A DNA stretch of 39,493 nt from Candidatus Endomicrobium labiotermitis (lineage in GTDB: Bacteria > Elusimicrobiota > Endomicrobiia > Endomicrobiales > Endomicrobiaceae), in assembly GCA_009778965.1 (NCBI GenBank), contig WRFE01000008.1, forward strand, positions 1 through 39,493, written 5' to 3'. Every line of letters starts with the position of its first letter. Position 1 is the first letter of the stretch. Positions 1-39,493 of this stretch are shown here, piece by piece. Below the pieces are notes generated by a model, which was given only the letters and a program-made list of their open reading frames with translations, searched no databases and was not told the DNA's origin. Position numbers and translations under genes: made by a program.

Positions 1-1
1 A

Positions 2-841
2 GCCAGAGAAGAAGCCTATAAAAATAATGAAGAAGCGCAGGATGCATTGAAAGAAGCATTGGAAGCAGCGGCAAGAGCGGAACAATACGCAAAAGAAGCA
101 GAAAGCGCGACAACAATAGAAAGTTCAAAAGAAGCGGCAAGATTGGCGAAAGAAGAAGCGAAGAAAGCGGAAGCAGCGGCCGATAAAGCATGGAAAGCGG
201 CGCAGTTAGCAAAAGAAGCCGCGGAAAAAGCGGCGATAGCAGCCAAAGAAACAGACGGACTGACAAAGACAGAGAAAGATTTGAGAGAAAGCAGAGCAAG
301 ATTAGCGGCAGCAAAAGCGAAAGAAGCTGCAGAGAAGGCAGAAGAAGCAGCGCAATTAGCAAAAGAAGCAGCAGCAAGAGCAGGAAAGTTCTCGGAAGAA
401 GCGAAGGAAAGCAGTATAAAAGTAGAAAAAGAAATAACGATGTTTAGGGAAAAAGAAAAGAGCAAAGAGATAGAGTTGATAGAGGTGAAAGGAAAACCGA
501 AAGCGAAAGGATTCAGGTTGACCAGAGCATTATTTGATTTTGACAAGTTTGACTTAACGCCTGATGCGAAAGAAGCGGTGGGCGGAATGGCAAGAGCATT
601 GAGAGAGTTGGATTATGAGAAAGTGACGATAGAAGGGCATACGGACGAAGTAGGGGATGATAATTACAATGAAGCGTTATCCAAGAGAAGAGCAAATACG
701 GTAGAGAAGAAGTTAGTGGAATTGGGAATAGACGCGGATAAGATAGAAACGGTAGGATATGGAAAGACGAAGCCGATAGAATCAAACAAAACGGCAGAAG
801 GCAGAGCGAAAAACAGAAGAGTGGAAATAATAGTAGAGTAA
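2..841 (+). CDS. OmpA-family peptidoglycan-binding protein, 5' truncated by the window edge
   Basis: The frame is open from base 2, so the true start lies upstream and the internal TTG at 47 is not a convincing start. About 279 residues are visible. The first ~165 are a highly charged Ala/Lys/Glu-rich stretch with no Pro, built from degenerate units such as AKEAAEKA, and should form a long helix or coiled coil. The last ~105 residues are an OmpA C-terminal domain: FDFDKFDLTPDAK opens it, followed by the peptidoglycan-contact segment GHTDEVGDDNYNEALSKRRA and the closing AKNRRVEIIVE. The family binds diaminopimelate-containing peptidoglycan from the periplasm and tethers the outer membrane. The missing N-terminus should hold a signal peptide or lipobox, which would separate a Pal-like lipoprotein from a secreted protein. 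A strong terminator follows 53 bases downstream. OmpA domain certain; exact role not. Confidence 0.88.
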   Translation, partial: AREEAYKNNEEAQDALKEALEAAARAEQYAKEAESATTIESSKEAARLAKEEAKKAEAAADKAWKAAQLAKEAAEKAAIAAKETDGLTKTEKDLRESRARLAAAKAKEAAEKAEEAAQLAKEAAARAGKFSEEAKESSIKVEKEITMFREKEKSKEIELIEVKGKPKAKGFRLTRALFDFDKFDLTPDAKEAVGGMARALRELDYEKVTIEGHTDEVGDDNYNEALSKRRANTVEKKLVELGIDADKIETVGYGKTKPIESNKTAEGRAKNRRVEIIVE

Positions 842-893
842 CGGCAATTACAAATTCAAAATTACGAATTACGAATCAACGGCAAATAACAAA

Positions 894-939
894 AAACGTC
901 AGCGGCAATTTGATTCTTGCCGCTGACGTTTCGTTTTGT
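894..939 (+). terminator. Intrinsic terminator after the OmpA-family gene
   Basis: A perfect 15-bp stem (894-908 with 917-931) encloses the 8-base loop TTTGATTC and is followed by CGTTTTGTT. The GCGGCAATTTGATT...TTGCCGC top is shared with the terminator after the autotransporter gene, so the two hairpins look related. Confidence 0.85.
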
Positions 940-1041
940 TAAACATTCGGTTTTGTTTGCAATATCAAAAATTTTGATTTGTATTTGCCGCATACACATG
1001 TTTATGAGTGTTTTTTGCCGTTAGGTGTTTGTCTTAAAACC

Positions 1042-1215
1042 CCTGTTTTGTTTATTTCAAGGCGCATTAGCGCGGTTTATGAATTAGAAATTTTTAAAAT
1101 TACAATTGAGGACTGTCCGAAGCGGCAACCTTAAAAGTCGTTCTTTGCCGCAAGTTCCGCAAATTGTTTTGAAAATTTATAATGAATGCGCTCGGCGCTT
1201 GAATAAATAAAACGA
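1042..1215. repeat. Conserved intergenic element, copy A (upstream of icd)
   Basis: This stretch aligns along its length with 38441-38620 upstream of recA. Its head aligns with 18608-18669 after the autotransporter gene. Shared blocks are CTGTTTTGTTT, then CGCATTAGCGCG (CGCCTTATTGCG near recA), then TATGA, ACTGTC, and AGCGGCAACCTTAAAAGTCG (AGCGGTAACCTTAAAGCAGT near recA). A 7-bp hairpin, GCGGCAA (1122-1128) with TTGCCGC (1145-1151), is kept in the other copy with a compensatory C-G to T-A change. Function unknown: it could be a structured RNA, a DNA-level regulatory region or a mobile non-coding repeat. Confidence 0.6.
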
Positions 1216-1226
1216 AAAGATAGTAT

Positions 1227-1255
1227 TTGACATTTCGTCGCAAAAACAGTACAAT
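1227..1255 (+). promoter_or_regulatory. Sigma70-type promoter for icd
   Basis: TTGACA (1227-1232), a 17-base spacer and TACAAT (1250-1255). The -35 sits in AGTATTTGACAT, a phrase repeated in front of acpP. Start of transcription is expected near 1262, about 40 bases before the icd ATG. Confidence 0.85.
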
Positions 1256-1301
1256 CAACCCTATATTTTATTGAAAAATAAATCTGTTTTAGGAGTTTAA
1301 A

Positions 1302-2354
1302 ATGGCGCATAAAGTTACTCTTATTCCGGGTGACGGAACAGGTCCGGAAATTACTGAAGTTACGGCAAAAGTTGTTGAAGCAACAGGCGTTAAAATTGAT
1401 TGGGAAATCGCTCATGCCGGCGTTGATATAATGGAAAAGGAAGGAACTCCTCTTCCTCAAAGCACTTTGGATTCTATAGCGAAGAATAAAGTTGCTTTGA
1501 AAGGTCCTATAACAACTCCCATAGGCACAGGTTTTCGTTCGGTTAACGTTGCAATAAGAAAAGAACTAGATTTATATTCATGCCTGAGACCCTGCAAAAC
1601 CTATAAAGGCGTAAAATCAAAATATGAAGACATAGATTTGGTTGTTGTCAGAGAAAATACTGAAGATTTATATGCAGGCGTGGAATATACCGAAGATACT
1701 CCGGAAGCTCTTGAAATAATTAAACTTTCAAAAAATAAAATAAGAGAACATTCGGCCATATCCATAAAGCCTATTTCCGCTTTCGGTACTGAAAGAATAG
1801 TTCGTTTTGCTTTTGAACACGCGGTTAAACACAACAGAAAAAAAGTTACTGCGGTAACGAAAGCCAATATAATGAAATGCACAGACGGTCTTTTTTATAA
1901 GGTCGCAAGAGAAGTAGCGAAAGATTATGAAGGTAAAATAGAATACGAAGAAAGACTTATAGATAATATGGCTATGCAGCTTGTTCAAAAGCCCGAACTG
2001 TACGACGTTATAGCTTTGCCGAATCTTTATGGCGACATACTTTCGGATTTATGCGCGGGATTAGTCGGCGGATTAGGAGTTGCTCCCGGTGCGAATTTCG
2101 GGAAAGATATTGCGGTTTTTGAGGCAGTGCACGGTTCTGCTCCGAAATATAAAGGATTAAATAAAGTTAATCCGACTGCGTTAATATTGTCCGCCAAATT
2201 AATGCTTGACCATTTAGGCGAAACAGACGCGGCTGCAAGGCTTGAAAAAGCCGTGTCGGAAGTTATCGCGGAGAAAAAACAGGTAACTTACGATTTGGGC
2301 GGTACTGCCGGAACAAAAGAAATGGGTAATGCCCTTATAGAGAAGCTTAAATAA
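1302..2354 (+). CDS. icd: Isocitrate dehydrogenase, short single-domain form
   Basis: 350 residues of the isocitrate/isopropylmalate dehydrogenase family, which oxidatively decarboxylates isocitrate to 2-oxoglutarate. [10 protein letters not shown] opens the protein. [15 protein letters not shown] (~79-92) carries the Ser and Asn that favour isocitrate. [10 protein letters not shown] (117-126) and [10 protein letters not shown] (241-250, metal-binding Asp) complete the active site. At the cofactor pocket HGSAPKYKG has Lys282-Tyr283, which match the Lys-Tyr pair of NADP-dependent E. coli Icd rather than the Asp-Ile pair of NAD enzymes, so NADP use is inferred although the length resembles NAD-type enzymes. 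AGGAG precedes the ATG at good spacing. No other TCA-cycle gene is nearby, so a biosynthetic role (2-oxoglutarate for glutamate) plus NADPH supply is likely. Its stop overlaps the ndk start. Confidence 0.93.
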
Positions 2355-2794
2355 TGGAAAGAACACTGGCAATAATTAAGCCTGACGCGGTTTGCCGTAA
2401 TTTTTCCGGAGACATAATAAAAAGGTTTAACGGCGAAGGATTAAAGCTTGTCGGTTTAAAAATGTTAAAACCTGCAAGAACTGAAATGGAAGAATTTTAT
2501 TCCGTTCATAAAGAAAAAACGTTTTTTGAACCTTTAATAAATTTTGTCTGTTCCGCACCTGTCATAGTTATGGCATGGGAAGGGGAAAATGCCGTAACAA
2601 GAGTAAGAAGCGTTATCGGCGCGACAAATTCTAAAGAAGCGGCGGAAGGAACTTTGAGAAATCTTTTCGGAACTGACGGAAGAAGAAACGCGCTTCATTC
2701 TTCAGACAGCATTGAAAACGCGAAAAGAGAAGTTTCTTTCTTTTTTAAAGCCGAAGAAATTGCGGAGTACGATTATAACGATTGGCTGGAGTAA
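2354..2794 (+). CDS. ndk: Nucleoside diphosphate kinase
   Basis: 146 residues, the normal length for Ndk. The enzyme transfers the gamma-phosphate of ATP to NDPs and dNDPs through a phosphohistidine. ERTLAIIKPDAV is the family N-terminus, and NALHSSDSIENAKREVSFFF holds the catalytic His115 in the family context (usually HGSDS; here HSSDS). The ATG shares one base with the icd TAA, so the two are translationally coupled. Followed by an intergenic foldback repeat that separates it from ackA. Confidence 0.95.
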   Translation: MERTLAIIKPDAVCRNFSGDIIKRFNGEGLKLVGLKMLKPARTEMEEFYSVHKEKTFFEPLINFVCSAPVIVMAWEGENAVTRVRSVIGATNSKEAAEGTLRNLFGTDGRRNALHSSDSIENAKREVSFFFKAEEIAEYDYNDWLE

Positions 2795-2796
2795 AA

Positions 2797-2887
2797 TAAT
2801 TACAAATTACGAATGACGAATTACGAATAAAAGACAAAGGCTGTTTGCAGTTAATTCGTAATCCTTAATTTTGAATTCGTAATTGAC
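2797..2887. repeat. Foldback element F1 (GAATTACGA-word type)
   Basis: The left part (AATTACAAATTACGAATGAC and following) is imperfectly complementary to the right part (TTAATTCGTAATCC through GAATTCGTAATTGACG), giving a long imperfect hairpin whose loop holds AAAGGCTGTTTGCAG. Half-copies of the same words occur at 845-881 and 38373-38407. One of several foldbacks with different words but the same plan. Confidence 0.65.
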
Positions 2888-2905
2888 GTTAAAAGGGGTT
2901 GTAAT

Positions 2906-4114
2906 ATGAAAGTATTAGTGGTCAATTGCGGTTCATCGTCAGTTAAATATACATTGTTTAAGATGGATACTGAAAAGAAAATTGCCTGGGGAATAGTGGA
3001 ATGTATCGGTCTTCCCGAGGCTTATTATAAAAGACAGTCTATCGGACAGGAAGAAAAAAAAGATTCAGTGAAAGTGCAAAACCATACCCAAGCTGTGGAA
3101 CTTATAATAAATGAGCTGCTTGATAAAGAAAACGGCAGCATACAAAGTATAGATGAAATTGCCGTTGTGGGCCACAGAGTTGTTCACGGCGGTGAAAAAT
3201 TTTCAAAGCCGGTTATTGTAACCGAAGACGTAAAAGAAGGTTTGAAAGAGTGTTTTGCTATTGCGCCTTTACATAATCCGGCTCATTATGCGGGTATTGA
3301 GGCCGTAGAAAAAATGCTTCCCGGAATACCGTCGGTGTTGGTTTTTGACACTGCTTTTCACCAGACAATGCCTGATTATGCGTATATGTATGCGCTTCCT
3401 TATGAACTCTATGAAAAAGACCATATAAGAAGATACGGATTTCACGGAACTTCGCACAATTATGTTTCGCAAAGAGCTGCCGTAATGCTTGGCAAACCTT
3501 TAAACGAACTTAAACTTATTACCGCGCATTTGGGAAACGGCTCAAGTATTACTGCCATAGAAAACGGGAAAGTTATAGACACTTCAATGGGCTTTACTCC
3601 TTTACAAGGCGTAGTGATGGGTACAAGATGCGGGGACATTGATCCCGCTATATTAGTTTATTTGCTTGACGTTTATACTGAATATAAAGACGCCGCCGCT
3701 TTGAATGTTTTGTTAAACAAAAAAAGCGGTCTTATGGGAATATCGGGACTTTCCGGAGATATGAGGACCATAGTTAAAGCCGTTGCCGCAGGCAACAAAA
3801 AAGCTAAACTCGCTTTTGATATGCTTTGTTACAGTATAAAAAAATATATAGCCGCTTATTTCGGAGCTTTAAACGGCGTTGACGCGGTTGTTTTTACAGC
3901 GGGCATTGGAGAGAATTCTCCGACGGTCAGAGAAAAGATTTGCATGAATTTGTCGTCTTTAGGCATAGAAATAAACGTTGAAGAAAACGCCAAACCTTTA
4001 AACAGCGAAAGGTATATTTCGACTCCCGAATCTAAAGTTAAAGTCATGATAATACCTACAAATGAAGAATTGATGATAGCAAGAGAAGCTAAAAAAGTCT
4101 TGACAAACGAATAG
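2906..4114 (+). CDS. ackA: Acetate kinase
   Basis: 402 residues, full length for the ASKHA-fold acetate kinase that interconverts acetyl phosphate + ADP and acetate + ATP. Visible signatures: [11 protein letters not shown] at the N-terminus (Asn8), [18 protein letters not shown] (catalytic Asp), [17 protein letters not shown] (phosphate binding), [10 protein letters not shown] (catalytic Arg) and FTAGIGENS near the C-terminus. A strong ribosome site (AAAGGGG) precedes the ATG. No phosphotransacetylase is adjacent. It probably provides fermentative ATP, consistent with the anaerobic redox genes in the window. Its last codons contain the promoter of the next operon. Confidence 0.96.
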
Positions 4115-4129
4115 ACTAATTTTTATAAT
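4100..4129 (+). promoter_or_regulatory. Consensus promoter of the DUF177-rpmF-plsX-fab operon, -35 inside ackA
   Basis: TTGACA (4100-4105) and TATAAT (4124-4129) are separated by 18 bases; both hexamers are exact consensus. The -35 is read as part of the last ackA codons. The expected transcription start (~4136) leaves only about 12 bases before the ATG at 4149. Confidence 0.85.
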
Positions 4130-4148
4130 CAAATGGTTTTAGTGTAAT

Positions 4149-4604
4149 ATGAAAGAACTTATAATAAGCGCATCGGATTTTTTAAATACAGCCACAATTG
4201 AAAGAAGGGTGGAAAAATTTGAAGGGGATATAGGTTTCCCGTCAAATATTGCCGTGTGGCTTAAGGTTACTAAAATATCAGATGATGCGGTATATATCAG
4301 CGGCGCGGTTGAAGGTTATATTGAGATTGAATGTTCGCGCTGTCTTTCGGTTTACCGTCATCCTGTTGAAATTGACATAGAAACCGATATGGATCTTTTA
4401 AGCGGCGAAACCGATATGGGCGAAGAAATACGCCAGCTTATAGTTCTTGAAATACCCTCAAAACCTTTATGCGGACCGGATTGTCTGGGAATATGTCCGG
4501 AATGCGGTAAGCACAATAAAGAAAATGATAAATGCAGCTGCGTACAAAAACAAAACGAAGATTTCGCCAAAGAAAGATGGGAAACTTTATTTAATAAAAA
4601 ATAA
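4149..4604 (+). CDS. DUF177 / YceD-family protein
   Basis: 151 residues of the DUF177 (YceD) family, which is typically encoded directly before rpmF, as here (15-base gap). YceD relatives have been linked to 23S rRNA or ribosome assembly, but the biochemical role is not firm. This copy is Cys-rich: CSRC at 62-65 and C108, C112, C116, C119 in PLCGPDCLGICPECGKH, followed by CSC (129-131), which suggests zinc binding. The C-terminal acidic region with FAKERWETL is typical of the family. The ribosome site is weak, and transcription starts just upstream. Confidence 0.85.
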   Translation: MKELIISASDFLNTATIERRVEKFEGDIGFPSNIAVWLKVTKISDDAVYISGAVEGYIEIECSRCLSVYRHPVEIDIETDMDLLSGETDMGEEIRQLIVLEIPSKPLCGPDCLGICPECGKHNKENDKCSCVQKQNEDFAKERWETLFNKK

Positions 4605-4619
4605 CCGGAGGAAGTAAAA

Positions 4620-4850
4620 ATGCCAAATCCAAAAAGAAAACACACCCCTCATCGCAGGGATTCCAGAAGATCAGCAAATTCCAAACTTACGGCTCCTAAT
4701 GCAGGTAAATGCTCACATTGCGGAGCGCCTAAACAGCCTCACAAAGTATGCCCTGAATGCGGGTTTTACAACGGTAAACTTATCGTTGCCAGAAAAGTTA
4801 AAAAAACTGCCGCTGCTCAGGAAGCCCAGCAAGAGGCGCCTAAAAAATGA
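4620..4850 (+). CDS. rpmF: Ribosomal protein bL32
   Basis: 76 residues. The N-terminus PNPKRKHTPHRRDSRRSAN is the bL32 signature, followed by a four-Cys zinc site C31-x2-C34 and C44-x2-C47. The zinc-binding form is therefore retained. The C-terminus has an extra Ala/Glu/Lys tail (about 15 residues) beyond the usual ~60-residue core. AGGAG lies at good spacing before the ATG. Its TGA overlaps the plsX ATG (ATGA), so plsX is translationally coupled. Acts in the large ribosomal subunit. Confidence 0.97.
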   Translation: MPNPKRKHTPHRRDSRRSANSKLTAPNAGKCSHCGAPKQPHKVCPECGFYNGKLIVARKVKKTAAAQEAQQEAPKK

Positions 4851-5854
4851 TAATAGCCCTTGATGCTATGGGCGGAGATAATGCTCCCGAGGCTACGGTC
4901 GAAGGAGCGGTTCTTGCCGCTATAGGTTCAAATCATAAGATAATTCTTGTGGGTCCCGAGAAATTAATTTCTCAGGAGCTTCTTAAACATCACAAAAGAT
5001 ATAATGTGACTTCGCTTGACATAGAGATAGCCAACGCCACGGAAGTTATCGGTATGGACGAACATCCTGCTAAAGCCGTAAGGCAAAAAAAGGATTCGTC
5101 ATTGTCGGTAGCTGCGAAATTAGTCGCGGACGGAAAAGCCGACGCTTTTGTTTCAATGGGAAATACAGGCGCAGCGATGGCTGCGGCATTGTTTTATTTA
5201 AAAAGAATAGACGGCGTTTTAAGACCTGCCATTTCGACTTCTTTTCCTACTGTTAACGGAACTTGCATAATTGCCGATATGGGTGCTAACGTTGATTGCA
5301 AACCGGAACATTTGTTCCAGTTCGCTATTATGGCAAATCTTTTTTGTAAAAGGGTCATGGGCATAGTAAAGCCTAAAGTCGGTTTGCTTTCAATAGGCGA
5401 AGAACCTACAAAGGGTAATGAACTTACGCTTAAAGCTTTTGATCTTATACAAAAAGCAAATTTGAATTTTGTAGGCAATATAGAAGGCAGGGATATCCCC
5501 AGAGGCAAAGTCGATGTTGTAATATGCGACGGTTTTATTGGGAACATTGTTTTAAAATTCGGTGAAGGTATTGCCGAAATGATGTTAAAACTTGTGAAAA
5601 AAGGATTTAAAGAGCATCCGATATCGTGGGCTTCTCTTCCTTTTTTATGGTTTGCTTTGAAAGATTTAAAGAAAAAAGTTGATTACAGCGAATTTGGCGG
5701 GGCGCCATTGCTTGGAGTTGACGGCGTATGCCTTATAGGTCACGGCCGTTCAGATGCCAAAGCTGTTAAAAATGCAGTGTTTTCAGCTGCGCGTGCGGCA
5801 GAACACGACCTTACAACCGAAATTAAAGAAGCAATAGCAAAATACGGTATATAA
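4847..5854 (+). CDS. plsX: Phosphate acyltransferase PlsX
   Basis: 335 residues, full length. PlsX converts acyl-ACP and phosphate to acyl-phosphate, the acyl donor for PlsY in phospholipid synthesis. IALDAMGGDNAPEATVEGA is the invariant N-terminus; MDEHPAKAVRQKKDSSL, SMGNTGAAMAAALF, GANVDCKPEHL and EFGGAPLLGVDGVCLIGHGRS are also family hallmarks. ATGA overlap with rpmF and a short gap to fabH fix it in the operon. Start choice is forced by the overlap and conserved N-terminus. Confidence 0.97.
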   Translation: MIIALDAMGGDNAPEATVEGAVLAAIGSNHKIILVGPEKLISQELLKHHKRYNVTSLDIEIANATEVIGMDEHPAKAVRQKKDSSLSVAAKLVADGKADAFVSMGNTGAAMAAALFYLKRIDGVLRPAISTSFPTVNGTCIIADMGANVDCKPEHLFQFAIMANLFCKRVMGIVKPKVGLLSIGEEPTKGNELTLKAFDLIQKANLNFVGNIEGRDIPRGKVDVVICDGFIGNIVLKFGEGIAEMMLKLVKKGFKEHPISWASLPFLWFALKDLKKKVDYSEFGGAPLLGVDGVCLIGHGRSDAKAVKNAVFSAARAAEHDLTTEIKEAIAKYGI

Positions 5855-5866
5855 GCGGTTAAATAA

Positions 5867-6856
5867 ATGGATAAAAAAATAGGCGTAAAAATTTTAGGTA
5901 CGGGTTCATATTTTCCGAAAAAAGTTCTTACAAACGCCGATTTGGAAAAAATTGTAGAAACTTCCGATGAATGGATAAGCACAAGAACCGGCATAAAAGA
6001 AAGGCATATTTCCGAAAAAAACGAGCTTACTTCCGATATAGCCTGCGAAGCTTCTAAAGAGGCTTTGAAAGTCGCTGAAATTTCTCCTGAACAAATAGAC
6101 TTAATTTTGCTTGCTACAATAACCCCTGACATGCTGTGTCCGTCGACTGCATGTTTTTTACAAAAAAAACTCGGAGCAGTTAATGCGGCTGCATTTGATT
6201 TATCTGCGGCTTGCAGCGGTTTTATATATGCAATGGCAACAGCTAAAGCTTTTATAGAGTCCGGTATGTACAAAACGGTTTTGCTTGTTGGCGCGGAAGA
6301 GTTAACTAAATTTACAGATTGGACAGACAGAAACACCTGTGTTTTGTTCGGTGACGGCGCCGGTGCTATGGTTTTATCCGCTTCTCAGGAAAATGACGAT
6401 ATATTATCAGTATTTTTAGGCTCGGACGGTTTGCATACCGATATTTTAAATCTTCAGGCCGGCGGAGCGGCAAATCCCGCCAGCGTGGAAACCGTTGAGA
6501 ATAAAATGCACTCTATAAGAATGGAAGGAAAAGAAGTTTTCAAAGCCGCTGTGCCGAAAATGGTTCTTGCCGCTGAAAAAGCTCTTGAAATAGCGGACAA
6601 AAAGCTGGAAGACATAAAACTTATTATTCCTCATCAGGCAAATATGAGAATAATAGAAGCTGTGGCAAAAAGACTCGGACTTTCAATGGAAAGTGTTTTT
6701 GTAAATATACATAAAACAGGCAATATTTCATCCGCTACTACAATAACAGCTTTGGATGAAGCTATAAAAACGAATAAGCTTAAAAAAGGTGATCTTGTAG
6801 AATTGGTGGCTTTTGGCGCCGGTTTTACATGGGGCGCCGCAGTAATCAGAGTATAG
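5867..6856 (+). CDS. fabH: 3-oxoacyl-ACP synthase III (FabH)
   Basis: 329 residues. FabH condenses acetyl-CoA with malonyl-ACP to initiate fatty acid synthesis. The catalytic triad is intact: Cys116 in DLSAACSGFIYA, His256 in IPHQANMRI and Asn286 in HKTGNISSA. TSDEWISTRTGIKERH near the N-terminus is the standard FabH motif. It starts 12 bases after plsX. A hairpin with a T-tract follows before fabD and may reduce read-through. Confidence 0.96.
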   Translation: MDKKIGVKILGTGSYFPKKVLTNADLEKIVETSDEWISTRTGIKERHISEKNELTSDIACEASKEALKVAEISPEQIDLILLATITPDMLCPSTACFLQKKLGAVNAAAFDLSAACSGFIYAMATAKAFIESGMYKTVLLVGAEELTKFTDWTDRNTCVLFGDGAGAMVLSASQENDDILSVFLGSDGLHTDILNLQAGGAANPASVETVENKMHSIRMEGKEVFKAAVPKMVLAAEKALEIADKKLEDIKLIIPHQANMRIIEAVAKRLGLSMESVFVNIHKTGNISSATTITALDEAIKTNKLKKGDLVELVAFGAGFTWGAAVIRV

Positions 6857-6864
6857 ATTAAAAG

Positions 6865-6902
6865 AGTGTAGACTGAAGATAATTCAATCTACGCTTTTTT
6901 TT
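6865..6902 (+). terminator. Hairpin plus T-tract between fabH and fabD (attenuator or partial terminator)
   Basis: A 13-bp stem (6865-6877 with 6883-6895; one C-A mismatch and one G-T pair) encloses the loop GATAA and runs into eight T. fabD begins 12 bases later and no good promoter was seen between them. It therefore probably tunes rather than ends transcription within the operon. Confidence 0.65.
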
Positions 6903-6914
6903 AAAGGATTTTTT

Positions 6915-7844
6915 ATGAAAATAGCATTATTGTTTCCGGGACAGGGCTCTCAAGTTGTAGGTATGGGAAAAGAACTTTATGATAAATATCCGAAAGCCAA
7001 AGAAATAATAGATTTGGCAGGGGAAGAACTCAAAAAAATCATATTTGAGGGTCCTGAAGAAACTTTAAGAATAACAAAATATACACAGCCCGCGATTTTT
7101 ACCGTAAGTATGGCTGCTTTTGAAGTTTTAAAAGAGAATATAGACGTTTCAAAATACGAATTTGTTTCAGCCGGTCATTCTTTGGGGGAGTATTCGGCTT
7201 TATGCGCGGCCGGTTTTTTTAGTTTTCAGGACGGCTTGACTATGGTAAAAGCCAGAGGCGAATTTATACAAAAAGCTTCGGAAGCAAACCCCGGAACAAT
7301 GGCGGCTATAATAGGTATGGAAAAAGCTGCAATTGAAGATATATGTAAACAGGCATCGGTTTTGGGCGTATGCGAAGCGGTAAATTTTAATTCTCCCGGA
7401 CAAATTGTAATAGCGGGAACTTTTGCCGCCATTCAAAAAGCGGTTGAACTTGCCACAGCAGCAGGCGCGACAAAATGCGTAATTTTAAATGTTTCCGGTC
7501 CTTTCCATTCATCGCTTATGTCACCGGCTGCCGATATGATGAATGAAGAACTGAAAAAATATACTTTCAATAACCCGTTGTTTTATACATATACTAATTG
7601 CGACGCGATGCTTACAAAAGATGCGGCAGAAGTTAAAGATAAGCTTGTAAGGCAAATTAAAAGTCCGGTAAAATGGGATGAAATCGTTCAAAATATAATA
7701 AACGCAGGTTTTGACTCTTTCGTAGAAGTCGGTCCCGGAAAAGTTTTGTCCGGTTTGCTAAGAAGAATAGACAAATCCAAAAAAGCGCTGAATGTTGAAG
7801 ACTGCGCTTCTTTGGAAAAAACAATAACATCTATTAACAATTAA
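6915..7844 (+). CDS. fabD: Malonyl-CoA:ACP transacylase (FabD)
   Basis: 309 residues. FabD moves malonyl from CoA to ACP for the elongation cycle. LLFPGQGSQVVGMG opens it. The nucleophile is Ser89 in GHSLGEYSALCAAG, and the catalytic His lies in VSGPFHSSLM. KARGEFIQ (malonate-binding Arg) and a C-terminal VEVGPGKVLSGL are also as expected. AAGGA precedes the ATG. It sits between fabH and fabG, the usual order. Confidence 0.96.
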   Translation: MKIALLFPGQGSQVVGMGKELYDKYPKAKEIIDLAGEELKKIIFEGPEETLRITKYTQPAIFTVSMAAFEVLKENIDVSKYEFVSAGHSLGEYSALCAAGFFSFQDGLTMVKARGEFIQKASEANPGTMAAIIGMEKAAIEDICKQASVLGVCEAVNFNSPGQIVIAGTFAAIQKAVELATAAGATKCVILNVSGPFHSSLMSPAADMMNEELKKYTFNNPLFYTYTNCDAMLTKDAAEVKDKLVRQIKSPVKWDEIVQNIINAGFDSFVEVGPGKVLSGLLRRIDKSKKALNVEDCASLEKTITSINN

Positions 7845-7863
7845 TTAAGGTATGGGAGAAAAT

Positions 7864-8607
7864 ATGAAACTTAAAGGAAAAACTGCAGTAATAACGGGTT
7901 CAGCCCAGGGAATCGGCAGAGCAATTGCCGAAGTTTTTGCTCAGCAAGGAGCTAATGTTGTTATATCGGACATTAACGCTGAAGTATCGCAAAAAACTTC
8001 CGAAGAAATAAAAGAAAAGTACGGGGTAGAAGTTTTATCCGTTGCGGCAAACGTTGCAAAGTTGGAAGATTGTGAAAACCTCGTCAAGTCCTCGCTTGAC
8101 AAATTCTCTAAAATAGATATACTTATTAACAATGCCGGAATAACAAAGGACAATCTTGTTTTGAGAATGTCCGAAACCGAATGGGACGCGGTAATCGCGG
8201 TTAATCTCAAAGGTGTGTTTAACTGTATAAAAGCGGTTTCAAAACCTATGCTTAAACAGAGAGAAGGCAGAATAATAAATATAGCTTCGGTTGTAGGTCA
8301 GATGGGTAATGCCGGACAAATTAATTACTCCGCTTCAAAGGGCGGCGTAATTGCTATGACAAAAACCTGCGCGAAAGAGTTTGCTTCAAGAAATATTCTT
8401 GTAAACGCGATTGCTCCGGGTTTCATCCGCACGGCAATGACAGATAAATTAACCGAAGACCAGAAAAAAGCAATGTCGGATATGATTCCGCTTTCAAGGC
8501 TTGGCGAAGCTGCTGACATAGCAAACGCAGCGTTGTTTTTCGCAAGCGATGATTCGTCTTATATAACGGGTCAGATTTTAGCGGTAAACGGCGGAATGTA
8601 TATGTAA
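7864..8607 (+). CDS. fabG: 3-oxoacyl-ACP reductase (FabG)
   Basis: 247 residues of the short-chain dehydrogenase family. FabG reduces 3-oxoacyl-ACP with NADPH. TGSAQGIGRA (11-20) is the Rossmann glycine motif. Asn114, Ser142, Tyr155 and Lys159 (NYSASKGGV) form the catalytic tetrad, and the C-terminus ITGQILAVNGGMYM is typical. An in-frame ATG at 7852 would add MGEN, but GGGAG at 7855-7859 sits correctly for the ATG at 7864, and most FabG proteins begin MKLKGK-like, so 7864 is preferred. Confidence 0.95.
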   Translation: MKLKGKTAVITGSAQGIGRAIAEVFAQQGANVVISDINAEVSQKTSEEIKEKYGVEVLSVAANVAKLEDCENLVKSSLDKFSKIDILINNAGITKDNLVLRMSETEWDAVIAVNLKGVFNCIKAVSKPMLKQREGRIINIASVVGQMGNAGQINYSASKGGVIAMTKTCAKEFASRNILVNAIAPGFIRTAMTDKLTEDQKKAMSDMIPLSRLGEAADIANAALFFASDDSSYITGQILAVNGGMYM

Positions 8608-8644
8608 CGGCAGAGAATAATTAATAAATAATAAATTTACGGCA

Positions 8645-8675
8645 AAAGTTGTTTTGAAATTGTTAATTGTGGCTA
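8645..8675. repeat. Possible remnant of the conserved intergenic element upstream of acpP
   Basis: AAAAGTTGTTTTGAAATTG here resembles the tail of the element before icd (AAATTGTTTTGAAAATT) and before recA (GAGTTTTGAAATTGCTTA). As in those copies it is followed by a TTGACA promoter. Only the tail is present and the match is short, so this is tentative. Confidence 0.35.
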
Positions 8676-8698
8676 GAAGAATTGGCAGTAAGTAGTAT

Positions 8699-8725
8699 TT
8701 GACATAAAAATAATGCAACTACAAT
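8699..8725 (+). promoter_or_regulatory. Likely promoter for acpP-fabF-rnc
   Basis: TTGACA (8699-8704) and TACAAT (8720-8725) share hexamers with the icd promoter, including the phrase AGTATTTGACAT, but the spacer is only 15 bases, which is suboptimal. A separate promoter for acpP is plausible because ACP is needed in large amounts. Confidence 0.6.
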
Positions 8726-8760
8726 AAAGTAGTGCAGATAACAAAAAGGGAGGCAGTAAA

Positions 8761-9000
8761 ATGGCAGATTTTGAAGCTAGAGTGAAGGAAATTATTGTTG
8801 AGCAGTTAGGCGTTGATCCGGCTGAAGTTGTAACAGGCGCATCTTTTGTTAACGATTTAGGCGCTGACTCTTTAGACACGGTAGAACTCGTAATGGCATT
8901 TGAAGAAGAGTTCGGTATGGAAATTCCTGACGAAGAAGCTGAAAAAATTCAAACCGTAGGAAATGCGGTTGAATATATTAAAGCTCACGCCGGAAAATAA
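8761..9000 (+). CDS. acpP: Acyl carrier protein
   Basis: 79 residues, acidic, the normal size. Ser37 in [12 protein letters not shown] is the site for the 4'-phosphopantetheine arm. Helix II after it ([12 protein letters not shown]) is the recognition helix for the Fab enzymes. A very strong ribosome site (GGGAGG) and its own likely promoter fit high expression. fabF follows 17 bases later. Confidence 0.97.
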
Positions 9001-9017
9001 ATAAAAATAGGCTGAAA

Positions 9018-10259
9018 ATGAAAAAGAGAATAGTTATAACAGGTATAGGCGTAGTTACGCCTATCGGTATCGGTAATGCCGAATTTACGAAGTCGTTAAA
9101 AGAAGGCAAGTCCGGTATTTCTGCAATCGAGCATTTTGACATAAGCGATTTTTCGACAAAAATCAGCGGTTATATAAAAGATTTTAACCCTGAACAGTTT
9201 GTTGATAAGAAAAAAGCGAGAAGAATGGCGAGATTCACGCAGGTGGGTATGGCTGCCGCGAAATTGGCTATTGAAGATTCCGGTCTTGACATTTCCAAAG
9301 AGGATATGTCAAGAATCGGCGTTATAACCGGTACGGGCATGGGCGGTCTTGATGTTATAGAAGAAGAAGAAAAGGCGCTCCTTGAAAAAGGACCAAGAAG
9401 AGTGAGCCCTTTTCTTATTCCTATGATAATAACCAACATGCTTCCTGGCGAAATTGCGGTACAGTATGGTTTTACGGGACCCAATTATGCAGTTACCAGC
9501 GCCTGCGCTTCCGCTAACCACGCTATGGGCGACGCGTTAAATATGCTTCGCTGCGGATATGTCGATGTAGTAGTTTCCGGAGGAGCTGAAGCAGTTATTA
9601 CTCCTTTAGGACTTGCGGGTTTTTGCAATATGAAAGCCGTTTCTCCAAAAAATGACGAGCCGCAAAAAGCTTCCAAACCCTTTGACAAAAACCGTGACGG
9701 TTTTGTTATGGGAGAAGGAGCGGGCATTATAATTCTTGAAACTCTTGAGCACGCTTTGGCAAGAGGAGCAAAAATTTACGCAGAGCTTGCGGGTTACGGT
9801 GCTTCAGACGACGCTTACCATATAACCGCGCCCGAACCGGAAGGCAAAGCTGCCATTCTTGCTATGGAAAAAGCCATAGCTGACGCAGGAATATCAAAAG
9901 ATGAAGTAGATTATATTAACGCTCACGGAACTTCAACTCCGTTAAATGATAAAACCGAAACTTTTGCGATAAAAAAAGTTTTCGGCGAAAGAGCGTATAA
10001 GATTCCTATATCTTCGACAAAATCGATGACAGGACATCTTTTGGGAGCCGCCGCGGGAGTGGAACTTGCCGCGACAGTGCTTTCTATGCAGGATGGTTTT
10101 ATTCATCCGACAATAAATTATGAAACTCCGGATCCTGAGTGCGATCTGGATTATGTCCCCAATAAAGCAAGAGAACAGCAAATTCATTGCGCCATTTCAA
10201 ATTCGCTCGGGTTTGGCGGACATAATGCGACGGTAGTTATTAAAAAATATGAAAAATAG
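9018..10259 (+). CDS. fabF: 3-oxoacyl-ACP synthase II (FabF)
   Basis: 413 residues, full length. FabF performs the elongating Claisen condensation. The Cys-His-His triad is Cys163 in TSACASANHAMG, His303 in NAHGTSTPLND and His340 in SMTGHLLGAAAG. The N-terminus RIVITGIGVVTPIG and the C-terminal NSLGFGGHNATVVIKK are diagnostic. The gene overlaps rnc by 11 bases, so the two are probably co-translated. Confidence 0.97.
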   Translation: MKKRIVITGIGVVTPIGIGNAEFTKSLKEGKSGISAIEHFDISDFSTKISGYIKDFNPEQFVDKKKARRMARFTQVGMAAAKLAIEDSGLDISKEDMSRIGVITGTGMGGLDVIEEEEKALLEKGPRRVSPFLIPMIITNMLPGEIAVQYGFTGPNYAVTSACASANHAMGDALNMLRCGYVDVVVSGGAEAVITPLGLAGFCNMKAVSPKNDEPQKASKPFDKNRDGFVMGEGAGIIILETLEHALARGAKIYAELAGYGASDDAYHITAPEPEGKAAILAMEKAIADAGISKDEVDYINAHGTSTPLNDKTETFAIKKVFGERAYKIPISSTKSMTGHLLGAAAGVELAATVLSMQDGFIHPTINYETPDPECDLDYVPNKAREQQIHCAISNSLGFGGHNATVVIKKYEK

Positions 10260-10932
10260 AGAGCTTGAAAAACTTCAAAAGGTTATTGAATACACATTCA
10301 ATAACCTTGAAGTTTTAATAACCGCTCTTACGCACAAGTCGCGTGCGGCGGAGTCAGGTTTTAAAAGTTATAACGAGCGAATGGAATTTTTAGGCGATAG
10401 TATTTTGTCCGCGGTTGTCGCGGACGCTCTCTATAAAAAATACCCCGAAGAAACCGAGGGGAAACTCTCGCAGCTAAAATCGCAAATTGTTTCAGCCCAT
10501 AATTTAAGTGATTGGGCTAAACTTATAAATCTCGGCGATTTTATTTTTTTGGGCAGAAGTGAAGACAGCAAAGAAGCGCGAAACCGCGAAGGTTTGCTTT
10601 GCGATACGTTCGAGGCGGTTTGCGGAGCAATTTATATTGACGGCGGTTTTGAAAACGCGCAAAAGTTTATTTTGAAATTTTTAGACGAACAGAAAGAAAT
10701 AGAGATAACAGATTACAAAAGCAGGCTTCAGGAAGCGTCTCAGTCGGATTGTAAAGAACTGCCCAAATACAAAATAATAAAAGAATTCGGGCCCGACCAC
10801 GACAAAAAATTTGAAGCGGCAGTTTATATAAAAAATATGCTTTTAGGCAAAGGCACGGGGCATTCCAAAAAGGAAGCCCAGCAGGAAGCCGCCAGAGAAG
10901 CGTTGGAACACATAAAAAAAGGCAATTCGTAA
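10249..10932 (+). CDS. rnc: Ribonuclease III
   Basis: 227 residues. RNase III cleaves double-stranded RNA in rRNA processing and regulation. The signature ERMEFLGDS (43-51) and downstream Asp119 and Glu122 supply the metal-binding catalytic residues. A double-stranded RNA-binding domain follows (~157-224), ending KKEAQQEAAREALEHI. It starts inside fabF, a common acpP-fabF-rnc arrangement. The last codons and TAA are written in the sequence GGCAATTCGTAATTG, which matches the word used in the AATTCGTAATT repeat family, so the repeat may define the 3' end. Confidence 0.95.
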   Translation: MKNRELEKLQKVIEYTFNNLEVLITALTHKSRAAESGFKSYNERMEFLGDSILSAVVADALYKKYPEETEGKLSQLKSQIVSAHNLSDWAKLINLGDFIFLGRSEDSKEARNREGLLCDTFEAVCGAIYIDGGFENAQKFILKFLDEQKEIEITDYKSRLQEASQSDCKELPKYKIIKEFGPDHDKKFEAAVYIKNMLLGKGTGHSKKEAQQEAAREALEHIKKGNS

Positions 10933-10955
10933 TTGTCGTTAAACGGGAGTTTTAA

Positions 10956-12146
10956 ATGGTAATGGAATATTTTTTATCTGAAGAAGAACAGATGATGGTT
11001 GAGACGGCAAGAACCATCGCTGTTGAAAAGATTAAACCGGTAAGAGAACACTATGATGAAAAAGAAGAGTTTCCGTGGGAAATAGTAAAAGAATTCGCGC
11101 AGGCTGATTTGTGCGGACTTTATATTCCTGAAGCATACGGCGGAATGGGCTTTGGTATTATGGGTCTTGTATTGGTTGTCGAAGAACTTTGCAAAGTTGA
11201 CGGAGCAATTGCTTTGTCGATTGCGTGCACGGCTCTCGGAACGCTTCCTATAATAATAGCAGGAAATGAAGCCCAGAAGCAAAAATATCTTCCGGATATA
11301 GCTTCAGGTAAAAAACTTGCGGCTTTCGGTTTGACCGAAGCAGGCGCAGGTTCGGATGCCACTGGAATGACTACAACCGCGGTTAAAGACGGCGATTATT
11401 ATGTTTTAAACGGTACGAAATGCTTTATCACTAATGGCGGTGACGCTGAAACATATACGGTTTTCGCGAAAACCAATCCTTCAAGAGGCCCGAGAGGAAT
11501 TTCGTGCTTTATTCTTGAAAAAGGAATGCCCGGCTTTGAGTTCGGCAAAAAAGAAAAAAAGATGGGAATTAAAGCTTCTTCAACCAGAGAGTTGATATTC
11601 AATAATTGCAGAGTTCATAAAGATAATTTGCTAGGAAAAGAAGGGCACGGATTAATGGTTGCTCAGGCTACGCTTGACAGTTCCCGTCCTGGAGTTGCTT
11701 CGCAGGCTTTAGGTATTGCTGCGGGCGCCCTTGATGAAGCCGTGGCTTACGCGAGAAAAAGAGTTCAGTTTGGCCAGCCGATAGCTTCATTTCAGGGAAT
11801 ACAGCATATGATGGCTGATATGGCTACAAAAGTTGAAGCTGCAAGAGCGCTGCTTTATGCTTCTGCAAGAATGATAGACGCGGCAACAGAAAAGCTTACA
11901 AAAGCGCCGGAAAAACGCACAAGCAAAGAATCCGCAATGGCGAAACTTTATTGTTCCGAAGTCGCTATGGAAGTTACTACGAATGCCGTTCAGATTTTCG
12001 GCGGATACGGATACAGCAGAGAATATCCTGTTGAAAAAATGATGAGAGACGCAAAAATTACGACAATATATGAAGGCACAAGCCAGATACAGAAAAACGA
12101 AATTGCGTTGAACTTGATAAAAGAATCAGCAGCGAAGAGTAAATAG
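10956..12146 (+). CDS. Acyl-CoA dehydrogenase (butyryl-CoA dehydrogenase-like)
   Basis: 396 residues of the short-chain acyl-CoA dehydrogenase family, FAD-dependent. FGLTEAGAGSDATGM and FITNGGDAETYTVFAKT are FAD and substrate motifs. The catalytic base is Glu373 in IYEGTSQIQ. The C-terminal region RVQFGQPIASFQGIQHMMADM and QIFGGYGYSREYPVEKMMRDAK are hallmarks. GGGAG at 10945-10949 is well placed for the ATG at 10956; the ATG at 10962 is a weaker alternative. It precedes etfB and etfA, so Etf is its likely electron partner. Either direction is possible: enoyl-CoA reduction (crotonyl- or caffeyl-CoA-like, coupled to bifurcation) or acyl-CoA oxidation. The substrate cannot be read from the sequence. 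Confidence 0.92.
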   Translation: MVMEYFLSEEEQMMVETARTIAVEKIKPVREHYDEKEEFPWEIVKEFAQADLCGLYIPEAYGGMGFGIMGLVLVVEELCKVDGAIALSIACTALGTLPIIIAGNEAQKQKYLPDIASGKKLAAFGLTEAGAGSDATGMTTTAVKDGDYYVLNGTKCFITNGGDAETYTVFAKTNPSRGPRGISCFILEKGMPGFEFGKKEKKMGIKASSTRELIFNNCRVHKDNLLGKEGHGLMVAQATLDSSRPGVASQALGIAAGALDEAVAYARKRVQFGQPIASFQGIQHMMADMATKVEAARALLYASARMIDAATEKLTKAPEKRTSKESAMAKLYCSEVAMEVTTNAVQIFGGYGYSREYPVEKMMRDAKITTIYEGTSQIQKNEIALNLIKESAAKSK

Positions 12147-12149
12147 AAT

Positions 12150-12243
12150 ATGAGATGATGAGAGGATGGGAAGTTGAGAGAAGCTGTGGTTGTTTAAGTT
12201 TTTGCCGTTGCTCACCTTCTCAACATCTCATCTTCCCAACATC
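12150..12243. repeat. Foldback element F2 (GATGAGAAG-word type)
   Basis: The purine-rich left arm (GATGATGAGAGGATGGGAAG, 12154-12173, and onward to 12180) pairs imperfectly with the pyrimidine-rich right arm (12211-12243, ending CATCTCATCTTCCCAACATC). The loop contains GTTTTTGCCGTTGCTC. The core GCCGTTGCTC recurs in F4 and, in inverse orientation, F6. It separates the acyl-CoA dehydrogenase gene from etfB. Confidence 0.75.
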
Positions 12244-12267
12244 GTCGTTAATTAAGAGGTTTTTAGT

Positions 12268-13053
12268 ATGAACATAATAGTATGTATCAAACAAGTCCCA
12301 AATACTACAAACGTACAAATCGACCATGAAACGGGACGTCTTAAAAGAGAAGGCGTTGAATCAATAATCAATCCTTTTGACGAATACGCCATTGAAGAGG
12401 GCGTTCGTCTTAAAGAAAGAATAGGCGGAAAAGTTATAGTTGTGACAATGGGGCCTCCTCAGGCAGAATCGGCTTTGAGAGAAGCCATTTCAAGAGGAGC
12501 CGACGAAGCCGTTTTGGTAAGCGACAGAGCTTTCGGCGGAGCGGATACTCTTGCGACTTCTTATGCTTTGTCTTCGGCTATAAAAGTAATAGGCGATTAC
12601 GGCGTAATTTTCTGCGGTAAACAGGCAACTGACGGCGATACTGCGCAAGTAGGTCCCGGAATTGCCGAAATGCTTGATATTCCTCACATTGCTTATGTTA
12701 AAAAAATCGAAAGCATTGATGATAAATCAATAAAAGTTGAAAGAATGATGGAAGACGGTTACGATTTAATCGAATCGCCGGTTCCCGTTCTTTTAACCGT
12801 TGTTAAAGAAATAAATAATCCGAGAATCGCGTCTCTTAAAGGTAAAATGGCGGCAAAAAAAGCTGTTATCAAAACCCTTTCTGCGGCGGCAGTTAACGCG
12901 GATGATAAAAGAATCGGACTTAACGGTTCGCCGACGCAGGTTATGAAAATATTTACGCCGCCTCAAAGGCCCGGCGGTGAAAAATTTACCGGAGAACCCG
13001 CAGCGGTAGCATCGTCTTTGGTAAAAAAATTGTCGGAAATGGGCGTTATATAA
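12268..13053 (+). CDS. etfB: Electron transfer flavoprotein, beta subunit
   Basis: 261 residues. EtfB pairs with EtfA and binds AMP or, in bifurcating Etf, an additional FAD. NIIVCIKQVPNTTNVQID opens it; NPFDEYAIEEGVRLKE and the signature VERMMEDGYDLIESPVPVLLTV are present. The stretch GVIFCGKQATDGDTAQVGPGIAE is conserved. Together with the ferredoxin-fused EtfA this suggests a bifurcating complex linking NADH, ferredoxin and the acyl-CoA dehydrogenase. A weak GAGG ribosome site precedes the ATG. Confidence 0.95.
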   Translation: MNIIVCIKQVPNTTNVQIDHETGRLKREGVESIINPFDEYAIEEGVRLKERIGGKVIVVTMGPPQAESALREAISRGADEAVLVSDRAFGGADTLATSYALSSAIKVIGDYGVIFCGKQATDGDTAQVGPGIAEMLDIPHIAYVKKIESIDDKSIKVERMMEDGYDLIESPVPVLLTVVKEINNPRIASLKGKMAAKKAVIKTLSAAAVNADDKRIGLNGSPTQVMKIFTPPQRPGGEKFTGEPAAVASSLVKKLSEMGVI

Positions 13054-13058
13054 ATTCA

Positions 13059-13141
13059 GATTGAAGATTGAAGAGTTAAGAGTTAAGATACGACTAGTTT
13101 TTTTCTGTATCTTCACTTTTCACTCTCCACTCTTCACTCTT
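13059..13141. repeat. Foldback element F3 (GAAGAGTTAAGAG-word type)
   Basis: A purine-rich left arm of near-tandem words (GATTGAAGATTGAAGAG and AGTTAAGAGTTAAGATAC, 13059-13091) faces a pyrimidine-rich right arm (13107-13141, words such as CTTCACTTTTCACTCTCCAC) across a T-rich loop. It lies between etfB and etfA and ends in TTTTTT, yet etfA must be expressed with etfB, so it is not an efficient terminator or etfA has another promoter. Confidence 0.7.
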
Positions 13142-13158
13142 TTTTAGGGAGTTGGAGA

Positions 13159-14364
13159 ATGTCAAACAGTATAGTAGTTTTAGCAGATAAATGTGTTGGA
13201 TGCGCGGTTTGCGTAGGCTCTTGTCCTTTCGGCGCGATAAAAATGGACGCAAATATTGCCGTCATAGATTTAAACCAGTGTAAATTTTGCGGCGCTTGCG
13301 TAAAGGATTGTCCCGCAGATGCTATAGAAATGAAAAAAGAAGAGCAAAAAGTCACAATAAATAAAGACGACTATAGAGGCGTTTGGGTTTACGCAGAACA
13401 AAGACACGGCGAAATTTCGCACGTTGTTTATGAACTTTTAAACGAAGGTTCAAGACTTGCTAAACAATTGGGAGTTCCTTTGAGCGCTGTTTTAATCGGT
13501 GACAATATAAAATCAAAAGCGCAGGATTTAATAGACAGAGGCGCTGAGAAAGTCTATATTTTTGACGCACCGGTTTTTATCGAGTTTCAGGATGATCCGT
13601 ACGCTGCTATTCTTACGCAGTTAATAGAAAAAGAAAAACCTGAAATAATTCTTATGGGCGCGACAAACATAGGCCGTTCTTTCGCGTCAAGAGTTGCCGC
13701 GAAAATCCAGACAGGCTTAACCGCAGATTGTACGTCTTTGGATATAGATCCGGAAACAAGAAATCTTATGCAGACAAGACCTGCTTTCGGCGGAAACATT
13801 ATGGCTACGATTTTAACGCCAAATCACCGTCCGCAAATGGCAACTGTAAGACACAAAGTTTTTAAAGAAGCTAAAGCAGAACAGGGGAGAAAAGGCGAAA
13901 TAATCGAAAGCAAATTTGACGCCGCTACATTGCTTAACAGAACCAAGTTCCTTGGTTTTATAAAAGATACAAGCGCGCATATAAATATATCCGACGCCGA
14001 TATAATAGTTTCCGGCGGCAGAGGATTAGGAAAACCCGAAGGGTTTAAATTGATTGAAGAATTAGCAGAACTCCTTGGCGGAGCCGTAGGCGCTTCAAGA
14101 GCGGCAGTAGATTCCGACTGGATACCGTATTCTCATCAGGTAGGGCAGACAGGAAGAACAGTTGCTCCTAAAATTTATGTAGCTTGCGGAATTTCAGGGC
14201 AAATACAGCACATGGTAGGAATGAGCTCAGCCGATACCATAATTGCTATTAATAAAGACGCGACATGTCCGATGATGCAGACAGCGACTTTTGCTTTGGA
14301 AGGCGATTTGTACGAAGTAATTCCGAACATAATAAAAGAAATAAAAGCCTCAAGATGCTCTTAA
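13159..14364 (+). CDS. etfA: Electron transfer flavoprotein alpha subunit with N-terminal ferredoxin domain
   Basis: 401 residues. The first ~60 form a 2x[4Fe-4S] ferredoxin domain: C12-x2-C15-x2-C18-x3-C22 and C41-x2-C44-x2-C47-x3-C51, each ending in the Cys-Pro pattern. The rest is EtfA, with the FAD-binding C-terminal segment from SGGRGLGKPEGFKLIEEL through SHQVGQTGRTVAPKIYVACG. Ferredoxin-fused EtfA is known in the bifurcating caffeyl-CoA reductase complex (CarE) of Acetobacterium. It probably routes electrons to ferredoxin while the acyl-CoA dehydrogenase reduces an enoyl-CoA. GGGAG precedes the ATG with normal spacing. A strong terminator follows. Confidence 0.95.
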   Translation: MSNSIVVLADKCVGCAVCVGSCPFGAIKMDANIAVIDLNQCKFCGACVKDCPADAIEMKKEEQKVTINKDDYRGVWVYAEQRHGEISHVVYELLNEGSRLAKQLGVPLSAVLIGDNIKSKAQDLIDRGAEKVYIFDAPVFIEFQDDPYAAILTQLIEKEKPEIILMGATNIGRSFASRVAAKIQTGLTADCTSLDIDPETRNLMQTRPAFGGNIMATILTPNHRPQMATVRHKVFKEAKAEQGRKGEIIESKFDAATLLNRTKFLGFIKDTSAHINISDADIIVSGGRGLGKPEGFKLIEELAELLGGAVGASRAAVDSDWIPYSHQVGQTGRTVAPKIYVACGISGQIQHMVGMSSADTIIAINKDATCPMMQTATFALEGDLYEVIPNIIKEIKASRCS

Positions 14365-14395
14365 AGACAAATAATAATTAATAATTGAATAAAGT

Positions 14396-14442
14396 AAAAA
14401 GAAACAGCCGATAACAATACTGTTACTGGCTGTTTCTTTTTT
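14396..14442 (+). terminator. Intrinsic terminator after etfA
   Basis: GAAACAGCC (14401-14409) pairs with GGCTGTTTC (14428-14436), extended outward by A/T pairs. The loop itself can form AACA/TGTT pairs. Followed by TTTTTTG. Closes the etf transcription unit. Confidence 0.85.
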
Positions 14443-14473
14443 GTTTTGGAAGTATTAATTGACATACTTGCTG

Positions 14474-14546
14474 TGTCACTCTGCGCGAAGTCGCAGGGTC
14501 TATGAATATTTATAGATTCTGTGAACGCTTTGCGACGCAGAATAAC
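14474..14546. repeat. REP-like palindromic element R1
   Basis: TGTCACTCTGCGCGAAGTCG starts it and TGCGACGCAGAATAACGA ends it; CTCTGCG pairs with CGCAGAA-like sequence across an internal ATAGATTC hairpin. The wording TCACYCTGNGCGAAGTCGNAGGGTCT matches R4 near hydE. Confidence 0.7.
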
Positions 14547-14573
14547 GAATAAGACGAATAGGTTTTAGAGAAG

Positions 14574-14602
14574 TTGTAAAAATCAAGCAACTTTTATAAA
14601 AT
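14574..14602 (+). promoter_or_regulatory. Weak candidate promoter for the autotransporter gene
   Basis: TTGTAA (14574-14579), a 17-base spacer and TAAAAT (14597-14602). Sequence quality is modest, but it is the best site found between the etfA terminator and the ATG at 14724. Confidence 0.35.
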
Positions 14603-14608
14603 AACGAT

Positions 14609-14677
14609 GTCATTATTGCGGACTTGAGCCGCAATCTCGTAGTAATTTATAGATTGCGGGTCAGGACCAGCAATGAC
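14609..14677. repeat. REP-like palindromic element R2
   Basis: GTCATTATTGCGGACTTGAG followed by CCGCAATCTCGT, then AGATTGCGGGTCAGGACCAG and CAATGACA. The ends GTCATT...AATGAC are complementary and each half forms its own hairpin. Same general TGTCATT...AATGACA plan as R3, R6 and R7. Confidence 0.75.
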
Positions 14678-14723
14678 AAACAGGGTTTAAAAAACGATTG
14701 TCATTAAAAAACAGGAGAAAAGC

Positions 14724-17700
14724 ATGAAAAAAGTTTTAATGTTTGTTTTATTTTTATCGGGCATAACAGTTCTGTCGGCAAGTCAGGCGTTTGCTCAATG
14801 GACATGGTATTATGCCGACGTCGTCACAGACCCTGCGGCGGAGATTAACATTTCTTCAACTCAGATAAGCGTTTCAGGTAATGTATTTCAGCCGGGAGGC
14901 TGGAGTATAGGACCGTCGGAATATGTAAAGATATATAATGCATGCGTGGGTATTGATACATATGAAAATATCGGCAATATTACCGTCAGCAACAGCTCAG
15001 CGGCTATAAACGGATTAGTTTCTGGCGGTAATTACATAGGAAATATCTTTATAGACATTGATACAAGCGGTTCGGTAGGAAATATTAATGCAAACCAAAA
15101 TTTTATTTCAATTAAAGATATGTCGAATGTCAACGGAGTCCTTTGTTCAGCCGACATATACATTGAGGCTGACAAAACCGGAAACATCACCGCAAATTCA
15201 AACAAGATTGAAGTAATTAATTCGCACGGATGGGTAGCATATGTTTTCGGAACAACCATTGGAAACAATATAGCTTCTTCTTCCTCATATACCATCACAG
15301 CAAACGCGAACGAAGTTTCTGTAACTTCTTCTTCCGTGGAGTATTCTATATATGGAAGTAATATGGGAATAGGCGGTGTTGCTAATATAACGTCGGATAA
15401 TAATAAAGTTACAGTAGCATATTCAACGGCAGGCAGCATTATCGGCGCTAATGTAGGCAGTTATTCCGATTTTGATATGAAAAACATGATAACACAGGCA
15501 AATAATAATTCGGTTTCAATATCAAATTCGTATTTTAATTCGTCCAATAGCGAGGCTTTTGGCACTTCGGGTAGCGGAGCGAATGTTATTACGAATAATA
15601 ACAGCTTGTCAATAGAAAACAGTTTAAGAATAGTAAATGTTTACGGCGCTTATTCATCCGCGTTGTTTAGCGCTAAAGCGAATAACAATTCCGTTTCTGT
15701 TAAAAATACGACCGCGAGGTCGGGTTATGACACGTTCATATGCGGCGGTGCATTGGACGGCGGAGATTTTATTTCTTGGGATGTATACAAAAATAAGTCA
15801 GATTTCGGAGTTTTTGAAGCAATAGGAAATTCGGTTCGTATTGAAAATCTTACAGGCGGCGATAGTCTAAAAATCTCCGGCGCGTACGGCGATATATATG
15901 CAGGAATAGGAAAAGTGAATAATAATTCAGTGTATATATTAAATTCCTCAACATCCGAATATGTATTTGGCGGGGATATTCAGTCGAACGGCGATGCTTT
16001 GGCTACAGAGTTATACGCCAACGAAAATACCGTAACGCTTGTAAATTCAATGGCTAATGCTATTTATGGCGGCAGTTCTCTTTCGCAGAATACGGCCGCG
16101 GATTATAATCCTATAACCGATACTTTTACACCCGGCGGAAAAACTTTAAACTTCGCAAATAGCAATAAAGTATTAATAACAAGCGGAAATGTTTTGAATG
16201 TTTGGGGCGCTTATGCGGATTCCAAAACGTCAAACGTACAAGCTAACAACAATAAAGTAGAAATATCGTATTCAACAGTAAGTTACGTTACAGGCGTTTG
16301 GGCGAGAAGCTATACCGATGACCCTGCAAACTCAACAGTTCAATCAAACAATAATTCGATTTCAATATCAAATTCAAATTTAAGCGGCAACTGTGTAAGC
16401 GGCGCTGAAACGCAAGGCGATAATGTATTTGCCTCCGGAAACAGCGTATCAATAGAAAACAGTTTACGTATGGCTTATGTTTATGGCGCTTATTCGGATT
16501 GGGCGCAGTTAAGCGCTAAAATAAACGGTAATTCCGTTTCTGTAAAAAATATAAACGCGAATAATGACGTATACATATACGGCGCCCAATTGTACTGCGG
16601 CGGCATGGGTTCTCCTTATGAAAATATAGGTCACAGCGGTTTTGAGACAAACAATAATTCCGTACGTATTGAAAATTTGACAAGTAACGATTATACGGAA
16701 GTAAACGGCGCGTATATCGGACTTGAAGCCGGCATAGGCGCGGCAAACCAAAATTCCGTATATATGTTAAATTCAAACGTTAGTAGTGTTTTTGGCGGAC
16801 ATGTTTATTCTGAGTACGATTGGATTGCCAGGGAACAATATGCGAATCAAAATTCCGTGACGCTTATAAATTCAACGTCAACTTATGTTTACGGCGGATA
16901 TGCTTATTCGGATGAATCTCGTCTTTCAAGCGTTTCTGCATCAGGCAGCGGAAATACTTTAAGCGTCGCAAACGGCAATAAAGTTTCAATAACAGGCGGA
17001 AGCGTCTATGTTGTTGACGGAGGTTATGCGGAATCCGAATCATCAAACGCTCAGGCTAATAACAATTCCGTTACGCTCGAAAATCTTTCAGGAACCGTAT
17101 ATTATATATGCGGCAGCGAAGCTTACGGTAAGTTTGACGGCGGAAAAGTCCAAGCTATAAATAATACGGTTACAATAATCGGCAATTTAGATGTTTCAGA
17201 CGGAATTTACGGCGGCTGGGCGCAAAACTTAGGAACTGGCGGATTTGATGATATTACCGGTAACACACTCAACGTTAAAGGCGGATATATTACGACTGAC
17301 GTAATTTACGGTTTTGAAAATTACAATTTTTATATTCAAGATGCAAATATTACGTCGCCGATTCTTTCTATAGCAAACGGATACTCGGGGAATACATTAG
17401 ACCTTTCTTCGGCAAACGTAAAAGTAATTTTGGGCAAAGGCGTAAAGCTGAATACCGGCGACGAAATTGTCTTAATGCAGAACAGTTCGGTCACAGGTAT
17501 TGCAAGCGAACTTAACAATTCGCAAATAGTAACAAAACAAGGTATAACCAAGATAAATACTTTTAACTTACATGTCGATACTGCCGCAAGCGCGGGCGTT
17601 CATACGTTAAATGCCACTCTTATTGCGATAAACGCTAACTCTGACGTAAAAGCTTTGTCAGAAGGCGTTGCGGGAGCAGTTATTGCGGCGGGACAAGCCG

Positions 17701-18527
17701 CGGACATGGCAAACGGTAATTTACTGTCTTCCGGTTTACAGGAAGGACAGCTGGAAGTCATAGGAGCGGCTTTTGGCGGAATCTCTAAATACAATACCGG
17801 TTCTTCGGTAGATGTCACCGCGTTTGGCGCAGTAGCGGGTATAGGAATGAAGTTAGCTCCTCTTTCCGCGGGAGTATTTGTAGAATATGTTAACGCAAGT
17901 TTTGATACGGAATATAACGGCATAACCGGCAACGGCAAAGCAAGCGCGATAGGCGGCGGCGTTCTTGCTAAAAAAGATATAAATAAAAATCTTTATGCGG
18001 AAGGAATGATAAGAGGCGGGCAGGTTTCAAACGATTATACAACCGAATTAGCCGATGAAGAAGGCATAACTGCGGATTTTGACCACAATTCAATCTATTT
18101 CGGTTTGGCTTTAGGCGGGGGATGCGTTTATCAAATCAATGAAAAAATAAGCATTGACGGATACGGAAGATATGTGTTCACAAATACAGGCGGAACAGAA
18201 GTTGATTTGCCGACCGGCGAAAAATTTAAATTTGATTACACAATGTCTAATCGCATAATAATAGGCGCGAAAGGCGACTATAAAATAAACGATATGTTTA
18301 CGCCGTATGCAGCGCTCTCTTACGATTACGAACTTAGCGGAGACATAACTGCGAAAATAGATGGAGCTGATATTGAAGTTCCGACATTAAACGGCGGAAC
18401 ATTTGTATTTGGTCTTGGTTCAAGCGCGAAAGTTATGGAAGGATTGACGCTGGATTTAAGTATAAACGGTTATGGCGGCGTAAGACAAGGCTTTTCCGGG
18501 TTTTTGAAGCTGAAATACGAAATTTAG
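14724..18527 (+). CDS. Autotransporter adhesin-like protein with Asn/Ser-rich repeat passenger
   Basis: 1267 residues. MKKVLMFVLFLSGITVLSASQAFA is a clear Sec signal peptide with cleavage before QW. Residues ~30-950 are a beta-helix-type passenger made of many short Asn/Ser/Val units of the form NNNSVSIxNS. Within it a block of about 280 residues is duplicated: ENSLRIVNVYGAYSS (near base 15614) recurs as ENSLRMAYVYGAYSD (near base 16454), and ENLTGGDSLKISGAYGDIYAGIG recurs as ENLTSNDYTEVNGAYIGLEA. Residues ~1000-1267 are an autotransporter beta-barrel with alternating segments such as AGVFVEYVNASFDTEY and a final FLKLKYEI. Self-transport to the outer surface and a role in adhesion are inferred from the architecture; the ligand is unknown. 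AGGAG precedes the ATG. It stands alone between terminators and REP elements. Confidence 0.88.
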   Translation: MKKVLMFVLFLSGITVLSASQAFAQWTWYYADVVTDPAAEINISSTQISVSGNVFQPGGWSIGPSEYVKIYNACVGIDTYENIGNITVSNSSAAINGLVSGGNYIGNIFIDIDTSGSVGNINANQNFISIKDMSNVNGVLCSADIYIEADKTGNITANSNKIEVINSHGWVAYVFGTTIGNNIASSSSYTITANANEVSVTSSSVEYSIYGSNMGIGGVANITSDNNKVTVAYSTAGSIIGANVGSYSDFDMKNMITQANNNSVSISNSYFNSSNSEAFGTSGSGANVITNNNSLSIENSLRIVNVYGAYSSALFSAKANNNSVSVKNTTARSGYDTFICGGALDGGDFISWDVYKNKSDFGVFEAIGNSVRIENLTGGDSLKISGAYGDIYAGIGKVNNNSVYILNSSTSEYVFGGDIQSNGDALATELYANENTVTLVNSMANAIYGGSSLSQNTAADYNPITDTFTPGGKTLNFANSNKVLITSGNVLNVWGAYADSKTSNVQANNNKVEISYSTVSYVTGVWARSYTDDPANSTVQSNNNSISISNSNLSGNCVSGAETQGDNVFASGNSVSIENSLRMAYVYGAYSDWAQLSAKINGNSVSVKNINANNDVYIYGAQLYCGGMGSPYENIGHSGFETNNNSVRIENLTSNDYTEVNGAYIGLEAGIGAANQNSVYMLNSNVSSVFGGHVYSEYDWIAREQYANQNSVTLINSTSTYVYGGYAYSDESRLSSVSASGSGNTLSVANGNKVSITGGSVYVVDGGYAESESSNAQANNNSVTLENLSGTVYYICGSEAYGKFDGGKVQAINNTVTIIGNLDVSDGIYGGWAQNLGTGGFDDITGNTLNVKGGYITTDVIYGFENYNFYIQDANITSPILSIANGYSGNTLDLSSANVKVILGKGVKLNTGDEIVLMQNSSVTGIASELNNSQIVTKQGITKINTFNLHVDTAASAGVHTLNATLIAINANSDVKALSEGVAGAVIAAGQAADMANGNLLSSGLQEGQLEVIGAAFGGISKYNTGSSVDVTAFGAVAGIGMKLAPLSAGVFVEYVNASFDTEYNGITGNGKASAIGGGVLAKKDINKNLYAEGMIRGGQVSNDYTTELADEEGITADFDHNSIYFGLALGGGCVYQINEKISIDGYGRYVFTNTGGTEVDLPTGEKFKFDYTMSNRIIIGAKGDYKINDMFTPYAALSYDYELSGDITAKIDGADIEVPTLNGGTFVFGLGSSAKVMEGLTLDLSINGYGGVRQGFSGFLKLKYEI

Positions 18528-18557
18528 AACGGCAAATAATAAATAACAATTAACAAA

Positions 18558-18609
18558 GCACAATAACGGCGGCGGCAATTTGATTGCCGCCGCCGTTATT
18601 GTGCCTTTA
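18558..18609 (+). terminator. Very strong hairpin terminator after the autotransporter gene
   Basis: A perfect 21-bp stem (18558-18578 with 18584-18604) closes a 5-base loop TTTGA; the stem holds two CGGCGG runs. The following CTTTAA is a short T-tract, so it may also act as an mRNA-stabilising 3' end. The loop region GGCAATTTGATTGCC echoes the terminator at 894-931. Confidence 0.8.
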
Positions 18610-18669
18610 AACATCCGTTTTGTTTGCGACAGGCTCCTTATTGCGTCTATTAGTGAGTATTTTTTGCCT
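18608..18669. repeat. Conserved intergenic element, copy B (truncated head)
   Basis: ATCCGTTTTGTTTGCGACAG, then CTCCTTATTGCG, TATTAGTGAGTATTTTTTGCC. This aligns with 38441-38505 before recA and 1042-1100 before icd. The second half, with the covarying hairpin, is missing, and REP-like element R3 begins at the break. Confidence 0.55.
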
Positions 18670-18670
18670 T

Positions 18671-18758
18671 GTTTGTCATTCCGTTGAAAAACGGAATCCA
18701 CATTTGTTTTTTATTATGAACAGTGAACTTAGATACCGACTTTCGTCGGTATGACAAA
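18671..18758. repeat. REP-like palindromic element R3
   Basis: TTTGTCATTCCGTTGAAAAA opens it and TCGTCGGTATGACAAA closes it. The left half forms ATTCCGT/ACGGAAT around GAAAA-like loop bases; the right half forms ACCGACTTTCGTCGGT. Its left hairpin is the same as R7 except for a compensatory pair swap. Confidence 0.75.
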
Positions 18759-18788
18759 AGAGCGGAAGTGCAACTTACTTTTGTCAAT

Positions 18789-18817
18789 TTGACTATAAAC
18801 ATATTTTTAAGTATAAT
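18789..18817 (+). promoter_or_regulatory. Promoter of the tRNA gene
   Basis: TTGACT (18789-18794), a 17-base spacer and TATAAT (18812-18817). Transcription would begin near 18824, leaving a leader of about 11 bases before the tRNA. Confidence 0.85.
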
Positions 18818-18834
18818 CTTCAAACATTTCTAGC

Positions 18835-18908
18835 GGGCCTGTAGCTCAGTTGGTTAGAGCACTCGACTCATAATCGAATGGTCGTAGGTTCAAGTCCTAC
18901 CAGGCCCA
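18835..18908 (+). tRNA. tRNA with anticodon CAT, probably tRNA-Ile2 (lysidine type)
   Basis: The 74-base cloverleaf is complete. The acceptor GGGCCTG (18835-18841) pairs with CAGGCCC (18901-18907), discriminator A at 18908. The D-arm is GCTC...GAGC, and the anticodon loop CTCATAA has CAT at 18869-18871. The T-arm is GTAGG TTCAAGT CCTAC. The anticodon stem has one C-A mismatch at its outer pair. CCA is not encoded. The GGGCCTG acceptor and the CGA/TCG anticodon stem resemble isoleucine tRNAs more than elongator Met, and initiator features are absent, so an AUA-reading Ile tRNA whose C34 is modified by TilS is preferred. Elongator Met is the alternative. Confidence 0.9.
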
Positions 18909-18944
18909 ATTTAATGTAAACGTAAATAGATTAAGTAATACTAC

Positions 18945-18975
18945 AACCGATAACAAAACCTGTTGTCGGTTTTTT
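18945..18975 (+). terminator. Terminator after the tRNA
   Basis: AACCGATAACA (18945-18955) pairs with TGTTGTCGGTT (18961-18971) with one G-T pair, loop AAACC, then a T-tract to 18975. Confidence 0.85.
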
Positions 18976-18987
18976 AATAGTAAGAAA

Positions 18988-19082
18988 ATGATGCAGAGAT
19001 GCAGGGATGCAAAGATGCGAAGCAAACTGCCTTTAAAGCCGTTGCTCCGCATCCCATCATCTTCGCATCTCATCTTCTGCAG
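18988..19082. repeat. Foldback element F4 (GATGCAGA-word type)
   Basis: Left arm: GATGCAGAGATGCAGGGATG then CAAAGATGCGAAGCAA (18990-19026). Right arm (19041-19081): TTGCTCCGCATCCCATCATC then TTCGCATCTCATCTTCTGCAG. The loop between contains CTTTAAAGCCGTTGCTC, carrying the core GCCGTTGCTC shared with F2 and F6. Confidence 0.75.
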
Positions 19083-19088
19083 TTTTTA

Positions 19089-19117
19089 TTGACATAAATA
19101 TATAAATCTTATAAAAT
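19089..19117 (+). promoter_or_regulatory. Likely promoter for the nfnA-nfnB pair
   Basis: TTGACA (19089-19094), a 17-base spacer and TAAAAT (19112-19117); TATAAA at 19110 is an overlapping alternative. It directly follows foldback F4. Confidence 0.65.
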
Positions 19118-19153
19118 AAATATCAAAATTTTTGTTTGATTCTAAGGTAAAAA

Positions 19154-20020
19154 ATGTTTAAAATCGTATTCAAAGAAGTCATGGCTCATAACGTAAAAAG
19201 TTATATTATATCTGCTCCCGATATAGCGAAAAATGCTAAAGCGGGGCAATTTGTTATGGTGCGCATAAATGATAAAGGCGAACGTGTTTCTCTTACGATA
19301 GCTAGCGCTGATATTGCAAACGGTACAATACGCATAATTTTTCAGGAAGCGGGGAAAACTACAAAGCAACTCGGAAGACTTGCCGAAGGCGATTGTATAA
19401 AAGATATTTTAGGCCCTTTAGGCATACCTACCGAAATTAAAAAATACGGCACGGTTGTTGCTGTTGCCGGCGGGGTGGGAACAGCGGAAGTTCTTCCCGT
19501 TATAAATTATTTACGCGCGGAAAGAAATAAAATAATCTCAATTATCGGGGCGAGAAATAAAGATCTTATTTTGCTTGAAAACGAAATAAATAAAAATTCA
19601 GATGAACTTATAATAGCCACGGACGACGGTTCTAAAGGCGTAAAAGGTTTTGTTACAACAGCTCTTACAGATTTAATAAAAAAAGGCGAGAAAATAGATA
19701 TGGTTTATGCCATAGGACCTGTTCCTATGATGAAATCCGTTTCCAATCTGACAAAAGAATATTCTATTCCGACTTTTGTTTCGCTTAACCCCATAATGGT
19801 TGACGGAACAGGAATGTGCGGAGCGTGCCGCGTAACTGTTGACGGAAAAACCCGTTTTGCCTGCGTTGAAGGTCCGGAGTTTGACGCTCATAAAATAGAC
19901 TGGGATGAACTTATTTCCCGTTTGTCGCTTTTTAGAGAACTTGAAAAAGTTTCTGACGAAAAATTCGCGAAAGAAAATTCATGCGAAGATAATCCGGAGT
20001 GCAAATGCCGCAAAAAATAA
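19154..20020 (+). CDS. nfnA: NfnA-like small subunit: NADH-dependent ferredoxin:NADP+ oxidoreductase (or sulfide dehydrogenase beta)
   Basis: 288 residues of the ferredoxin-NADP reductase superfamily, FNR/PyrK-like. The FAD-binding beta-barrel is N-terminal (AGQFVMVRIND; RVSLTIASAD). The NAD-binding part has VAVAGGVGTAEVLPV and AIGPVPMMK. A [2Fe-2S] site follows: Asp217 and Cys222, Cys225, Cys237 in VDGTGMCGACRVTVDGKTRFAC, the Asp/Cys3 arrangement described for NfnA. It overlaps the next gene by 16 bases and functions as a complex with it. Electron-bifurcating transhydrogenation of NADH, ferredoxin and NADPH is the likely role. Sulfide dehydrogenase SudB and glutamate synthase accessory subunits are close relatives that cannot be excluded. 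Confidence 0.9.
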   Translation: MFKIVFKEVMAHNVKSYIISAPDIAKNAKAGQFVMVRINDKGERVSLTIASADIANGTIRIIFQEAGKTTKQLGRLAEGDCIKDILGPLGIPTEIKKYGTVVAVAGGVGTAEVLPVINYLRAERNKIISIIGARNKDLILLENEINKNSDELIIATDDGSKGVKGFVTTALTDLIKKGEKIDMVYAIGPVPMMKSVSNLTKEYSIPTFVSLNPIMVDGTGMCGACRVTVDGKTRFACVEGPEFDAHKIDWDELISRLSLFRELEKVSDEKFAKENSCEDNPECKCRKK

Positions 20021-21381
20021 AAATGCCGCAAAGACCGGCTAACCAGAGAAATAAAGATTTTGAGGAAGTGACAACGGGTTATACCGAAAAAGACGCCGTA
20101 ACGGAAGCCGTGCGCTGCATACAATGCAAAGCGCCGCAATGCGTTAAAGGCTGTCCCGTAAATATTGATATTCCCGGTTTCATTAAACATATAGCCGGTA
20201 AAAACTATGAACAATCCATAAAAGTTTTAAAAGATAAAAATAATCTTCCGGCGGTTTGCGGCAGAGTCTGCCCTCAGGAAAACCAATGTGAAAAAATGTG
20301 CATACTCGGCAAAAAAGGCGACCCCATAGGTATAGGTTATCTTGAACGTTTTGCTTCGGATTGGGCAAGCGAAAATTTAGATATAGTAAAGCCGGAGATA
20401 CTTTCTAATAATATAAAAATTGCCGTTATAGGTTCGGGACCAGCCGGTCTTACATGCGCGGGAGATCTTGCGAAAGCGGGTTATGACGTAACGGTTTTTG
20501 AATCTCTGCACGATACCGGAGGCGTGCTCCGCTACGGTATACCGGAATTCAGACTGCCTATACTTGTTTTGGACAAAGAAATAGATTTTTTAAAAAGTCT
20601 GGGTATAAAGTTTGTTCTTAATTGCCTTATCGGAAGAACCAAGTCCGTAGAAGATTTATGGAACGAAGGTTTTAAAGCCATTTTTGCGGGGACAGGCGCG
20701 GGACTTCCTGTGTTTTTAAATGTTGAAGGCGAAAATTTGAACCATATATATTCTGCTAACGAGTTTTTGGTGCGAGTCAATTTAATGCGTTCTTTTGCTT
20801 TTCCGGAATACGATACCCCTATATATAAAGGCAAGAAAGTCGTTGTAGTCGGAGGCGGAAATACAGCCATGGATTCCGCTCGTACTGCATTAAGGCTTGG
20901 CGCGGAAAGCGTAAAACTTGTGTACCGCCGCACTGAAAATGAAATGCCTGCCCGCGTTGAAGAACGCCATCATGCCGCGGAAGAGGGCGTAGAGTTTGTA
21001 ACATTAACCAATCCTATCAGATTTTTAGGCGATGAAAAAGGTTTTGTTAAAGCCGTTGAATGCGTGAAAATGGAACTTACCGAACCGGATGAATCCGGAC
21101 GCAGAAAACCCGTTAAAGTCGCGAATTCCAATTTTATTATAGAAACAGATTTGGTTGTTTTGGCTTTAGGGTTAAATCCTAATCCTATTTTACCGGCGCT
21201 TACCAAAGGCCTTGAAACAGACTCACACGGTTATATCATTGTTGATGATAATTTAATGACACGTGTGCCCGGTATTTTTGCCGGCGGTGACATTGTCGGC
21301 GGCGATACGGTGATACAAGCTATGGGTATGGGGAAAAAAGCTGCCAAATCCATTGAAAATTATTTGAAAAACAATCCGTAA
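20005..21381 (+). CDS. nfnB: NfnB-like large subunit (GltD/sulfide dehydrogenase alpha-like flavoprotein)
   Basis: 458 residues. The N-terminal Fe-S domain has C38-x2-C41-x4-C46-x3-C50 and C85-x3-C89-x5-C95-x3-C99. It is followed by an FAD Rossmann motif (IAVIGSGPAGLTCAGDLA), the ETGGVLRYGIPEFRLP-type loop (here DTGG) and a second NADPH Rossmann motif (VVVVGGGNTAMDSARTALRLGA) with RRTENEMPAR. The C-terminal GIFAGGDIVGGDTVIQAMGMG is the family FAD end. A GTG at 19999 and an ATG at 20023 are alternatives; GGAG at 19996-19999 favours the ATG at 20005. Often auto-named glutamate synthase small subunit, but no large GltB is nearby and the partner is NfnA-like, so NfnB is preferred. Confidence 0.9.
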   Translation: MPQKIKMPQRPANQRNKDFEEVTTGYTEKDAVTEAVRCIQCKAPQCVKGCPVNIDIPGFIKHIAGKNYEQSIKVLKDKNNLPAVCGRVCPQENQCEKMCILGKKGDPIGIGYLERFASDWASENLDIVKPEILSNNIKIAVIGSGPAGLTCAGDLAKAGYDVTVFESLHDTGGVLRYGIPEFRLPILVLDKEIDFLKSLGIKFVLNCLIGRTKSVEDLWNEGFKAIFAGTGAGLPVFLNVEGENLNHIYSANEFLVRVNLMRSFAFPEYDTPIYKGKKVVVVGGGNTAMDSARTALRLGAESVKLVYRRTENEMPARVEERHHAAEEGVEFVTLTNPIRFLGDEKGFVKAVECVKMELTEPDESGRRKPVKVANSNFIIETDLVVLALGLNPNPILPALTKGLETDSHGYIIVDDNLMTRVPGIFAGGDIVGGDTVIQAMGMGKKAAKSIENYLKNNP

Positions 21382-21392
21382 AGTTTTTAGCA

Positions 21393-21422
21393 TTGACAGA
21401 CCGCATAAAATTGTTTTATAAT
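21393..21422 (+). promoter_or_regulatory. Promoter P1 of the carA-carB operon
   Basis: TTGACA (21393-21398), an 18-base spacer and TATAAT (21417-21422), both exact consensus. It leaves a leader of about 160 bases before carA. Confidence 0.85.
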
Positions 21423-21472
21423 TAGTTCCAACATAAATTTTAAATACCCAATAACTTCATAAGATTCTTCAC

Positions 21473-21506
21473 CCTAAAAGTTTTCAACTTTTAGGACATT
21501 TTTGTG
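21473..21506 (+). terminator. Leader hairpin upstream of carA (possible attenuator)
   Basis: CCTAAAAGTT (21473-21482) pairs perfectly with AACTTTTAGG (21486-21495) around the loop TTC, followed by ACATTTTTG. The stem is A/T-rich, so it is a modest terminator. It lies between P1 and a second TATAAT (21542-21547) that has no strong -35. Could attenuate P1 transcripts in response to pyrimidines or arginine; no coding leader peptide was recognised. Confidence 0.5.
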
Positions 21507-21588
21507 TGAAAAAATGATTTTTTATTAAAGCCGAAAAATGCTATAATCAACAATTAGAATAAATAAATTTTACATATAGGAATAAGCC

Positions 21589-22722
21589 ATGAAAAAACAT
21601 GAAAAGCTTTTGCAGAAAAAGTACAAAAAGGCTTATCTCGAGTTGTCTAACGGGGTAACTCTTGAAGGAAGCGCCATCGGCGCTGATGTAACTGTAAGCG
21701 GAGAAATGGTTTTTAATACGGGAATGTTAGGATATAGCGAAGCAATGTCAGACCCGTCATACTTAGGTCAAATTTTGGTTTTCAGCTTCTGTCTTATAGG
21801 TAATTACGGAATCCCTGCCCCCAAAGGCGGGGATTTTTTTATGACTAAGGGGCATGAAAGCAATTCCATAAAGGCGCAAGGCATAATAGTTTCCGATATT
21901 TACGACGGCTGTCATCATTATGACGGCGGAATGTCTTTGGAAGAATGGATGCTGGAAAACAATGTTCCCGGAATTGCAGGTATAGACACAAGATATTTGG
22001 TGCAGATGATAAGAGAAAACGGGAATCTTTTCGGACGTATTGTTTCGGAAAGCGCAAAAAAAGAAAAACTTAACAAATTTAAATTTTTAAATAATTTTAC
22101 CGAAGACGAATATGTTGACCCTTCAAAATATAATCTTATGCCGTCGGTTTCAACAAAAGAAATACAAAAATTCGGCAAGGGGTCAAAAAAAGTTGCCGTT
22201 ATAGACTGCGGAGCGAAACTTACTATTTCAAGAATGCTTGCGGAAAGAGGTTGTGAAGTTTTGCTTCTGCCTTGGGATACTGATTTTTCAAAGATAGACG
22301 CGGATGGCTGGATTATATCCAACGGTCCCGGCGATCCTCAAAACACAGGGGATTTAGTTGAAAGAATAAGAAAAGACGTGCTTGGTTCCGGGAAACCTGT
22401 TTTCGGGTTATGTCTCGGGCATCAGATATTAGCGCTTGCTGCAGGTGCTAAGACAAAAAGGCTTGCGCACGGGCACAGGAGCCATAACCAGCCCGTTTTT
22501 TCTCTTCCGGACAAACACGCGTATATGACAAGCCAAAACCACAGATACGCAGTTGACAAAAAGACAATACAGCCCGGCTGGGAGCTTTGGTTTGAAAATG
22601 CCAATGACGAATCCGTGGAAGGTTTGAAACATAAAACAAAGCCGTATATGTCTGTTCAATTCCATACCGAGAATGACACAAGCTGGGTTATGGATGAATT
22701 CGTAAACTTACTAAAAAAATAA
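21589..22722 (+). CDS. carA: Carbamoyl-phosphate synthase, small (glutaminase) subunit
   Basis: 377 residues. CarA hydrolyses glutamine and channels ammonia to CarB. The class I amidotransferase domain has the nucleophile Cys275 in VFGLCLGHQILALAAG and His359 and Glu361 in QFHTEN. The N-terminal half has the CarA-specific SGEMVFNTGMLGYSEAMSDPSY and GIAGIDTRYLVQMIRENG. The phrase SYLGQILVFSFCLIGNYG resembles the Bacteroidetes and eukaryote-type CPS lineage more than enterobacterial CarA; this is impression, not computed. AGGAA precedes the ATG. carB follows at 25 bases. Confidence 0.96.
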   Translation: MKKHEKLLQKKYKKAYLELSNGVTLEGSAIGADVTVSGEMVFNTGMLGYSEAMSDPSYLGQILVFSFCLIGNYGIPAPKGGDFFMTKGHESNSIKAQGIIVSDIYDGCHHYDGGMSLEEWMLENNVPGIAGIDTRYLVQMIRENGNLFGRIVSESAKKEKLNKFKFLNNFTEDEYVDPSKYNLMPSVSTKEIQKFGKGSKKVAVIDCGAKLTISRMLAERGCEVLLLPWDTDFSKIDADGWIISNGPGDPQNTGDLVERIRKDVLGSGKPVFGLCLGHQILALAAGAKTKRLAHGHRSHNQPVFSLPDKHAYMTSQNHRYAVDKKTIQPGWELWFENANDESVEGLKHKTKPYMSVQFHTENDTSWVMDEFVNLLKK

Positions 22723-22747
22723 AATTCAAATATAAAGGAAGAAAGGT

Positions 22748-25700
22748 ATGCCGATTTTAGATTTTTTACTTCCCAAAAACGGGAAAAAACAGAAAGTAAT
22801 TTTGTTGGGTTCGGGTGCATTGTCTATAGGGCAGGCAGGGGAATTTGATTATTCCGGTTCTCAGGCAATAAAGGCTTTGGTTGAAGAAGATTTGGATGTA
22901 ATCGTTATCAATCCTAATATCGCTTCGGTTCAGACTAACAGCGGTCCGGATAAAAAAGTTTACTTTTATCCTCTTACTCCGTTTTGGGTTGAAAAAGTTA
23001 TAAAGGCTGAAAAACCTGTGGCGATTATTTCATCATTTGGCGGTCAGACGGCTTTAAATTGTGTTATAGAGCTTGAAAAGAGCGGCGTTTTGAAAAAATA
23101 CGGCGTTAAAGTTTTGGGAACACAGGTTGACGCTTTGGTAATGTCTGAAGACAGAGACTTGTTTGCAAAACATATGCAGTCAATAAACTTGCCGATTGCA
23201 AAAAGCCGTACGGCAAATACAGTTGACGAAGCGTTGAATATTGCGGAAGAAATAGGCTATCCTGTAATTACCCGTTCCGCGTTTGCTTTAGGCGGGCTTG
23301 GTTCGGGGCTGGCAAAAACTCCCGCGGAACTTAAAAGGCTTACACAGTCGGCGCTGATGTCCTGCCCTCAGGTATTAATTGAAAAATCACTTCACGGCTG
23401 GAAGGAAATAGAATATGAAGTTATGAGAGATAAAAGCGGTAACTGCATAACAATATGCAATATGGAAAATTTTGACCCCATGGGTATTCATACCGGCGAT
23501 TCAATTGTTATCGCCCCTTGCCAGACAATAAACAGCAGAGACGTTAATATGCTTCGCGCCGCTGCCATAAAAATTGCAAGGAGCGTTGGTATTGTAGGCG
23601 AATGTAATGTTCAGTACGCGTTAGATCCGCAAAGCAGCGATTTTTTTATCATAGAAATTAACGCCAGGCTTTCACGTTCTTCGGCGCTTGCAAGTAAAGC
23701 GACGGGCTATCCTATAGCGTATATAGCCGCGAAAGTAGTTTTAGGTTTTGATTTGCTGGAACTTAAAAACCCGGTAACCGGTACAACGTCTGCATTTTAC
23801 GAACCGTCTTTGGACTATGTTTCGCTTAAGTTTCCGCGCTGGGATTTAAGCAAATTCAGCGGCGTTTCAAAATTTCTCGGCACTCAGATGAAATCCGTGG
23901 GCGAAGTTATGGCAATAGGCAGGAATTTTTGCGAAGCCATGCAGAAAGCTTTAAGAATGGTAAACGAAAACGAAGAGGGGATTACTGCCAGCGTTTTCAA
24001 AAATGCTGCTGACGAAGAACTTGAAAAAGAACTTTTAGACCCTACAAATTTGAGAGTATTTGCCATTTATGAAAGTTTTAAACGCGGTAAAACCATTGAA
24101 TATGTCCACGATAAAACAAAAATAGACTGCTGGTTTTTGTCTCATATTTATTATCTTGTTTCGGCTGAAATCGAGCTTTCTGCTTTTTTCGACGTAAAAA
24201 AGAAGCGCGACGCTGTTACCAAAAGCGAAATTTATAAAGATTTTTCAAAAATAGAAAAGCACCATCTTCTTCGCCTTAAATCCAGAGGATTTTCCGATTT
24301 CCAGCTTACAAAAATGTATTTGTCGGCTGTTTCTACGGGAAAAAACAAACTTACGATAAGAGAAATCAGAAACTTGTCGCTCGGTGTAAGAAAGTTAAGA
24401 AAGAAGCTTAAAATCCGCCCTGTTGTAAAACAAATAGACACTACATCTTCGGAATATGCGACTAAATCAAATTATCTCTATCTTACTTACGACGGCATAC
24501 ACAGCGATGTTTTGCCGAAAAAAGAGAAGAACAGTATAATTACGCTCGGCAGCGGAAGTTACCGTATAGGTTCGAGTCTTGAATTTGACTGGTGTTCCGT
24601 TATGACAAGCAGTTATTTTAAACAAAAGAAAAACGACAGCGTAATTATTAATTGCAACCCTGAAACGGTTTCTACGGATTTCAGCACTTCCGACAGGCTG
24701 TACTTTGAAGAGCTTTCTTTTGAAAGAGTTTTGGATATTATTGACATAGAAAATCCGAAAGGCGTAATAGCGTGCATGGGCGGACAAAATCCCAATAATT
24801 TAATCCCGCCTTTGAGCGACGTAAAAGTTAATATTTTAGGTCACAGCCCGAAAAGCGTTGAAGGAGCGGAAGACCGCGTAAAATTTTCGGCGATGCTTGA
24901 TAAATTCGGTATAGACCAGCCCCAATGGACTTCGGCAACTTCAATAGAAGAAATAGAAAAATTTATAGAAAGAGTCGGTTTCCCGGTTCTTATACGCCCC
25001 AGTTTTGTTTTGTCGGGTACTCTTATGAATGTTGCAAACGACAAGCAAAGCCTTGATTATTATTTGTCGCTTACCAAAGATATTTCCGCGGATTTTCCTG
25101 TTGTAATATCCCAGTTTATTCTTGACGCAAAAGAAATAGAGAGCGACGGTATAGCCAAAAACGGGGAAGTTATGTTGTCGCTTGTTACCGAGCACATTGA
25201 AAACGCCGGAGTTCATTCCGGAGACGCTACGATGGTATTTCCAGCGCAAAAATTATATGTGCATACTGCAAATGTAATAAAAGACATAACCAGAAAAATA
25301 GTTAAAGGTCTTAATCTTAACGGTCCTTTTAACATACAGTTTATCGCTAAGGATAATGACGTAAAAGTTATAGAGTGTAATGCAAGAGCGTCGCGTTCAT
25401 TTCCTTTTATTTCGAAAGTTTCGGGCGTAAATTTCGCGGAAGTCGCCTGTAAAGTTATGAATAATGAAAAAGTTAAAGAAATTCTTATAGATGAAAGCAA
25501 AATTCCGTATGTCGGCGTAAAAGCATCGATGTTTAGTTTTCAAAGACTTGACGGCGCAGATCCCGTAACAGGCGTTGAAATGGCTTCGACCGGAGAAGTC
25601 GGGTGTTTAGGCAAAAATTTTAACGAGTCTATGCTTTTGTCCATGGAATCCACAAAAATAGTAAAGCCTAAAAAAGGTATTTTGCTTAGCACCGGAAGAG

Positions 25701-26059
25701 AAAAAGACAAAGTTAAATTTATGGAAGTTATTGACAATATTTATAAATTAGGCGTTCCGGTTTACGCGACTAAAGGCACCGGCGAATATTTAAAAAAACA
25801 CGGTTATGAAGTAAATATTGTTCATTGGAACAGAACTCCCAGAGCGGTTGATACGATAATCGACGGTAAAGTTGATTTTGTAATAAATATAAACAAAAGC
25901 TTAACTGTTGACGAGCTTAAAAATAATTCGGAGATAAGAAAAACCGCGGTAAGATGCGGATGTTCCATTTTAACTAATCTTGAAAAGAGTATGGCATATT
26001 TCAGAGCGTTTGATTCATACGAAAGACTTCAAGATATAGAAGAGATGATAAGCCTTTAA
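22748..26059 (+). CDS. carB: Carbamoyl-phosphate synthase, large subunit
   Basis: 1103 residues, full length. Two homologous ATP-grasp synthase halves: the first opens with LGSGALSIGQAGEFDYSGSQ (~22-40), the second with TLGSGSYRIGSSLEFDWCS (~600). The first half phosphorylates bicarbonate and the second phosphorylates carbamate. EINARLSRSSALASKATGYP and ECNARASRSFPFISKVSGVN are the metal- and ATP-binding segments of each half. A C-terminal MGS-type regulatory domain (~960-1103) contains VYATKGTGEYLKKHGYEV. The linker QIDTTSSEYATKSNYLYLTY is of the type seen in eukaryotic and Bacteroidetes CPS. It provides carbamoyl phosphate for pyrimidine or arginine synthesis; no argF or pyrB lies in the window. 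Confidence 0.97.
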   Translation: MPILDFLLPKNGKKQKVILLGSGALSIGQAGEFDYSGSQAIKALVEEDLDVIVINPNIASVQTNSGPDKKVYFYPLTPFWVEKVIKAEKPVAIISSFGGQTALNCVIELEKSGVLKKYGVKVLGTQVDALVMSEDRDLFAKHMQSINLPIAKSRTANTVDEALNIAEEIGYPVITRSAFALGGLGSGLAKTPAELKRLTQSALMSCPQVLIEKSLHGWKEIEYEVMRDKSGNCITICNMENFDPMGIHTGDSIVIAPCQTINSRDVNMLRAAAIKIARSVGIVGECNVQYALDPQSSDFFIIEINARLSRSSALASKATGYPIAYIAAKVVLGFDLLELKNPVTGTTSAFYEPSLDYVSLKFPRWDLSKFSGVSKFLGTQMKSVGEVMAIGRNFCEAMQKALRMVNENEEGITASVFKNAADEELEKELLDPTNLRVFAIYESFKRGKTIEYVHDKTKIDCWFLSHIYYLVSAEIELSAFFDVKKKRDAVTKSEIYKDFSKIEKHHLLRLKSRGFSDFQLTKMYLSAVSTGKNKLTIREIRNLSLGVRKLRKKLKIRPVVKQIDTTSSEYATKSNYLYLTYDGIHSDVLPKKEKNSIITLGSGSYRIGSSLEFDWCSVMTSSYFKQKKNDSVIINCNPETVSTDFSTSDRLYFEELSFERVLDIIDIENPKGVIACMGGQNPNNLIPPLSDVKVNILGHSPKSVEGAEDRVKFSAMLDKFGIDQPQWTSATSIEEIEKFIERVGFPVLIRPSFVLSGTLMNVANDKQSLDYYLSLTKDISADFPVVISQFILDAKEIESDGIAKNGEVMLSLVTEHIENAGVHSGDATMVFPAQKLYVHTANVIKDITRKIVKGLNLNGPFNIQFIAKDNDVKVIECNARASRSFPFISKVSGVNFAEVACKVMNNEKVKEILIDESKIPYVGVKASMFSFQRLDGADPVTGVEMASTGEVGCLGKNFNESMLLSMESTKIVKPKKGILLSTGREKDKVKFMEVIDNIYKLGVPVYATKGTGEYLKKHGYEVNIVHWNRTPRAVDTIIDGKVDFVININKSLTVDELKNNSEIRKTAVRCGCSILTNLEKSMAYFRAFDSYERLQDIEEMISL

Positions 26060-26065
26060 ACGACA

Positions 26066-26100
26066 GATGATGAGAAGGTTAGATGTTGGGAAAAGTAAGA
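26066..26100. repeat. Half-copy F5 of the GATGAGAAG-word foldback
   Basis: GATGATGAGAAGGTTAGATG then TTGGGAAAAG matches one arm of F2 and F6; the complementary arm and the loop core are absent. It fills most of the 49-base gap between carB and the transporter gene. Confidence 0.55.
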
Positions 26101-26108
26101 GGTAGTGT

Positions 26109-26522
26109 ATGTGGTTAATTTATGCTCTTTTATCAGCCGTTTTTGCTGCTCTGGTAGCTATTCTTGCGAAAATCGGTATGCAAAATGTAAATTCTAACTT
26201 GGCTGTCGCGATAAGGACAGTCGTTGTTCTTGTTATTTCCTGGTCATTTGTTTTTGCCATAGGGAAACAAGGCGATATAGTGTCTTTAACGCAGAAAAAT
26301 TGGATTTTTTTGATACTTTCCGGAGTTGCTACGGGCATATCGTGGCTGTTTTATTTTAAGGCGCTGCAAATAGGTGAAGCGTCAAAAGTCATTCCGGTAG
26401 ATAAAATAAGTCTGGTTTTCGGAATCCTTTTTGCTTTTATGTTTTTAAATGAAGCCATAACTGTAAAAACAGTAATAGGCGGCAGTTTAATTGTTGCAGG
26501 AACGCTTGTTTTGGCATTATGA
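26109..26522 (+). CDS. Small EamA/DMT-superfamily transporter (half-size)
   Basis: 137 residues with about five hydrophobic helices (approximately 3-22, 30-50, 66-86, 97-115, 119-137). This is one EamA repeat rather than the usual two, so it must dimerise. Family features include the start WLIYALLSAVFAALVAILAKIG, the mid-segment LFYFKALQIGEASKVIPVDK and the end GGSLIVAGTLVLAL. Inner-membrane drug/metabolite transporter; the substrate is unknown. It lies in the car-pur operon, so nucleotide-related cargo is possible but unproven. Confidence 0.85.
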   Translation: MWLIYALLSAVFAALVAILAKIGMQNVNSNLAVAIRTVVVLVISWSFVFAIGKQGDIVSLTQKNWIFLILSGVATGISWLFYFKALQIGEASKVIPVDKISLVFGILFAFMFLNEAITVKTVIGGSLIVAGTLVLAL

Positions 26523-26554
26523 CGGAAATAATTTTTGTCGTAAAGGAATAAAAT

Positions 26555-27925
26555 ATGGGCGGAATTATCGGAGTTGAAAACACGCAAGACGCGTCTACGC
26601 TGGTTGCCGTAGGGCTTATGACTTTGCAGCACAGAGGGGAAGAATCGTCGGGTATAACCATAAGCGGAAATGAAGGTATGAAGACTTTCCGCTCTACGGG
26701 GCTTGTTTCGCGCCTTGTAAATTCCGACGCGTTAAATAAGCACACTGGAACTGCCGCTATAGGTCACGTACGTTATACGTCTGCCGCGAAAAGTTCTTTA
26801 GTTAACGCGCTGCCTTTTCAGATGAGCTGCATACACGGTCAGGTTTCGGTTGCTCAAGACGGCAATCTTACGAATTTTACAAAACTAAAAGATATGCTTT
26901 TAAAACGCGGAGCGATTTTCAGCCATACTTCCGATACTGAAATATTGCTTCATCTTATCGCGATGTCAAAGGGCAGTTTTCCGGATGTTATCGCGAAATC
27001 TTTAAAGATGCTTGACGGCGCGTTTTCTGTTGTTGTTCTAAGAGAGAAAACGCTTATAGGCGCGAGAGATATTAACGGTATCAGGCCGCTTGTTTTAGGA
27101 AAAATCGATAATTCCCATATGCTTGCTTCCGAAACATCCGCTATCGAAGTTATGGGCGGAAAATATATAAGGGATATAGAGCCCGGGGAAATAATTGTTA
27201 TAGAAAACGGGCGTATAAAAAAATCGTTTTTTTATAAAAAATCGGTAAAACAGTCAACCTGCATATTTGAGCAGGTATATATTTCAAGACCGGACAGTAT
27301 GGTGTTCGGGCAAAGCGTTAAAGAAGCCAGGGTAAAAATGGGTGCTTATTTAGCCGAACAGATGAAAGGCGTTAAAGCCGACATTGTTATGCCTGTTCCA
27401 GATACAGGATATTTTGCGGCTATGGGATTTTCAAGAGCTTCGGGAATTCTTTTTGAAGCGGGTTTTGTCAGAAATCATTATTTAGGCCGTTCTTTTATTA
27501 AGCCTTCACAGCATTTAAGGGATTTAACGGCAAAACTGAAACTCCGTCCGATAAAAGACGTTGTCAACGGCAAAGATATAGTTCTTATCGACGATTCAAT
27601 AGTAAGAGGCACAACATCAAGAAGAATTATAAAAATGCTTAAAGACGCGGGAGTAAAAAAAATTCATTTGGCTTTGTCTTGTCCTCCCGTGATAGCTCCT
27701 TGTTTTTACGGCATAGATACGCCTGTTAAAGAACATTTAATCGCGGCAACTCAGTCTAAGGAAAAAATAAAAAAATATCTTGAAGTCGAAAGTTTGACGT
27801 TCCTGAGTCTGGATAATCTTGCAAAAGCCTGCTGCGCTTTGGAAAAATGTAAAAATGGTTTCTGCACGGCATGTTTTTCAAATAAATATCCGACTAAAAT
27901 TTCAAAAGACACATACAGAGAGTAG
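26555..27925 (+). CDS. purF: Amidophosphoribosyltransferase (PurF) lacking the glutaminase Cys
   Basis: 456 residues. PurF makes phosphoribosylamine from PRPP and glutamine, the first purine step. The PRTase half is canonical: SRPDSMVFGQSV, MPVPDTGYFAAMGF, GRSFIKPSQHLRD, PRPP loop VLIDDSIVRGTTSRR, SCPPVIAPCFYGIDTP. The Ntn glutaminase half is recognisable (LQHRGEESSG with Arg27, GHVRYTSA with Arg73, SHTSDTEI with Asp127). However, the protein starts MGGIIGV, so Gly2 replaces the N-terminal catalytic Cys, and AQDGNLTN has Asp102 where the oxyanion Asn is expected. A stop codon two codons upstream rules out an N-terminal extension. Glutaminase activity is therefore doubtful; ammonia-dependent activity or an external ammonia source is inferred. 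AAAGGA precedes the ATG. Confidence 0.93.
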   Translation: MGGIIGVENTQDASTLVAVGLMTLQHRGEESSGITISGNEGMKTFRSTGLVSRLVNSDALNKHTGTAAIGHVRYTSAAKSSLVNALPFQMSCIHGQVSVAQDGNLTNFTKLKDMLLKRGAIFSHTSDTEILLHLIAMSKGSFPDVIAKSLKMLDGAFSVVVLREKTLIGARDINGIRPLVLGKIDNSHMLASETSAIEVMGGKYIRDIEPGEIIVIENGRIKKSFFYKKSVKQSTCIFEQVYISRPDSMVFGQSVKEARVKMGAYLAEQMKGVKADIVMPVPDTGYFAAMGFSRASGILFEAGFVRNHYLGRSFIKPSQHLRDLTAKLKLRPIKDVVNGKDIVLIDDSIVRGTTSRRIIKMLKDAGVKKIHLALSCPPVIAPCFYGIDTPVKEHLIAATQSKEKIKKYLEVESLTFLSLDNLAKACCALEKCKNGFCTACFSNKYPTKISKDTYRE

Positions 27926-27954
27926 CATTAGAATGGCTGTAAGCGGGAGAAAAA

Positions 27955-29439
27955 ATGAAAATCAGTTTTGATAATTCATCTTATATGGAGAAGCAAACCG
28001 AGGAGATACTTAAGAGGGTAGAGCAGTTTAACCACAAACTGTATCTTGAATTCGGCGGAAAGCTTTTTGATGATTCTCACGCTGCCAGAGTTTTACCCGG
28101 ATTCAACGTAAACGGTAAAATTTTGCTTCTTGAAAAGTTAAAAGAAAAAACAGAAATTATTATATGTATTAACGCCGCTGATATTGAAAAAAATAAAATA
28201 AGAGCCGATTTGGGAATTACTTATGATATGGATGTTTTGCGTTTGATTGACAGCGTCAGAAAAATGGGACTTTACATAAGCAGTATTGTTATTTCGCAGT
28301 ATAAGAATCAGCCTTCCGCGGATATGTTTAAAAATAAGCTTGAGCGCAGAGGAGAAAAAGTATATATTCATAAGCCTATTATAGATTATCCTATGAATAT
28401 AGATCTTGTCGTGAGTGATAAAGGATACGGCTCTAACCCGTATATAGAAACGACCAGACCTCTTGTGGTAGTTACGGCGCCCGGTTCCGGAAGCGGAAAA
28501 ATGGCAACCTGTCTTTCCCAGATATATCACGAGCATAAAAGAAATATAAACGCGGGATACGCTAAATTCGAAACATTTCCTATATGGAATCTGCCTTTAA
28601 AACATCCGGTAAATCTTGCCTATGAAGCCGCTACCGCTGATTTGAACGATGTGAACGCGATTGATCCTTTTCATTTGGAAGCATACGGGGAAACGGCAGT
28701 GAATTATAACAGGGATATTGAAGTATTTCCGATTGTAAAAAACATACTTACCAAAATTATGGGGACCGACAAAATTTATCAGTCTCCGACGGATATGGGC
28801 GTTAATATGGCGGGGTATTGTATTACCGATGACGAAGCTGTAAGAGAAGCCGCAAAGCAGGAAGTTGTTAGACGCTATTTCAAAACATGGTGTTATTATA
28901 AAGAAGGACGTTTGGGAATCGAAGCTGTTGAAAAAGTAGAAATTATAATGAAGCAGCTTGAAATATTTCCGGAATACGGTTTAGCGGTTGTGCCTGCATT
29001 AGAAAAGTCTAAACAAAACAATTGTCCTGCCATGGCTTTGGTTTTGCCCAACGGAAACGTTATAACCGGAAAAACCACAAGTGTATTAGCGGCGTCTTCA
29101 AACCTTGTATTGAACTGTATTAAAAATTTGGCTGGTATTCCCGATGATATTCATCTTATTTCTCCAACTGTTTTAGAACCCATGCTTATGTTAAAAGAAA
29201 AAATCCTTTACGATAAAAACCCTTTGCTCAGCCTTGAAGAGGTGTTAAACGCTTTGAGTATATGCGCCGCCACAAATCCGTTAGCTGAAAAAGGTCTTTC
29301 AAAACTTCAAAATTTGAGAGGTTGTGACGCCCATTCCTCGCATATGTTATCGAAAGCGGATGAAGACGCTCTTAAAAAATTAGGCATAAATGTTACGTGT
29401 ACGCCCGAGTTTCCGTCAGATAATTTATACTATATTTAA
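27955..29439 (+). CDS. DUF1846-family protein of unknown function
   Basis: 494 residues, the usual length for DUF1846 (UPF0371), a conserved bacterial family with solved structures but no agreed activity. KLYLEFGGKLFDDSHAARVLPGF opens it. Residues ~175-185 read APGSGSGKMAT, a phosphate-loop-like motif, followed by CLSQIYHEHKR. Later conserved runs are ETFPIWNLPLKHPVNLAYEAAT, SPTDMGVNMAG and LRGCDAHSSHML. It starts 29 bases after purF and is followed closely by phoH, so it is probably co-transcribed. A nucleotide-linked function would fit the P-loop-like motif and the neighbours, but this is not established. Confidence 0.85.
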   Translation: MKISFDNSSYMEKQTEEILKRVEQFNHKLYLEFGGKLFDDSHAARVLPGFNVNGKILLLEKLKEKTEIIICINAADIEKNKIRADLGITYDMDVLRLIDSVRKMGLYISSIVISQYKNQPSADMFKNKLERRGEKVYIHKPIIDYPMNIDLVVSDKGYGSNPYIETTRPLVVVTAPGSGSGKMATCLSQIYHEHKRNINAGYAKFETFPIWNLPLKHPVNLAYEAATADLNDVNAIDPFHLEAYGETAVNYNRDIEVFPIVKNILTKIMGTDKIYQSPTDMGVNMAGYCITDDEAVREAAKQEVVRRYFKTWCYYKEGRLGIEAVEKVEIIMKQLEIFPEYGLAVVPALEKSKQNNCPAMALVLPNGNVITGKTTSVLAASSNLVLNCIKNLAGIPDDIHLISPTVLEPMLMLKEKILYDKNPLLSLEEVLNALSICAATNPLAEKGLSKLQNLRGCDAHSSHMLSKADEDALKKLGINVTCTPEFPSDNLYYI

Positions 29440-29470
29440 GAAGTGAAATTAATGTTTGAAAGGAGATAAA

Positions 29471-30772
29471 ATGAAGACATTTGTTCTTGACACTAACGTT
29501 TTGCTGCACGATCCCGATGCGATTTTTTCGTTTAAAGACAACAAAGTCGTTATTCCTATGACAGTTATCGAAGAGCTGGACTCCTTCAAAAAATTGAACG
29601 ATGAAAGAGGCAGAAGCGCCAGACTAATTTCCCGCGCTCTTGACGGTTTGAGAGGCAAAGGCAAACTTTCCGAAGGCGTAAAGATTAAAAGCGGCGGAAT
29701 ATTAAAAATAGAAATGAATAATCACGAAGTTGATTTGCCGAAAGATTTTTCGGGTCAAAAGTCCGATAATCAGATTCTTTCTATAGCCGTAGGTCTTAAA
29801 CTAAAAAATGAGAAAGTAATTTTTATAACCAAAGATATAAATTTGAGAATAAAGGCGGAGATTCTTGACATTCCGACACAGGATTATGAAAAGTCCAAAG
29901 TTAAAATGGACGAGCTTTATGCCGGCTGGAAAGAAGTGAAAGTTTCCTCGAAAGAAATAGATAAATTTTATAAAGACGGCAAACTGGTTTTAAAACAAGA
30001 TTTCTATCCTAATGAATTTGTTTCTTTAAAAGATGAAGCTGGAACTTCAAAAAGCGCTTTAGCGAAGTTTTCAAAAAAAGATAATGCTTTAACTCCCATA
30101 TTTCATCAAAATTCTATTCCGTGGGGACTTAAGCCTCTTAACGTTGAGCAGAAATTTGCCGTAGAGTTATTGCTTTGCAATGATATAAATCTTGTTACGC
30201 TTATAGGTCTTCCGGGTGCGGGAAAAACTATTCTTGCTTTAGCCTGCGGACTTCAAAAGACCGTGGAAGAAAGATATTTCAGAAAACTTTATATCGCAAG
30301 ACCTATTATTCCAATGGGAAGAGACATCGGATTTTTGCCCGGAACAAAAGAAGAAAAACTCGGCGCATGGATGGGCGCGATAAACGACAATCTTGAATTT
30401 TTAATGGACAGAGGACATCCTGATACTAAAACAGAAGAGAAGATAGATTATTTGTTTTCTTCCGGTCAAATAGAAGTTGATTCTTTGACTTATATAAGAG
30501 GTCGTTCTTTGCCGCAGCAATATATTATTATTGATGACGCACAAAATTTAACTCCGCATGAAGTCAAAACAATTATTTCAAGAGCCGGCAACGGTACAAA
30601 AATTGTATTGACAGGCGATCCGTACCAGATAGACAACCCTTATTTAGACGCTTCGTCAAACGGTCTTACTTATCTTGTTGAAAGGTTTAAAGGACAGGAC
30701 CTTTTCGGGCATATTACTTTCTCGAAGAGTGAGAGAAGCGCCTTGGCTGCATTGTCATCGGAACTTTTATAA
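29471..30772 (+). CDS. PIN domain-PhoH family ATPase (PhoH2-like)
   Basis: 433 residues. The N-terminal PIN nuclease domain (~1-135) begins KTFVLDTNVLLHDPDAIF with acidic residues Asp7, Glu35, Asp99 and Asp122 at the expected motif positions. The C-terminal PhoH ATPase has Walker A GLPGAGKT (246-253) and a Walker B-like YIIIDDAQNLTPHEVKT, then GTKIVLTGDPYQID. Fused PIN-PhoH proteins are proposed ATP-dependent RNA helicase/ribonucleases. The start at ATG 29471 is supported by AAAGGAG at 29459-29465; an upstream TTG at 29456 overlaps that site and is rejected. Last gene of the car operon; an inverted-repeat element follows. Confidence 0.93.
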   Translation: MKTFVLDTNVLLHDPDAIFSFKDNKVVIPMTVIEELDSFKKLNDERGRSARLISRALDGLRGKGKLSEGVKIKSGGILKIEMNNHEVDLPKDFSGQKSDNQILSIAVGLKLKNEKVIFITKDINLRIKAEILDIPTQDYEKSKVKMDELYAGWKEVKVSSKEIDKFYKDGKLVLKQDFYPNEFVSLKDEAGTSKSALAKFSKKDNALTPIFHQNSIPWGLKPLNVEQKFAVELLLCNDINLVTLIGLPGAGKTILALACGLQKTVEERYFRKLYIARPIIPMGRDIGFLPGTKEEKLGAWMGAINDNLEFLMDRGHPDTKTEEKIDYLFSSGQIEVDSLTYIRGRSLPQQYIIIDDAQNLTPHEVKTIISRAGNGTKIVLTGDPYQIDNPYLDASSNGLTYLVERFKGQDLFGHITFSKSERSALAALSSELL

Positions 30773-30784
30773 TATTAATATCGA

Positions 30785-30895
30785 CATAGTCTTTTGTTTT
30801 TATGCTTCCTTATACGCCGGCTCACATACCAGCCGCTCCGCTTTACTTCGGTATGCTTCGCAGTCGCAAGCGTCGCCTAAAAGCAAAAGACTATG
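30785..30895. repeat. 111-base inverted-repeat element R8 with 18-base arms
   Basis: CATAGTCTTTTG (30785-30796) and CAAAAGACTATG (30884-30895) are perfect complements, extended inward to 18 bp by a G-T and A/T pairs. The interior has its own hairpin (CATACC with GGTATG) and a GC-rich segment CGCAGTCGCAAGCGTCGC. Probably a REP-like or miniature mobile element; it could also end phoH transcripts. Confidence 0.7.
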
Positions 30896-30934
30896 CCTCT
30901 AAAGACAAATACGATAAAGACAAATTGGAAATAT

Positions 30935-31807
30935 ATGTCTTCTGAAAAATACGTAGACTTACATGTGCATACTAACTATTCCGACGGAGCATTCTCTCCT
31001 GCCGAAGTAGTGGAATACGCAAAAAAAATGAATCTTGCCGCAATCAGCATTACCGATCACGATTCGGTTGACGGAATTGACGAAGCCTTGCGAGCTACGG
31101 AAGGTTCAAGTCTTGAAATAATTCCCGGAATTGAACTTTCCTCAAGCACCACGGATTGTGACGGACAGATAACTGAGATGCATATTTTAGGTTATTATAT
31201 AGACTGCAAATCGGAAAAACTTAAAGAATCATTATCAATTTTTAGAAAAGCCCGCCTTGATAGAGCATACAAAATTCTTGAAAAATTAAGAGAAAACGGC
31301 GTTAATCTAAAAAATGAAAGTTTTTTGGAAAATGTCGGAAAAAAATCCATAGGCAGGATGCATTTCGCGAAAGCTATGGCAGATGAAGGATTAGTTAAAA
31401 GTATTAATGATGCATTCCAGAGATATCTTGCCGTAAACAAGCCCGCGTATGTTCCTAAATACGCGATGACTGCCGAAGAAGCAATTAAACTTATTCTAAG
31501 CGTCGGCGGAATTCCCGTGATGGCGCATCCTTACTATATTCATTATGCGGACAAAATTCTATTTAAATCTCTTGTCGAAAGCGGTCTTAAAGGTATTGAG
31601 GTTTGGCATTCAAAACATCCTGAAAGCGCCGTAAAAAAGTTTTTGGCGTTAGCTGAAGAATTTGATTTAGTCGCAACAGGCGGTTCTGATTGTCACGGAG
31701 CGTATAATAATGAGCATCCGCTTATGGGCAGAATAAAAGTTCCGTATTCGGCTGTTGAAAATTTGAAAAGGATAAATGACAAAGAACAATTAACAAAGAA
31801 CAATTAA
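30935..31807 (+). CDS. PHP-domain phosphoesterase (RNase AM/YciV-like)
   Basis: 290 residues. The PHP metal-binding motifs are all present: YVDLHVHTNYSDG (His10, His12, Asp17), ISITDHDSVDG, IPGIELSS, GIPVMAHPYY and VATGGSDCHG. The family includes 3',5'-nucleotide bisphosphate phosphatase and 5'-3' trimming of RNA. Insertion domain residues ~80-180 (AFQRYLAVNKPAYVPKY) are typical. An ATG at 30893 would lie inside the arm of repeat R8, so 30935 is preferred although its ribosome site (GGAA) is weak. The C-terminus KEQLTKNN and the stop codon are written inside a 14-base tandem repeat. Confidence 0.9.
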   Translation: MSSEKYVDLHVHTNYSDGAFSPAEVVEYAKKMNLAAISITDHDSVDGIDEALRATEGSSLEIIPGIELSSSTTDCDGQITEMHILGYYIDCKSEKLKESLSIFRKARLDRAYKILEKLRENGVNLKNESFLENVGKKSIGRMHFAKAMADEGLVKSINDAFQRYLAVNKPAYVPKYAMTAEEAIKLILSVGGIPVMAHPYYIHYADKILFKSLVESGLKGIEVWHSKHPESAVKKFLALAEEFDLVATGGSDCHGAYNNEHPLMGRIKVPYSAVENLKRINDKEQLTKNN

Positions 31808-31822
31808 CAAAGAACAATTAAC
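31781..31822. repeat. Three tandem copies of AAAGAACAATTAAC across the PHP gene stop
   Basis: Exact 14-base units at 31781-31794, 31795-31808 and 31809-31822. The PHP gene stop (31805-31807) lies in the second unit. As 14 is not a multiple of three, unit gain or loss would change the C-terminus. Confidence 0.9.
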
Positions 31823-31831
31823 AATTGTTGT

Positions 31832-31855
31832 GTTTCGGCAGAGCCGAAACTTATT
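31832..31855 (+). terminator. Short hairpin after the PHP gene
   Basis: GTTTCGGC (31832-31839) pairs perfectly with GCCGAAAC (31843-31850), loop AGA, followed by TTATTA. Weak T-tract, so the terminator role is tentative. Confidence 0.5.
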
Positions 31856-31922
31856 AGTAGATTTTCACTTTGCGAAAATTCCAATTTTGAACTTTGTTAT
31901 CTGTACTTTGTAAATTAATAAA

Positions 31923-33380
31923 ATGGGTTACATAAACAAAACCGTATTTTTAAATTACCTTTCTTGTCCTACTTTGGGCTGGATGTCCAAAAGGGGGATG
32001 CTGCCCAGGCTTGAAGGGTTAAATAATGAACTTCTTACTCTGGAAGGCAATAATGTCCACAAGTTATCGTGGCAGCTTTTTCCAGATGCGGTAAACGCCC
32101 AAAAAAAATACTTATCGGACAGCGCTGCATATACTCAGGAACTTTTGCAAAATCCCGAAAACAAAACTTTTGTTGAAGCATCGTTTATATCAAACGGTTT
32201 TTCCGTACGTACGGATACGCTGCAAAGACTTGATGACAATACCTGGCATCTTTTTGAGGTTAAATCAGGCGGAAAGTATAAAGTAAAATATGTCCAGGAC
32301 ATGACTTTCAGCGCAATGGTACTTAAAAAAAGCGGTATTAACGTTACTAAAGCCTCTTTGATGCATCTTGCCAACGGTTACCGTCTTGGTATGGACTCAT
32401 CCGCTCTTTTTAAAACGCTTGACTGCAGCGAAAAAGTAGAACTCAGGCTTGGGGAATACTTAAACATTTCAGATAAGGCTTTTGAGGAACTAGAGTCGGA
32501 AAAAATGCCTGAGCCTTATTTGAAAAGATCCTGCAAAAATTGTCCTGTCTTTGACAATTGCATGGGCAAAGACATTAAAAATCACATATTTGATTTACCA
32601 AGGCTTTCCGTGCCCGCGATTGAAGAACTTATTGCTTTAGGAGCTGACACAATAGATAAAGTTCCAGAAGGTTTTGAACTTACCGAGCAGCAGCAAATTG
32701 TTAAAAATTGTGTTTTGAGCGGTAAAACTTATATATCTCCGAATCTGAAACCCGAACTCGATAATTTAAAAGAGCCTTTTTATTATCTTGATTTTGAATC
32801 CATAACAACAATAATGCCTTTATTTCCTGATATAGCTCCGCACACGCAGCTTTTGACCCAGTTCTCCATAGATAAAAGTTCTGAGATCGGTAAAGTTGAT
32901 GAGCATTTTGAGTATATCGGAGACCACAAAAAAGACTGCCGCAGGGAAATAGCTGAAAAACTTGTTGAGTGTCTAGGGGAAGAAGGGAGCATAATTACTT
33001 ATGCCAATTTTGAAAGAATAGCGATATCAAGGCTTGCGGGATTGTTTCCGGATTTATGCGACGCCTTGAACAAAATTGCCGAAAGAGTAGTTGATTTTGA
33101 AATTATACTCAGGAAAAATTATTACGATATAAATTTTCACGGACGCTCTTCAATAAAAAAAGTTCTTCCTGCTATAGTGCCTGAAATGAATTATGACAGC
33201 CTTGAAATAGGCGAAGGCGGCGATGCCGCAGCGGCATTCGCGTTCATGGCTATGGGTTTATACGATGAAGAAAAAATAGCTGAAACCAAAAAGAATCTTT
33301 TAAAATATTGCGCCCAGGACACCCTTGCAATGGTCAAAATCCACAGTTTTCTTGCCGAAATAGTCAATAATATTTCATAG
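31923..33380 (+). CDS. DUF2779 protein: Cas4/RecB-like nuclease fused to a DEDD-type exonuclease
   Basis: 485 residues. The N-terminal ~220 residues look like a PD-(D/E)xK nuclease of the Cas4/RecB type: Cys15 in FLNYLSCP, the core LFEVKSGGKYK (Glu112, Lys114), QDMTFSAMVL, and Cys204, Cys207, Cys213 in SCKNCPVFDNC, giving the four Cys of a probable [4Fe-4S] cluster. The C-terminal DUF2779 half resembles DEDD 3'-5' exonucleases: YYLDFESI (Asp290, Glu292), ITYANFERIAISRLA, VVDFEIIL (Asp391) and CAQDTLAMVKIHSFL (Asp466). Substrate and pathway are unknown. No cas gene or repeat array is nearby, so it is not part of a CRISPR locus here. It stands alone; REP-like element R4 follows directly. Confidence 0.85.
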   Translation: MGYINKTVFLNYLSCPTLGWMSKRGMLPRLEGLNNELLTLEGNNVHKLSWQLFPDAVNAQKKYLSDSAAYTQELLQNPENKTFVEASFISNGFSVRTDTLQRLDDNTWHLFEVKSGGKYKVKYVQDMTFSAMVLKKSGINVTKASLMHLANGYRLGMDSSALFKTLDCSEKVELRLGEYLNISDKAFEELESEKMPEPYLKRSCKNCPVFDNCMGKDIKNHIFDLPRLSVPAIEELIALGADTIDKVPEGFELTEQQQIVKNCVLSGKTYISPNLKPELDNLKEPFYYLDFESITTIMPLFPDIAPHTQLLTQFSIDKSSEIGKVDEHFEYIGDHKKDCRREIAEKLVECLGEEGSIITYANFERIAISRLAGLFPDLCDALNKIAERVVDFEIILRKNYYDINFHGRSSIKKVLPAIVPEMNYDSLEIGEGGDAAAAFAFMAMGLYDEEKIAETKKNLLKYCAQDTLAMVKIHSFLAEIVNNIS

Positions 33381-33468
33381 TTTGTCACCCTGAGCGAAGT
33401 CGAAGGGTCTGTCGTTAAAGGCAGATGTTTCGACTACACGGCTACGCTGTTTTGCTCAACATGACAAA
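33381..33468. repeat. REP-like palindromic element R4
   Basis: TTTGTCACCCTGAGCGAAGT then CGAAGGGTCT opens it, and TTTTGCTCAACATGACAAA closes it. The ends TTTGTCA and TGACAAA, and the inner GAGC and GCTC, are complementary. It begins immediately after the DUF2779 stop codon. Confidence 0.8.
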
Positions 33469-33487
33469 TTGTTTTTAGAGATTTTGC

Positions 33488-33493
33488 TATAAT
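33488..33493 (+). promoter_or_regulatory. -10 box overlapping the hydE start
   Basis: TATAAT here overlaps the first possible ATG (33492). Transcription would start close to 33500, at the second in-frame ATG (33501), implying a leaderless hydE message. No good -35 lies at 16-18 bases, so the assignment is tentative. Confidence 0.4.
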
Positions 33494-34610
33494 GATTTAT
33501 ATGAAAAAAATTGACGCTATATTGGACAAAGTTGTAAATACCCACATTTTAGATAAAAACGAAATACTCGAACTTTTAGCTGCAGAAGACAGTCATTCTC
33601 TTTTTGCTGCGGCTGATGCAGTGCGTAAGAAATATGTCGGCGACGAAATCCATTTACGCGGTTTAATAGAATTTTCAAATTACTGTAAGCGTAATTGTTT
33701 ATATTGCGGTTTAAGAAAAGATAATGACAAACTAGTACGTTACCGCATAGAGCCGGAAGATATAATCGGGCTTGCTTCTAAAGCTAAAGATTACGGTTAT
33801 AAAACGATTGTCTTACAATCCGGCGAAGATCCGTATTACACAACCGATAAAATTATTGAGATTATATCCGGAATAAAAAAGCTTGGCCTTGCTTTGACTT
33901 TAAGCATAGGTGAGAAAACTTATGAAGAATATAAAGCATACAGACAAGCAGGAGCTGACAGATATCTTTTAAGAATTGAAACCACCGACGAAGCGCTTTA
34001 TAAAAAATTAAATCCCGGGATGAATCTTGAAAACAGAATAAAATGTCTTCAAAATTTAAAAGAACTCGGGTATGAAGTAGGGTCTGGAATAATGCTGGGG
34101 CTTCCCGGACAAACTTTGGAAAGTATAGCAGATGATATTCTTTTTCTAAAATCAATATCTGTTGATATGGCTGGAATAGGTCCTTTTATTTATAATCCGA
34201 ATACGCCGATTTTTGGGACATTGTCCCCAAATGGAGAGGAGTTAAATGAATCTGTCTGTCATTCTGAAAGCAGTGAAGAATCCACCGTTTTGAGCGGTAA
34301 AGAAAATTATTTTGATTTATCTTTAAAAGTCATGTCAATTTTGCGTTTAATAATGCCTGATATTAATATTCCGGCGACAACAGCCATGGAAACTTTAAAT
34401 ACTGATGGACGTATTACAGCCTTACAAAGCGGCGCGAATGTGGTAATGCCTAATGTTACGGAAATAGATAATAAAAAGTTTTACGAAATATATCCTGGTA
34501 AAGTATTTGTTTCGGAATCTTCCGAAGAACACAGAGCAAATATGGAAAGTAAAATAAAAGCGATAGGGCGGACTATTTCCGAGGGTAAAGGCTTTCGAAA
34601 AAGCAGGTAG
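33492..34610 (+). CDS. hydE: [FeFe]-hydrogenase maturase HydE (radical SAM) with in-frame repeat insert
   Basis: 372 residues. HydE is a radical-SAM enzyme acting in H-cluster assembly. The cluster motif is C65-x3-C69-x2-C72 in CKRNCLYCGLRKDN; other HydE-like runs are LRGLIEFSNYC, IVLQSGEDPYY, LRIETTDEALYKKLNPG and GIMLGLPGQT, then IPATTAMETL and GANVVMPN. Between IYNPNTPIFGT and KENYFDLSLKVM there is an extra segment of about 25 residues containing VCHSESSEES, the translation of a REP-like palindrome. Family members have only a short loop here. The start could be 33492 or 33501; neither has a good ribosome site. hydF, hydG and the hydrogenase are not in the window. The closely related PylB/BioB-like radical SAM proteins are less likely. 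Confidence 0.9.
   Translation: MIYMKKIDAILDKVVNTHILDKNEILELLAAEDSHSLFAAADAVRKKYVGDEIHLRGLIEFSNYCKRNCLYCGLRKDNDKLVRYRIEPEDIIGLASKAKDYGYKTIVLQSGEDPYYTTDKIIEIISGIKKLGLALTLSIGEKTYEEYKAYRQAGADRYLLRIETTDEALYKKLNPGMNLENRIKCLQNLKELGYEVGSGIMLGLPGQTLESIADDILFLKSISVDMAGIGPFIYNPNTPIFGTLSPNGEELNESVCHSESSEESTVLSGKENYFDLSLKVMSILRLIMPDINIPATTAMETLNTDGRITALQSGANVVMPNVTEIDNKKFYEIYPGKVFVSESSEEHRANMESKIKAIGRTISEGKGFRKSR
34254..34297. repeat. REP-like element R5 inside the hydE coding sequence
   Basis: GTCTGTCATTCTGAAAGCAG then TGAAGAATCCACCG matches the TGTCA(C/T)(C/T)CTGA...GAAG(A/G)(A/G)TC wording of R4. It is in frame, has no stop, and is translated as VCHSESSEES. Confidence 0.75.
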
Positions 34611-34630
34611 TAGTTAGTAGTGAGTGTTTT

Positions 34631-34717
34631 GTCGTCATTGCGATGAGCAACAAAAGTTGCGAAGAAGCAATCCAAGTTATTAGTAAAATGGATTCCGGAT
34701 CAAGTCCGGAATGACAA
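34631..34717. repeat. REP-like palindromic element R6
   Basis: GTCGTCATTGCGATGAGCAA then AAGTTGCGAAGAAGCAATCC forms the left half. The right half, GGATTCCGGATCAAGTCCGG then AATGACA, holds a hairpin CCGGATCAAGTCCGG. It lies between hydE and mnmA. Confidence 0.8.
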
Positions 34718-34739
34718 AAAATAATCGAGGAAATAGAGA

Positions 34740-35810
34740 ATGAAAATATTGGTCGGTCTTAGCGGCGGAGTTGATTCAGCTATTGCCGCTTATTTATTAA
34801 AAAAACAGGGGCACGAAGTAACGGGCGCGACAATGTCCGTTTGGGACAGTTCTTTACCGGTGCCAAAAATTGAAGGCGCTAACGCTTGTATTGGTCCTAA
34901 AGAGAAAGATATTGAAGCCGTAAAAAAAATAGCGGATTTTTTGAAAATTCCGTTCAGCATAATAGATTGCAGAGAAGAGTTTAAAAAAGTTGTCTTGGAA
35001 AATTTTAAAAGCGAATATAAATCCGGCCGTACGCCAAATCCCTGTGTGTGGTGCAACGCTTATATTAAGTTCGGCGTTTTACCCGAGGCTGCTAAAAAAA
35101 ACGGATTGCAATTTGATAAGTTTGCGACAGGGCATTACGCAAATATAATTTATAATGACGATATAAAAATGTACCAGCTGAAAAAAGCGAAAGATTTAAA
35201 GAAAGACCAGACATATTTTTTATACCGCCTTTCACAAAAAACTTTATCGGAAACTCTTTTTCCTTTAGGAAATCTTACAAAAGACGAAGTGCGCGCTATT
35301 GCTAAAGAAATCGGACTTCCAGTAGCGGAAAAGCCTGACAGCCAGGATTTTTACTGCGGAGATTATAATGATATACTTCAGTTTCCGGAAAATTCGGGTG
35401 ACATTGTTGATAAAACCGGAAAAGTTTTGGGAAAACACAAAGGTATTTGGAATTACACTATAGGCAAACGTAAAGGACTCGGGCTTCCGGGCGGAACAGG
35501 GGACCCTTTGTATGTCATTAATATTTTGGCAAAGCAAAATGTTATTGTGCTTGGTTCAAAGGATGATTTGTATTCAAAGTCGCTTATTGCCGAAAAAGTT
35601 TCGTGGGGATCTGTCACGGCGCCAAAGGAATCTGTTAAAGTAATGGCAAAGATACGCCAGCAGCATGCTCCTTCGCAAGCCCAAGTAACTGTTAAAGAGG
35701 AAAACAGCGCGGAAGTGATTTTTGATACTCCTCAGATGTCCGTCGCATCCGGGCAAAGCGTGGTTTTTTATAAAGATGATATAGTTTTAGGCGGGGGAAT
35801 AATACGTTAG
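34740..35810 (+). CDS. mnmA: tRNA-specific 2-thiouridylase MnmA
   Basis: 356 residues. MnmA thiolates U34 of Lys, Glu and Gln tRNAs using ATP and a persulfide relay. The PP-loop is SGGVDS (8-13). Catalytic cysteines are Cys105 in TPNPCVWCNAYIKFG and Cys206 in PDSQDFYCGDYN. FATGHYA and KKDQTYFLYRLSQ are the tRNA and ATP contact segments. The C-terminal domain contains WNYTIGKRKGLGLPGG and KIRQQHAPSQAQV. A GAGG-type ribosome site precedes the ATG. It is monocistronic between R6 and F6. Confidence 0.95.
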   Translation: MKILVGLSGGVDSAIAAYLLKKQGHEVTGATMSVWDSSLPVPKIEGANACIGPKEKDIEAVKKIADFLKIPFSIIDCREEFKKVVLENFKSEYKSGRTPNPCVWCNAYIKFGVLPEAAKKNGLQFDKFATGHYANIIYNDDIKMYQLKKAKDLKKDQTYFLYRLSQKTLSETLFPLGNLTKDEVRAIAKEIGLPVAEKPDSQDFYCGDYNDILQFPENSGDIVDKTGKVLGKHKGIWNYTIGKRKGLGLPGGTGDPLYVINILAKQNVIVLGSKDDLYSKSLIAEKVSWGSVTAPKESVKVMAKIRQQHAPSQAQVTVKEENSAEVIFDTPQMSVASGQSVVFYKDDIVLGGGIIR

Positions 35811-35912
35811 AAGATGGGATGATTAGAGGATGAGATGTTGAGCAACGGCTTTTGTTCTGTTTTTACTCATCTTCCCATCATCTCACCTTCTCATCATCGG
35901 GCTGTTTTTTTT
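35811..35912. repeat. Foldback element F6 (GATGAGAAG-word type, inverse orientation)
   Basis: Left arm (35813-35846): GATGGGATGATTAGAGGATG then AGATGTTGAGCAAC. Right arm (35865-35898): ACTCATCTTCCCATCATC then TCACCTTCTCATCATC. GAGCAACGGC here is the reverse complement of the core GCCGTTGCTC of F2 and F4. A T8 run (35904-35912) follows, so this copy may also end mnmA transcription. Confidence 0.75.
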
Positions 35913-35925
35913 ATTGTTAATTTTA

Positions 35926-35931
35926 TATAAT
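35926..35931 (+). promoter_or_regulatory. Candidate -10 box for the epimerase gene
   Basis: TATAAT, 28 bases before the ATG at 35959. No convincing -35 is seen at the usual distance. Confidence 0.4.
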
Positions 35932-35958
35932 CTTCAAATCAATTTTAAAGGAAAAAGT

Positions 35959-36930
35959 ATGTCAATTTTGGTTACAGGGGCTGCAGGGTTTATCGGTGCG
36001 GAAGTTTGTAAATTGCTTATAAAATCCGGTAAAAATGTAGTTGCCATAGATAATATAAACGATTATTACGATGTCCGTGTTAAAAATTACCGTTTAAAAG
36101 AATTAAAAGAATTAAAAAACTTTGTTTTTTACAAAGCTGATATAGAAAATAAAAAATCCGTTGATAATATAATCAAAAAACATAAAATTACCGCAATTAT
36201 AAATTTAGCCGCGAGAGCTGGCGTTCGTTACAGTATGGAAAACCCGTTTGTTTACGTTTCCACAAACACAATGGGGACGCTTAATCTTTTGGAAGCTGCC
36301 AGAAGAAATAAAATAAATAAATTTATTTTAGCGTCAACCTCATCCTTATACGCCGGACAGAAAATGCCTTTTGCAGAAACTCTTGCAGTAAATACTCCGA
36401 TATCTCCTTATGCGGCGTCAAAAAAGGGCGCTGAAGCCATGTGCTACTCATATCATTATCTTTACGGTATAGATACTACAATTTTAAGATTTTTTACGGT
36501 ATATGGTCCGGCAGGCAGACCCGATATGAGCATAATCCGTTTTATAAAGTGGATAGATGAGGGAAAACCAATAGAGCTTTTTGGCGACGGCTCGCAGAGC
36601 AGGGACTTTACTTATGTGGAAGATATTGCGAGAGGCGTTGTTAAAGCGTTAAAGAAAACTGAATATAAAATTATAAATCTCGGCGGAAATAAACCGTATA
36701 AACTAAGTTATATGATTGAACTGATAGAAAAAAATCTAGGCAAAAAAACTAAGTATAATTATAGGCCGTTTCATAAAGCCGATATAGACGCTACATGGGC
36801 AAATATTACAGAAGCAAATAAAGTTTTAGGCTGGTCACCTAAGATATCTTTAGAACAGGGGATAAAAAAGACCGTCAATTGGTATCTGGAAAATAAATCC
36901 TGGTTTAAAAACATAAAACTGACACCTTAG
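35959..36930 (+). CDS. NAD-dependent nucleotide-sugar epimerase (UDP-glucuronate 4-epimerase-like)
   Basis: 323 residues, extended SDR family. GAAGFIG (7-13) is the NAD-binding motif, and Tyr151-x3-Lys155 in SPYAASKKGAE is the catalytic pair. IDNINDYYDVRVKNYRLKEL, RAGVRYSMENPFVYVSTN and LRFFTVYGPAGRPDM are characteristic of UDP-glucuronate 4-epimerases (CapI/GAE). AAAGGA precedes ATG 35959; a longer ORF from 35914 has no supporting site. The next gene is a nucleotide-sugar 6-dehydrogenase, so the pair could make a UDP-uronic acid sugar and its C4 epimer for surface polysaccharide. A UDP-GlcNAcA epimerase of the TviC/WbpP type is the alternative. Confidence 0.9.
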   Translation: MSILVTGAAGFIGAEVCKLLIKSGKNVVAIDNINDYYDVRVKNYRLKELKELKNFVFYKADIENKKSVDNIIKKHKITAIINLAARAGVRYSMENPFVYVSTNTMGTLNLLEAARRNKINKFILASTSSLYAGQKMPFAETLAVNTPISPYAASKKGAEAMCYSYHYLYGIDTTILRFFTVYGPAGRPDMSIIRFIKWIDEGKPIELFGDGSQSRDFTYVEDIARGVVKALKKTEYKIINLGGNKPYKLSYMIELIEKNLGKKTKYNYRPFHKADIDATWANITEANKVLGWSPKISLEQGIKKTVNWYLENKSWFKNIKLTP

Positions 36931-37020
36931 TGTCATACCGTTGAAAAACGGTATCCAAGTTGTTGTTAAAAGATTATAATTTTTAGTGAAATTGGATTCC
37001 GAATCGAGTTCGGAATGGCA
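36931..37020. repeat. REP-like palindromic element R7
   Basis: TGTCATACCGTTGAAAAACG then GTATCC forms the left hairpin. The right half, GGATTCCGAATCGAGTTCGG then AATGGCA, forms another. The left hairpin is identical to that of R3 except for one swapped A-T pair. Confidence 0.75.
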
Positions 37021-37067
37021 AGAAAATGGATGGCAAATTTTAGGAAAACAGACTAAAGGAAAGAAAA

Positions 37068-38369
37068 ATGTTTAAAGAATTATTACAAAAAATCAATAAC
37101 AGAAATGTAAAAATCGGGGTTATAGGACAAGGATATGTTGGACTGCCTTTGTCGGTTGAACTTGCGAAACAAGGTTTTTCCGCTACAGGTTATGAGGTTG
37201 ATAAGTTTAAAGTTGAATCCATAAATAAAGGTAAATCCTATATTGGCGATGTTGAAACGAACGTTTTAAAAGAACTTGTAAAAAATAAAAAAGTTGATGC
37301 TACATTGGATTTTAACAACCTTTCAAAAGAAGATGTTATTATTATATGCGTTCCGACGCCTTTAAGAAAATCAAAAGATCCGGATGTTTCTTATATTTTA
37401 TCTGCTGCAAAAAACGTAAAGAAGACACTAAGAAAAGGTCAGCTTATAATTTTGGAGTCCACCACTTATCCGGGAACCACAAAAGAGCTTATGCTACCTA
37501 TGCTTGAAGAAACAGGTCTTAAAGCGGGCAAAGATTTCTTTTTAGCTTTCAGTCCAGAAAGAATTGACCCGTCTAATAAAAAATTCGGTATTGAAAATAC
37601 TACAAAAGTTGTCGGCGGACATTGCGAATGCTGTACGGACCTTGCCGCTGCGGTATATTCGTCTTTTACAAAGGTTTATAAAGTTTCGTCTACGGAAGCG
37701 GCTGAAATGGTTAAACTTTTGGAAAATACTTTCAGAGCGGTAAACATTGCGCTTGTTAACGAAGTGGCCTTGATGTGTAATAAACTTAAACTTAACGTGT
37801 GGGAAATTATAGAAGCGGCAGCGACAAAACCTTTTGGATTTATGCCTTTTTTTCCGGGGCCCGGAATAGGCGGACATTGTATTCCTTTGGATCCTCATTA
37901 TTTGTCGTGGAAGCTTAAGACCTTGAATTTTTATTCGAGATTTATAGAACTTGCCGGCGAAATGAATTCTAAAATGCCCGAATACGTAGTTTCAAAAGTT
38001 TCCGATGCTTTAAATTCAAAAGCCAAGGCTTTGAAAAATTCAAAAATTTTGGCATTAGGCGCCGCATATAAAAAAGACGTGTCGGATGTACGCGAATCTC
38101 CCGCGCTTGACGTGATAAACATTCTTGTTTCAAAGGGCGCGAAAGTGTCATATTATGATCCTTATATACCTGAAATAAAAGAGTGTACTTGCGGCAAAAG
38201 CCTAAAATCTGAAAAAGATCTTAACGGTTTAAAAAAATATGATGCAGTTGTAGTAGTAACTGACCATACCTGTATAGATTATGATAAAGTTCTAAAAGAT
38301 TCCAAAATAATAGTGGATTCAAGAAATGTCTTCAAAAATAGCAAGTCAAACAAAATAGTAAGAATATAA
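37068..38369 (+). CDS. UDP-N-acetylglucosamine/UDP-sugar 6-dehydrogenase (WbpA/TviB-like)
   Basis: 433 residues of the UDP-glucose/GDP-mannose dehydrogenase family, which oxidises the C6 hydroxyl of an NDP-sugar to a carboxylate with two NAD. The Rossmann motif is GVIGQGYVGLPLSVELAKQG (17-36). FFLAFSPERIDPSNKKF is the substrate-binding segment. The catalytic Cys271 is in GPGIGGHCIPLDPHYLSWK. LLENTFRAVNIALVNEVALMC and the C-terminal KILALGAAYKKDVSDVRESPALDV are standard. PFGFMPFFPGPG with HCIPLDP suits UDP-GlcNAc dehydrogenases (WbpA/TviB); UDP-glucose cannot be excluded. It probably works with the preceding epimerase, but REP-like R7 and a 137-base gap separate them. Confidence 0.92.
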   Translation: MFKELLQKINNRNVKIGVIGQGYVGLPLSVELAKQGFSATGYEVDKFKVESINKGKSYIGDVETNVLKELVKNKKVDATLDFNNLSKEDVIIICVPTPLRKSKDPDVSYILSAAKNVKKTLRKGQLIILESTTYPGTTKELMLPMLEETGLKAGKDFFLAFSPERIDPSNKKFGIENTTKVVGGHCECCTDLAAAVYSSFTKVYKVSSTEAAEMVKLLENTFRAVNIALVNEVALMCNKLKLNVWEIIEAAATKPFGFMPFFPGPGIGGHCIPLDPHYLSWKLKTLNFYSRFIELAGEMNSKMPEYVVSKVSDALNSKAKALKNSKILALGAAYKKDVSDVRESPALDVINILVSKGAKVSYYDPYIPEIKECTCGKSLKSEKDLNGLKKYDAVVVVTDHTCIDYDKVLKDSKIIVDSRNVFKNSKSNKIVRI

Positions 38370-38440
38370 AAAGGCAATTACGAATTCAAAATTACGAATT
38401 ACGAATCAAAAGCCAAAAGTTGTTTGTTGTTTTGGTTTTT

Positions 38441-38620
38441 AATATCCGGTTTTGTTTGCGACAGACGCCTTATTGCGTATATGAGGGAGAATTTTTTAAG
38501 ATTATTCAATTTCAACTGTCTGAGCGGTAACCTTAAAGCAGTTATTTACCGCGAGTTTTGAAATTGCTTAAAAAATACGAACGAATGCAATTCAGCGTCA
38601 GAGCAAGTAAAATAAAAAAT
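38441..38620. repeat. Conserved intergenic element, copy C (upstream of recA)
   Basis: Key blocks: ATCCGGTTTTGTTTGCGACA, CGCCTTATTGCG, TATGAGGGAGAATTTTTTAA, AACTGTC, AGCGGTAACCTTAAAGCAGT, TTTACCGCGAGTTTTGAAAT. GCGGTAA (38524-38530) pairs with TTACCGC (38546-38552); the icd copy keeps this stem with C-G in place of T-A. As at icd, the element ends just before a TTGACA promoter. Confidence 0.6.
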
Positions 38621-38627
38621 GTAAAAC

Positions 38628-38657
38628 TTGACAAGGAATACATCTGTATGCTAATAT
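38628..38657 (+). promoter_or_regulatory. recA promoter
   Basis: TTGACA (38628-38633), an 18-base spacer and TAATAT (38652-38657). Transcription should start near 38664, leaving a leader of about 19 bases that carries the ribosome site GGGGG before ATG 38683. Confidence 0.85.
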
Positions 38658-38682
38658 GTCGAAAACTTTTAACGGGGGTCTT

Positions 38683-39493
38683 ATGGCAAAAGATGAAAAA
38701 CTTAAAGCGTTGGATTTAGCACTTTCTCAGATAGAAAAGGATTTCGGCAAAGAAGCGATTATGAGGCTTGGCGAAAAACACTCCAAAGAAAAAGTAGATG
38801 TTATACCTACGGGCGCTTTGCCTCTTGATATAGCAATCGGTATCGGCGGTATTCCGCGCGGCAGAATAATTGAAATTTACGGACCTGAAGCTTCAGGAAA
38901 AACTACGCTTGCTTTGTGTATGGTTGCGGAAACTCAAAAGTTGGGCGGTATAGCCGCTTATATAGACGCGGAACATGCTATGGATCCTGATTACGCGTCA
39001 AAACTCGGCGTGGATATTGATAATCTTTTAATTTCACAGCCTGATTCCGGCGAGCAAGCTCTTGAAATAGCGGATAAGTTAGTCCGTTCCGGAGCTGTCG
39101 ATATAATTGTTGTTGATTCCGTAGCGGCCCTTGTTCCGAAAGCCGAAATTGAAGGCGAAATGGGCGACTCTTTTGTCGGGCTTCAAGCCAGGCTTATGAG
39201 TCAGGCTTTAAGAAAGCTTACTTCAAATATATCAAAATCTAAAACTTCAATAGTTTTCATAAATCAGTTAAGGCAGAAAATCGGCGTTATGTGGGGAAGT
39301 CCGGAAACTACGCCCGGAGGTCTTGCTTTAAAATTTTATTCTTCGGTAAGACTTGACATAAGAAGAATAGAGTCTGTAAAAAAAGGCGAGGAAATTATCG
39401 GTAACAGAGTGAGAGTAAAAGTAGTAAAAAATAAAGTCGCTTCGCCGTTTAAACAGGCTGAATTTGAAATAATGTTCGGCGTTGGCGTTGACA
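38683..39493 (+). CDS. recA: Recombinase RecA, 3' truncated by the window edge
   Basis: 270 codons are visible and the frame stays open to the end. RecA forms filaments on single-stranded DNA for strand exchange and LexA-type autoproteolysis. Walker A is GPEASGKTT (67-75) and the Walker B strand is [11 protein letters not shown] (140-150). Loop L1 includes [20 protein letters not shown]. Loop L2 reads [19 protein letters not shown] (family: IGVMFGNPETTTGG), with Trp, Ser and Pro substitutions that look tolerable. IDAEHAMDP is conserved. GGGGG lies before the ATG. Roughly the last 70-80 residues of a typical RecA are beyond the window. Confidence 0.97.

Follow-up and report, generated by a model that had tools for sequence, protein, structure and literature searches.

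A purF gene that has lost the catalytic cysteine of its glutaminase domain is present in a window of 39,493 nucleotides, the whole stretch of DNA analysed here, which belongs to the genus Endomicrobium (family Endomicrobiaceae, phylum Elusimicrobiota). The encoded protein is likely to be a working PRPP amidotransferase that no longer hydrolyses glutamine and instead forms phosphoribosylamine by combining PRPP with free ammonia, a function that is inferred, as there are no activity data. What the sequences show is the loss of this cysteine in three species, the presence of a single purF, purifying selection on the gene, and a pattern of presences, absences, and lesions among the other glutamine-using enzymes of the clade.

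PurF and its missing nucleophile

The purF gene (26555–27925, forward strand) encodes a 456-aa protein that matches NCBIfam TIGR01134 over residues 3–446 with 427 bits, the curated cut-off being 350 bits. Its structure model (pLDDT 84, pTM 0.83) has 1ao0, 1gph, and 6lbp as best PDB matches, with TM values of 0.91–0.93 to the B. subtilis PurF entries 1ao0 and 1gph; E. coli PurF is matched as well, and the N-terminal domain is still folded in the prediction. The start codon (ATG, 26555–26557) is followed by GGC (26558–26560, forward strand) and GGA, and the protein thus begins MGGIIGV, with Gly2 at the position where relatives use TGC to encode the nucleophilic Cys. Immediately upstream and in frame lie AAT (26552–26554) and the stop codon TAA (26549–26551); because this stop is only two codons 5' of the ATG, no N-terminal extension can conceal a cysteine. 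A second change affects the motif that reads AHNGN in relatives and AQDGN here (26852–26866, forward strand), in which His101 and the oxyanion Asn102 are replaced by Gln and Asp, respectively. Two criteria for a glutamine-dependent PRPP amidotransferase (EC 2.4.2.14), the N-terminal Cys nucleophile and the HNGN oxyanion Asn, are therefore not met.

Other functional residues are retained. Arg27, Arg73, and Asp127 are kept and are invariant in an alignment of 25 sequences, and the PRTase domain has both its flexible loop (YLGRSFIKPSQ) and an intact PRPP-binding loop, VLIDDSIVRGTTS (27578–27616, forward strand; core IDDSIVRGTTS), whose residues D347, S348, V350, R351, G352, T353, and T354 are invariant in the alignment. 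The initial annotation, made from the sequence alone, had pointed to Gly2 in MGGIIGV with a stop two codons upstream, to Gln101 and Asp102 in AQDGN, and to the integrity of the three residues above and of the PRTase domain; all of this held, upon verification of the codons, alignment with relatives, and the 25-sequence alignment, respectively.

The source genome (G000) is a 1.89 Mb draft in 107 contigs, estimated to be 99.97% complete, and a search for PurF across it recovered the Cys-less form as its sole PurF. Targeted searches of this draft found no second PurF, and hence none with Cys2, which the initial annotation had proposed to look for, and no other class II glutaminase (GlmS, GltB). 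The absences reported below for this and the other genomes likewise rest on targeted searches of drafts.

Cysteine loss within Endomicrobium

The nearest named relative, with 82% identity, is Candidatus Endomicrobium macrotermitis (GenBank JAISVT010000011), on which the assignment of the window to Endomicrobium rests, and a termite gut is inferred from the relatives to be the host environment of the source genome. A search for relatives provided three Endomicrobium genomes for comparison, namely Candidatus E. macrotermitis (G001), G002, a single 1.59 Mb contig that we take, by inference, to be E. proavitum or a close relative, and G003; G017 represents a neighbouring genus. Residue 2 of PurF is Gly in G000 (GGC) and G003 (GGT), Ser in G001 (TCA), and Cys (TGC) in G002 and G017. 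The Cys-less proteins of the two sister genomes, each the one full-length PurF of its genome, begin MGGIVG or MSGIIG, and their HNGN regions read SKNGN in G003 and AHNGS in G001. The cysteine is present in all 30 other aligned PurF sequences, from family members and outgroups. The comparison with related genomes called for in the initial annotation thus shows the Cys to be absent from two sister genomes and kept in G002 and the other family members aligned.

These data bear on the possibility that the missing cysteine is a sequencing, assembly, or start-codon error. The draft status of the source genome, with its 107 contigs, leaves room for such errors, but the in-frame stop upstream of the ATG and the use of three different codons (GGC, GGT, and TCA) in three genomes, one of which has its own GenBank deposit, all but exclude this explanation; in particular, an error at 26558–26560, which would have refuted the original proposal, is contradicted by the sister genomes. 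It could also be imagined that another nucleophile, for instance Ser2 in G001, still hydrolyses glutamine, as serine is the nucleophile of some Ntn hydrolases. This is very unlikely: a glycine at position 2 offers no side chain, G000 has in addition a replacement of the oxyanion Asn102, and E. coli PurF with a Cys-to-Ser replacement has no glutamine activity (PMC3261824).

G000, G001, and G003, whose Cys-less PurF has either Gly2 or Ser2, form a clade with 100% support. Within this trio, the position of G000 is not resolved by the trees: PurF pairs it with G003, the other Gly2 form (100%), PurL pairs it with G001 (100%), and the concatenate gives only 40%. As a consequence, losses shared by G000 and G001 cannot be distinguished from parallel ones, and the number of independent losses is undetermined.

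Among PurF columns that are otherwise invariant, those altered in the glutaminase domain number five in G000 (C2G, T76S, Q86L, H101Q, N102D), three in G003 (C2G, T76S, H101K), and three in G001 (C2S, N104S, R177M), versus one each in the PRTase domain, and several of them (C2, H101, N102, N104) are active-site positions. Among the Cys-less genomes, dN/dS is about 0.05–0.12 in both domains, which indicates that purF is maintained by purifying selection; pseudogene decay, considered as an explanation, was rejected on this basis. The ratio of N-terminal to PRTase divergence is 1.6–2.1 for Cys-less pairs, as compared to a mean of 1.15 (SD 0.26, extreme 3.0) for Cys-bearing pairs, and the glutaminase domain of the Cys-less proteins thus evolves faster than the PRTase domain, if only modestly so.

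Separately, a second PurF-like protein of 474–488 aa, starting MSGLFG or MSGIFG and also devoid of the Cys, exists in other Endomicrobiaceae and relatives (loci L198, L199, L200, and L201); no protein of this type was found in G000.

Nitrogen assimilation, other amidotransferases, and the purine pathway

In the window, the gene order is etfB-etfA-large uncharacterised ORF-nfnA-nfnB-carA-carB-eamA-purF-DUF1846-phoH. The initial annotation had placed purF in an apparently expressed operon with carAB, which needs a minor correction: a small gene for an EamA-family membrane protein (26109–26522; PF00892, 76 bits) intervenes between carB (22748–26059, a full-length open frame) and purF; carA lies at 21589–22722, and all of these genes are on the forward strand. 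In G002, the order is etfB-etfA-(split glutamate synthase)-glnA-response regulator-carA-carB-purF-pyrG. Relative to this arrangement, the purF cluster has lost the glnA and glutamate synthase genes upstream, where the etfA–carA stretch (14365–21588) holds instead the large ORF and the NfnA/NfnB-like pair, and the glutamine-using pyrG downstream. A 29-nt junction (27926–27954) separates purF from a gene for a DUF1846 protein (27955–29439, forward strand), which is found 3' of purF in all three Cys-less genomes; in G002 pyrG directly follows purF, and no pyrG was found in G000. The repetitive 1267-aa ORF (14724–18527), which has no match in Pfam and whose start resembles a signal peptide, occupies the place of the glutamate synthase and glnA genes of G002. 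In G001 and G003 (loci L193 and L195), the nfnA/nfnB-like pair is flanked by a divergently oriented gene for NADP-glutamate dehydrogenase; the pair in the window (19154–21381) has no such neighbour, and gdhA of G000 is located at the edge of contig C23.

Targeted searches did not find the type I glutamine synthetase GlnA in G000, G001, or G003, and it is present in G002 and G017; G003 does keep a type III-like glutamine synthetase of 723 residues (locus L092). Among the five genomes compared, glutamate dehydrogenase, NADP-specific according to NCBIfam, has the mirror-image distribution, being found only in G000, G001, and G003. The same kind of search, in these three near-complete genomes, did not find the CTP synthase PyrG. 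Its absence contrasts with the retention of carAB and further pyrimidine genes and leaves the origin of CTP unexplained.

Several other glutaminases are also missing or damaged. In targeted searches, GlmS and PurQ were not found in G000 and G001, with PurL kept, and both are present in G003; HisH was not found in G000 and was recovered only from G002, G003, and G017. The nagB gene is part of glmM-pdxJ-glmS-nagB in G003, directly follows pdxJ in G001, and is separated from pdxJ by a different gene in G000. GuaA has lost its glutaminase core, including the Cys and His, in both G000 (428-residue frame) and G001 (412 residues), and in both genomes the C-terminal synthetase part is intact, with a score far above the cut-off. 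TrpG of G000 carries Ser in place of the nucleophilic Cys (GISLGHQ versus CLGHQ in the others). The adjoining TrpE (L108:15774-17291) shares only some 58% identity with its relatives, and it is possible either that the gene was acquired or that it evolved fast without a glutaminase partner. The synthetase parts PurL, GuaA synthetase, PurF PRTase, and TrpE are thus all kept in G000.

CarA of G000 retains the class I glutaminase Cys, His, and Glu (CLGHQ, FHTE), and has lost ASSGP after HPE, a deletion following the His-x-Glu motif that is common to all three genomes with Cys-less PurF; in G003, CarA additionally reads CLGNQ and has Tyr for the catalytic His. GatA is intact, with its full catalytic triad, in all genomes. 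Since the GatA triad and, in G000, the CarA Cys, His, and Glu are preserved, the cell probably still has access to some free glutamine or asparagine, and these intact or near-intact enzymes argue against a complete absence of glutamine. No GlnRS was found beside GluRS, in a search with a joined query in which the C-terminal part of GlnS was cut and whose sensitivity is below that of a family model. This result suggests GatCAB as the presumable source of Gln-tRNA, and the only slight depletion of glutamine in proteins (2.5–2.8% versus 2.8–3.1%) fits with this route. Overall, the capacity for glutamine amidotransfer appears eroded across the Cys-less Endomicrobium clade. In G003, Gly2 in PurF coexists with GlmS, PurQ, GuaA, TrpG, HisH, and the type III glutamine synthetase; the change in PurF therefore does not presuppose that all glutamine synthesis is lost, and it can precede the loss of other glutaminases.

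A separate glutaminase could in principle supply ammonia to PurF, as the initial annotation had offered as an alternative, and two-subunit layouts are indeed common among class I amidotransferases (CarAB, PurLQ, TrpEG). However, the N-terminal domain of PurF itself is retained and folded in the model, the searches yielded no further class II glutaminase, and the class I enzymes that remain are CarA and the Ser-mutated TrpG. As the intact hydrolases found are only CarA and GatA, each with its own partner, this alternative is not supported and is very unlikely.

The purine pathway itself presents gaps. Neither PurC nor PurS was recovered from G000 or G001 with one joined query, which covered PurC, PurS, PurD, PurE, NagB, PurH, PurB, GlnS, and Udk and does not reach the sensitivity of a family model. 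No remnants of purC, purS, purQ, glmS, or pyrG were seen in the stretches of G000 and G001 that were examined, which were the only ones inspected. With PurC and PurS not found, the pathway looks interrupted after PurE. Either an unrecognised protein replaces the SAICAR synthetase or the pathway is cut, both of which are possible, and the route to AICAR in these two genomes is not accounted for. The PurL proteins of G000 (L135:3351-5741) and G001 (L136) sit together on a long branch (0.32) that sets them off from G003, G002, and G017, and conserved motifs are altered in the G000 protein, e.g., KVETHNH to KDETHNH.

PurF might accordingly be a relict that no longer serves purine synthesis and is kept only for a small flux, for example AIR for thiamine, on free ammonia. 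The failure to detect PurC and PurS, the unusual divergence of PurL in both genomes, and the fact that phoU directly abuts purL in G000 (locus L135) speak for this view. Against it, PurH, PurE, PurD, PurM, PurN, PurB, PurL, and GuaA are present, with low dN relative to dS for those tested, and G003, which has PurC, PurS, and PurQ, still carries Gly2 in PurF. A relict PurF is thus unlikely, and would in any case still require ammonia as donor.

Ammonia as the probable amide donor and relation to known systems

The preferred reading remains that of an active, ammonia-dependent PurF. As no other class II glutaminase was found in G000, no donor other than free ammonia is plausible. The PRTase domain would join PRPP and free NH3 to give phosphoribosylamine, while the former glutaminase domain would be retained as structure, perhaps with a regulatory role. 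When the cysteine of E. coli PurF is replaced, glutamine use is abolished and ammonia use is kept (Mei and Zalkin 1989, cited in PMC3261824). The ammonia-dependent PRPP amidotransferase suggested in the initial annotation is thus supported, without an assay, by the clade-wide loss of the Cys, the lack of a second purF, the failure to find a glutamine synthetase, the presence of GDH, and the loss of other glutaminases.

In this view, the change in PurF would be one element of a clade-wide replacement of glutamine by ammonia that concerns part of the genus Endomicrobium: NADP-glutamate dehydrogenase is present, glutamine synthetase has been lost or reduced, and a number of amidotransferases have a missing or damaged glutaminase part beside a synthetase part that was kept. 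The same ammonia pool may serve NADP-GDH, a reversed NagB, PurL without PurQ, and GuaA without its glutaminase. Termite guts contain much ammonia: concentrations in the Cubitermes posterior hindgut reach 130 mM (PMC7886697), and the gut of Macrotermes muelleri has 173 umol per g dry weight (PMC4675541). That PurF uses NH3 in vivo, that gut NH3 is sufficient, and that a reduced glutamine supply was the cause are inferences. A bolder reading, to which we lean only slightly, is that a gut lineage of Endomicrobium with a non-reduced genome has largely given up glutamine as amide donor, with PurF, PurL, GuaA, TrpE, and the glucosamine-phosphate step (NagB reversed) running on free ammonia, GDH present, and GS lost. 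The losses would have begun with PurF and CarA, a stage represented by G003, and then extended to most of the other glutaminases, the relatives preserving intermediates.

In bacteria, the synthesis of purines, pyrimidines, amino sugars, tryptophan, and GMP almost universally relies on glutamine as a shared nitrogen carrier, and cells are usually considered to contain too little free ammonia. The clade offers a natural graded series in which glutaminases are disabled one by one and their synthetase partners kept, making it testable in closely related species why cells channel glutamine-derived ammonia and when this becomes dispensable. Cys-less Endomicrobium are predicted to depend on an ammonia-rich gut, and best-hit annotation of purF, guaA, and trpG as glutamine-dependent may mislead for the whole lineage.

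The closest known counterpart is the B. subtilis-type PurF (TIGR01134; 1ao0, 1gph), which shares the two-domain architecture, about 42% identity, the TM values given above, and the PRPP loop. C236, C383, C437, and C440 are also conserved, at positions that correspond to the Fe-S ligands of the B. subtilis enzyme. The window PurF differs in lacking the Cys nucleophile, in its changed oxyanion Asn, and in its predicted use of ammonia only. PurF without this cysteine is already known, from laboratory mutants and from a crenarchaeal second copy. The crenarchaeal PurF' also has no N-terminal Cys, and an ammonia-dependent role was proposed for it, although untested (PMC3261824); it occurs beside a normal PurF, whereas the Cys-less protein of the window is the sole PurF. 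The E. coli Cys1 mutants (Mei and Zalkin 1989, cited in PMC3261824) have lost the same residue but were made in the laboratory, whereas the Endomicrobium case is natural and extends to three species.

As far as the literature searched shows, the wider change of nitrogen donor in this clade is undescribed. Within Endomicrobiaceae, GlnA is present in most free-living members and lost in the endosymbiotic genus Endomicrobiellum (PMC11257099), and the relevant sections of that study make no mention of glutaminase loss. Blochmannia vafer has similarly lost GlnA, with ammonia suggested as the donor for CarAB (PMC3017870), but it is an intracellular symbiont without GDH, and no erosion of glutaminase domains is described in the sections bearing on it. 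Finally, single-domain ammonia-dependent NAD synthetase uses free ammonia in vivo without a glutaminase (PMC3376133); that case concerns one widespread family, whereas in Endomicrobium the change extends to several unrelated amidotransferases of a single lineage.
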